In this document: piece by piece, positions 1 to 42,144 of the stretch
Layout: every line of letters begins with the position of its first letter
Position numbering within the stretch: position 1 is the stretch's first letter
Source of the DNA: Actinomycetota bacterium
GTDB lineage: Bacteria; Actinomycetota; CADDZG01; JAHWKV01; JAOPZY01
NCBI GenBank assembly: GCA_035765775.1
Contig: DASTWV010000012.1
Span: 1-42,144 of the forward strand
Length of the DNA: 42,144 nt
Direction of reading: 5' to 3'
The notes under the pieces: generated by a model
Databases searched by the model: none
What the model saw: the letters and a program-made list of their open reading frames with translations, nothing else
Told to the model about the DNA's origin: nothing
Made by a program: the position numbers and the translations under genes

Positions 1-38
1 CGGTAGCGGTGGACATCGATGCCGGTGTAAACCTTCAT
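1..38 (-). CDS. ispF: 5' end of probable IspF (MECDP synthase), cut by window edge
   Basis: Only the first 12 codons lie in the window. They start at an ATG (36-38) preceded by a strong GGAGGAGG ribosome binding site. The peptide MKVYTGIDVHRY aligns without gaps to the IspF N-terminus (E. coli MRIGHGFDVHAF). It keeps the Asp-x-His pair that binds the divalent metal in 2-C-methyl-D-erythritol 2,4-cyclodiphosphate synthase, an enzyme of the MEP isoprenoid pathway. The call rests on this short match alone, and a Tyr sits where a Gly is common. The sequence to the left of the window would settle it. Confidence 0.45.
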   Translation of the reverse strand, partial: MKVYTGIDVHRY

Positions 39-173
39 CTGGGCCTCCTCCCCCGAGCTCGAGCTGCGTACAACCGTGGAGCCTACGAAGCTCCCTGAGC
101 AGGGGGTCGAGGCCCGACCCTCATATCCTCAAATGTCCCCCGAACGATGTGGGCGGCGGCCCGGTTTCGAGGC

Positions 174-551
174 TCAGAGCTCCGCTTCGTTGGCCGTGGG
201 CAGGGCAGAGGCCTCCAGGGGCTCGCCCAGCAGCTCCTCGGTTTCCTCCCGCATGCTTGCGACGTCCGCCTCGACGGCCGTTGTCGGCGGAGGCGTTTCC
301 CGCGACGATGGTGACATCTCCGGGGCTTCGCCCAGGAGGGCCGCGTCTTCCCGCCGCCACTCGGCGACCTGCTGCTCGGCGACGTCGAGGTTCACTGACG
401 GGACAGCTTCGGCATCGGCCCCCGAAGCGGCCTGCACGGAGTCCTCGGCAGCCGGCTCCGCCTGGGTTTGGCCCCCCGCAGCGCTTTCCGCCAGATCCTG
501 CTCGTCCGCGACGTCGTCGGTACGGCCTTCGGCCTGCGTCTGTTCCGTCAT
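174..551 (-). CDS. Small acidic Glu/Ala-rich protein, unknown function
   Basis: This 125-residue protein has no domain I recognise. It is rich in Glu, Ala, Asp and Thr, has no Cys, no signal peptide and no membrane segment, and looks largely disordered or helical. The start is an ATG with a GAGAGGGAG ribosome binding site a few bases upstream. It lies 118 bases downstream of the NuoF-like gene on the same strand and could be co-transcribed with it. The good ribosome binding site favours a real gene, but the composition is so biased that homology would be hard to detect. It could be an accessory acidic protein of the flavoprotein next door; that is only context. Confidence 0.5.
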   Translation of the reverse strand: MTEQTQAEGRTDDVADEQDLAESAAGGQTQAEPAAEDSVQAASGADAEAVPSVNLDVAEQQVAEWRREDAALLGEAPEMSPSSRETPPPTTAVEADVASMREETEELLGEPLEASALPTANEAEL

Positions 552-669
552 GGCCCGCTCCCTCTCTAGGGCTGCCTGTGGACGCTACGTATGTAGGAGT
601 ACCCAGTTCGAGGGCCTTGTTGTCCCGACTGGCCCGTGGGAGACCGCTGGTCTGGGGCCCACCGCAGAT

Positions 670-2103
670 CTACGGGATGATCGGCTGGTCGTCGTAGGTC
701 CAGTCGGAGCGCTTGTGCGAGTAGTGGTCGTCGAAGGTGAACTCGCCGGTTGCCTCGTTGAAGTCCACCAGCTTCGGGATCTGGAGCTCCCGGGTGAACG
801 GGCAGCCCCCGTACTCGATGTGGGCCTCGACCTCCCCGACGAAGATGCGCAGAATGCTTTGCACCACCACCGACTCGGCCTGAGGCACGTAGCAGCGGTT
901 GCCGTCGGTCACCCGGTTGCACGCCGCCAGCGCCTCCCGCACGAGGCCCTGGGTCCCGGTGCCGGCCTCGAGGGCCCGCAGCCGCTCGGTGATCAGGAGG
1001 GACTGGGTCTTGCAGGGCACACACTGGCCGCAGGACTCGACGTGCAGGAAGTTGGAGAACAGCACCGCCGCCTTCATCATGCAGGCGGTGTCGTCGTAGA
1101 CCATCCAGCTCCCCGAACCCAGGCCGGAGCCGACGGCGGCGATCGAGTCGTAGTCCATCGGGGTGTCGAAGAACGAGGGCACGAGCACCGGGTTGGAGAC
1201 GCCGGGCACCAGGGCCTTGAACTCCCGGCCGGGCAGGGGGCCGCCGCACACGTCGTAGAGCAGGTCGTGAGTGGAGATGCCGAGCGGCAGTTCGTACACG
1301 CCCGGGCGCACGAGGTCGCCCACCATGGTGAAGATCATGGTGCCGGGCGAGCGGTCGGTGCCCAGCGAGCGGAACCACTCCGGGCCGTTGCGCAGGATGC
1401 CGGGGATGTTGGAGAAGGTCTCGACGTTGTTGACCAGCGCCGGGTAGGGGTGCTCGGGGTCGGCCAGGATGCCCTGCATGTACGTGGGCAGGATGCGGGG
1501 CATCGGGTCGCGGTTCTCGATGACCTCCAGCAGGCCCCGCTCCTCACCGAAGAGGTACTCGTCCGGTCCGAGGCGCAGCTCGATGGGCACCGAGCCCAGC
1601 ATGTCGGCTTCCTTCATCTCCTTCAGGGCCCGCTCCATGGCTTTGACCTGCGGGTGGAACCGGCGCTTCAGGGCGACGAAGGCGGCGCTGGCCCCGGTGG
1701 CATAGGCACCGATGGCCACGCCCTCGAAGATCTGGTACGGGTTGCGGGCCATGAGGAGGCGGTCCTTCCAGGTGGCCGGCTCGCCCTCGGCGCCGTTGCA
1801 GCACAGGTACTTGGTGGTGGCGGGGTCCGCCCGCATCGACCCCCACTTGACCCCGGTGGGGAACCCGGCACCGCCCCGGCCCCGGAGCCCGGAGCGGCGC
1901 ACCATGTCGATGATCTCCGCCTGCGGCACCGCCAGCGCGATCTCCAGGGCGTCGCCGCCACCCAGGGAGATGTACTCGTCCAGCGACTCGATCGGCCGCT
2001 CCGGCAGGACCCGGTTGCAGATGACATAGGGTGTGACCTGCTCCGGGTAGGGCTCGCCGAGATGCGGTGCGGCGGTTGCTGTCGCTTGCGGTGCATCGGC
2101 CAC
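670..2103 (-). CDS. NuoF-like NADH-binding FMN/4Fe-4S flavoprotein, orphan
   Basis: A 477-residue protein of the NuoF/HoxF family, which takes hydride from NADH onto FMN and passes electrons to a 4Fe-4S cluster. Visible are the FMN/NADH glycine-rich motif GRGGAGFPTG (residues 75-84), the AEGEPATWKDR segment, the FGEE motif and NNVETFSNIP. The cluster ligands are Cys358, Cys361, Cys364 and Cys404, with the spacing usual for complex I subunit F. The start is a GTG at 2101-2103 with AGGAGG nine bases upstream; an open frame continues further upstream but has no support. No nuoE, nuoG or other complex I gene is visible nearby, so it is not in a nuo operon here. The segment after FGEE diverges from canonical NuoF, and a tail of about 40 residues follows the cluster domain. 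It may serve a soluble NADH-dependent reductase; the partner is unknown. Confidence 0.85.
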   Translation of the reverse strand: MADAPQATATAAPHLGEPYPEQVTPYVICNRVLPERPIESLDEYISLGGGDALEIALAVPQAEIIDMVRRSGLRGRGGAGFPTGVKWGSMRADPATTKYLCCNGAEGEPATWKDRLLMARNPYQIFEGVAIGAYATGASAAFVALKRRFHPQVKAMERALKEMKEADMLGSVPIELRLGPDEYLFGEERGLLEVIENRDPMPRILPTYMQGILADPEHPYPALVNNVETFSNIPGILRNGPEWFRSLGTDRSPGTMIFTMVGDLVRPGVYELPLGISTHDLLYDVCGGPLPGREFKALVPGVSNPVLVPSFFDTPMDYDSIAAVGSGLGSGSWMVYDDTACMMKAAVLFSNFLHVESCGQCVPCKTQSLLITERLRALEAGTGTQGLVREALAACNRVTDGNRCYVPQAESVVVQSILRIFVGEVEAHIEYGGCPFTRELQIPKLVDFNEATGEFTFDDHYSHKRSDWTYDDQPIIP

Positions 2104-2296
2104 GGGGCACGACCTCCTGTTGCGGCTTGGGCTGGCGTTGACGGTAGATTGGTGGCACGCAGGCCAGGTGACGCGGTGATCCCTGCAGGGTAGTCCACTC
2201 GGCGCCGCCGGAGGGTTCGCCGGCGGCCGTCTACGGCCTGCGCGCGGGCGGGCGCGGGCCTGAGTCACCATCGTAGCGCTGGCAGAAAGGAACCCG

Positions 2297-3805
2297 GTGC
2301 TGGACGCTGCGGCGGCGCGGGAGGCCGACGTCATCGTGGTGGGGGCCGGCCCCACCGGCATCGCGGCCCTGTTCGAGGCCCGCCGGCTGGGGCTCTCCGC
2401 CGTGGGCCTGGAGGCCGGGAGCAGCCCGGCGGCGTCGATCCGGGACTACCTGAGTGGCCTGGTGCTCATCTCCCGCCCCACCGACTACGAGGTGGCCGGC
2501 CTTCCGCTGGACTGCCGGGACCCCAACCAGCTCACCCGGGAGGACGTGTTGCACTACCTGGGGCGGGTGGTGAACTACGGTGCCCTGGACATCCGGGAGG
2601 GCGAGCCGGTGCGCTCCCTGACGCCGGCCCCGGGCCCGGGCGAGTGGGTGCTGGTGGAGACTCCGTCGGGCACCTGGCAGGCCCGCCACGTGGTGGTCAC
2701 CACCTGGTACCGCAGCCGGCCGCCCCCCCCGGGGCTGGTGAACCCGGACGCCGGGGTGCGGGTGATCACCGCCCTGCACGACGGGGTCGAGGTGGCGGGC
2801 CGGGAGACGGTGGTGGTGGGGGGCGGCCTCTCCGCCTTCGAGCACGCCACGGCGGTGATGCTGCACGGCCAGCGCGTCACCATCGTGTCCCGCCACCGCC
2901 TGCCGGCGGCGTTCCGCACGCCGCACTTCGAGACCCTGCTCGCCGTGACCGGCTCCGAGGTGGTGGAGCACGCCGCCGAGCTCCGCCTCGGTGAGCGCGG
3001 CCTGGAGTTCCGGTGGGGGATCGATGCCGCGCTGCGCCGCGTGCCGTGCGAGTGCCTCGTCCTGTGCCTGGGCCACGAGGTGGACCCCGCCGTGCAGGAG
3101 ATGCTCACGAAGGCCGGCGTGCTGACCCCCGAAGAGGTCGAGCAGGTGCGGGCCTCGCCGACCCCGGACACCATGATCCGTCACGGCCGCCCCCTGCAGG
3201 AGGCCATCGCCGCCGCCCTGGCAGCCTGGCCGGACTTCCGTACGAAGCTCATCGGCGGGGTGGGCGGCATCCGCCTGGCCGGTGGGGGGCTGCACATCGG
3301 CGGCGCCCACTCGGGCGTGCGGGTGTCGATGCGCACCGCGGTGCTGGCGGTGCGGGACGCCGCCGGCGTGCCCCCCGGCCCCGAGCTGGGCGCCGGGCTG
3401 CCGCTGCCGATGGCCATGGCCCGCTTCGTGCAGATGCCGCCCGAGGAGGCGACGCCCGAGGTGCTCGGCCCGATCCGGCCGCTGCGGATCGCGGCCTGGT
3501 CGCGCACTGCGATGGCGCTGCGCAGCCGGGACAACTTTGAGGCCAGCCCGCAGCCGGTGCCCGGCCGCCCGGTGGCCGCAGGGCAGTCGCCCTACCTGCT
3601 GGCCCCGCACCCCGACGACCCGGTCATCGGCCAGATCCTGGCGCTGGCCGACGGCAGCCACTCGGTGGCCGACCTGCGGGAGCACCTCGGCCGGTCAGTC
3701 GAAGTCCGGCGCCTCCTCGGGGCCTTGCGGTACCTCTGGCAGAACAACGCCCTCACCTGGCTCCCGCCGGTCGCCGGCCCGCCTCGACCCGGCCAGGGCG
3801 GGTGA
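2297..3805 (+). CDS. FAD-dependent pyridine nucleotide oxidoreductase (YpdA-like) with C-terminal added domain
   Basis: A 502-residue flavoprotein. The FAD Rossmann motif GAGPTG is at residues 16-21 and a second NAD(P)-binding motif VVGGGLSAF around residues 173-181. The layout, including the SRPTDYEVAGLPLDC region after the FAD motif, resembles YpdA/Bdr-type reductases (bacillithiol disulfide reductase family). The real substrate cannot be told. After about residue 430 there is an extra segment, including DPVIGQILALADGSHSVADL, that resembles a PqqD-like or winged-helix module and is not part of the core reductase. The start is GTG with AAGGA seven bases upstream. It is divergent from the NuoF-like gene, with a 193-base gap. 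Its 3' end overlaps the convergent hydrolase gene by 111 bases. Confidence 0.75.
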   Translation: MLDAAAAREADVIVVGAGPTGIAALFEARRLGLSAVGLEAGSSPAASIRDYLSGLVLISRPTDYEVAGLPLDCRDPNQLTREDVLHYLGRVVNYGALDIREGEPVRSLTPAPGPGEWVLVETPSGTWQARHVVVTTWYRSRPPPPGLVNPDAGVRVITALHDGVEVAGRETVVVGGGLSAFEHATAVMLHGQRVTIVSRHRLPAAFRTPHFETLLAVTGSEVVEHAAELRLGERGLEFRWGIDAALRRVPCECLVLCLGHEVDPAVQEMLTKAGVLTPEEVEQVRASPTPDTMIRHGRPLQEAIAAALAAWPDFRTKLIGGVGGIRLAGGGLHIGGAHSGVRVSMRTAVLAVRDAAGVPPGPELGAGLPLPMAMARFVQMPPEEATPEVLGPIRPLRIAAWSRTAMALRSRDNFEASPQPVPGRPVAAGQSPYLLAPHPDDPVIGQILALADGSHSVADLREHLGRSVEVRRLLGALRYLWQNNALTWLPPVAGPPRPGQGG

Positions 3806-4945
3806 GGCCAGGAAGGCGCTGAGGGCGGCGGCGCACCGGGCCCGGTCCACCACCCAGGAGTCGAGGTGGTCGCCCGCGGTGCGGACATAGGTGACGAGAT
3901 CGCTGCGGGCGGCGGCCAGCCGGTCGGAGGGGCCGACGGGGACGGTGGCGTCGGCTTCGCCATGGATCAGCAGCGCCGGAACGCCGAGGTGGTCCGCCAG
4001 GCGCACCTGGTCGAACAGGTCCCAGTCCACCCCCACCCGCAGGCGTGCCAGCCGCTTGGCGGCGACGGTGAGGGCGGGCGGCAGGTGGCGCTGGGCGGCG
4101 GCTAGGACCAGGGTCTCGTGCCAGTCCAGCACGGGTGAGTCCAGGACCAGGCCGGCGATGAGCCCGGCCAGCGAGGAGCGACGCAGGAACTGGAAGGCGA
4201 TGGCCCCGCCCATCGAATCGGCCACCAGGACGACCCGTTCGGCACCGTGGCGGCGGGCGTAGCGCACCGCAGCTTCCAGGTCCTCCCACTCGGTGTCGCC
4301 CAGGTGGTAGAGGCCATCGGGTGACGCCGGGGCGCCGACGTCGTTGCGGTAGGTGGTGATCAGCGTGGTGGCACCGGCGGCGTGCAGCTCGGGCAGCATG
4401 CGCAGCATGGCGACCCGCCCGTGGCCCCGGCCGTGGACCGCCACCGTCCAGAGTGGCGGGCCGTCCGGCTCCCCGTCCGAGCCGGCGGGCACCAGCCAGG
4501 CAGCCATCGGGCCGAGCACGCCGGGGACCTCCACCTCCTCGTAGGTGAGCCCGTAGGCGGTGGCCGGGGTGCCCTCCACGGCATGGCGTTTGATGCGGGT
4601 CCGGGTACCCACGGTGAGCTCGACCCCGCAGCGGGCGGTGAGCGCCCGGCGGGCGCCCAGCGAGGTCTCTGCCACCACCGGCCCGAGTTGGCCGTAGCCA
4701 CCCAGCCATTGCAGCGTGGCCGCCCCGGCCTCCGTGGTCGCCTCGGTGGCGGGCAGCGTGACGCAGTACGGGTCGAGGGCCAGGACCTTCAGCCCGTAGG
4801 GGTCGCCTGCCCGGGCCGGGTCGAGAAGCTCGCTGGAGAAGTACCAGGCGGCCCCGAGGAATCCGAGGGCGCCCGCCCCCGCCCCGGCGACGAGGCCAAC
4901 GGTGGTCCGGCGGGCGATGTGCTGGAGGCGCTCGGGCGTCGGCAT
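3695..4945 (-). CDS. Alpha/beta hydrolase with N-terminal membrane anchor
   Basis: A 416-residue alpha/beta-hydrolase fold protein. A hydrophobic segment (TVGLVAGAGAGALGFLGAAW) close to the N-terminus is probably a membrane anchor. The nucleophile elbow is ADSMGG with Ser244, so Ala-Asp replaces the usual Gly-x before the serine. GEADATVPV carries the likely acid and GDHLDSW the likely catalytic histidine. The substrate is unknown; the family includes esterases and peptidases. I chose the ATG at 4943-4945 because a TAnnnT box lies seven bases upstream, fitting a leaderless start; a GTG three codons earlier is the alternative. The last 37 codons (a Pro/Glu/Gly-rich tail) overlap the 3' end of the convergent flavoprotein gene. 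Confidence 0.8.
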   Translation of the reverse strand: MPTPERLQHIARRTTVGLVAGAGAGALGFLGAAWYFSSELLDPARAGDPYGLKVLALDPYCVTLPATEATTEAGAATLQWLGGYGQLGPVVAETSLGARRALTARCGVELTVGTRTRIKRHAVEGTPATAYGLTYEEVEVPGVLGPMAAWLVPAGSDGEPDGPPLWTVAVHGRGHGRVAMLRMLPELHAAGATTLITTYRNDVGAPASPDGLYHLGDTEWEDLEAAVRYARRHGAERVVLVADSMGGAIAFQFLRRSSLAGLIAGLVLDSPVLDWHETLVLAAAQRHLPPALTVAAKRLARLRVGVDWDLFDQVRLADHLGVPALLIHGEADATVPVGPSDRLAAARSDLVTYVRTAGDHLDSWVVDRARCAAALSAFLASPALAGSRRAGDRREPGEGVVLPEVPQGPEEAPDFD

Positions 4946-4952
4946 CGCCCTC

Positions 4953-4958
4953 ACCTTA
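4953..4958 (-). promoter_or_regulatory. -10 box of a probable leaderless hydrolase promoter
   Basis: TAAGGT on the minus strand ends seven bases before the ATG at 4945. There is no convincing -35 box. The spacing fits transcription starting at the start codon. Confidence 0.4.
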
Positions 4959-5213
4959 CCGACTGGGCTGGGTCGACTCCACCGGATCGATGGCGGGCCC
5001 CGAACCTGAGTGCATCGTGCAACTCAAGGCACGGATTCTGAGCCGTCGCTGTTTCGAGCGGGTAGCCCCTAGGTTCGGGTAGGTTCGGGCCACCGCCAGG
5101 TCCAGTTCGCCGGCCTGGTGCACGTTTCACCGCGCATTGTGCGGTCAGTCATGGGCAAAGGAGGGAAGAGGGCGAATACCGGATCCCTGGCCAGCTCCAC
5201 CTGACGGCCCCGC

Positions 5214-5834
5214 TCAGTCCTTCGTCACATGCCCGTTCGCCGCCGCCCGGCGGGCGATCTCCCGGCCCCGCAGATCCTCGGTCACCGGGCCGGTGAGGGC
5301 CTCGGTGAGAAGGCGGACCCGGTCGCGCTCCGAGCGGCTTGCCAGCAGCTCCTGCTTGAGGGCGGGCGGTAGCTCGACCACGGCGGCGATGGCGAAGGCG
5401 AGGGCCTCGTCGTCCGAGGGCAGCGGCGACGCGGCGGGGTCGGCGCCGATCTGCACCAGGAGGCGGTCGAATGCCTGCCGGCAGCGGGCGGCCTCGTCCG
5501 GGGTCGCCGGGTCGGGGAGGTCCTCGAAGTCCTCCACCCGCCCGGTGATGAACGAGCGCCCGGCGGTGAGCTCGACCAGGTGGAACCGGCGGCCGCCGGC
5601 CACCACGATGTCGAAGGTGCCGTCGGGGTGGCGGGTCAGCACCTCGGTGACGGCGGCCCGGGTGCCCACGGGGCCGATCTGGTCGCCATGGCTGCGGATG
5701 AAGCCGAAGGGTTGCGAGCGCTCGAGGCACTCGCCGATGAGCTCGCGGTAGCGGGGCTCGAAGATATGGAGCGGGAGGCGCTCGCCGGGCACCAGGACGG
5801 TGCCGAGAGGGAACAGACCGAGCGTCTCGGTCAC
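5214..5834 (-). CDS. LON substrate-binding domain protein
   Basis: A 206-residue protein made of a LON N-terminal (substrate-binding) domain without the AAA+ ATPase or protease parts of Lon. The start TETLGLFPLGTVLVPGERL and the following LHIFEPRYRELI are typical of stand-alone LON-domain proteins in actinobacteria. Their function is not settled; a role in protein quality control is only suggested by the domain. I place the start at the GTG at 5832-5834 (giving MTETLGLFPLG), with GGCGGG eight bases upstream; a GTG three codons earlier has no suitable site. The 268 bases between this gene and the next one downstream (4946-5213) show no gene, only a doubled TAGGTTCGGG at 5070-5089. Confidence 0.85.
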   Translation of the reverse strand: MTETLGLFPLGTVLVPGERLPLHIFEPRYRELIGECLERSQPFGFIRSHGDQIGPVGTRAAVTEVLTRHPDGTFDIVVAGGRRFHLVELTAGRSFITGRVEDFEDLPDPATPDEAARCRQAFDRLLVQIGADPAASPLPSDDEALAFAIAAVVELPPALKQELLASRSERDRVRLLTEALTGPVTEDLRGREIARRAAANGHVTKD

Positions 5835-5990
5835 GGGGAACACCCGCCGGGTGGGGCCTGCTGCACCTGTTGCGGCCGGCGCACGGCCCCACCAACGAGC
5901 GAGCGACGAGGCGGACTGCGCACGGGGAAAAGCGCCCCTTCAGGCACGATGGGGAACGTTACGGCCGCACGAAGAGTTGTCCGCGTGCTG

Positions 5991-6101
5991 TTACTGGTCC
6001 TTGCTCTTGAACGTCAGCCCGATGGTCGCGATGACTGCGACGACTACCAGGATGATGAACCAGTAATTGTGCGCGAGGTTGCCATACACCATTGACGCCA
6101 T
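5991..6101 (-). CDS. 36-residue single-pass membrane peptide
   Basis: A short frame starts at the ATG at 6099-6101, with a strong GGGGGGAGGTG ribosome binding site at ideal distance, and ends in TAA. The peptide has a short polar N-terminus (MASMVYGNLAHNYW), one membrane segment (FIILVVVAVIATIGLTF, residues 15-31) and a charged end (KSKDQ). The predicted topology is N-out/C-in, or a small membrane-anchored regulator. It lies alone in a gap of about 420 bases between the LON-domain gene and the MDR oxidoreductase. A TATAGT box sits about 110 bases upstream. I know no family for it. Many bacterial small membrane proteins modulate larger membrane complexes, but no partner can be named from sequence. 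Confidence 0.6.
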   Translation of the reverse strand: MASMVYGNLAHNYWFIILVVVAVIATIGLTFKSKDQ

Positions 6102-6213
6102 CCAGTGCTCACCTCCCCCCTCGTCGAGTACTACGACACGCCCGGCCGTGTTTCCGGTCCAGAGCCCCCATGTGCCGCGTCCGCTTGCCCGTTGGTCTCC
6201 CTAAGACACGCTG

Positions 6214-6219
6214 ACTATA
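6214..6219 (-). promoter_or_regulatory. Candidate -10 box for the small membrane peptide
   Basis: TATAGT on the minus strand matches the -10 consensus at five of six positions, in a locally AT-rich patch of GC-rich DNA. No good -35 is present. It would give a leader of about 105 bases before the peptide start at 6101. Confidence 0.35.
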
Positions 6220-6255
6220 CAAGAGGGCGGGGGGCATCGGCTGCACCGTCCCGGC

Positions 6256-7245
6256 TCAGGCCGGAGGCGGCTCGGCCACCCGCATGACGATCTTCCCGAA
6301 GACGTCACCGGCCAGTAGCCGGGCGAGGCCGGTGTGGGCTTCGGCCAGCGGCAGGACCGAGTCGATGACCGGCCGGACGCCGGTGGCCGCCAGGAAGGAG
6401 AGCAGGGCCGCCAGCTCGCCCGACGAGCCCATTGTGGAGCCGACCACCCGCAGCTGGCGGTAGAAGATCCGCCGGAGGTCGGCGGGCGGGTCCGGGCCAC
6501 TGGTGGCACCGATGGACACCAGCGTGCCACCGGGCAGGAGCGCCTTTAGCGAGTGCTCCCACGTCGCTTCGCCGACCGAATCCAGCACGGCGTGCACCCG
6601 GTCGGGCAGCCGGGCGCCGCTCTCGAAGGAGTGGTGGGCACCGATCTGCACGGCCCGCCCGGCCCGCTCGGGCGTGGGGCTGGTGACCCACACGGTGAGC
6701 CCGGCGGCCCGGCCGAGCACGATGGCGGCGGTGGCCACGCCGCCCCCCGCCCCCTGGATCAGGACCCGGTCGCCGGGGCGCAGCCCCGCCTTCACGAACA
6801 GCGCCCGGTAGGCGGTGAGGTAGCAGGTGGGCAGGCAGGCGGCCTCGTCGAAGCTCAGGCCCTCAGGCTTGGGCAGCAGGTTGCGGGCCGGGACGGCCAC
6901 CCACTGGGCCAGGGTGCCATCGTGGCGCTCGGACAGCAGGGAGAAGTCGGGGGCGAGTGTCTCGTCCGGGGAGCCGCCGGGCGCCGGGGTGGCGATCACC
7001 GCGTGCACCACCACGGGTGCCCCGTCGGGCCCGAGCCCGGCGGCGTCGCACCCCAGCACGACGGGGAGCCGGCCGGGGTCGACGCCCACCCCCCGCAGGG
7101 TCCAGAGGTCGTGGTGGTTGAGGGAGGCGGACAGCACCCGCACCGTGACCCAGCCGGGCGGCGGGTCCGGGTTGGGATGGTCCCCGAGCCGGAGGCCGGA
7201 CAGCGGGTCGCCGGCGCTGGAGGAGGCGGCGAGGGCGGCGAGCAT
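6256..7245 (-). CDS. MDR-family oxidoreductase (zinc-type alcohol dehydrogenase/quinone oxidoreductase-like)
   Basis: A 329-residue member of the medium-chain dehydrogenase/reductase superfamily. The N-terminal catalytic domain has LNHHDLWTLRG and the cofactor domain has GDRVLIQGAGGGVATAAI, an NAD(P)H-binding glycine motif. The catalytic zinc Cys of true alcohol dehydrogenases is not in its usual place (LNHHD stands where CGxCxxD is expected), and the four-cysteine structural zinc site is absent. This favours a zinc-free quinone-oxidoreductase-like enzyme; the substrate is unknown. The ATG at 7243-7245 is preceded by GGGAAGG at good spacing and is preferred to the GTG three codons upstream. 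It is followed on the same strand by the small membrane peptide after about 150 bases. Confidence 0.85.
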   Translation of the reverse strand: MLAALAASSSAGDPLSGLRLGDHPNPDPPPGWVTVRVLSASLNHHDLWTLRGVGVDPGRLPVVLGCDAAGLGPDGAPVVVHAVIATPAPGGSPDETLAPDFSLLSERHDGTLAQWVAVPARNLLPKPEGLSFDEAACLPTCYLTAYRALFVKAGLRPGDRVLIQGAGGGVATAAIVLGRAAGLTVWVTSPTPERAGRAVQIGAHHSFESGARLPDRVHAVLDSVGEATWEHSLKALLPGGTLVSIGATSGPDPPADLRRIFYRQLRVVGSTMGSSGELAALLSFLAATGVRPVIDSVLPLAEAHTGLARLLAGDVFGKIVMRVAEPPPA

Positions 7246-7293
7246 GGCAGGCACCTTCCCACACCTGCCGGCGGGACGGCATCGCCGGGAGGG

Positions 7294-8046
7294 CTACAGC
7301 GCCTTCAGGTCGGCCCTGACCTTCTGGGCGCCGGTCCGGGCGGTGACGAAGTCGCTGCGCGCCTGGCCCATGTCGGTGCGGGCCTGGGTGAGCACCGGCT
7401 GGGCGGCGGCCCAGTTGTTGTCCGCCAACGGGAGCACCATGGCGGGCACCGGGGCGGCGGCGTTGAGCCCGGCGGTGATGGCGGCGTTGAGGGCGCCCTC
7501 GTCCGCCTGGGCCTGGGTGACGTCCTTGCCCTTGGCCTTCGCCCGGTCGATGTCGGCCTGCAGCCGGGAGGACAGGTCCTGGAGCCTCGCGACGGCGTGG
7601 GCAGCGGTGTCGGCGGCGATGGTCAGGTGGATCTTGGGCTCCTGGATGATGTACCAGTGGAACTGCGCCACGATGCTCTTGCAGTCGGCCCGCAGCGTGG
7701 CGAGGTCGCTGTCCCCGGCGATCTTCTCGCCCAGGGCGCTCAGCCCGGTCTGCTCAGCCGCGATCTGGCCCTGCAGCTTGGAGCGGTCCGAGCCGGTCAG
7801 GTACTGGTTGTCCTTCACCACCGCGGTGGCCGTGGTGATGCTGGCGAGGCGGTTGTTGACCGCGGTCTCGCAGCGCTGCTTCAGGGTGTTCAGGGTGGTG
7901 CCGGCGGTGCCCGGGACCACCGTGGAGGTGGTCGGGGTGGAGCTGGTACCGGTGGCACCGCTGGCGAACGCCGGGCCGGCGAAACCGATCAACAGACCGC
8001 CGGCGACGGCCATGACGCCGAAGCGCCTGACGAAGGTGGTGCCCAT
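7294..8046 (-). CDS. Secreted helical protein, unknown function
   Basis: A 250-residue exported protein. It has a signal peptide (positive start, hydrophobic core VMAVAGGLLIGFAGPAFA, then Ala-x-Ala-type cleavage around residue 28), a Ser/Thr/Pro linker, and a long helical, probably coiled-coil region. Only two cysteines are present in the mature part (RCET and DCKS), which could form a disulfide. The start is ATG with AGGAG upstream. It follows the lipoprotein gene at 8088 by 41 bases on the same strand, so the two probably form an operon and may act together at the cell surface. I recognise no enzyme motif. Confidence 0.75.
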   Translation of the reverse strand: MGTTFVRRFGVMAVAGGLLIGFAGPAFASGATGTSSTPTTSTVVPGTAGTTLNTLKQRCETAVNNRLASITTATAVVKDNQYLTGSDRSKLQGQIAAEQTGLSALGEKIAGDSDLATLRADCKSIVAQFHWYIIQEPKIHLTIAADTAAHAVARLQDLSSRLQADIDRAKAKGKDVTQAQADEGALNAAITAGLNAAAPVPAMVLPLADNNWAAAQPVLTQARTDMGQARSDFVTARTGAQKVRADLKAL

Positions 8047-8087
8047 CGCAGATCTCCTCTCGTTGCTGGTTGGGGGCTGGTGGTGGG

Positions 8088-8459
8088 TTAGTTGGAGGGG
8101 ACGTCGTTCTCGCCCTGGCCGCTGGCCTGGTCGGCGGTGGAGAGCTCGGTGTTGAGCTGCGCCAGGTCCTGGGCGATCGCCGCGTCGTCCTGGGTCTCGG
8201 CGGTCTGGTCCTGGGTGGTGCTGTCGGGGCTGGACTGCGCTCCCGCCGCCCCGCTGCCTGCGCCCGCGGCCGGGGACGGGGGAGGTACTGCCGGCACCGC
8301 GGTCGGCGCGCCCGCCGCCGGGGTGGCTCCGGAGTCGGCCCTCGCCGGTGCCGGAGGGGTGGTGTTGGCCGCCCGGGTGCCTGCAGTGCACCCGGCTGAC
8401 AGCACGGCGGCGCCCACCAGCACGCCGGCCCTCCAGATCCAGCTTCCGGTCTTGGCCAT
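8088..8459 (-). CDS. Small low-complexity lipoprotein
   Basis: A 123-residue predicted lipoprotein with an Arg/Lys-poor start, a hydrophobic stretch and a lipobox LSAGC (acylated Cys at residue 24). The mature part is Pro/Ala/Gly-rich, then Asp/Gln/Glu-rich, without a recognisable fold, so it is probably a disordered surface tether. The start is ATG with AAAGGAG six bases upstream. It is the first gene of a likely two-gene operon with the secreted helical protein and is divergent from glgX. The gap to glgX (8460-8649) contains a hairpin GGAAGC-TCGGT-GCTTCC at 8477-8493. Confidence 0.7.
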   Translation of the reverse strand: MAKTGSWIWRAGVLVGAAVLSAGCTAGTRAANTTPPAPARADSGATPAAGAPTAVPAVPPPSPAAGAGSGAAGAQSSPDSTTQDQTAETQDDAAIAQDLAQLNTELSTADQASGQGENDVPSN

Positions 8460-8649
8460 GTGCCACTCCTTTCGCGGGAAGCTCGGTGCTTCCATACGAG
8501 GAAGCGCCCAGAGCACCTCGGCGGATACGGCGGGTACGGTGAAAGCTCTGTGAAATGCAGGTGCGTTCGGCGTGAAGGCGGGTATGACAAGGGCGGCCGC
8601 CTGACGGGGGGCCCGCCCGGCGCGCCGAAGAAACGATGGGAGGACGCAG

Positions 8650-10787
<2,138 letters not shown>

Positions 10788-10791
<4 letters not shown>

Positions 10792-13478
10792 CGCACCTGC
10801 GGGCGACGTACCGGCTACAGCTCCGGCCCGAATTCGGCTTCGAGGACGCCGCCGCAGTCGTCTCGTACCTGGCTGAGCTCGGGGTGTCCCATGTCTACAC
10901 CTCGCCCCTCCTGCAGGCCGCTCCGGGGAGCACCCACGGCTACGACGTCGTCGACTACGGCTGGGTCTCGGAGGAGTTGGGGGGCTCCGCCGGGCTGGCC
11001 GGCCTGGAAGGCGCCGTGGCCGGGAGCGGGATGGGGATGGTCATCGACATCGTCCCGAACCACATGGCCACCGGGCCGGAGAACGCCTGGTGGTGGGATG
11101 TCCTGGAGAACGGCCCCGCCAGCCGGTACGCCTGCTGGTTCGACATCGACTGGCACGGCCCCGAGACCCGGCTGCACAACAAGGTGCTGCTGCCCATCCT
11201 CGAAAGCCACTACGGGCGCGTGCTGGAGGCCGGCAAGATCTCCGTGGTCCGCACCGGCGCGGTGTTCCAGGTGCACTGCCCGGGCCACCCGCTGCCGGTG
11301 ACCCCCGAGTCGCTGGACCTGCTCCTGCTGCTGGCGGCGATCACCTCAGGCTCCGGGGAGCTGGAGAGCATCGCCGCGGCCCTGGGTCGCCTGCCGCCGG
11401 GCACCGCTACCGACCCGGAGGCCGTGCGCGAGCGGTCCCGGGACGCCGAGGTCCTGCTGGGGTCGCTGGCCCGGCTGCTGGACGACCGGCCCGCCGTGGC
11501 GGCCGCGGTGGACGCCGCCCTGGCGCTCTTGAACGCCGACCCCGACACCCTCGATGTCTTCCTGGAGCGGCAGAACTACCGCCTGGCCTACTGGCGTACC
11601 GCCGGCCGGGACCTGCCCTACCGGCGCTTCTTCGACATCAACACCCTGGTGGGGCTCAACATGGAGCGGGAGGAGGTCTTCGCCGCCACCCACGCCCTCA
11701 TCGGCCGGTGGCTGGATGAGGGCCGGCTGGACGGTGTGCGCGTGGACCACCCGGACGGTCTGCGGGATCCTGAGGGGTACCTCGGGCGCCTGCGGGAGAA
11801 GGCGCCTGCGGGCTGGATCGTGGTCGAGAAGATCCTGGAGCAGACCCCGGAGGGCGAGGAGGCCCTGCGGGCCTCCTGGCCGGCCGACGGCACCACCGGC
11901 TACGAGTTCCTCAACCGGGTCAACGGCCTGTTCGTCGACCCGGCGGGCGAGCCGGCGCTGAGCGACCTGTACCTGGAGTTCAGCGGCGAGGTGCGCGACT
12001 TCGGTGAGGTCGCCCTCGCCTCGAAGCACGACGCCATGTCGAGCGTGCTGGCCAGCGACATCAACCGCCTGACCGAGCTCATGGTGCAGGTGTGCGAGCG
12101 CCACCGGCGCTACCGGGACTACACCCGCCACGAGCTACACGAGGCGCTGCGGGAGTTCCTCGCCTGCCTGCCGGTCTACCGCACCTACGTCGATGCCGAC
12201 CGGGACCGGCTGGCACCCGAGGACCGGTCGGTGGTCCTGGCCGCCGCCGAGCGCGCCCGGGCCCGGCGCAGCGACCTCGACCCCGAGCTGTTCGAGTTCC
12301 TCACCGCGGTCCTGACGCTGGTCCTGCGCGGCCCGCAGGAGACCGAGCTGGTCATGCGCCTGCAGCAGATCTCGGCGGCGGTGATGGCCAAGGGCGTCGA
12401 GGACACCGCGTTCTACCGCTACCACCGGCTGGTGTCCCTGAATGAGGTGGGCGGGTCCCCGGAACACTTCGGCGGCGACGTGGCGTCGTTCCATCGTGCC
12501 TGCCGGCGGGCTGCCGAGCGGTGGCCCCGGGCGATGCTGACCCTGGCCACCCACGACACCAAGCGGGGCCCGGACGTGCGCGCCCGGCTCAACGTGCTCT
12601 CCGAAATTCCCGACGCCTGGGCGGGGGCGGTCATCGAGTGGATGAAGCACAACGACCGCCACCGGTCGCCTCAGGGGGCAGCAGTATGGCCCGACCACAA
12701 CCTCGAGTACCTGCTCTACCAGACGCTGGTGGGAGCGTGGCCGCTCTCCGGGGACCGGGCGCTGGCCTACCTGCAGAAGGCGGCGAAGGAGGCCAAGGAG
12801 CACACGTCGTGGACCGATCCCAACCCCGAGTACGACGCCGGCCTGGAACATTTCGTACGCGAAGTACTGCGCGACGAGTGGTTCCTCCGGGAGCTGGAAG
12901 CCTTCGTGGGGCAGGTCCGCGGGCCGGGCTGGGTGAACGGCCTGGCGCAGATGCTGGTCCTGCTTACCGCCCCGGGGGTCCCCGATCTGTACCAGGGCAC
13001 CGAGCTCTGGGACCTGAGCCTGGTGGACCCCGACAACCGGCGCCCGGTCGACTACCCGCTGCGGGTCCGGATGCTGCAGCGCCTGGAGTCCGTACCGGCC
13101 GGGGGGCTGTGGGCCGAGGTGGAGTCGGGGCTGCCCAAGCTGGCGGTGGTCAGGGCGGCGCTGGACGTGCGGCGGCGGTTCCCGGCTGCCTTCGAGGGGT
13201 CCTATGAGCCGCTGGCGTCCGAGGGGGAAGCGGCTTCCCACGTGGTGGCATTCTGCCGGGGTGGGGAAGTGGTGACCGCCGTCCCGCGTCTGGTCATGGG
13301 CGTGCTGGGCGGGCGCGACGGCTGGGGCCTGCGCCCCGGCCCCGCCTGGCGCACCGCGCTGATCCTGCCGCCGGGCAGGTTCCGGGAGGCGATCTCGGGG
13401 CGGGTCTTCGAAGGGGGTGCCGCCCTGGGCGACCTGTGGGCCCACCTGCCGGTGGCGCTGCTGACCCGGGAATCGTGA
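10788..13478 (+). CDS. treY: Maltooligosyltrehalose synthase
   Basis: An 896-residue GH13 enzyme that isomerises the reducing-end alpha-1,4 bond of maltooligosaccharides to the alpha,alpha-1,1 bond of trehalose. Family signatures are the N-terminal [13 protein letters not shown] and the barrel residues Asp320 (VRVDHPDG), Glu347 (VVEKIL) and Asp590 (THDTKR). It is longer than many bacterial TreY proteins (about 700-800 residues), with the additional length spread between conserved blocks. The ATG overlaps the glgX stop. It ends by overlapping the GTG of treZ. It works with GlgX upstream and TreZ downstream in the cytoplasm. Confidence 0.97.
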
Positions 13479-15229
13479 CCCGCTTCGCCGTCTGGGCGCC
13501 CCAGGCCCGTGAGGGAGTGGCGCTCGTGGCCGGGGGCCGCCCGGTGCCGATGGCGCCCGCCGCGGGGGGCTGGTACGCCCTGGAGGTGCCGGCCGGGGCG
13601 GGATCGGGGACCGAGTACCGCTTTGCGCTCGACGGCGGCCCTCCGCTGGCCGACCCCCGCTCGCCGTGGCAACCGCACGGCATCGACGGCCCCTCCCGGG
13701 CGGTGGACCACTCGGCGCACACCTGGACGGACGCCGGCTGGCGGGGTGCCACCATGGCGTGGCTGTCGGGCGGGGCCATCTATGAGCTCCATGTCGGCAC
13801 CTTCACGCCCGAGGGGACCTTCGAGGCCGCCATCGCCCACCTGGACCACCTGGTGGCGCTGGGCGTCCGGGCGGTGGAGCTGATGCCGGTGGCGGAGTTC
13901 TCCGGGGACCACGGCTGGGGCTACGACGGCGTGTTCCTCTTCGCCCCGCACCACGCCTACGGGGGCCCCGAAGGACTGAAGCGCCTGGTGGATGCCTGCC
14001 ACCGGGCGGGCCTGGCGGTGCTGATCGACGTCGTCTACAACCACCTCGGGCCCGCGGGCAACGTCCTGGCGCAGTTCGGGCCGTACTTCACCGACCGGTA
14101 CGCCACCCCCTGGGGCTCGGCCGTGAACCTCGACGGGCCGGGCAGCGACGAGGTCCGGCGCTTCTTCATCGACAACGTGCTCATGTGGTTGCGGGACTAC
14201 CACGCCGACGGGCTGCGGATCGACGCGGTCCACGCCATCGTCGACACCTCCGCGGTGCACCTGCTGGAGGAGATGGCCGGAGCCGTGGCGGGCCTGGAGG
14301 GCGAGGTCGGCCGTTCCCTGGTGCTGATCGCCGAGAGTGACCTCAACGACCCCCGCGTCGTCCGCCCCGAGGCCCTGGGCGGCTACGGCTTGGACGGCGT
14401 GTGGAACGAGGACTTCCACCACGCCCTGCACGCCGCCCTCACCGGCGAGCAGGCGGGCTACTACCAGGACTTCGGGCCGCTGAGCGACGTCTGTGCCTGC
14501 CTGGAGCGGGGGGCGGTGTATGACGGGCGTGTCTCGCGGTTCCGGGGCCGGCGCCACGGGCGGCCCTTCGACGGGGTGGCGGGGCGCTCCTTCGTGGGGT
14601 TCGTGCAGAACCACGACCAGGTGGGCAACCGGGCGGTGGGGGACCGGCTGGCCGCCCTGGTGCCCATCGGGCGCCTGAAGATCGCCGCCGCCCTCGTGGT
14701 GCTCTCGCCCTTCGTGCCCATGGTGTTCATGGGCGAGGAGTGGGGGGCCTCGACGCCGTTCCAGTACTTCACCGACCACCGGGACCCCGAGCTGGGCGCC
14801 GCGGTCTCCTCCGGCCGGCGCCGGGAGTTCGCCGCCTTCGCCGGTATGTCCCCCGACGAGATCCCCGACCCGCAGGACCCGGCCACCTTCGAGCGCTCCA
14901 AGCTGCGCTGGGCCGAGCTGGGCGAGCCGGCGCACGGCCAGCTGCTGACGTGGCACCGCAGCCTCCTGGAGCTGCGCCGCAGCCTGCCCGACCTGGCGGG
15001 CGGGCCGTTGTCCGCCGTCGAAGCGTCATGCCGGGACGATGCCGAGGAGCGCTGGATCCGCATGCGCCGGGGTGCGGTGGAGGTGGCGGCGAACCTCGGG
15101 CCCGCGCTGGTGGAGCTGCCGGTGCCCGGCCAGGGCCGGCTGGCGCTGGTGTCGGCGCCCGGGATCTCGCTGGTGCAGGGGCGCCTGTCCCTGCCACCGG
15201 ATACGGTGGCCGTGGTGGTGGGGACGTGA
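13475..15229 (+). CDS. treZ: Malto-oligosyltrehalose trehalohydrolase
   Basis: A 584-residue GH13 enzyme that releases free trehalose from maltooligosyltrehalose, the last step of the TreY-TreZ route. Domains: a short N-terminal beta domain (FAVWAPQA...), then the barrel with Asp250 (LRIDAVHAI), Glu287 (LIAESDLN) and Asp381 (QNHDQVGNR), and a C-terminal beta domain. Length is normal for the family. The start is the GTG that overlaps the treY stop (GTGA); an upstream ATG inside treY would add 13 non-conserved residues. It ends 88 bases before the convergent methyltransferase. No TreS or OtsAB gene is seen in the window. Confidence 0.97.
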   Translation: MTRFAVWAPQAREGVALVAGGRPVPMAPAAGGWYALEVPAGAGSGTEYRFALDGGPPLADPRSPWQPHGIDGPSRAVDHSAHTWTDAGWRGATMAWLSGGAIYELHVGTFTPEGTFEAAIAHLDHLVALGVRAVELMPVAEFSGDHGWGYDGVFLFAPHHAYGGPEGLKRLVDACHRAGLAVLIDVVYNHLGPAGNVLAQFGPYFTDRYATPWGSAVNLDGPGSDEVRRFFIDNVLMWLRDYHADGLRIDAVHAIVDTSAVHLLEEMAGAVAGLEGEVGRSLVLIAESDLNDPRVVRPEALGGYGLDGVWNEDFHHALHAALTGEQAGYYQDFGPLSDVCACLERGAVYDGRVSRFRGRRHGRPFDGVAGRSFVGFVQNHDQVGNRAVGDRLAALVPIGRLKIAAALVVLSPFVPMVFMGEEWGASTPFQYFTDHRDPELGAAVSSGRRREFAAFAGMSPDEIPDPQDPATFERSKLRWAELGEPAHGQLLTWHRSLLELRRSLPDLAGGPLSAVEASCRDDAEERWIRMRRGAVEVAANLGPALVELPVPGQGRLALVSAPGISLVQGRLSLPPDTVAVVVGT

Positions 15230-15292
15230 GGTCACGTTCTTCGTGACGCTGGCTGCCGGCAGGCGCTGACGACCGATCGCCGGGCCGGCGAA

Positions 15293-15331
15293 GCCCCCTC
15301 AGGCCTTCCGGGCCCCCTCAGGCCTTCCGGG
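15293..15331. repeat. 19-bp tandem duplication across a stop codon
   Basis: Two copies with a 19-base period, unit CCCCCTCAGGCCTTCCGGG, starting at 15294 and 15313. The unit contains the TGA stop and last codons of the minus-strand methyltransferase, so the gene ends in two successive copies of its own 3' tip. The most likely origin is replication slippage. Confidence 0.85.
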
Positions 15332-16061
15332 CCATGATGTTCAGCCGCACATAGTCCAGCTCCAGTGCCGGGAGGCGGTCCGCCACCGCCGCCACGAAGG
15401 CTCCGTGCTCTTCGGGCGGCCGTACCCGCAACTGCGGCCACAGCACCACTGTCGCCAGGAAACGCTCCAGGTCCTCCCGGGTGGCATAGGGCGTCGGTTC
15501 GGGGTGCAGCCAGGTCTCGACGTCCACGAAGCCGGCCCGCTGGAGCCGCTCGGCGGTCAGCTCGGCGGTGGCGTACTGCTTCGGGTACGCCTCTCCCGGC
15601 GCCACCTGATCCAGTGCCCGGTACACGCTGGCGATGTTGCCCGCCCCGCCGCACTGCGCCACCAGGGCGCCGCCCGGCCGGACCACCCGGGCAAGGTGAC
15701 CGAACAGCGCCTGGTGGTCCGGGATCCAGTGGAAGGTGGCCGTGGACACGATGGCGTCGAGGCACCCGGTCGCCAGCGGCAGGTGCTGGCGGAGATCGGC
15801 GTGCAGGAAGGACAGGCGGCCGGCCGAGCCCGCCAGGCGCTCCCGGGCTTGGCCGAGCATGGCCGCCGACCCGTCCAGGGCAACCACCCGGCCGTGGGGA
15901 AGCAGGTCCAGCACCCCGGCGGTCACCCGCCCGGTGCCGCACCCGGCGTCGAGCACCGTCTCGTCGCCGTCCAGCGCCAGGCGACCGATGACGGCCTGAC
16001 CCCAGCGGGCCTGCGGGTCGGCGATGCGGTCGTAGGTGGCGGCGTCCCACTCGTGCGGCAT
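15318..16061 (-). CDS. Class I SAM methyltransferase (trans-aconitate methyltransferase-like)
   Basis: A 247-residue SAM-dependent methyltransferase. Motif I is VLDAGCGTGRVT, followed by VVALDGSAAML and the later SFLHADL and HWIPDHQALF. The N-terminus MPHEWDAATYDRIADPQ is shared by Tam-like and small-molecule methyltransferases of actinobacteria; the substrate cannot be inferred. I chose the ATG at 16059-16061 because homologues start there and a TAnnnT box lies six bases upstream, fitting a leaderless mRNA; an upstream TTG at 16145 would add 28 unconserved residues. The 3' end lies in a tandem duplication. It is divergent from the zinc peptidase gene. Confidence 0.85.
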   Translation of the reverse strand: MPHEWDAATYDRIADPQARWGQAVIGRLALDGDETVLDAGCGTGRVTAGVLDLLPHGRVVALDGSAAMLGQARERLAGSAGRLSFLHADLRQHLPLATGCLDAIVSTATFHWIPDHQALFGHLARVVRPGGALVAQCGGAGNIASVYRALDQVAPGEAYPKQYATAELTAERLQRAGFVDVETWLHPEPTPYATREDLERFLATVVLWPQLRVRPPEEHGAFVAAVADRLPALELDYVRLNIMARKA

Positions 16062-16067
16062 GGCGCC

Positions 16068-16073
16068 ACGGTA
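16068..16073 (-). promoter_or_regulatory. -10 box of a probable leaderless methyltransferase promoter
   Basis: TACCGT on the minus strand ends six bases before the ATG at 16061. No Shine-Dalgarno sequence lies between them. Confidence 0.35.
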
Positions 16074-16256
16074 TCCGGCGGCCGCCCCCGGGGTGGCGTG
16101 GTCGGGCACTGCCACCCACGCCGGGCGGGGGAGGCCGGCGCACAATGGCAGGTGTCCCTAGGGAGATTTTCGGCAGGGAAAGGCAACGATCCCACCCGGG
16201 CCCGGGTTCCTGGCCCGACGCGGGCGGACCCCGCCCCCCACGGCCAGCTGGTCTCC

Positions 16257-17024
16257 TTGAAGAAAGCAACCGCCTGGGTGGCCATCCCGCTGGCCGTGGT
16301 CGTGGCCATCCTGGCCGCGCTCCTGCTCCCACGGGCCTTCCGCACCCCGCTGCTGGACCGGCTGCCCCCGCCACCGGGGCGGCCGGCCACCAGCCGGCTG
16401 ACCGGGATGCCCGACCCGCAGGCCGACCCGACCGGGTTTGCCGGGGCGCTGGCGGCCCGGCTGAACGCCTTCTGGGGCAACGAGTTCCCCGCCATCGGCC
16501 GGCCGTACCGGGCGCCTACCCTGGACCGGTTCGCCGACGCCACCTCGCTGCCCTGCTTTCCGTTGATGGACTTCAACGACGGGCCGCCCTACTACTGCTT
16601 CCTGAATGACACCGTGTACGTCCCCCAGCAGTACGTCTCCGACCTGGCCGGCTCCCCCGGGGTCAGCGGCACGGTGGCGGTGGCCTACAGCCTGGCCCAC
16701 GAGTTCGCCCACCACGTCCAGCACCTCAGCGGGCTGGGGGCGACCGTGGAGGACTCGGAGGCCAAGCCGGGCGCCGCCGCCCGCCGGGCGCTGGTCAGCT
16801 ACGAGCTCCAGGCCGACTGCCTGGCCGGGCTGTTCCTGCGCACCGTGCTGGCGCCGGGCTCGGTCGACCAGACCGCGCTGGCGGCGGCCCAGACCGCGGC
16901 CATCGAGATCCACGGCCCCGAGGGTGGGGCCTCGCTCGACACCCACGGCACGCTGGAGCAGCGCCACCGGGCCCTGTGGGCCGGCTTCCAGACCGGGCGG
17001 GGGGTCACGTGCCAGGCCCTCTAG
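16257..17024 (+). CDS. Membrane-anchored neutral zinc metallopeptidase (YpfJ-like)
   Basis: A 255-residue protein with an N-terminal membrane segment (WVAIPLAVVVAILAALLL), a Pro-rich linker and a zinc peptidase domain. It has the HEFAHH form of HExxH in SLAHEFAHHVQHL and the downstream SYELQADCLAG motif that supplies the third ligand in this family. The catalytic domain probably faces outward. The start is not well marked: I use the TTG at 16257-16259 (giving MKKATAWVAIPL), since it puts Lys-Lys directly before the membrane segment, although no clear ribosome binding site is seen. The family is known by sequence and its substrate is unknown. The gap of 195 bases to the divergent methyltransferase shows no other gene. 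Confidence 0.8.
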   Translation: MKKATAWVAIPLAVVVAILAALLLPRAFRTPLLDRLPPPPGRPATSRLTGMPDPQADPTGFAGALAARLNAFWGNEFPAIGRPYRAPTLDRFADATSLPCFPLMDFNDGPPYYCFLNDTVYVPQQYVSDLAGSPGVSGTVAVAYSLAHEFAHHVQHLSGLGATVEDSEAKPGAAARRALVSYELQADCLAGLFLRTVLAPGSVDQTALAAAQTAAIEIHGPEGGASLDTHGTLEQRHRALWAGFQTGRGVTCQAL

Positions 17025-17123
17025 GCCATCCGCTATCCTCCGCATCGATCCGAGCACCACAGCCCCCAGCCCACCCGTTCCGACGACGGGGCACCACGAC
17101 CGGACCGATGCCGGGAGGTCCCA

Positions 17124-17966
17124 TTGGAGTTTGCGCTGGTCCCGGACCCAGCCGCCTACGCCGACCGGGTCGAGCCCTTCCTGCTGGCCGACGAGGTGCT
17201 GCACAACCTCGCCCTCGGGATCATCGCCAATGCCGGGCCCGACACGGTCCTGGCGCTGGTCGAGCGCACGGGGGAGGGAGAGGGGGCGGTGGCGTGCGCC
17301 GCGGTGATGGTGCCGCCCCGGAACCTCGTGGTGTCGCGCTCGCCGACTGTCGGCGCGCTGGCGGTCCTGGCCCACGGGCTGCACGACGCCGGGATCGCTC
17401 TCCCTGGGGTGGTCGGACCGGCGGCCGAGGCGCTGTCCTTCGCGGGCACCTGGCGGGGGGTAGCCCTGCAGCCCGTCCACCGGCGCAGCGCCATGCAGCT
17501 CTACCGGGCGGATGCCGTACGCGACCCGGCGCACCGGGCCGCCGGGAGGGTCCGGGCGGCCACCCGCCGCGACGCCGACCTCGTCGCCCGCTGGATCACC
17601 GCGTTCAACGAGGAGGCCCTGCCCGACGCCGCCCATGACCCGGCAGCCGCCCGCCGGATGGCGGAGGACCACATCGACCGGGGGTACCTGTGGCTGTGGG
17701 ACGACGGGGAGCCGGTGGCCATGACCGCGGTGGGTGGGTCCACCCGGCACGGCGCCCGGGTCTACGCGGTGTACACCCCGCCGGCGCACCGGCGCCGGGG
17801 CTACGCCGCCACCCTGGTGGCCGAGGTGACCCGCCAGCTCCTGGCGTCGGGCAAGCACTGGGCATGCCTGTTCGCCGACATGATGAATCCCACGACCAAC
17901 CACATCTACCAGGAGATCGGCTACCGCCCGGTGGCGGCCTTCGACGACTACCGCTTCGGGCCCTGA
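17124..17966 (+). CDS. GNAT family N-acetyltransferase
   Basis: A 280-residue protein with an N-terminal domain of unclear role (about residues 1-140) and a C-terminal GNAT domain. The acetyl-CoA-binding motif is VYTPPAHRRRGYAATLVAEV, with the usual Arg/Gly-rich turn, followed by ADMMNPTTNHIYQEIGYRPV, typical of this fold. The acceptor substrate is unknown. The start is TTG with GGGAGG five bases upstream. A TATCCT box at 17034-17039 could be its -10 element. It converges on the ion channel gene; the 85 bases between them hold a short hairpin (CCTCC-CCAT-GGAGG) followed by a T-rich patch that may terminate transcription. Confidence 0.85.
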   Translation: MEFALVPDPAAYADRVEPFLLADEVLHNLALGIIANAGPDTVLALVERTGEGEGAVACAAVMVPPRNLVVSRSPTVGALAVLAHGLHDAGIALPGVVGPAAEALSFAGTWRGVALQPVHRRSAMQLYRADAVRDPAHRAAGRVRAATRRDADLVARWITAFNEEALPDAAHDPAAARRMAEDHIDRGYLWLWDDGEPVAMTAVGGSTRHGARVYAVYTPPAHRRRGYAATLVAEVTRQLLASGKHWACLFADMMNPTTNHIYQEIGYRPVAAFDDYRFGP

Positions 17967-18051
17967 GCCCGGCATCCGGCCGTTGGCCGCCTCCCCATGG
18001 AGGTACCGCTCTGCGTTTCTGTATACATATGGAGCCCCCCCGTGCGGTGCC

Positions 18052-19179
18052 CTAGTGCTGGCGGGGGCTGGGCCCGCGCCGCATCCACCGGCGGGCGGGG
18101 CGGCCCTCCCAGGCGGTCACCTCCCAGTTGTCGGACGCCTCCTCGGCGGGCATCCACGCCGGCAGTGGCATCCGGAGGTGGGCGGAGAGCGCCCGCAGGT
18201 AGGGCTCGTAGGTGGCCCGGAGCGATCGGAGCTCCTCGCCAGCGCGCTCGCCCGCCGCCGGGGTCAGCCCGCTCTCGGAGATGTGGCGGCGCAGGCGGTC
18301 CAGCCCTTCGGGGGGGAGCCGGTCCACGCCGCCCCGCACCGGTGGGGTGCCGAGGATCGCGGCCAGGTCCACCGCGGCATGGCGGGCCATGGCGAAGGTG
18401 AGTCTGGCCTGGCTGTCGGTGATCTCCGCCATCCCCGCCATGACCAGGGCGCAGGCGTCCAGGATGACGGTGAGGGCGGAGAGCCAGGACTGGTTGTCGT
18501 GCTGGGACCGGAAGTAGGCCAGCACGGGATAGGAGAGGTGGCTCTCCAGGAGCTCGGCGCACCACAGCTCCCACTCCCGCAGGAACTGCAGGCCGGACTC
18601 GGCGTAGACCGGCCCCCGGCGGCCGAGCAGCTCCCCCGCACTGGGCGGTGAGCCCGCCCGTTCGTCCAGCAGGGAGATGCGCACCTCCCGCCGGGAGAAG
18701 GACTGGTACAGCACCGGCAGGTACGAGATGACCAGGGCGAGGAACGCCAGCCCGGCGCCCGCCTCGGCCACGGTCACGAGCCGGCCCAGACGGTTCGCCG
18801 GGGTGATGTCGCCCAGCCCGAGCGTGAAGAACGTGCTGGCGCTCAGGTACACGAGGCTGAGGAAGGTGTGCGCCCCGGCGGCATGGACCCGCCCGACGCC
18901 CTCGATCATGAGGGCGAAGCCCAGGATCAGCCCCCCGCCCCACACCGCCAGCAGGAACAGGAGGGAGAGCGGGCCGTAGTAGCTGAGGTAGGTTTCCCGC
19001 CGGGGCGTGGTCCGGGGGACCCGGGCGCCCAGCGTCCACAGGCTCCAGGTCGTCCGGTAGAACGCCCGGGCGATACGGAAGCGTCGGGAGACCCGCCGGG
19101 GCAGGATCAGGGTCTCGAAGGCATCCCAGAACACCACCAGGACCAGGGCGACACCAAGCGCGCCCAGCAGGATCTTCAC
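18052..19179 (-). CDS. Two-TM ion channel protein with TLGLGD filter
   Basis: A 375-residue membrane protein of the Ion_trans_2 potassium channel type. An N-terminal hydrophobic segment (residues 3-18) and a helix at about 71-92 precede a pore loop with filter-like T119-L-G-L-G-D124; another membrane helix (about 137-158) follows, then a cytoplasmic domain of about 215 residues. The classic filter is TVGYGD, so Val is replaced by Leu and Tyr by Leu. The start is GTG with no clear ribosome binding site. It lies 63 bases downstream of a marR gene on the same strand and is probably co-transcribed. Ion selectivity cannot be told from sequence. Confidence 0.8.
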   Translation of the reverse strand: MKILLGALGVALVLVVFWDAFETLILPRRVSRRFRIARAFYRTTWSLWTLGARVPRTTPRRETYLSYYGPLSLLFLLAVWGGGLILGFALMIEGVGRVHAAGAHTFLSLVYLSASTFFTLGLGDITPANRLGRLVTVAEAGAGLAFLALVISYLPVLYQSFSRREVRISLLDERAGSPPSAGELLGRRGPVYAESGLQFLREWELWCAELLESHLSYPVLAYFRSQHDNQSWLSALTVILDACALVMAGMAEITDSQARLTFAMARHAAVDLAAILGTPPVRGGVDRLPPEGLDRLRRHISESGLTPAAGERAGEELRSLRATYEPYLRALSAHLRMPLPAWMPAEEASDNWEVTAWEGRPARRWMRRGPSPRQH

Positions 19180-19242
19180 AGCGCAAGCATCGCGGGTTGT
19201 CGCGGTCGTCGCGGTCCCGCGGGAGCCGGTGCCCGGGCGGTG

Positions 19243-19710
19243 TCAGGCCCCGCGGCACCCGTACTGGGCGAGGTGGTCCTCGATCTTGCCGAGGGCCTGG
19301 ACGAAGGCGTCCCGCTCGCTCTCCGACAGGCAGGCGAGCAGCTCGGCCATCATGCGGCACTGCTCGGGCATCAGTCGATCCATCAGGGAGCGGCCCTCAT
19401 CGGTCAGCTCGATGAGGAGCATGCGCCGGTCGTCGGGATGGGCCTGGCGGCGCACGAGCTGGCGGCGCTCCAGCGAGTCGATCAGCCCGGTGACCGTCCC
19501 GCGGGTGACGAGGAGCTCCTCGCCGATCTCGCACGGGGACAGCGAGCGCTCCGCCCGCAACAGGACCGTCAGGACGTTGACCGTTGCGACACTGAGGCCG
19601 AAGGGCCGGACCTGGCCGTTGAGCCTCCCGGCCAGCATCCCCTCCGTACGCTGCAGGCGCTGGACGCACTCCACCGAGCTGCGGTGGGTGTCGCTGGTCT
19701 GCGTGTCCAT
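19243..19710 (-). CDS. MarR family transcriptional regulator
   Basis: A 155-residue winged-helix regulator. The recognition region is LSPCEIGEELLVTRGTVTGLIDSLERRQLV, followed by the wing HPDDRRMLLIELTDEG and a dimerisation helix. The ligand is unknown. I use the ATG at 19708-19710, nine bases after GGAGG; an ATG three codons upstream is too close to that site. The ion channel gene follows in the same direction after 63 bases, so it is the likely target together with autoregulation. A perfect palindrome and a TAACAT box lie upstream. Confidence 0.9.
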   Translation of the reverse strand: MDTQTSDTHRSSVECVQRLQRTEGMLAGRLNGQVRPFGLSVATVNVLTVLLRAERSLSPCEIGEELLVTRGTVTGLIDSLERRQLVRRQAHPDDRRMLLIELTDEGRSLMDRLMPEQCRMMAELLACLSESERDAFVQALGKIEDHLAQYGCRGA

Positions 19711-19773
19711 GGTTGCCATCCTCCGTTCCCCGGCCCCCAGCCGTCCAGGACTGCGGCCGCGGCCTTCCGCACG

Positions 19774-19797
19774 ATGTTATTCACCCTCCCTTAAGGG
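19774..19797 (-). promoter_or_regulatory. Candidate marR promoter with palindromic operator
   Basis: The perfect palindrome CCCTTAAGGG (19788-19797) lies eight bases upstream of a TAACAT -10-like box (19774-19779) read on the minus strand. This puts the palindrome in the -35/-10 spacer, where a repressor would block RNA polymerase. That MarR binds here is inference. Confidence 0.4.
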
Positions 19798-19857
19798 TAC
19801 GGCGCGGATCTGTGGGCCGCAACGATTTGGCCGCGACTGCGCGGGGTGGAGCGGGCG

Positions 19858-20829
<972 letters not shown>

Positions 20830-20961
20830 GTCGGTCGAGAAGTCCTCAAGTGTGGTCGGTCGGTATGGTGTCTGCGCACCGGCTCCTCTGCCAGGATGTT
20901 TCCATCATGGTTTCCAGCAGGGAACCGGCACGGCGACGAGGGAGCTGGTGCAGCCATCAAC

Positions 20962-20990
20962 CTTACACTGCCCAGGGCCGGGCTTGACAA
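20962..20990 (-). promoter_or_regulatory. Promoter candidate for the sigma factor gene
   Basis: On the minus strand TTGTCA (20985-20990, five of six matches to the -35 consensus) is followed after exactly 17 bases by TGTAAG (20962-20967, a weak -10). The distance to the ATG gives a leader of about 125 bases. Confidence 0.4.
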
Positions 20991-21071
20991 CACCTAGCTG
21001 GCCGAATCTGGCTTGATCGCCCGGCGGGCGCTGCCGGGGATCGCCGGCCGGCGCCGATCCGGAGGGACCCG

Positions 21072-21914
21072 ATGAGCACACCGACCGAGCTGTTCGAGGC
21101 CTGGCACCGCGACCTGTCGGGCTGGGGGGTCCCGGACGAGATCCTGGCGGCAGCGCCCGAGCCGCCCTGGGGCTTCCCGCACCGGGTGTTCGCCGAGCGG
21201 GCGCAGCAGCAGGTGGCCGGGCGGGAGGGGCCGTCGTACCGCCGGGCCCGGGAGGCTCTGCCGGAGGGAGGAACGGCCCTGGACGTCGGCTCGGGGGCGG
21301 GGGCCGCCTCGCTGCCGCTGGCTGACCGTGCCGGGCGGGTCACCGCGGTGGACAGCGACCCCGACATGCTCGCCGCCATGCGGGCCGTGGCAGCCGCCCA
21401 TCCGGCGATGCAGGCCGACATCGTGGGCGTCGTAGGGACGTGGCCGGACGTGGCCCCCGAGGTGGACCCCGCCGACGTCGTGTGCTGCCACCACGTGCTG
21501 TACAACGCCCCCGACCTCCGCCCGTTCGCCGAGGCCCTGCACGGCCACGCGCGCCGGCGGGTGGTCTGCGAGCTGACCGAGCGCCACCCCCTGGAGCCGA
21601 TGAACCCACTCTGGCTGCAGTTCCACAATCTGCGCCGCCCATCCGGGCCTTCGGCGGAGGACGCCGCGGCGGCACTGCGCTCGCTGGGGTACGGGGTGCA
21701 GCTGGAGATCCGGGACTCCGGCCCGCTGCACCACTACGAGAGCCTGGAGGAGATGGTGGTCTTCCACCGCAAGCGCCTCTGCCTGCCCGCCTCTCGGGAC
21801 CCGGAGGTGGCCGACGCCCTCGTGGCCCTGGGCGTGGACCCGGCCGACCCGGTCGCCCTGGGCGCCGGCCGGCCCCTGGTGACGCTCTGGTGGGACACGG
21901 GTCCGTCCCAGTAG
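21072..21914 (+). CDS. Class I SAM-dependent methyltransferase
   Basis: A 280-residue methyltransferase with motif I ALDVGSGAGAASLPLA, a following acidic end of strand 2 (VTAVDSDPDML) and VVCCHHVLYNAPDLRPF. The substrate is unknown. The C-terminal 90 residues contain no additional recognised domain. The start ATG has GGAGGG five bases upstream. It is divergent from the sigma factor gene and followed after 64 bases by the DUF4870 gene. Confidence 0.85.
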   Translation: MSTPTELFEAWHRDLSGWGVPDEILAAAPEPPWGFPHRVFAERAQQQVAGREGPSYRRAREALPEGGTALDVGSGAGAASLPLADRAGRVTAVDSDPDMLAAMRAVAAAHPAMQADIVGVVGTWPDVAPEVDPADVVCCHHVLYNAPDLRPFAEALHGHARRRVVCELTERHPLEPMNPLWLQFHNLRRPSGPSAEDAAAALRSLGYGVQLEIRDSGPLHHYESLEEMVVFHRKRLCLPASRDPEVADALVALGVDPADPVALGAGRPLVTLWWDTGPSQ

Positions 21915-21978
21915 CGCCAGCCGGTAGAGTTCCGGCGGTTTTGGGGCCGGGTTCCACCGGAGTCAAAGAGGTCGGTCG

Positions 21979-22320
21979 ATGGATCGGGACGAACGCATGC
22001 TGGCGACGATGGTGCACCTGCTCGCCTTCTGCGGGCTGCTCTTCCCGCTCGGCGGCAACGTCCTCGGCCCGCTGATCCTGTGGCTGGTGAAGCGGGACAC
22101 GTCGATGTTCTTCGACGAGAACGGCAAGGAGTCGGTCAACTTCCAGATCAGCATGCTGATCTACGTGCTGGTGGCCACTCTCCTGATCGAGGTGCTCATC
22201 GGCATCCCTCTCGTCGCCGTCCTGCTGGGAGCCGACGCGGTGCTGGTGGTCATCGCCGCGGTAAAGGCCAACCGGGGCGAGTTCTACCGGTACCCGATCA
22301 GCATCCGCTTCATCAAGTAG
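21979..22320 (+). CDS. DUF4870 (Tic20-like) small membrane protein
   Basis: A 113-residue protein with three to four membrane segments: MVHLLAFCGLLFPLGGN, VLGPLILWLV, ISMLIYVLVATLLIEVLIGI and LVAVLLGADAVLVVIAAV. Between them lies the conserved WLVKRDTSMFFDENGKESVNFQ, where a membrane protein presents an Asp-Glu-Asn-Gly-Lys motif. This is the DUF4870 pattern, distantly like Tic20. Function is unknown. The ATG has AAAGAGGT upstream, and a TAGAGT box at 21925-21930 may be its -10 element. It converges on the RDD gene over a shared hairpin. Confidence 0.85.
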   Translation: MDRDERMLATMVHLLAFCGLLFPLGGNVLGPLILWLVKRDTSMFFDENGKESVNFQISMLIYVLVATLLIEVLIGIPLVAVLLGADAVLVVIAAVKANRGEFYRYPISIRFIK

Positions 22321-22356
22321 GCCCTGAAGGGGCCCGCTCCCGCCCCCGGTCAGGGC
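22321..22356. terminator. Bidirectional terminator hairpin between convergent genes
   Basis: GCCCTGA (22321-22327) pairs with TCAGGGC (22350-22356), and inside them GGGGC (22329-22333) pairs with GCCCC (22342-22346). The stem starts directly after the DUF4870 stop and includes the last bases of the RDD gene. No U-tract follows, as is common for GC-rich actinobacterial terminators. Confidence 0.6.
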
Positions 22357-23003
22357 TGCGGTGGCCCCACGACGGCGGTGCCCGCCAAGCGGTCGTGCCA
22401 GGTGCGGCCGGAGGGGTCACGCCAGGCGCCGGTGAACCCGAGGCCCACGGCCGCCGCGGACAGCACCATGGCACCGGCCCGGGCGAGGGCGCGGCCGGCA
22501 CTGACCGGCGTACCCTCGGCGGAGACCAGGCGCAGGCCCAGGAGCTGCATGCCCGGTGTCCGGCCGGCGCGCGCCCAGAACAGGGGCTGGTAGCCGGCCA
22601 GCACCAGCACCACGAGCACCCAGGCCAGCATGCTCCCGTGGGGGGCGCCGGCGTTGACGATGACCGAGATCTCGGCCCCGAGGGCCCAGGCAACCAGCGC
22701 CGCCACGCCGGCCAGGAGGAGATCGACACCCGCGGCGGCGAGCCGCCGCTCGAAGGGAGCCTTGGCCAGCGGCGGGGCGACGGCCGCGGGCGCAGCCACC
22801 CGCAGGGGGGGCCGGCGGGGGATGACCGCGGTGGCCCGGTACAACCGGTGGCCGCAGCTCGGGCAGAAATTGACGCGTGCATCCCGGCCCCCATCCCGGC
22901 CCATATTCCCGCCCGAACCCCGGTCCGCGGTGGCCCCGGGATTGTGGTTCCCGACAATGGGGGTCCCGCAGTGGGTGCAGTAGTGGAGCTGGCGGACGGC
23001 CAA
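22350..23003 (-). CDS. RDD family membrane protein with N-terminal zinc ribbon
   Basis: A 217-residue protein. A zinc ribbon is formed by CTHC (residues 9-12) and CPSC (about 47-50), separated by a Gly/Asn/Asp/Arg-rich linker. Then comes an RDD domain: FERRLAAAGVDLLLAGVAALV with the Arg and Asp of the name, a second membrane segment (MLAWVLVVLVLAGYQPLFW) and GRTPGMQLLGLRLV, ending in SGRTWHDRLAGTAVV. RDD proteins are multi-pass and mostly of unknown function, some linked to ion transport. The start is TTG with AGGAGA six bases upstream. It is divergent from murT, 74 bases away. Confidence 0.85.
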   Translation of the reverse strand: MAVRQLHYCTHCGTPIVGNHNPGATADRGSGGNMGRDGGRDARVNFCPSCGHRLYRATAVIPRRPPLRVAAPAAVAPPLAKAPFERRLAAAGVDLLLAGVAALVAWALGAEISVIVNAGAPHGSMLAWVLVVLVLAGYQPLFWARAGRTPGMQLLGLRLVSAEGTPVSAGRALARAGAMVLSAAAVGLGFTGAWRDPSGRTWHDRLAGTAVVGPPQP

Positions 23004-23063
23004 CGCTGTCTCCTGGAGGCTCGCGGTGGGAGGGTCTTCCCTAAAGGTCGACGCCGGGGGCCG

Positions 23064-23069
23064 TAGGCT
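23064..23069 (+). promoter_or_regulatory. -10 box of a probable leaderless murT promoter
   Basis: TAGGCT ends eight bases before the GTG of murT, and no ribosome binding site is seen. The surrounding GCCGTAGGCT recurs upstream of the cDPG synthetase gene (31199-31208). Confidence 0.45.
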
Positions 23070-23077
23070 TTAGGGCC

Positions 23078-24331
23078 GTGACCGCGACCTCGCCCCGGCT
23101 CTCGGCCCGGACCGCGCTGGCCCTCCGGGCCGGGCGCATCGCCGGGCTGGTGTCCCGCCGCGCCGGGGTGGGGGCCGGGGTGACGATCGGGGGCCGGGTG
23201 GCCCTGGTGGTGTCGCCCAAGGCCCTGGCGGAGCTGGCGGCGGGCCGGGGGCCGTGCGTGATCTCGGGCACCAATGGCAAGACCACCACCACGCGGCTGA
23301 TCGCCGCCGGCATGGTGGGTGCCGGGCGGCGCGTGGTCTCCAATGGCACCGGCGCCAACCTGGCGTCCGGGCTGGCGTCGGCGCTGGGCGAGGGCGACCG
23401 CGCCGCGCTGCCGGTGCTGGAGATCGACGAGGCGGTGCTGCCCCGGGTGATCGGTGCCCTGGACCCCGGCCTGGTGATCCTCACCAACTTGAGCCGGGAC
23501 CAGCTGGACCGCTACGGCGAGGTGGGTACCGTGGCCGGGCGCTGGCGCCAGATGCTGCAGGACCGCCCGGGCCAGCGGGTCATCGCCAACGCCGCCGACC
23601 CGTTGGTGGTCTGGGCGGCGTCGCCGGCGGAGACGACCTGGGTGGATACCGGGCTGACGTGGCGGGAGGACGCCACGGTGTGCCCCGCCTGCGGGGCCCT
23701 GCTGGAATGGGGGGACGGGGGCTTCGCCTCGGCGTGCGGGTTCCACCAGCCGGTACCGGACATCACCCTGCGCCACGGTGTCGTGTCGCTGGGCGGGGAA
23801 CAGGTGGCACTCAGTCTGGACCTCCCCGGCCGCTGGAACCAGGCGAACGCCGCGATGGCGCTGGCCGCATGCCAGGCCCTCGGCGTGGCCCCGGCTGCGG
23901 CGGCGGCGTCGATGGCGGCCGTCCGGGAAGTGAGCGGCCGCCAGGCCACCTGGGCGCTGGGCGACGGGCGCCGGGCCCGGCTGCTCCTGGCGAAGAACCC
24001 CGCCGGGTGGACCGAGGTCCTGCACTACGTCGCCGGCTCGGCGGCCGGGATCGTGCTGGTCCTGAACTGCCAGGTCGCCGACGGCAAGGACCCCTCCTGG
24101 CTGTGGGACGTGCCCTTCGAGCTGCTGGCCGGCCGCGGGGCGGGCCGGGTGGCGGCGGCAGGGGAGCGCGTGCTGGACCTGGCCGTGCGGCTGCGGTATG
24201 CCGGCATCGAGCCCGTCGTCGAGCCCGATCCGCTCCGGGCGGCGGCAGCGGTGGATGGCGACGGCGTCGAGGTGCTGGCCACCTACAGTGCGTTTGTGGC
24301 GCTCGGCCGGCGGCTGCGGGGTGCGCCGTGA
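23078..24331 (+). CDS. murT: Lipid II isoglutaminyl synthase, Mur ligase-like subunit
   Basis: A 417-residue MurT, which activates the D-glutamate carboxylate of lipid II with ATP so that GatD-derived ammonia can amidate it. The Mur ligase P-loop is SGTNGKTTTTRL (from residue 63). The central NLSRDQLDRYGEV and the C-terminal DUF1727 domain (about residues 300-415, from AKNPAGWTEVL) are characteristic. The inserted zinc ribbon has CPAC in its first half, but the second half reads SACGF, so one of the four expected cysteines is Ser. The GTG start is supported by a -10 box eight bases upstream. The stop overlaps the gatD start (GTGA), and the two proteins form one complex. Confidence 0.93.
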   Translation: MTATSPRLSARTALALRAGRIAGLVSRRAGVGAGVTIGGRVALVVSPKALAELAAGRGPCVISGTNGKTTTTRLIAAGMVGAGRRVVSNGTGANLASGLASALGEGDRAALPVLEIDEAVLPRVIGALDPGLVILTNLSRDQLDRYGEVGTVAGRWRQMLQDRPGQRVIANAADPLVVWAASPAETTWVDTGLTWREDATVCPACGALLEWGDGGFASACGFHQPVPDITLRHGVVSLGGEQVALSLDLPGRWNQANAAMALAACQALGVAPAAAAASMAAVREVSGRQATWALGDGRRARLLLAKNPAGWTEVLHYVAGSAAGIVLVLNCQVADGKDPSWLWDVPFELLAGRGAGRVAAAGERVLDLAVRLRYAGIEPVVEPDPLRAAAAVDGDGVEVLATYSAFVALGRRLRGAP

Positions 24332-25065
24332 CGGATCCTGTGCGCATCGGCCTGATCTACCCCGAGCTCATGGGCACCTACGGGGACCGGGGCAACGCGG
24401 TGGTGCTGGAGCGCCGGCTGGCGTGGCGAGGCCTCGCCGGCGAGGTGGTCACCATCCCTGCCGGCGAGCCGGTGCCCGGAGGCCTCGACCTCTACGTGCT
24501 GGGCGGGGCCGAGGACGTCCCCCAGACCCTGGCGGCCGAGGGCCTCCTGGCGTCGAAGGCGGCGATCGGCGGGGCGTTGGACGGCGGGGCGGCGATGCTG
24601 GCCGTGTGCGCCGGGTTCCAGCTGATCGGCTCCAGCTACGTGCGCACCGATGGTGCCCGGGTGCCCGGCATGGGCCTGGTGGACGCCGACACGGTGGCCG
24701 GCCCCCGGCGGCGCATCGGCGAGGTGGTCATCGACCCCTTCCCGGGCGGGCTCCCCCTCCTCACCGGGTTCGAGAACCACGCCGGGGTGACCACCCTCGG
24801 CCCGGGGGCGCGCCCACTCGGCGCCGTGCTGGTGGGCACGGGCAACGGGGACGGCCAGGACGGCGCCTGGGTGGAGCGCCGCTTTGTGGCCACCTACCTC
24901 CACGGCCCGGTGCTGGCCCGTAATGCCGCTTTGGCCGACCTGCTGCTGACCTGGGTGGCCGGCCCGCTGCCGGCGCTGCGGGACGGATCGGGCGACGCCC
25001 TGGTGGAAAAGCTGCACGCCGAGCGCCTGGCGGCGGCCGGGGTCGGCAGATCCGGCCGGCGGTGA
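24328..25065 (+). CDS. gatD: Lipid II isoglutaminyl synthase, glutaminase subunit
   Basis: A 245-residue class I glutamine amidotransferase (CobB/CobQ-like type) that supplies ammonia to MurT. The catalytic Cys is C94 in AVCAGFQLIG and the catalytic His is H192 in TYLHGPVL, the same arrangement as in characterised GatD. The N-terminus RIGLIYPELMGTYGDRGN is typical. The GTG overlaps the murT stop by four bases. The MurT-GatD product, D-isoglutamine in the stem peptide, is needed for efficient cross-linking in many Gram-positive bacteria. The last 20 residues are variable. Confidence 0.95.
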   Translation: MTDPVRIGLIYPELMGTYGDRGNAVVLERRLAWRGLAGEVVTIPAGEPVPGGLDLYVLGGAEDVPQTLAAEGLLASKAAIGGALDGGAAMLAVCAGFQLIGSSYVRTDGARVPGMGLVDADTVAGPRRRIGEVVIDPFPGGLPLLTGFENHAGVTTLGPGARPLGAVLVGTGNGDGQDGAWVERRFVATYLHGPVLARNAALADLLLTWVAGPLPALRDGSGDALVEKLHAERLAAAGVGRSGRR

Positions 25066-25163
25066 GGCCCGTGCCCGGGAGGGAAGCCGGGAATAGAGCG
25101 GGGCCTGGGTTACATTGAGCTATGACGGACGTAGAAGATCCCGCGCTGCACAAGGAGGAAGTC

Positions 25164-25358
25164 ATGGCCGATGAACGGCAGGGGCACGGCGGCGGCAGCA
25201 AGAACCACGGTCTCCCGCTCGGGGAGGCCACGCCCGAGGAGCGCAGGCGTTGGAAGGCGCAGCTCGAGGAGTCGGGCAAGTACAACCCGGGCGCCAGCCT
25301 CAAGGAGCTGATCGCCAAGCGCGACGCCCCGAAGACCACCGCAGCTGACGACATCTGA
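25164..25358 (+). CDS. Small hydrophilic protein, unknown
   Basis: A 64-residue protein (MADERQGHGGGSKNHG...) with a Gly/His-rich start and a helical, charged middle (EERRRWKAQLEESGKYNPG, then LKELIAKRD). It has no Cys and no membrane segment. I place the start at the ATG at 25164, which has the excellent site AAGGAGG five bases upstream. An in-frame ATG at 25122 would add 14 residues with less typical codons, and a TACATT box just before it more likely marks the transcription start of a 40-base leader. It lies between gatD and a PPOX-type gene on the same strand. No function can be inferred. Confidence 0.65.
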   Translation: MADERQGHGGGSKNHGLPLGEATPEERRRWKAQLEESGKYNPGASLKELIAKRDAPKTTAADDI

Positions 25359-25377
25359 GCCCGCATCTAAACCCACG

Positions 25378-25719
25378 TTGACTGCAGGTCCGGTCTCCTT
25401 CGAGGACTGGGAGCGCGAGCGCATCCACGGCGCCATCGGGGTGCTTGCCACGGTGAGCCCCGACGGCGGGCCGCACGCCGCCCCGGTGCAGGTCAACGTG
25501 GAGGGTGACACCCTGCGCTTCGAGACCGAGCCCGACGCCCGCAAGTTCAAGAACCTGGTGGCCAACCCCCAGGTGGCTATCTGCGTGTTCGGGAGCCCGA
25601 AATGGGGCGTCGTGGTCCGGGGGAGGGCCGAGGTGCTGACCGCCGACGACGGCCGTGGGCAGGCCCAGGTGCGCCTGCACCCGGGCTCCAAGGCCACCTG
25701 GCGCCGCCGGGAGGGTTGA
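25378..25719 (+). CDS. PPOX/F420-type flavin-binding split barrel protein
   Basis: A 113-residue protein of the pyridoxamine 5'-phosphate oxidase-like split barrel family, often F420- or FMN-dependent in actinobacteria. Typical are GVLATVSPDGGPHAAPVQVN, DTLRFETEPDARKFKNLVANPQVAICV and the closing beta strand with WGVVVRGRAEVL. It is rather short: the usual C-terminal helix and WP-type signature after about residue 100 are reduced. The TTG start has neither a ribosome binding site nor a -10 box, so it may be translated by coupling to the gene 20 bases upstream. The cofactor cannot be settled from sequence. Confidence 0.75.
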   Translation: MTAGPVSFEDWERERIHGAIGVLATVSPDGGPHAAPVQVNVEGDTLRFETEPDARKFKNLVANPQVAICVFGSPKWGVVVRGRAEVLTADDGRGQAQVRLHPGSKATWRRREG

Positions 25720-25740
25720 GTCCAGTCCCCAGGCGAGGCC

Positions 25741-26739
25741 TTAGAGGACCAGCACCGCCGCCCCGGTGAACGCGCCGTGGGCCAGGTCGGCCAGGGCGCG
25801 GGGTGCCTCCTCGAACGGGTAGAGGCGCGTCGTCGGCCGCACCGGGATCCGGGCGGCGGCGTCCAGGAAGTCCCTGCCATCCTGGCGGGTGTTGGCGGTG
25901 ACGCTGCGCAGCGTGCGCTCCTGGAAGAGGTGCTCCTGGTAGTCGAGCGGCGGTATGGCGGAGAGGTGGATGCCGGCCACCGCCAGGGTCCCGCCCCGGT
26001 CCAGCGCCGCCAGGGCCACGGGGACGAGATCACCCACCGGGGCGAAGAGGATGGCGGCGTCCAGCGGCTCGGGCGGGGCGTCGTAGGCGCCCCCGGCTGA
26101 GGCCGCCCCCAGTTCCCGGGCGAGATCCCGGGCGGCGGCATCCCGGGTGAGGACGTGGACCCGGGCGCCCTCGGCCAGGGCCACCTGGGCGGTCAGGTGC
26201 GCCGACCCCCCGAACCCGTAGATGCCCAGCCGGCCGCCGGGCGCCAGCTTGCAGGACCGCAGGGCCCGGTACCCGATGATCCCGGCGCACAGCAGGGGAG
26301 CCAGGTCCTGGCCGGGGACCCCCTCGGGGAGCGGATAGGCGAACGCCTCGGGCACCACGGCGTACTCGGCGTAGCCGCCGTCGGCATCCCAGCCGGTGAA
26401 CGCCGGTGCCACGCAGAGGTTCTCGCTGCCCGCCCGGCAGAACCGGCAGGTGCCGTCGGTGCTGCGCAGCCAGGCCATCCCCACCCGGTCGCCCGGGCGG
26501 AACCGGTGGGCGTCGGGGCCGAAGGCGTCCACCCGGCCCACGACCTCGTGGCCCGGCACCCGGCGCCGCCAGTGGGGGGCAAGGTCGCCCTCGGCGAGGT
26601 GCAGGTCCGTGCGGCAGACGCCGCAGTGGGTCACCTTGACCCGGATCTCGCCCGGCCCGGGGATGGGCACCGGCAGGTCCACGAGGGCCAGCGGGCCGCC
26701 GTCGATCGGCCCGGGCTGGTCGACTACCCAGGCCCGCAC
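25741..26739 (-). CDS. Zinc-dependent alcohol dehydrogenase
   Basis: A 332-residue zinc alcohol dehydrogenase (AdhP/AdhT-like). The catalytic zinc site is [16 protein letters not shown] with GHEVVG, and the NAD(P) motif is [10 protein letters not shown]. The structural zinc loop reads [15 protein letters not shown], where the first of four cysteines is Asp, so the loop may bind zinc with an Asp ligand or not at all. I start at the GTG at 26737-26739 (giving [11 protein letters not shown]), where homologues begin; a GTG 22 codons earlier would extend into the hom promoter. The gene is divergent from hom and converges on the PPOX-type gene. The substrate is unknown. Confidence 0.88.
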
Positions 26740-26841
26740 GGTGCCCGCGTGGTGCTGCGTGCCGTCCGGCTCATCGAGAGCCAGGATAATGGGACCCGAA
26801 TTCACGCCGCGTGGCGCTTGAACCTCGACGTGGGAGACGAC

Positions 26842-28131
26842 GTGGGAGACGAAATCGGCATCGGGCTGCTGGGCTGCGGCATCGTGGGCTCGGCGGTCGC
26901 CCGCATCCTGTCGGCCCACGCCGACGAGATCACCGAGCGCTCGGGGGCGCAGCTGGTCATCCGGCGGGTGGCCGTGCGCAACCTGGCGAAGGAACGGGCG
27001 GTGGACGTGCCGCACGACCTGTTCACCACCGACCCGATGGCAGTGGTCCTCGATCCCGATGTGCGCATCGTCATCGAGGTCATGGGCGGCATCGAGCCCG
27101 CCCGGAGCCTGATCCTGGAGGCGCTCGGCGCCGGCAAGTCCGTGGTCAGCGCCAACAAGGAGCTGATCGCCACCCTGGGACGGGAGATCTTCGAGGCCGC
27201 TGAGCGCTCCGGCGCCGACTTCGCCTTCGAGGCGGCGGTGGCAGGCGGCATCCCGATCATCAAGCCCCTGAAGGAGTCCCTGGCGGGGGAGCGGATCTCC
27301 CGGGTGATGGGCATCATCAACGGCACCACCAATTTCATCCTCACCCGGATGAGCGTCGAGGGCCTCGAGTTCGACCAGGCCCTGGCCGAGGCCAAGCGCC
27401 TGGGCTACACCGAGCTGGACCCCTCGGCCGACATCGAGGGCTTCGACCCCGCCGCCAAGGTGTCCATCCTGGCCAGCATCTGCTTCAACGCCCGGGTGGT
27501 GGCCGGTGACGTCTACCGGGAGGGGATCACGGAGGTGACCGCCCGGGACATCGCCTTCGCCCACGACCTGGGCTATGAGGTCAAGCTGCTGGGCATCGCC
27601 GAGATGGTGGACGGGCAGGTGGCCGCCCGGGTGCACCCGGCGATGATCCCGCTGTCCCACCCGCTGGCATCGGTGCGCAACAACCTGAATGCCGTGTTCG
27701 TCGAGGGGGTCAACGTCGGCCAGCTCATGTTCTACGGCCAGGGTGCCGGGGGCCCGCCCACGGGGACCTCGGTGGTGGGCGACGTCGTCGACCTGGCCCG
27801 CAACATCACCACGGGCAGCCGGGGCGTCGGGTGCACCTGCTACCACCACAACGCCCGGATCCGGCCGATGGACGAGACCGCCTCGCAGTACTACATCCTG
27901 CTGGAGGTCGAGGACCGCCCCGGGGTGCTGGCCCGGGTGGCGCAGACCTTCGCCGACCGCGGGGTGAGCATCAACAGCGTGCGCCAGCAGGGCTACGGCG
28001 ACGAGGCCCGTCTGGTGCTCATCACGCACCGGGCCCGGGAGCAGGACTTCCAGGCCATCCTGGGCGACCTGCGCGGCCTGGAGGTCGTTGAGGAGGTGGC
28101 CTCCTGGATGCGGGTCATCGACGAGGAATGA
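26842..28131 (+). CDS. hom: Homoserine dehydrogenase with ACT domain
   Basis: A 429-residue enzyme that reduces aspartate semialdehyde to homoserine with NAD(P)H, the first committed step to threonine, methionine and homoserine derivatives. The N-terminal nucleotide fold is [19 protein letters not shown], the catalytic region includes [14 protein letters not shown] and [12 protein letters not shown], and [19 protein letters not shown] is conserved. A C-terminal ACT domain (about residues 350-429, [20 protein letters not shown]) suggests feedback control by threonine. The start is GTG with GGGAG five bases upstream; a GTG four codons earlier is less well placed. GGATAAT at 26784-26790 may be the -10 element, giving a leader of about 45 bases. 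First gene of a hom-thrC-thrB operon. Confidence 0.96.
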
Positions 28132-28136
28132 GCCAC

Positions 28137-29183
28137 ATGTGGCGGGGGATCATCGAGGAGTACCGGGACCGCCTCCCGGTCACCGAGACCACCCCTGTGG
28201 TGACCCTGCAGGAGGGCGGCACGCCGCTCATCCGGGCGCACCGGCTGTCCCAGGTGACCGGGCTGGAGGTGTACCTCAAGTACGAGGGCGCCAACCCCAC
28301 CGGGTCGTTCAAGGACCGGGGCATGACCCTCGCCGTCTCCAAGGCGGTGGAGAACGGCGCCAAGGCCATCGTGTGCGCCTCGACCGGCAACACCTCGGCC
28401 TCGGCGGCGGCCTACGCCACCCGGGCGGGCGTGGTGTGCGCCGTGCTCATCCCCAGCGGCAAGATCGCCCCCGGCAAGCTGGCCCAGGCGCTGGTGCACG
28501 GCGCCCGGGTGATCGAGATCGATGGGAACTTCGACCAGGCCCTCGAGATCACCCGCAAGCTGGAGGCGTCCTACCCGATCACCCTGGTGAACTCGATCAA
28601 CCCCTACCGCATCGAAGGCCAGAAGACCGGGGCGTTCGAGGTCTGCGACGCCCTGGGGCGGGCACCGGACCTGCACCTCATCCCGGTGGGCAACGCCGGC
28701 AACATCACCTCGTACTGGAAGGGCTACCGGGAGTACCACCGGGACGGCATCATCGACTCGCTGCCGGCGATGCACGGGTTCCAGGCGGCGGGGGCGTCCC
28801 CCATCGTGCGGGGCCACCCGGTGGATGACCCCCGGACGATCGCCACCGCCATCCGGATCGGCAACCCGGCCTCCTGGGACAGTGCCCTGGCTGCCGCGCA
28901 GGACTCGGGCGGGTCGATCGCCGCGGTACGCGACAAGGACATCCTGGAGGCCTACCGCCTGGTGGCCCGGGAGGAGGGCCTGTTCTGCGAGCTGGCTTCG
29001 GCCGCCTCGGTGGCCGGTCTGCTCCAGCTGCACGCCGCCGGCCGGCTCCCGGCCAGTGGCATGGCGGTCTGCGTGCTGACCGGGAACGGGCTGAAGGACC
29101 CCGACTGGGCCATCATGGGGGCGCCCCCGCCCCGCCGGGCGCGCCCCGAGGTGGTGGCAGTCGCCGAGGCCATTGGCTTCTAG
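28137..29183 (+). CDS. thrC: Threonine synthase
   Basis: A 348-residue PLP enzyme that converts O-phosphohomoserine to threonine. The PLP lysine is Lys59 in [11 protein letters not shown], followed by [15 protein letters not shown] and the phosphate-binding [14 protein letters not shown]. It matches the short actinobacterial form of threonine synthase along its whole length. The start is the ATG at 28137, nine bases after GAGGA; the ATG at 28128, which overlaps the hom stop, is too close to that site but possible. The end lies in a 15-base tandem duplication that repeats the TAG stop in frame. Followed by thrB. Confidence 0.96.
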
Positions 29184-29201
29184 GCCATTGGCTTCTAGGC
29201 C
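29167..29201. repeat. 15-bp tandem duplication across the thrC stop codon
   Basis: Unit AGGCCATTGGCTTCT occurs at 29167-29181 and 29182-29196, with a partial third copy. Because the period is a multiple of three, the second copy repeats Ala-Ile-Gly-Phe-stop in frame after the first TAG. Confidence 0.9.
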
Positions 29202-29216
29202 TCTGTCGGGCTGGCG

Positions 29217-30104
29217 TTGAGCTACTCCGGTTCGGTTGCGGTCCGGGTGCCGGCCACCACCGCCAACCTGGGACCCGGGTTCGACTGCCTGGGGGCTGCG
29301 CTCGGTCTGTACCTGGAGCTGGTCTTCGAAGCGGCCCCCTCGTCGGAAACCGTTGCGGCAGACCCGGCATTCGTCGCCGGGCCAGTCGGCGAGGACCTGA
29401 CCCACCGGGCATTCGTCGGGGCGTGGGCGGCGGTGGGGGAGCAGGCGCCGCCGGTGAAGGTCACCGTGGCGCGGGCCTACCCGGCCGGGCGGGGCCTCGG
29501 GGCGTCGGCGTCGGCGATCGTGGGCGGGCTGGTGGGGGCGCGGGCGCTGGGTGGGTTGGCGCTGTCCGACGACGAGCTGGCGGGCCTGGCGGTGCGCATC
29601 GAAGGCCACGCCGACAACGTGCTCCCGGCGCTGTTCGGGGGCCTCGTGCTGGCGGGCTCGGGGGTGGGGTGGCAGCGCTTCACGCCCTCGCCGGCGGTGT
29701 GCCCGATCGTCCTCGTCGCACGGGAAGCCTTTGCCACCAAGGCCGCCCGCCAGGTGCTGCCCGACGCCGTCCCCCGGGCGGACGCCCTGGCGAACATGGC
29801 GGCATGCGCGGCACTCGTGGCGATCCTGGCCGGGCTGCAGTCCCCCACGGGGCTTCTGCGGGCCACGGAGGACCGGTTGCACGAGCCCTACCGGCTGCCC
29901 CTGATGACCGAGACCCGGGCGCTGCATGCCGGTCTGCGGGCTGCCGGGGTGCCCGCCGCCCTCTCGGGGGCGGGGCCGTCCGTGCTGATCCTGGTGGATG
30001 ATGTCGCCGCCGGCGAGGCCCGGGAGGTGGCCCGGGACCTGCTGCCGGACGGGTGGGGCATCGCCGATGCCGGGTGGGACCTTACCGGGGCGCGGGCCCA
30101 CTGA
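29217..30104 (+). CDS. thrB: Homoserine kinase
   Basis: A 295-residue GHMP kinase that phosphorylates homoserine, giving the substrate of ThrC. The N-terminal VRVPATTANLGPGFDCLG binds the substrate, the ATP loop is AYPAGRGLGASASAIVGG, and SGAGPSVLIL is the third GHMP motif. The start is TTG with a weak ribosome binding site. The gap of 33 bases to thrC and the gene order make co-transcription likely. The complete route from homoserine to threonine is encoded by the three adjacent genes. It converges on a small membrane protein gene 24 bases away. Confidence 0.95.
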   Translation: MSYSGSVAVRVPATTANLGPGFDCLGAALGLYLELVFEAAPSSETVAADPAFVAGPVGEDLTHRAFVGAWAAVGEQAPPVKVTVARAYPAGRGLGASASAIVGGLVGARALGGLALSDDELAGLAVRIEGHADNVLPALFGGLVLAGSGVGWQRFTPSPAVCPIVLVAREAFATKAARQVLPDAVPRADALANMAACAALVAILAGLQSPTGLLRATEDRLHEPYRLPLMTETRALHAGLRAAGVPAALSGAGPSVLILVDDVAAGEAREVARDLLPDGWGIADAGWDLTGARAH

Positions 30105-30128
30105 GCCCGCGTACCCCAATCCGGCGGC

Positions 30129-30374
30129 TTACCGGATGTAGCCGAGGTACAGTGCGATAAGAAGGATCGTGAGGATCGTCCCGATGATCCCCAGGATGTA
30201 GCCGGCATTGGCGGCGCCGCTGATCGCCCGCTCCCGGCGGCCCAGGACAATGGCGATGATGCCGGGGACGAAGAACAGGTTGGCAAAGATCGAGATGATG
30301 CCGAAGACCAGCGCAGCGATGGCGGCCCCACTGCTGACCGGCCTGGCCGACGGGGGATAGTACTGGTAGGACAT
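30129..30374 (-). CDS. DUF4190-like small membrane protein
   Basis: An 81-residue protein with a Tyr/Pro-rich N-terminus (MSYQYYPPSARPVSSG) and two membrane segments: AAIAALVFGIISIFANLFFV and AGYILGIIGTILTILLIALY, with GIIAIVLGRRERA between them. This is the DUF4190-like pattern of actinobacterial small membrane proteins, often of unknown role in the cell envelope. The ATG has AAAGGAG six bases upstream. A hairpin CGTGG/CCACG lies just before this ribosome binding site (30391-30417). The long leader (about 250 bases to the next gene upstream) contains AAAATTTT at 30465-30472, the most AT-rich spot in this part, a likely promoter region. Confidence 0.8.
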   Translation of the reverse strand: MSYQYYPPSARPVSSGAAIAALVFGIISIFANLFFVPGIIAIVLGRRERAISGAANAGYILGIIGTILTILLIALYLGYIR

Positions 30375-30563
30375 CGCGGGCTCCTTTCGCTCGTGGCGCG
30401 TTCTGCTTTCTCACCACGGCTCCTACCCGCCCGGGCACCGGATAACTGCGTTGGGCGGCGCCTTAAAATTTTCTGTGATTCCTCAGGTCGCCACGGAGAC
30501 CCGTACGTTTCTCTGGGTGCAAGATGCCCGCATAGCCCCAAGGAAGGCGGCCCCTCGGCGGAA

Positions 30564-30606
30564 CTCGGGGATTTTCGTCCCGGCCACTGGGACCAATGTC
30601 CCCGAG
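30564..30606. other. Nested two-part hairpin in the lipoprotein/DUF4190 gap
   Basis: CTCGGGGA (30564-30571) pairs with TCCCCGAG (30599-30606), eight perfect base pairs. Inside, GTCCC (30577-30581) pairs with GGGAC (30589-30593). The two stems are separated by a symmetric internal loop of five bases on each side (TTTTC and CAATG), with a seven-base apical loop. It starts 23 bases after the lipoprotein stop on the minus strand. It may be a terminator or a structured RNA element. Confidence 0.55.
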
Positions 30607-30628
30607 ATGAAGTGGGCGGGGCCCGGCT

Positions 30629-31177
30629 CTACTTCGAGGTGGCGTGGGCCAGTACCTGGTTCATGAGCATCTCCAGCGTCCGCAGGTCGGTCTGGGCGCT
30701 GGTCACGAAGGCGTTGGAGCCCTTGAGGGCGTACAGGACGATGGTGGTGCCGTACTGCGACGCCAGCGTGACGTAGTAGGCCTGGTCACCCACCCCGGCG
30801 ACGTCCGCCCAGGTCTGGTTGGCGGTGAGCTGGGACTTGTCGGCAGCGAATGAGGCCGCGGTCTCGCCGACGATGACGTCCACCGTGACCAGCTGGCCGG
30901 GGCCGGTGAACGTGCAGTCGGTCTCGGCCTGGGAGGGGTGGTCCACCGTCGGGACGCCCACCGTGGTGCGGAGGGCGGCGTTCACCTCGTCGGGAGTGAC
31001 GATGGTGCAGCCGATGGCCGGGCTGGCCGGGAGCTGGGTGGGCAGCGCGGAGGGGCTGGCCGAGACGCTGGGGGTGGGAGTGGGAGTGGGGGTGCTCTGC
31101 GGTGCCTTCGGCGAGGCGGAGCAGGCGGCCAGGGTGACCGCGATTCCCAGGCACAGGGCGGGCACGAGAGGGCGCAC
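30629..31177 (-). CDS. Lipoprotein, DUF3558-like
   Basis: A 182-residue predicted lipoprotein. The signal peptide RPLVPALCLGIAVTLAAC ends in a lipobox (LAAC, acylated Cys19). A Thr/Pro/Ser-rich tether (STPTPTPTPSVSASPSALPT) leads to a domain of about 130 residues with two cysteines (IGCTIVT and TDCTFTG) that probably form a disulfide. The domain pattern, with VTPDEVNAAL and VGDQAYY, resembles DUF3558-type actinobacterial lipoproteins of unknown function. The start is GTG with no ribosome binding site but a TAGGTT box six bases upstream. Divergent from the cDPG synthetase gene with only 41 bases between the starts, so the two promoters lie back to back. Confidence 0.8.
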   Translation of the reverse strand: MRPLVPALCLGIAVTLAACSASPKAPQSTPTPTPTPSVSASPSALPTQLPASPAIGCTIVTPDEVNAALRTTVGVPTVDHPSQAETDCTFTGPGQLVTVDVIVGETAASFAADKSQLTANQTWADVAGVGDQAYYVTLASQYGTTIVLYALKGSNAFVTSAQTDLRTLEMLMNQVLAHATSK

Positions 31178-31183
31178 GCCGAC

Positions 31184-31208
31184 AACCTATCGCAGCGCGC
31201 CGTAGGCT
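31184..31208. promoter_or_regulatory. Back-to-back -10 boxes of divergent leaderless promoters
   Basis: On the minus strand TAGGTT (31184-31189) ends six bases before the lipoprotein GTG. On the plus strand TAGGCT (31203-31208) ends ten bases before the cDPG synthetase ATG. Neither gene has a Shine-Dalgarno sequence. The -35 regions would overlap the opposite gene's start. Confidence 0.4.
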
Positions 31209-31218
31209 CAGCGGGTCC

Positions 31219-32598
31219 ATGGCACCTCCCGGTGTTGCGCGCGATCCCCGTTGCCTTGTCCTGGTGGACGGGGAGCACTACCCACCGGTCATCGCCCGAG
31301 CGCTGGCAATGCTGGTGGCCGAGGGCGACCGGCCCGTCGCCGCCCTGCTGGTGGGGGGTCAGGAGAAGCTGGGCCAGGTGCCGTGGGACCTCGGCATCCC
31401 GGTGGAGGTGCCCTCCGGCATCGAGGACCGGGAGGCGGCCCTGGCCCGGGTCCTGCGCCAGACGGGGGTCAGGCGGGTGGTGGACCTGTCCGACGAGCCC
31501 ATCCTGGGCTACACCGCCCGCACCCGGATGGCCTCGGTGGCCCTGTGGTGCGGCGCCACCTACGAAGGGGCCGACTTCTGCTTCACCCCACCCGACCGAT
31601 CGGCCCACCCCGCCGTGCCCTCGGTGGCGGTCTTCGGGACCGGCAAGCGCACGGGCAAGACCGCCATGGCCGGCTTCGCCGCCCGCTTGTACCGGGAGGC
31701 GGGCCTCGACCCGGTGGTGCTGGCCATGGGGCGGGGTGGCCCGGCGGAGCCCGAGGTCCTGGCCGCCGGCACCCGGCTGGACCGGGAGCACCTGCTGGCC
31801 CTGGTGGCCGAGGGCCGGCATGCCTCGAGCGACTATGTCGAGGACGCCATGACCTCGGGGGCGGCCACCGTCGGCGCCTGGCGGGCCGGCGGCGGGCTGG
31901 CCGGGGCGATGGCCTACACCAACTTCCCCGCCGCCCTGGCGGCGGCCGAGGCCCTGGCGCCCGGACTGCTGGTGCTCGAGGGCAGCGGCGCCGCCATCCC
32001 GCCCGCCCGGGCGGGGGCAGGGGTGCTGGTGGCCAATGCCGCCACGGCCCCGGAAGCCCTCGGCAGCTACTTCGGTTTGTACCGGTTGTTGCTCGCGGAC
32101 GTGGTCGTGCTTACAATGTGTGAAGAGAGCCTCGGCCAGGAGTACATGGCGGCGGCCAAGCGTTGCGCTCGGAGTACTTCCCTCAGCCAACCAAAGGTTG
32201 TTTGCACCGTCTTTCGACCCTACCCCCTAGCAGACGTCTCGGGAAGGAAAATCTGGTTCGGAACCACGGCGAACGAGCGGGCGGGACCGGTTCTCAAGCA
32301 CCATTTGGAGGCAACGTTCGGGTGTGAGGTAGTCGCAATTAGCCATGCCTTGGCGCGGCGGGACGAGTTGCGGCGGGACCTCAGTTCGCTGGCGGATGCG
32401 GCAGGCGGTCACCCGGTGGAGGCGTTGGCGGTAGAGCTGAAGGCAGCAGCCGTGGATGTGGTCACGCGCTGGGCAGCAGAGCACGGACTGGACGTGGTGT
32501 ACGTGGACAATCGCCCGCAGGTCGTCGGTGGCGAAGGACCCCTGGAGCCATTGCTGCTGGAGGTTGCGCAGCTGGCCCGTACACGATGGACGCCGTGA
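31219..32598 (+). CDS. cpgS: Cyclic 2,3-diphosphoglycerate synthetase
   Basis: A 459-residue protein matching the cDPG synthetase family in length and order. It has LVDGEHYPPVIARAL near the N-terminus and an unusual P-loop FGTGKRTGKT at about residues 139-148. SDEPILGYTARTRMAS and YEGADFCFTPP precede it, and LEGSGAAIPP, ANAATAPEALGSYFGLYR and CEESLGQEYM follow. Known members use ATP to close the intramolecular phosphoanhydride of 2,3-diphosphoglycerate, making the thermolyte cDPG. The next gene encodes the kinase for the preceding step. The ATG has no ribosome binding site but a -10 box ten bases upstream. The part after about residue 284 has clearly lower GC and rarer codons than the first two thirds. 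Confidence 0.88.
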   Translation: MAPPGVARDPRCLVLVDGEHYPPVIARALAMLVAEGDRPVAALLVGGQEKLGQVPWDLGIPVEVPSGIEDREAALARVLRQTGVRRVVDLSDEPILGYTARTRMASVALWCGATYEGADFCFTPPDRSAHPAVPSVAVFGTGKRTGKTAMAGFAARLYREAGLDPVVLAMGRGGPAEPEVLAAGTRLDREHLLALVAEGRHASSDYVEDAMTSGAATVGAWRAGGGLAGAMAYTNFPAALAAAEALAPGLLVLEGSGAAIPPARAGAGVLVANAATAPEALGSYFGLYRLLLADVVVLTMCEESLGQEYMAAAKRCARSTSLSQPKVVCTVFRPYPLADVSGRKIWFGTTANERAGPVLKHHLEATFGCEVVAISHALARRDELRRDLSSLADAAGGHPVEALAVELKAAAVDVVTRWAAEHGLDVVYVDNRPQVVGGEGPLEPLLLEVAQLARTRWTP

Positions 32599-32680
32599 TG
32601 GGTGGGGGAAACTGCGCCAGGCGGTAACCGGAATGGTTCCAGCATTGTGAAGACCAAAATGAAGAGGCAAAGGAAGCCGC
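32070..32680. other. Segment of atypical composition inside and after cpgS
   Basis: By hand count, G+C is about 82-83% in 31741-31800 and 31981-32040, but 57-60% in 32101-32280, and about 67-72% in 32341-32580. Codons such as CTT, ACA, TGT, CTA, AAA, GTA and ATT, rare in neighbouring genes, cluster here. The intergenic part before the kinase gene is also lower in GC, and high GC returns from 32690. Confidence 0.7.
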
Positions 32681-32681
32681 A

Positions 32682-33806
32682 ATGAAGGTCCGCCGGGCGG
32701 CGACGCCGGCCCCGATCCTCATCTCCGACACCACCCAGGGCCTCCCGTATTCCAAAGGCCTGCTGGCATCATCGATGATGGTGGCCGGCGTGGCGCCCGC
32801 CCAGGCGTACCGGGTTGCCGAGCGGGTGGAGCAGGTGCTGGTGGAGCGGGGCGTGAGCCAGATCTCCGGGACGGAGCTCCGGGACCTCGCCGCCTCGATG
32901 CTGGCCGAAGCCGACCAGGCCCACGCCCAGGGCTACCTGGACTGGCAGGCGGTGGAGGACCTGGAGCAGCCGCTGGTCATCCTGATCGGCGGGGCCACCG
33001 GGGTGGGCAAATCCACCATCGCCACCCAGCTGGCCGCCCGGCTCGGGATCACCCGGGTGATCTCCACCGACGCCATCCGGGAGGTGTTGCGGTCCGCCTT
33101 CTCGGAGGCCCTGATGCCCAGCCTGTACGTGTCGTCGTTCAATGCCGATGCCGCCCTCCGGGTGCGGTCGATCTCGTCGCCCGCCGAGCAGCTGATCGTG
33201 GGGTTCCAGGAGCAGGTCACGGCGGTGTCGGTAGGCATCAAGGCCCTGATTTCCCGGGCTCTGGAGGAGGGAACCGATATCATTGTGGAGGGTGCCCACG
33301 TCGTCCCCGGTTTCCTGGACGGGTGGGAGGAGGAGTTCACTCAGGCGGTCCTGGTCCCCGTGGTCGTGGCCGTGTCGGATGCCGAGACCCACCGGACCCA
33401 CTTCGAGCTCCGGGCAATGGAGACCCGGGCGCGGCCCCGGGACCGGTACCTGGCCCACTTCGACAAGATCCGGGCGCTCCAGGCCTACATCGTCAAGCAG
33501 GCGGAGCGGACCGGTACCCCGGTGGTGGAGATGGTCGACCTCGACTCAGCCCTCCAACGGGTCGCGGCCCTGGTGATGACCAAGGCCCTGGAGCGGGCGG
33601 GGGCCTGGAAGGAGGCCGAGGGCGCAGCGGCCCTGGGGACGGCGCCGGATGCCCCCCAAGTGGACGACGTGAACGACGTGGGTGATGCAGGTTCTCCGGT
33701 GGCATCGGGGCGCCGGTCACGCAACGGGTTGAGCGCCACACGCCGGGTGGCGAAGGCGGGCCGGATGGGAGCCTGGGAGCCCCTCGGGGCACGGAGGCGA
33801 GGTTAA
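32682..33806 (+). CDS. 2-phosphoglycerate kinase with N-terminal ATP-cone-like domain
   Basis: A 374-residue kinase. Residues 1-90 (VRRAATPAPILISDTTQGLP, then ASSMMVAGVAPAQAYRVAERV) look like an ATP-cone regulatory domain. The kinase P-loop is GGATGVGKST (residues 103-112), followed by VISTDAIREVLRS and IIVEGAHVVPGFL. Known members phosphorylate 2-phosphoglycerate to 2,3-diphosphoglycerate, the substrate of the enzyme encoded just upstream. The last 60 residues, after AWKEAEG, are of low complexity and basic (GARRRG end), absent from archaeal forms of about 300 residues. The ATG has AAGGAAG six bases upstream. An in-frame mini-ORF for a basic 12-residue peptide (32647-32685) overlaps the start codon. 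Rho follows after 68 bases. Confidence 0.85.
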   Translation: MKVRRAATPAPILISDTTQGLPYSKGLLASSMMVAGVAPAQAYRVAERVEQVLVERGVSQISGTELRDLAASMLAEADQAHAQGYLDWQAVEDLEQPLVILIGGATGVGKSTIATQLAARLGITRVISTDAIREVLRSAFSEALMPSLYVSSFNADAALRVRSISSPAEQLIVGFQEQVTAVSVGIKALISRALEEGTDIIVEGAHVVPGFLDGWEEEFTQAVLVPVVVAVSDAETHRTHFELRAMETRARPRDRYLAHFDKIRALQAYIVKQAERTGTPVVEMVDLDSALQRVAALVMTKALERAGAWKEAEGAAALGTAPDAPQVDDVNDVGDAGSPVASGRRSRNGLSATRRVAKAGRMGAWEPLGARRRG

Positions 33807-33874
33807 GGGGGGCATTCAGATGACACAACAGCTTGTCCAGCAACGAAAAGCACGCAGAAAGGAGGCGGGAACGA

Positions 33875-35965
33875 ATGGATGAGACCCAGACCCAACAGCG
33901 GTCGATGCTCGCCGGAAAGCTCGTTTCCGAGCTCCAGGCGATCGCCGAGCAGGTGGGAGTGAAGGACCCGAAGAAGCGCAAGAAAGCGGACCTCATCGAT
34001 GCCATCCTCGGGACGGTTCACGGGAGCCCGGAGAGTGGCGGCAACGGTACGGTCAATGGGGGAGAGGAGCGCCAGCGCGGGTTTGGCGCACCTCCCGCGG
34101 GCGAGAGCGGCAACGGCGCACCGGCTGCCGGCCCCGTTCGGTCGGCGCCGGCTGCTCTGCCTGCCCCAGCTGGGGAGGGGCGGAACGGGACCGCCGCCGC
34201 GGCCCCCCGTCCCCACACGCCGTGGCGTCCCCCCGTGGTGCCCGGCATCCCGGTCCCACCGCAGCCCGGCCTGGCTCCTGCCCCGGCACCGGTTGCCGAG
34301 GGTGCGCCCGCGCCGTCGGCACCCACCGGTGGGACGGAATCCAGTCGGACGGAATCCAATGGGACGGAATCGGCGGCGCAGTCCGCAACCGCGTCTGCAG
34401 CGCAGGCCCCAGCGCAGGCCCCCAGCGGGGAATCTGCGGATGCCGCCAGCGCATCCCAGGCACCGACCACCGACACCCCGGCCTCCCCGGGAGAGGCTGC
34501 CGCCACCTCGGCGCCGGCCACCGGCGAGTTGGCATCGGCGGAGGCGTCGTCCGGCGCCCCGTCCTATGCCCCCTCCCAGGGCGAGGGGCGGCCCGAGTAC
34601 CGCCGGGACCGTGACGGTGAGGGGGGTCGGGACCGTGGCCGGCGCCGGCGGCGCCGGGACCGCAACGACCGGCCCGAGCGCCCGGGCGACCGGGTGGAGC
34701 GGACGCCGGACCGCAACTTCGACCGCGGGCAGGACCGCAACTTCGACCGCAACTATGACCGGGGCGCGGACCGGAACATCGACCGGGGCGAACGGACGGA
34801 CACCCGGCCCCGGCGCGAGCCGGAAGTCGAGGACACCAGCGACCTCGAGGTGCGCACCGGCATCCTGGACGTCCTGCCCGAGGGCTACGGCTTCCTCCGC
34901 ACCAGCGGCTACCTGCCCGGGCCGGAGGACGTCTACGTGTCGCTCTCCCAGGTGCGGCGCTCGCAGCTCCGCCGGGGCGACCACATCGTCGGGGCGGTGC
35001 GCAGGCCCAAGGAGGGCGAGAAGTACCAGGCCCTCGTGCGCATCGACAAGGTGGACGGCATGGCCCCCGAGGAGGTCATCGGCCGGAAGTGGTTCGAGAA
35101 GCTGACCCCGCTCTACCCCGAGACCCGCCTCCACATGGAGCTGGCCGAGAACCCGGCCCAGATCGCCCAGCGGATCATCGACCTGGTCGCTCCGATCGGC
35201 AAGGGCCAGCGCGGGATGATCGTCTCGCCGCCGAAGGCGGGCAAGACCACGATCATGAAACAGATCGCCAACTCGGTCACCTCCAACAACCCCGAGTGCC
35301 ACCTGATCGTGCTGCTGGTGGACGAGCGGCCCGAAGAGGTGACCGACATGCAGCGCTCGGTCAACGGCGAGATCGTCTACTCGACCTTCGACCGGCCCTC
35401 GGAGGACCACATCCAGGTCACCGAGCTCACCCTGGACCGGGCCAAGCGCCTGGTGGAGCTGGGCAATGACGTGGTGATCCTGCTGGACGGCATCACCCGG
35501 CTCTCCCGGGCCTACAACCTGGCGACGCCGGCGTCCGGGCGCATCCTCTCCGGCGGTGTCGACTCGACGGCCCTCTACCCGCCCAAGCGGTTCTTCGGTG
35601 CCGCCCGCAACATCGAGGAGGGCGGGAGCCTGACCATCATCGCCACCGCCCTGGTGGATACCGGGTCCCGGATGGACGAGGTGATCTTCGAGGAGTTCAA
35701 GGGAACGGGCAACTGGGAGCTGCGCCTCGACCGGCGGGCCGCCGAGAAGCGGATCTTCCCCGCCATCGACATCCAGGGCTCCGGCACCCGCAAGGAGGAG
35801 CTGCTGCTCTCCTCGGATGAGCTCGCCCTGGTGTGGAAGCTGCGCCGGGTCCTGCACGCCCTGGAGGGCGTGGCCGCCCTGGAGCTGCTGGTGGACAAGA
35901 TGCGCCAGACCAAGGGCAACATGCAGTTCCTGCGGGAGATCTCCAAGGTGACGATCGGCGACTGA
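33875..35965 (+). CDS. rho: Transcription termination factor Rho with long disordered insert
   Basis: A 696-residue Rho, much longer than the E. coli protein of 419 residues. The N-terminal helical domain (residues 1-48, [20 protein letters not shown]) is followed by an Ala/Pro/Ser/Gly-rich stretch (about 49-237) and an Arg/Asp-rich one (about 238-318, with repeats like [14 protein letters not shown]). Then come the cold-shock RNA-binding domain (about 320-395, [19 protein letters not shown]) and the RecA-like ATPase with Walker A PPKAGKTT (near 451) and Walker [10 protein letters not shown] (near 533). [11 protein letters not shown] is conserved at the end. The ATG at 33875 has AAAGGAGG nine bases upstream; a longer frame has no such site. 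Such inserts are common in actinobacterial Rho and may bind RNA or drive condensates. Confidence 0.97.
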
Positions 35966-36029
35966 CCGCTGCGCCCGGGCCCGAGCTACCATTGGCGCGA
36001 CCTGCACGGACAACGAAGAGAGGCATCCC

Positions 36030-36242
36030 ATGAAAACCGGCATCCACCCCGACTACACCATCGCCACGGTGCGGTGCTCGTGCGGGGCAACGTTCCAGAC
36101 CCGCTCCACCAAGCCCGAGCTCAAGGTGGAGATCTGCTCGCAGTGCCATCCCTTCTACACCGGCAAGCAGAAGCTGGTCGACACCGGTGGGCGGGTGGAG
36201 CGCTTCGAGAAGAAGTACGGGCGGCGCGCACCCCGGGCCTAG
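36030..36242 (+). CDS. rpmE: 50S ribosomal protein L31, zinc-binding type
   Basis: A 70-residue L31 of the C+ type. The four zinc ligands are Cys16, Cys18, Cys36 and Cys39 (CSC and CSQC), followed by [20 protein letters not shown], the family signature. It binds the 50S central protuberance and bridges the subunits. The ATG has GAGAGG upstream. TACCAT at 35987-35992, about 38 bases before the start, fits a -10 box, so it may have its own promoter besides read-through from rho. No cysteine-free paralogue is seen in the window. DUF1385 follows after 23 bases. Confidence 0.97.
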
Positions 36243-36265
36243 TCCCGAGTCCCGCGGTCCCCGCC

Positions 36266-37183
36266 GTGGCCAGCCGCTACCCGATCGGGGGCCAGGCGCT
36301 CCTGGAGGGCGTGATGATGCGCGGCCCCCGGTCCTGGTCGGTGGCGGTGCGCACGCCCGACGGGGCCATCGCCGCCTCGGCCTACCCGTTGCCCTGGAAC
36401 GCCGCCGCCCACCCCTGGGTGCGCTGGCCCTTCGTGCGCGGCGTCTGGGTGCTGGCCGAGCAGCTGGCCATCGGCATGCGGGCGCTGCGCCTGTCCGCCG
36501 CCTACTCGCTGCAGGAGGCCACCGGGGCGTCGGTCGAGACCACCGAGCGCCAGCTCACCTGGACGATGGCCATCGGCATCGTGGTGGTGCTGGCGGTGTT
36601 CATCGCCGGTCCCGCCCTGGCCGCCAAGCTGGGGGGCCACGCGGTGGGCGCCCGGTCGTCGGTGGCCCAGAACCTGCTGGAGGGGGCGATCCGCCTCGGG
36701 CTGTTCCTGGGCTACATCCTGCTGATCTCGCTGGTGCCCGGGGTGCGGCGCACCTACCAGTACCACGGGGCCGAGCACAAGACCATCGCCGCCTACGAGG
36801 CCGGGGACCCCTTCGAGCCCGAGGTGGTCGACCGCTACTCGACCCTGCACGTGCGCTGCGGCACCAACTTCCTGTTCATCGTGCTGTTCCTCACCATCAT
36901 CGTGGGGTTGGGGATCGACATGATGGTCCACGGGCTGCCGCTGGCCATCACCGCCCGGCTGGTGGCCATCCCGATCCTGGCCGGGGGCGGCTACGAGGTG
37001 ATCCGGGCAGCGGGCCGGGACCCCGACTCCCGGGCGCTGCACATCGTGAGCCTCCCCGGGTTGGCGCTGCAGAAGATCACCACCCGGCCCCCGGACCACA
37101 GCCAGATCGAGGTGGCGGTGAAGGCGATCGAGGCGGTGATCGCCGCCGAGACCGCCGCCGATGCTGCGGCCGACTCCCGGTAA
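36266..37183 (+). CDS. DUF1385 (YqhQ-like) membrane protein
   Basis: A 305-residue multi-pass membrane protein. The N-terminal YPIGGQALLEGVMMRGPRSW, the central YQYHGAEHKTIAAYE and the motif HVRCGTNFLFIVLF are hallmarks of DUF1385. Membrane helices are visible at WTMAIGIVVVLAVFIAGPAL, LGLFLGYILLISLV, LFIVLFLTIIVGLGIDMM and ITARLVAIPILAGGG. The family lies next to prfA in many Gram-positive lineages, but its function is not established. The start is a GTG with a weak ribosome binding site, chosen because the conserved block begins at residue 4. It lies between rpmE and prfA in the same direction, probably one operon. Confidence 0.92.
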   Translation: MASRYPIGGQALLEGVMMRGPRSWSVAVRTPDGAIAASAYPLPWNAAAHPWVRWPFVRGVWVLAEQLAIGMRALRLSAAYSLQEATGASVETTERQLTWTMAIGIVVVLAVFIAGPALAAKLGGHAVGARSSVAQNLLEGAIRLGLFLGYILLISLVPGVRRTYQYHGAEHKTIAAYEAGDPFEPEVVDRYSTLHVRCGTNFLFIVLFLTIIVGLGIDMMVHGLPLAITARLVAIPILAGGGYEVIRAAGRDPDSRALHIVSLPGLALQKITTRPPDHSQIEVAVKAIEAVIAAETAADAAADSR

Positions 37184-37230
37184 CCTTTCCTTTCGATCTT
37201 TCGTTCGACCCGGATTGGGAGGAGCGCTGA

Positions 37231-38298
37231 ATGCTTGACCGGCTGGCCCAGATCGAGACGCGCTATGACGAGGTCCAGGCGCAGCTCCAGGACCCCGACA
37301 TCCTCACGCGCCCCGACCAGCTCCGGGAGCTGGGCAAGGTCAACGCCGAGCTGGAGGAGATCGTGCTGCCCTACCGGCGCTACCGCAAGGCGCTGGAGGA
37401 GGCGGCCTCGGCCCGCCAGATGGCCCGGGAGGAGTCCGATCCCGAGATGAAGGCGCTGGCCGAGGCCGAGTACGAGACCCAGCAGGCCCTCGCCGACGGG
37501 CTGGAGGGCCAGCTGCGCACCCTGCTGCTGCCCAAGGACCCCAACGACGACAAGAACGTGATCGTGGAGATCAAGGCCGGGGAGGGGGGCGAGGAGTCGG
37601 CCCTCTTCGCGGGCGATCTGTTCCGCATGTACCAGCGCTACGCCGAGCGCCGCTCATGGAAGAGCGAGGTGCTCTCCTCGCAGCCCTCGGACATGGGTGG
37701 CTTCAAGGATGTGACCTTCGAGGTACGCGGGCGGGGGGCCTACTCCCGGCTGAAGCACGAGGCCGGCGTGCACCGGGTGCAGCGGGTGCCGGACACCGAG
37801 TCCCAGGGCCGGGTACACACCTCGGCGGCCGGCGTGCTGGTGATGCCCGAGGCCGAGGAGTTTGACGTGCAGATCGACGCCAAGGACCTCGAGGTGGACG
37901 TCTACCACTCCAGCGGGCCGGGTGGGCAGTCGGTGAACACCACCGACTCGGCGGTGCGCATCACCCACAAACCCTCCGGGCTGGTGGTGGCCTGCCAGGA
38001 GGAGCGCTCGCAGCTCCAGAACCGGGAGAAGGCGATGCGCCTCCTGCGTGCCCGGCTGTACCAGGCAGAGCAGGAGCGCCGCCAGGCCGACATCATCGCC
38101 ACCCGGCGGAGCCAGGTGCGCACGGTGGACCGCTCGGAGAAGATCCGGACCTACAACTTCCAGCAGGACCGGGTGACCGACCACCGGTTGCCGATGTCGC
38201 TGAACCAGCTGCCCTCGATCCTGGCCGGGGACCTGGACCGGTTCATCGATGCCCTCATCGCCAAGGAGCGGGCCGAGCAGCTTGCCGCGGTCGACTGA
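37231..38298 (+). CDS. prfA: Peptide chain release factor 1
   Basis: A 355-residue class I release factor that reads UAA and UAG. The GGQ motif is in [18 protein letters not shown], and the domain 3 signature [19 protein letters not shown] is present. The stop-recognition tripeptide, PxT in RF1, reads P-D-T within [14 protein letters not shown]; the middle residue is usually Ala, Val or Glu. The C-terminal [19 protein letters not shown] is conserved. The ATG has GGAGGA about seven bases upstream. prmC overlaps its 3' end, and PrmC methylates the Gln of GGQ, so the enzyme and its target are encoded together. Confidence 0.97.
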
Positions 38299-39172
38299 GG
38301 TTCCGCTCCCGGCGGGTGCCACCGCCGTCTCGGCGCTGCGCTGGGCGGGGCGGCGGCTGACGGGGTTCGTCGATTCCCCGTCGGTGGATGCCGAGGTGCT
38401 GTTGCTGTCGGTGCTCGGCGGGACCCGCGCCCGGCTCTACGCCGCAGGGGACCTGGTGCTGACATCGGTGGTGGCGGGCCAGTTCGTGTCGTTGGTGGAG
38501 CGCCGGGGGGCGGGGGAGCCACTGCAGTACCTCACCGGGCGGCAGGTGTTCCGGGGCCTGGACCTCCAGGTCGGGCCCGGCGTGCTGGTCCCCCGCCCGG
38601 AGACCGAGGTGGTGGTGGAGCGTGCGCTTGCGTTGATAGCAGCGGTGCCCTCGCCGGTCGTGGTCGATGTCGGCACCGGGTCGGGGGCCATCGCCCTGGC
38701 GATCGCTGCCGAGCGGCCGTCGGCGGCGGTATGGGCCACGGAGGTCAGTGGGGCGGCACTGGCCTGGGCCGGGCGCAACGCCGCCGGCCTCGGCCTGGAG
38801 CGGGTGGCGTTCGTGGAGGGCGATCTCCTGTCCGGCCTGCCGCGGGCGCTGCAGGGGACCGTGGACCTGGTGGTGGCGAACCCGCCCTACCTGCCGCAGG
38901 CATTGGTGGAGTCGGCTGCTGCCGATGTCCGGGACCACGAGCCCCGGGTGGCGCTGGTGTCGGGGCCCACCGGGCTGGAGGTGCCGTCCCGGCTGATTGC
39001 CTCGGCCTGGGCGTGGCTGCGGCCGGGTGGGTGGCTCGTGATGGAGACGTGGCCGGGGCAGGCGGAGGACCTGGTGGCGCTGCTGGGGGACGCCTACGGG
39101 GAGGTGGCTGCCCGGCCGGACCTGGCCGGGTCACTGCGCATGGTGGAGGGCCGGCGGCCGGTTCGCTCCTAG
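38282..39172 (+). CDS. prmC: Peptide chain release factor N5-glutamine methyltransferase
   Basis: A 296-residue class I methyltransferase that methylates the Gln of the GGQ motif in release factors. The N-terminal helical domain ([13 protein letters not shown]) leads to [20 protein letters not shown], then [17 protein letters not shown] motif [16 protein letters not shown] and the active-site motif NPPY in VVANPPYLP. The start is uncertain: I prefer the TTG at 38282-38284; an in-frame ATG at 38249 would add 11 residues and overlap prfA more. Its TAG stop overlaps the stop of the convergent pepD in the palindrome CCTAGG. Confidence 0.93.
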
Positions 39173-40683
39173 GTCTGCGGGGCGCCCAGCAACTCCAGCA
39201 GGGTGACCACCACCCGCCAGGTGGACGCCACGCTCGGCGCGTGGACGTGCTCGTCGGGCGTATGGAGGCTGGTGATCCGGGGCCCCATCGACACCGCCTG
39301 GGTCCCGGGCAGCTTGGCGATGATGATCCCGCACTCCAGCCCGGCGTGGATCACCTTGACCTCGGGCGGGTGGCCGTAGACCTGCTGGTAGGCCTGCCGG
39401 GTCAGGGCGGTCAGCGGCGCATCAAGGGCCGGGGGCCATCCCGGGTAGGCCTCGCTCGAGGTCACCGTGCCCCCGGCCGAGCGGGCGATGTCGCCGACAT
39501 CGGCCTGCACGCCGTCCAGATCGCCATCGAGGAAGCTCCGGGGGCTGAGGAGCACGTTGAGCGCCGCCCGCCCCGCCGAGACCGGGTTGGAGACTGCCAT
39601 CGAGGCCAGGGCGAGGTTGCACGAGGTCTGCACGATGCCGGGGGAGTCGGCGCTCCAGGCGAGCACGCCGTGGGGGAGGCGCTGCAGCATGGCCAGCACC
39701 GAGGAGGTCCCGGCTGCGTCAACCGATTCCCCGGGAACCGTCGCCGGGGTGATGGCGATCTCGAGCGCCGGCTCGGCGCCCAGCCAGGTGTCGATGAGGG
39801 ATGCCCGTCCGCGGGCGAAGGCCCCCTCGGCGGCGGCCGCCGCGGCCGGCGGGACCACGACCGTCGCCTGTGCCGACCGCGGGATGGCATTGGATGCCGA
39901 CCCGCCGGCGATGGTGGCAAGGGTGAGCCCGTCGATCTCGTGGCGTACGGCGCCCAGGAGCGCCGCCAGCACCTTGATGGCGTTGGCCTGGCCTTCGTGG
40001 ATCTGCACGCCGCTGTGGCCGCCCCGCAGGCAGGAGACGGCCACCTCCCAGGCCGCCGACCCGGCAGCCGGCGGGGCGAGGGCCAGCGGGACCGAGACCT
40101 CCAGGCTCCGGGCGCCGGCCGAGCCGATGATGATCTCGTCCGGGCTCTCGGTGTCCAGGTTCAGCAGGGTCCGGGCCTGCACCATGCCGGGGTCCAGGGC
40201 CAGCGCCCCCTTGAGGCCGATCTCCTCCTCCACCGTGAAGAGCAGTTCCAGGGGGCCGTGGCGCAGCCCGGTGGTCGTCAGGACCGCCAGCGCCATCGAG
40301 GCCCCGATCCCGTTGTCGGCGCCCAGGGTGGTCCCGGTGGCGTAGATGTCGTCGCCCTCCCGGCGGGGCCGGACCGGGTCGGACGCCCAGTCCTGGACGA
40401 CGCCGGGGAGCTGGTCGCACACCATGTCGAGATGCCCCTGGAGCGCCACCGGCGGCCCGCCGGGGCCATCGACCGTGGCAGGCACCCGGACCACCACGTT
40501 GCCGTAGCCGTCCTGCTGCCACCCGGCGCCGGCAGCGGCCGCCACCGACAGGACGTAGGAGCGGGCCTGCTCCTCGTGGCACGAGGGCCGGGGGATGGCG
40601 TTGAGGGCGGCGAAGTGCCGCCACACCTCGGGAGGGTCGAGGCCGCGGTAGGCCTCGGGGAGGGGGACGTCGGGTTCGGGCAC
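39169..40683 (-). CDS. pepD: Aminoacyl-histidine dipeptidase (PepD, M20 family)
   Basis: A 504-residue metallopeptidase of the M20C type that hydrolyses Xaa-His and other dipeptides. Metal ligands are visible as His and Asp in LQGHLDMVCD, Asp in GADNGIG, and the catalytic Glu pair in TVEEEIGLKGA. LDTESPDEIIIG and GGHSGVQIHEGQANAIK (dimerisation lid) and the C-terminal IHAGLECGII complete the family pattern. The start is a GTG with no ribosome binding site but a TAGACT box seven bases upstream, suggesting a leaderless mRNA. This box overlaps the stop codon of cysN upstream. The gene converges on prmC and the stop codons overlap. Confidence 0.93.
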   Translation of the reverse strand: MPEPDVPLPEAYRGLDPPEVWRHFAALNAIPRPSCHEEQARSYVLSVAAAAGAGWQQDGYGNVVVRVPATVDGPGGPPVALQGHLDMVCDQLPGVVQDWASDPVRPRREGDDIYATGTTLGADNGIGASMALAVLTTTGLRHGPLELLFTVEEEIGLKGALALDPGMVQARTLLNLDTESPDEIIIGSAGARSLEVSVPLALAPPAAGSAAWEVAVSCLRGGHSGVQIHEGQANAIKVLAALLGAVRHEIDGLTLATIAGGSASNAIPRSAQATVVVPPAAAAAAEGAFARGRASLIDTWLGAEPALEIAITPATVPGESVDAAGTSSVLAMLQRLPHGVLAWSADSPGIVQTSCNLALASMAVSNPVSAGRAALNVLLSPRSFLDGDLDGVQADVGDIARSAGGTVTSSEAYPGWPPALDAPLTALTRQAYQQVYGHPPEVKVIHAGLECGIIIAKLPGTQAVSMGPRITSLHTPDEHVHAPSVASTWRVVVTLLELLGAPQT

Positions 40684-40690
40684 GCCCGCG

Positions 40691-40696
40691 AGTCTA
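40691..40696 (-). promoter_or_regulatory. -10 box of a probable leaderless pepD promoter
   Basis: TAGACT on the minus strand ends seven bases before the GTG of pepD. Its first three bases are the TAG stop codon of cysN. Confidence 0.4.
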
Positions 40697-42034
40697 GTGG
40701 GGCGGGACCCCGCCCCCGGCTGCGCCCCGGATCATCCCGGCCCCGACGGTGTTGTGGGTCGCCTCGTCGATCAGGATGAAGCTGCCGGTCTCCCGGTTGT
40801 CCCGGTACTCGTCGAAGAAGAGGGGGGCGTGGGTCCGGAGCCGGACGCGCCCGATGTCGTTCAGCCGCAGCGATTCGGCGGCTGCATCGCCGTGCAGGGT
40901 GTTGATGTCCAGGCGGTACTGCACGTCCTGGACCACGGCCCGCACGGTCCTCGTGGTGTGCTTCAGCTGGTACCGGGCGCCTGGCCGCAGCTCGGAGCGA
41001 TCGGTCATCCAGCACACCATCGCATCGATGTCCTGGCTGATCGTCGGCATGTTGTGGGGCCGGCAGAGCATGTCGCCCCGGGAGATGTCGATGTGGTCCT
41101 GCAGGGTGATGGTGACGGCCATGGGCGGGACAGCCTCGTCCACCGGACCGTCGAAGGTGTCGATGCCGGCGATGGTGGTGGTCACCCCGGACGGGAGGAC
41201 CAGCACTTCGTCGCCCGGCCGGAGCAGCCCGCTGGCGACCGCCCCGGCGTAGCCCCGGTAGTCGTGCAGGTCGAGGTCGCGCTGGTTCTGGGGCCGGATC
41301 ACGTACTGGACCGGGAAGCGGGCGTCGATCAGGTTCCGGTCCGACGCGATGTGGACCTCCTCCAGGTGGTGCAGCAGCGACGTCCCCTGGTACCACGCCA
41401 GGTGGGGGGACCGGTGCACCACGTTGTCGCCCAGCAGGGCCGAGATCGGGATGAAGGTCAGGTCGTGGATGTCGAGCTTCATCGAGAAGGCGGTGAAGTC
41501 GTCCCTGATGTCCCGGAACACCTGTTCGGACCACCCCACAAGGTCCATCTTGTTGATGCACACCACCATGTGCGGGATGCCGAGGAGGCTGGAGAGGAAG
41601 GCATGGCGCCGGGACTGCTCGAGCACGCCCTTGCGGGCGTCGATGAGGACCACGGCGAGGTCGGCGGTCGAGGCGCCGGTGATCATGTTCCGGGTGTACT
41701 GGGCGTGCCCGGGCGTGTCGGCGATGATGAACTTGCGCCGGGGGGTGGCGAAGTACCGGTAGGCGACGTCGATGGTGATGCCCTGCTCGCGCTCGGCGCG
41801 GAGGCCGTCGGTCAGCAGCGCGAGGTCGACGTAGTCGCCCTTGCTGGCCCGCTCGACCGCCTCGTACTGGTCCTCGAAGATCGCCTTGCTGTCGTAGAGC
41901 AGCCGGCCGATCAGCGTGCTCTTGCCGTCGTCGACCGAGCCGGCGGTCGCGATCCGCAGGATGTCCTTGCGGGCGACGGCGATGTCGTGGGCCTGCTCGG
42001 CCGCTGCGGAGTGGACGTCTACGGGGGTACCCAT
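40694..42034 (-). CDS. cysN: Sulfate adenylyltransferase subunit 1 (GTPase)
   Basis: A 446-residue GTPase subunit of ATP sulfurylase, which activates sulfate to adenosine 5'-phosphosulfate. The G1 loop is GSVDDGKSTL, G3 is DTPGHAQY and G4 is NKMD, and the effector region has EREQGITIDVAYRYF. Two beta-barrel domains follow. The protein ends in GGGVPPH without the APS kinase (CysC) fusion found in many actinobacterial CysNC proteins, so the kinase must be encoded elsewhere or sulfite made from APS directly. The ATG overlaps an upstream TGA (TGATG), the end of the probable cysD. Confidence 0.96.
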   Translation of the reverse strand: MGTPVDVHSAAAEQAHDIAVARKDILRIATAGSVDDGKSTLIGRLLYDSKAIFEDQYEAVERASKGDYVDLALLTDGLRAEREQGITIDVAYRYFATPRRKFIIADTPGHAQYTRNMITGASTADLAVVLIDARKGVLEQSRRHAFLSSLLGIPHMVVCINKMDLVGWSEQVFRDIRDDFTAFSMKLDIHDLTFIPISALLGDNVVHRSPHLAWYQGTSLLHHLEEVHIASDRNLIDARFPVQYVIRPQNQRDLDLHDYRGYAGAVASGLLRPGDEVLVLPSGVTTTIAGIDTFDGPVDEAVPPMAVTITLQDHIDISRGDMLCRPHNMPTISQDIDAMVCWMTDRSELRPGARYQLKHTTRTVRAVVQDVQYRLDINTLHGDAAAESLRLNDIGRVRLRTHAPLFFDEYRDNRETGSFILIDEATHNTVGAGMIRGAAGGGVPPH

Positions 42035-42144
42035 CAGAAGTAGCCCTCGTCGCTCACGACCCGTTCCACTCCTGGTCGAGCGCCGTGGCGTCCGTGGGAC
42101 GTCCGGGCGGGGAGTGCCGGCCCTCGGCGTCGGTGATGACCGAG
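42034..42144 (-). CDS. cysD: 3' end of probable cysD, with apparent frameshift
   Basis: The window edge cuts this gene. The position next to cysN predicts CysD, the catalytic subunit of ATP sulfurylase. Between 42144 and about 42060 only one minus-strand frame has nearly all codons ending in G or C, as real genes do here; it ends at a TGA at 42054-42056 (...DATALDQEWNGS). The C-terminus usual for CysD, ending -GYF, is found in another frame (SDEGYF then TGA at 42034-42036, overlapping cysN). One missing base, for instance in the CCC run at 42060-42062, would join the two frames. This may be a sequencing error or a real frameshift. Confidence 0.5.
   Translation of the reverse strand, partial: LGHHRRRGPALPARTSHGRHGARPGVERVVSDEGYF

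Follow-up and report, generated by a model that had tools for sequence, protein, structure and literature searches.

A likely gene for a small single-pass membrane protein between the MDR and LON-domain genes of an actinobacterial family

Known one-helix proteins and families

CydX, KdpF and AcrZ represent a type of small accessory subunit that consists of a single helix. CydX is given as 37 residues in PMC4325964, and AcrZ is treated in PMC7267776. Here, we describe a 36-codon ORF on a 42,144-nucleotide stretch of DNA from an Actinomycetota bacterium (the window; contig C12 of genome G000), together with its counterpart in G001, the only other genome of the same family in the collection, which belongs to a different genus. 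The predicted peptide is like the CydX, KdpF and AcrZ type in its size and single helix, but unlike this type in that it has no above-threshold match in Pfam, NCBIfam or the PDB sequences, and in that neither of the adjacent genes, judged by its family, codes for a membrane complex. In the assay of PMC6005532, no single residue of CydX was required, which calls for caution in reading function from single conserved residues.

The general kind to which such proteins belong is defined by a single predicted membrane helix in an ORF of fewer than about 50 codons, as found in the 36-codon ORF, and by conservation of the protein in related species, as found in G001, the sole relative compared. When the peptide was compared with Pfam, NCBIfam, PHROGs and the PDB sequences, all matches to its helix were sub-threshold, and Rfam gave no match up to E 1 in the region 5700–6500. 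NF045534 (EYxxD motif small membrane protein), a family of 37 positions that is likewise small with one helix, matched the helix weakly, with E 0.032 for the window peptide and 0.0018 for that of G001. Membership was rejected, as the scores of 13.9 and 17.9 bits stay well below the cut-off of 29 and the EYxxD motif is in neither peptide; the family itself was above cut-off in none of 296 genomes of the phylum. NF040912 (the SGM_5486 family), which is actinobacterial and also has one hydrophobic stretch in 37 positions, matched with E 0.083 and 0.018, at 12.7 and 14.8 bits against a cut-off of 35, and was rejected as well. Unlike the window peptide, its members have starts such as PVLDPNPQNGQKK, carry charges ahead of the helix and lack the SKD end, and the family was above cut-off in 8 of the 296 genomes, all of the genus label g39. 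At E up to 0.01, G000 and G001 had no match to either NF045534 or NF040912. DUF5325 (PF17259) was rejected at 13.9 bits and E 0.048, compared to a gathering cut-off of 25, and did not hit the G001 peptide. Matches to filamentous phage coat protein in the PDB sequences (E 0.43–0.52) were also set aside, since they rest on a shared VVV-ATIG stretch. A literature search joining LON-domain, small-ORF and actinobacteria found nothing specific. The peptide falls in no known family that was tested, and the most probable reading is that the ORF is a genuine gene for a small membrane protein, a kind already known.

The ORF, its signals and its counterpart

The features of the locus, listed in order along the window and followed by the counterpart, are:

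5214–5843, minus strand: LON substrate-binding-domain protein, the downstream neighbour (Pfam PF02190, E 4.1e-26)
5850–5893, no strand assigned: inverted repeat with the arms GGTGGGGCC and GGCCCCACC, in the stretch that separates the ORF from the LON gene
5991–6101, minus strand: 36-codon ORF, stop included, with an ATG start; predicted small single-pass membrane protein
6109–6116, minus strand: Shine-Dalgarno sequence GGAGGTGA, 7 bases before the ATG
6214–6219, minus strand: TATAGT, probable -10 box, the single TATAGT in the window
6256–7254, minus strand: MDR/quinone oxidoreductase-like protein, the upstream neighbour (Pfam PF00107, PF13602 and PF08240)
L003:1483–1590 in G001: counterpart ORF with a GTG start, 35 residues, between the same MDR and LON genes

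A preliminary description, made by eye, had proposed a small membrane peptide at this location, and the analysis bears it out. The ORF translates as MASMVYGNLAHNYWFIILVVVAVIATIGLTFKSKDQ, followed by a stop, and the peptide has a single hydrophobic helix and the C-terminus FKSKDQ. AlphaFold, working from two sequences only, predicted a single helix of residues 2–35 with a mean pLDDT of 81.6. The GC content by codon position (0.47/0.31/0.86) follows the same low-low-high pattern as that of the neighbouring genes, and there is one copy of the ORF per genome in G000 and G001. The ORF had also been said to lie below the length cut-off of most gene finders; this does not hold for every finder, as its 111 bases exceed the minimum gene length of 90 bases used by Prodigal.

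The highest 17-residue Kyte-Doolittle mean of the ORF is 2.93, and it is the sole one to reach at least 2.3 among the 157 ORFs of 20–60 codons in the six frames of the window. The counterpart is likewise the sole such hydrophobic ORF on the 38.5-kb G001 contig (one of 161 ORFs of 20–60 codons). When ORFs of 20–60 codons with a mean of at least 2.0 were counted behind a GGAGG located 4–10 bases before the start, two were found in the real window, compared to none in 60 first-order Markov sequences of window length. The second of the two is a 52-codon TTG ORF at 35113–35271, with a mean of 2.08. GGAGGTG by itself is common, with 22 occurrences in the window against 13.3 expected.

The strong and well-spaced ribosome binding site and the upstream TATAGT box of the preliminary description are both present. 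GGGAGGTGA precedes the start in both genomes, and the longer GGAGGTGA occurs at one place only in the G001 contig, before the counterpart ORF. GGATCACCTCCTTTC, which we take to be the form of the 16S 3' end, was found at two places in G000 and one in G001 that may be 16S ends. TATAGT occurs once per contig in the window and in G001, each time on the coding strand upstream of the ORF; in dinucleotide shuffles, 0.62 occurrences would be expected anywhere in the window. Its distance to the Shine-Dalgarno sequence is unequal in the two genomes (97 bases in the window vs. 35 in G001). A consensus scan of 5400–6700 returned no full sigma-70 promoter, no -35 box and no T-run terminator.

The peptides of G000 and G001 are 56% identical overall, with the frame unbroken. 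Their alignment contains one whole-codon indel per side, and the window peptide, which ends in FKSKDQ where that of G001 ends in FFHSKD, is one residue longer at the C-terminus. The first 13 residues are poorly conserved, whereas 12 of the 14 residues in the core, F15–G28, are identical, with four silent codon changes at V19, V21, V23 and T26. Frameshifts, stops or a lost ribosome site in a relative had been named beforehand as evidence that would count against the gene; in the one relative, the frame is intact and the ribosome site is kept. A proposed comparison of synonymous and non-synonymous change also came out in favour of the gene: over 34 codons, the differences by codon position are 10/8/14, with pS 0.43 and pN 0.28, although such codon statistics are weak because the ORF is known from two genomes only. 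For residues 14–35, pS is 0.38 and pN is 0.16, and retention of this many residues has P 0.029 when the same changes are placed at random. The corresponding values for the neighbouring genes are pS 0.48 and pN 0.23 (MDR) and pS 0.52 and pN 0.31 (LON). A model that preserves hydrophobicity only reached 12 of 14 core residues in 0.0001–0.0013 of simulations at 0.40–0.50 changes per site and in 0.12 of runs at 0.20 changes per site, values that flatter the case because the core was picked after being seen.

Measured from the MDR stop (6256) to the LON start (5843), the gap, described earlier as about 420 bases, is 412 bases long; 147 of these separate the ORF from the LON start, with both genes on one strand. 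The gap is not otherwise empty, as had been thought, since it also contains the inverted repeat, which has an equivalent place and arms in G001 and a pattern absent elsewhere in both genomes. The arms are spaced by 26 bases in the window and by 11 (with 10-base arms) in G001, and the loop and the distance from hairpin to LON differ between the two genomes. A LON match is present in eight further members of the class, and upstream of the seven of these LON genes that were compared, no inverted repeat of this sequence was seen. Compared with shuffles, the predicted RNA fold of the hairpin region is clearly favoured in G001 (z -3.51 and -4.08); in the window it is not (z -1.44, and -0.19 for a longer stretch). 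There is no T-run at the hairpin, which may be a transcript end or terminator, or a leader element of the LON gene.

For the MDR protein, the best NCBIfam match was TIGR02824 (E 2.9e-38), under its cut-off. The preliminary description had asked whether the peptide always sits beside the LON-domain or MDR gene, and it does so in both of the two genomes that have the ORF. G000 and G001 are colinear, however, from a NuoF-like gene (670) to past the 17-kb point of the window, so that shared descent accounts for the genes next to the ORF and their position gives no proof of a functional link to MDR or LON. Some other genes of the window were observed in passing. The NuoF-like protein (670–2361, minus strand; Complex1_51K and NADH_4Fe-4S, with NCBIfam NuoF under cut-off) and a YpdA-like flavoprotein (2297–3805, plus strand; under cut-off) are both kept in G001; as listed, these two ORFs, on opposite strands, overlap at their 5' ends. 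Upstream of MDR, two frames on the minus strand (7294–8046 and 8088–8459) look by eye like a secreted-protein and a lipoprotein gene, and 18052–19179 (minus strand) encodes an ion-channel domain (Ion_trans_2, PF07885, E 4.8e-10).

Distribution among related genomes

The class is represented by 24 genomes in the collection, of which the 22 besides G000 and G001 yielded no counterpart. The flanks of the LON gene, which is present in 10 of the 24, were searched by hydrophobicity and ribosome site, and the flanks of 25 MDR loci from 17 of the 24 were searched as well; in both cases the ORF was found in G000 and G001 only. Candidates near LON genes in L019 and L020 were rejected because they look like tails of longer genes, and a 52-residue frame near MDR in L060 is unrelated. 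The L019 and L020 frames (L019:2874–3044 and L020:591–752) have similar hydrophobic tails (RFAD...TPYAR.GDW) and probably belong to the end of a longer conserved protein.

A search with the single peptide at E up to 1 gave matches in 9 of 61 genomes, with eight weaker hits outside G000 and G001, and a profile search at E up to 0.02 gave hits in 20 of 396 sampled genomes of the phylum, 18 of them besides G000 and G001. All 18 profile hits and all eight weaker single-peptide hits were translated and rejected, as each lies within a longer open frame than that of the peptide. The shortest such frame, L036, has 69 residues, extends 43 residues beyond the match and is presumably TatA-like; the hits in L010, L023 and L025 we take to be the last helices at the ends of CorA-like proteins. 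A profile search of the class at E up to 10 gave matches in 11 of the 24 genomes; besides the two real ones there were 14, with no comparable short ORF with a ribosome site among them. In genome_contigs, the DNA pattern of the core matched the G001 contig (L042) and one other stretch, L041, an alphaproteobacterial 67-residue frame with two hydrophobic stretches that was judged unrelated by eye; in viral_contigs it matched nothing. Peptide searches of phages and plasmids gave no matches. Absence outside the family is not proved by these searches, because short sequences soon diverge out of reach, and the gene is probably restricted to one actinobacterial family as far as it can be searched.

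Interpretation and alternative explanations

We consider it reasonably likely that the ORF is a real gene for a small, lineage-restricted, single-pass membrane protein, which would probably serve as an accessory or regulatory subunit. From the observed ORF, its conservation and its signals, we infer how the product would be transcribed, translated, oriented and bound to a partner. Transcription would probably start from the gene's own TATAGT promoter and may end near the conserved hairpin, and translation would begin from the strong Shine-Dalgarno sequence GGAGGTGA. The peptide would be inserted as one helix of about residues 14–31. Positively charged residues of membrane proteins tend to lie on the inside (the positive-inside rule), and since in both peptides Lys and Arg are missing ahead of the helix while Lys follows it, the N-terminus is predicted to be outside and the Lys-containing C-terminus inside. 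The core residues are retained exactly through silent changes, including the small A/G22, A25, T26 and G28, beyond what mere hydrophobicity would need, which suggests a specific helix–helix contact; the helix thus probably packs against a specific partner, and the peptide would serve a larger membrane protein as its accessory or regulatory subunit.

An alternative that we regard as unlikely is that the ORF is a translated leader, the translation of which controls the LON gene with the hairpin as a switch, while the peptide itself has little function. The location of the ORF 147 bases before LON, on the same strand and with a conserved hairpin between them, is consistent with such an arrangement, and PMC10903887 describes a leader peptide for which a transmembrane helix is predicted. 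However, the retention of core residues through silent changes points to selection on the protein rather than on regulatory codons or RNA. In addition, there is no run of one regulatory amino acid except the valines, and both the hairpin loop and the LON distance differ between the two genomes.

Two further explanations appear very improbable. Type I toxins are generally small, with a single helix and a polar end, and the peptide has this form, so that it might be a small hydrophobic toxin silenced by an antisense RNA. Against this, the strand opposite the ORF carries no TANNNT box within the gap of either genome, plasmids and phages gave no match, and the ORF is present in one copy per genome at a chromosomal position that is stable across two genera. 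As to an overlapping or adjacent antisense RNA gene, Rfam gave no match. The ORF could also be no gene at all: a chance frame in a conserved regulatory stretch, or the remnant last membrane helix of a longer protein. Its presence in two genomes only fits either possibility, and the weak CorA-like hits noted above, which match last helices, fit the second. On the other hand, the start, ribosome site, frame and stop are conserved, together with silent changes in the codons, and among the ORFs of 20–60 codons neither contig has another of similar hydrophobicity.

That the ORF is a real gene for a small membrane protein thus remains our preferred reading. That a very short gene seen by eye can gain support from the frame, promoter box and ribosome site of one relative is illustrated by this locus. 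Nothing is overturned, as small one-helix proteins are a recognised and growing class that is common in bacteria. Somewhat less probably, the peptide may represent a new lineage-specific family, for which a strong promoter of its own and a conserved hairpin at the transcript end would be typical; it would then be dedicated, as subunit or regulator, to a membrane complex that the rest of the class operates without it. For an actinobacterial lineage about which little is known, the finding contributes a probable family of small proteins.

Follow-up and report, generated by a model that had tools for sequence, protein, structure and literature searches.

The window analysed here, a stretch of 42,144 nucleotides that is the whole of contig C12 in an actinomycetote genome of 3.6 Mb, contains two adjacent forward-strand genes for homologues of cyclic 2,3-diphosphoglycerate synthetase (cDPGS) and 2-phosphoglycerate kinase (2PGK), separated by an intergenic gap of 83 bp. 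Three WhiB genes are present in the source genome; of 14 control genomes, Corynebacterium alone has this family. Taken with the gene order hom-thrC-thrB-rho, this points to Actinomycetota. A first-pass annotation had located both open reading frames exactly, in position, strand and adjacency, and had interpreted them as a two-gene module making cyclic 2,3-diphosphoglycerate (cDPG) as a thermolyte. The features to which we refer are the following.

8650-15226: trehalose genes glgX-treY-treZ, 16 kb upstream of the pair
28128..29183, + strand: thrC, threonine synthase, conserved upstream flank (TIGR00260, over cut-off)
29217..30104, + strand: thrB, homoserine kinase, conserved upstream flank with conserved synteny (TIGR00191, over cut-off)
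30629..31177, - strand: lipoprotein-like DUF3558 ORF, divergent from cDPGS (PF12079, 28.4 bits, cut-off 34.1)
31219..32598, + strand: cDPGS homologue, 459 aa, ATG start (phmmer match to PDB 8ork)
31633..31662, + strand: Walker A motif (P-loop) of cDPGS, FGTGKRTGKT, residues 139-148, aligned with GTGKRIGKT at residues 142-150 of 8ork
32682..33806, + strand: 2PGK homologue, 374 aa, ATG start (NCBIfam NF003259)
32745..32951, + strand: N-terminal ATP-cone-like region of 2PGK, residues 22-90 (PF03477, 22.0 bits, cut-off 25.8)
33594..33803, + strand: C-terminal tail of 2PGK; its short basic motif ends in RMGAWEPLGARRRG (alignment A1)
33833..35965, + strand: rho, transcription terminator, conserved downstream flank (TIGR00767, over cut-off)

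The cDPGS homologue matches all three solved sequences (8ork, 8oru and 9sxb) over nearly its full length. The phmmer alignment with the Methanothermus fervidus enzyme extends from residue 11 to 453 of the query and from 6 to 452 of 8ork, N-terminal domain included, with an E-value of 8.9e-87; the E-value for 9sxb is 3.1e-77. The P-loop picked out in the first pass is present. Ligand contacts in the M. fervidus enzyme are made by E45 (of the other subunit), K46, K145, R146, K149, T150, D208, E305, T353, E404 and K406 (PMC10690619), and the window protein retains equivalents of all 11. Across 55 aligned cDPGS sequences, archaeal enzyme included, the 2,3-DPG, Mg and P-loop contacts of 8ORU are invariant (55/55), among them the Mg ligands K149, T150 and D208, the 2,3-DPG contacts E45 (of the other subunit), K145 and R146, and the charge-shielding K406; the sole varying ligand contact is E305, which touches the adenosine. 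Pfam and NCBIfam searches returned no cDPGS model reaching threshold, and an AlphaFold model of the protein, computed without an alignment, was uninformative (pLDDT 39).

Near base 32069 the third-position G+C content of the cDPGS gene changes from 0.93 to 0.70, and the sharp drop covers positions 32069-32681, that is, the last 40% of the gene and the intergenic gap. Recent recombination within the gene was considered and rejected, as the related genome G001 dips in much the same way and protein identity stays even over the length of the gene; given its recurrence in this relative, the dip may be constrained or regulatory.

The 2PGK homologue matches NCBIfam model NF003259 along residues 12-305 (E-value 2.8e-91) with 306.1 bits, below the curated equivalog cut-off of 343, and we therefore speak of a 2PGK homologue and not of a curated equivalog; the profile check suggested in the first pass gave a strong family match that stops short of the equivalog threshold. 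Its Walker A motif is intact (LIGGATGVGKST, GATGVGKST). The ATP-cone-like domain recorded earlier is real, but in the window protein it is weak and below the cut-off, and it is typical of the family, with 15 of 19 relatives matching at E-values of 0.01 or lower (best 8e-13). The basic tail is likewise real, and its last 15 or so residues (RMGAWEPLGARRRG) are conserved within the window's own order only. We are confident that the two genes belong to the cDPGS and 2PGK enzyme families. The enzyme identities and the product given in the first pass are well supported, judging by the full-length match to solved cDPGS and the kept ligand residues, and the pair very probably makes cDPG.

The distribution of the two genes was surveyed in 296 genomes drawn evenly from Actinomycetota, using cut-offs of E <= 1e-20 for cDPGS and E <= 1e-15 for 2PGK; the window's class is small in this sample, with 23 relatives of the same family, order or class. 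cDPGS is found in 161 genomes and 2PGK in 163, both together in 158 and neither in 130 (phi 0.95). Where the places of both genes were listed (134 genomes), 109 have cDPGS followed immediately by 2PGK on the same strand, with a gap of 24-233 bp (median 65 bp). The genes stand tail to tail in one genome (G288), and in 24 genomes, mostly or all of family f13, 2PGK is located elsewhere. Kinases of the f13 type have GVGTST replacing the GVGKST of Walker A (10/10; loci L047-L056, L066) and exceed the curated NF003259 cut-off, and the cDPGS gene of this family is still found near rho (L065, L096). This looks like a replacement by another 2PGK lineage, with cDPGS staying put.

Across many families the gene order is hom-thrC-(thrB)-...-cDPGS-2PGK-...-rho-DUF1385-prfA-prmC. 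The order hom-thrC-thrB-rho-prfA-prmC is also that of M. tuberculosis. The actinobacterial threonine/rho locus agrees with the loci described here on either side of the pair and differs in what stands between thrB and rho, which here is cDPGS-2PGK. In 14 loci (L058-L063, L067-L070, L072-L075) a gene for fructose-6-phosphate aldolase/transaldolase (TalC) is inserted downstream of 2PGK and before rho; TIGR00875 is over cut-off in all four proteins tested, and TalC is missing from this position in the window's family.

In genomes that lack the pair, thrB lies near rho, and G044, G031, G030 and G058 show the order hom-thrC-thrB-rho. The pair is also absent from g3, a genus of the window's own order: two of its genomes, G002 and G005, retain a decayed cDPGS fragment, interrupted by stop codons, in the thrB-rho interval, and two others, G003 and G006, have no cDPGS remnant. 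The remnants are at about 6222-6479 of L077 (G005) and 5528-5800 of L079 (G002); 2PGK and the phosphoesterase discussed below are lost there too. In the phylogenetic tree, which the first pass had proposed as a check, cDPGS sequences group by taxon. Tree distances of cDPGS, 2PGK and rho correlate at 0.67-0.80, which fits co-inheritance; the correlation is not above that of neighbouring genes and is therefore not used as evidence of interaction. Synteny, tree and empty sites show that Actinomycetota have long carried the pair in the thrB-rho interval and have passed it on vertically, and these observations, together with the remnants, are best read as ancient presence followed by repeated loss.

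In a scan of public genomes the sole named carrier was J002, a metagenome-assembled genome labelled Gemmatimonadetes, and cDPGS is present in both examined genomes of its phylum. In J002 the order is reversed, 2PGK preceding cDPGS with a 4-bp overlap (L034 4775-7386), and its 2PGK is extended at the N-terminus, where a second ATP-cone-like stretch is found. Plasmids in PLSDB gave no match to the pair. Among archaea, thermophilic ammonia oxidisers have been noted to carry cDPGS genes.

Clustering of the open reading frames around the pair revealed a third gene, for a calcineurin-like phosphoesterase (PF00149, about 270 aa), directly upstream of cDPGS in 13 clustered loci. The protein has the PF00149 fold with metal ligands intact and is unusually highly conserved, with motifs that include PGNHDSRNVGYVHFE, HHHLLPVPGTGRERN and GHKHVP. 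A profile built from ten of the upstream proteins (A2; cut-off E <= 1e-50) finds it in 162 of the 296 genomes: 157 genomes have it alongside cDPGS, 4 and 5 are discordant, and 130 have neither (phi 0.94). Among the discordant genomes are some incomplete assemblies, such as G082 (62%). All three genes are present in 154 genomes and none in 128, and among the genomes with strong matches that were compared the phosphoesterase gene immediately precedes cDPGS, on the same strand, in 123 of 125, at a median gap of 52 bp. Co-occurrence of the three genes is partly a matter of shared ancestry; families f2, f7, f24 and f44, however, have some members with all three genes and others with none, so that one shared ancestor alone does not account for the association. 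The module of two genes recognised in the first pass is real as a pair and incomplete as a module; across most of the phylum, the phosphoesterase is part of it.

No phosphoesterase gene is found within the window, where the DUF3558-like ORF occupies the site at which most other families carry it, and in the window's own class the phosphoesterase is not beside the pair. The window genome has a paralogue at C24:61806-62627 (E-value 2e-91), in which the metal-binding and PGTGRERN motifs are intact. Divergent from the paralogue in the window genome (G000), in G004 and in G014 is a gene for a single-domain cNMP-binding protein (PF00027). Genome G288 joins both arrangements, with two such paralogues directly upstream of cDPGS and the same cNMP-domain gene divergent from both, which suggests that the distant paralogue performs the same function. 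The cNMP-domain gene and paralogue of the window genome correspond to L136:996-2358, the former at 996-1427 and the latter at 1501-2358, and their G288 counterpart to L094:10326-12713; the PF00027 protein is a possible sensor of cDPG or of a cyclic nucleotide.

The nearest solved relative of the phosphoesterase is Rv0805 (E-value 1.5e-9). The phosphoesterase shares the PF00149 fold and metal-binding motifs with the Rv0805/CpdA cyclic-nucleotide phosphodiesterases but forms a subfamily of its own, which co-occurs with cDPGS and in which the motifs PGTGR and GHxHVP are invariant; its scores fall well short of all curated NCBIfam cut-offs. In M. thermautotrophicus, a review describes a cDPG hydrolase activity that is membrane-bound, and names no gene for it (PMC1224877). 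Our phosphoesterases would carry out the same reaction, the breakdown of cDPG, but the archaeal activity is membrane-bound and the proteins discussed here are predicted from sequence only. In the literature collection searched, no paper links cDPG to a metallophosphoesterase. By gene association the phosphoesterase is a candidate cDPG hydrolase, and we put the chances of this at about even: the superfamily is large, its substrates are not predictable from sequence, and the nearest solved relatives are cyclic-nucleotide phosphodiesterases.

The reading that we favour, with somewhat better than even confidence, is a module for cDPG synthesis and turnover in non-hyperthermophiles, in which cDPG would serve as a reserve or signal and not as a heat protectant at molar concentration. 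The 2PGK homologue would convert 2-phosphoglycerate to 2,3-diphosphoglycerate at the expense of ATP, and cDPGS would close the ring with a second ATP to form cDPG, which the phosphoesterase may reopen or dephosphorylate, giving back phosphoglycerate and phosphate. The pair and its dedicated phosphoesterase would act as one unit in most of the phylum; in the window genome the paralogue located elsewhere would stand in for the latter. Such a cycle could hold a moderate pool of cDPG that is drawn upon for phosphate, energy or carbon, or that acts as a regulatory metabolite. Reserve roles of cDPG have been discussed for methanogens (PMC1224877).

A thermolyte of hyperthermophiles is expected in a hyperthermophilic host and at 0.3-1.1 M cDPG, and reverse gyrase and 16S rRNA composition do not indicate such a host. 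None of the 296 genomes is over the reverse gyrase cut-off, all matches being confined to the topoisomerase half of the model. In cDPGS carriers the 16S G+C is 52-63% (mean 58.6%; the window genome, 60.1%), compared with a mean of 57.0% in non-carriers. In view of both observations the carriers are unlikely to be hyperthermophiles; they may be moderate thermophiles. (The 16S matches of G010, G012, G014 and G055, at L120, L121, L123 and L125, are 1.7-2.0 kb, over the model length, suggesting insertions or introns in several relatives.) A broader proposal, that concentrated cDPG acts as a solute stabilising proteins in a bacterium that is (moderately) thermophilic or under salt stress, can point to the same two enzymes in M. 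fervidus, to the protection of proteins and DNA by cDPG in vitro (PMC12136491) and to the nearby trehalose genes, which suggest stress-solute metabolism. We nevertheless regard it as unlikely. The carriers are about half of the sampled phylum and include genomes of 1.2-1.8 Mb, they are set apart from non-carriers neither by reverse gyrase nor by 16S G+C, and the dedicated phosphoesterase points to turnover. The trehalose genes, which the first pass had reported correctly, are linked to the pair by proximity only and lie outside its conserved neighbourhood, as far as this is readable. Thus, of the earlier interpretation, the enzymes and their product stand and the thermolyte label does not; a phosphate store or signal, which had also been suggested, fits better.

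It is also improbable, in our estimate, that the pair has been repurposed, acting on another phospho-acid (for instance, a different 2-phospho-hydroxyacid) or stopping at 2,3-DPG, with a product other than cDPG. The kinase does score below the NF003259 cut-off, mevalonate 3-phosphate is the substrate of a homologous kinase family (NF008996), and E305 varies; yet every 2,3-DPG contact is invariant through to the archaeal enzyme, and the tight co-occurrence of kinase and synthetase is what one would expect if one feeds the other. An outright second-messenger system, with cDPGS as synthase, the phosphoesterase as signal hydrolase and the cNMP-fold proteins as receptors, has in its favour the architecture of synthase plus phosphodiesterase, the PF00027 gene divergent both from the paralogue and from the cDPGS-linked copies of G288, and the presence of the system's genes in very small genomes. 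We find it quite improbable, as the PF00027 gene accompanies the phosphoesterase in the window's class and G288 only, and its ligand could be cAMP or cGMP. Returning to the synthesis-turnover module, a bolder form of it is a tentative and rather doubtful proposal: that cDPG is an ancestral, dynamically turned-over metabolite or messenger of Actinomycetota living away from extreme heat, with the phosphoesterase as its hydrolase and, in some lineages, possibly a cNMP-fold receptor.

The likeness to the M. fervidus system (8ORK/8ORU; PMC10690619) consists of full-length homology, the P-loop GTGKRxGKT, the 2,3-DPG and Mg contacts and the same two-step pathway, which is expected here. The pair described here differs in being bacterial, in occurring in non-hyperthermophiles as a fixed operon in the thrB-rho interval, in being linked to a phosphoesterase and, in many cases, a transaldolase, and in a 2PGK below the equivalog cut-off. 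Two recent papers, PMC12136491 being one, call cDPG exclusive to hyperthermophilic methanogens, and no study of bacteria was among the papers that our literature search listed. What we would call new is the wide and old distribution in Actinomycetota, together with the phosphoesterase partner; the enzymes themselves are of known kinds, and bacterial cDPGS annotation may exist. The phosphoesterase provides a specific candidate gene for a hydrolase activity to which the literature consulted assigns none, and non-thermophilic homologues would be convenient enzymes for cDPG production. If the proposed reading is true, an unusual cyclic phosphoanhydride, cDPG, would belong to everyday metabolism in much of a large phylum of bacteria, and what it does would need rethinking in terms of a reserve or a signal.
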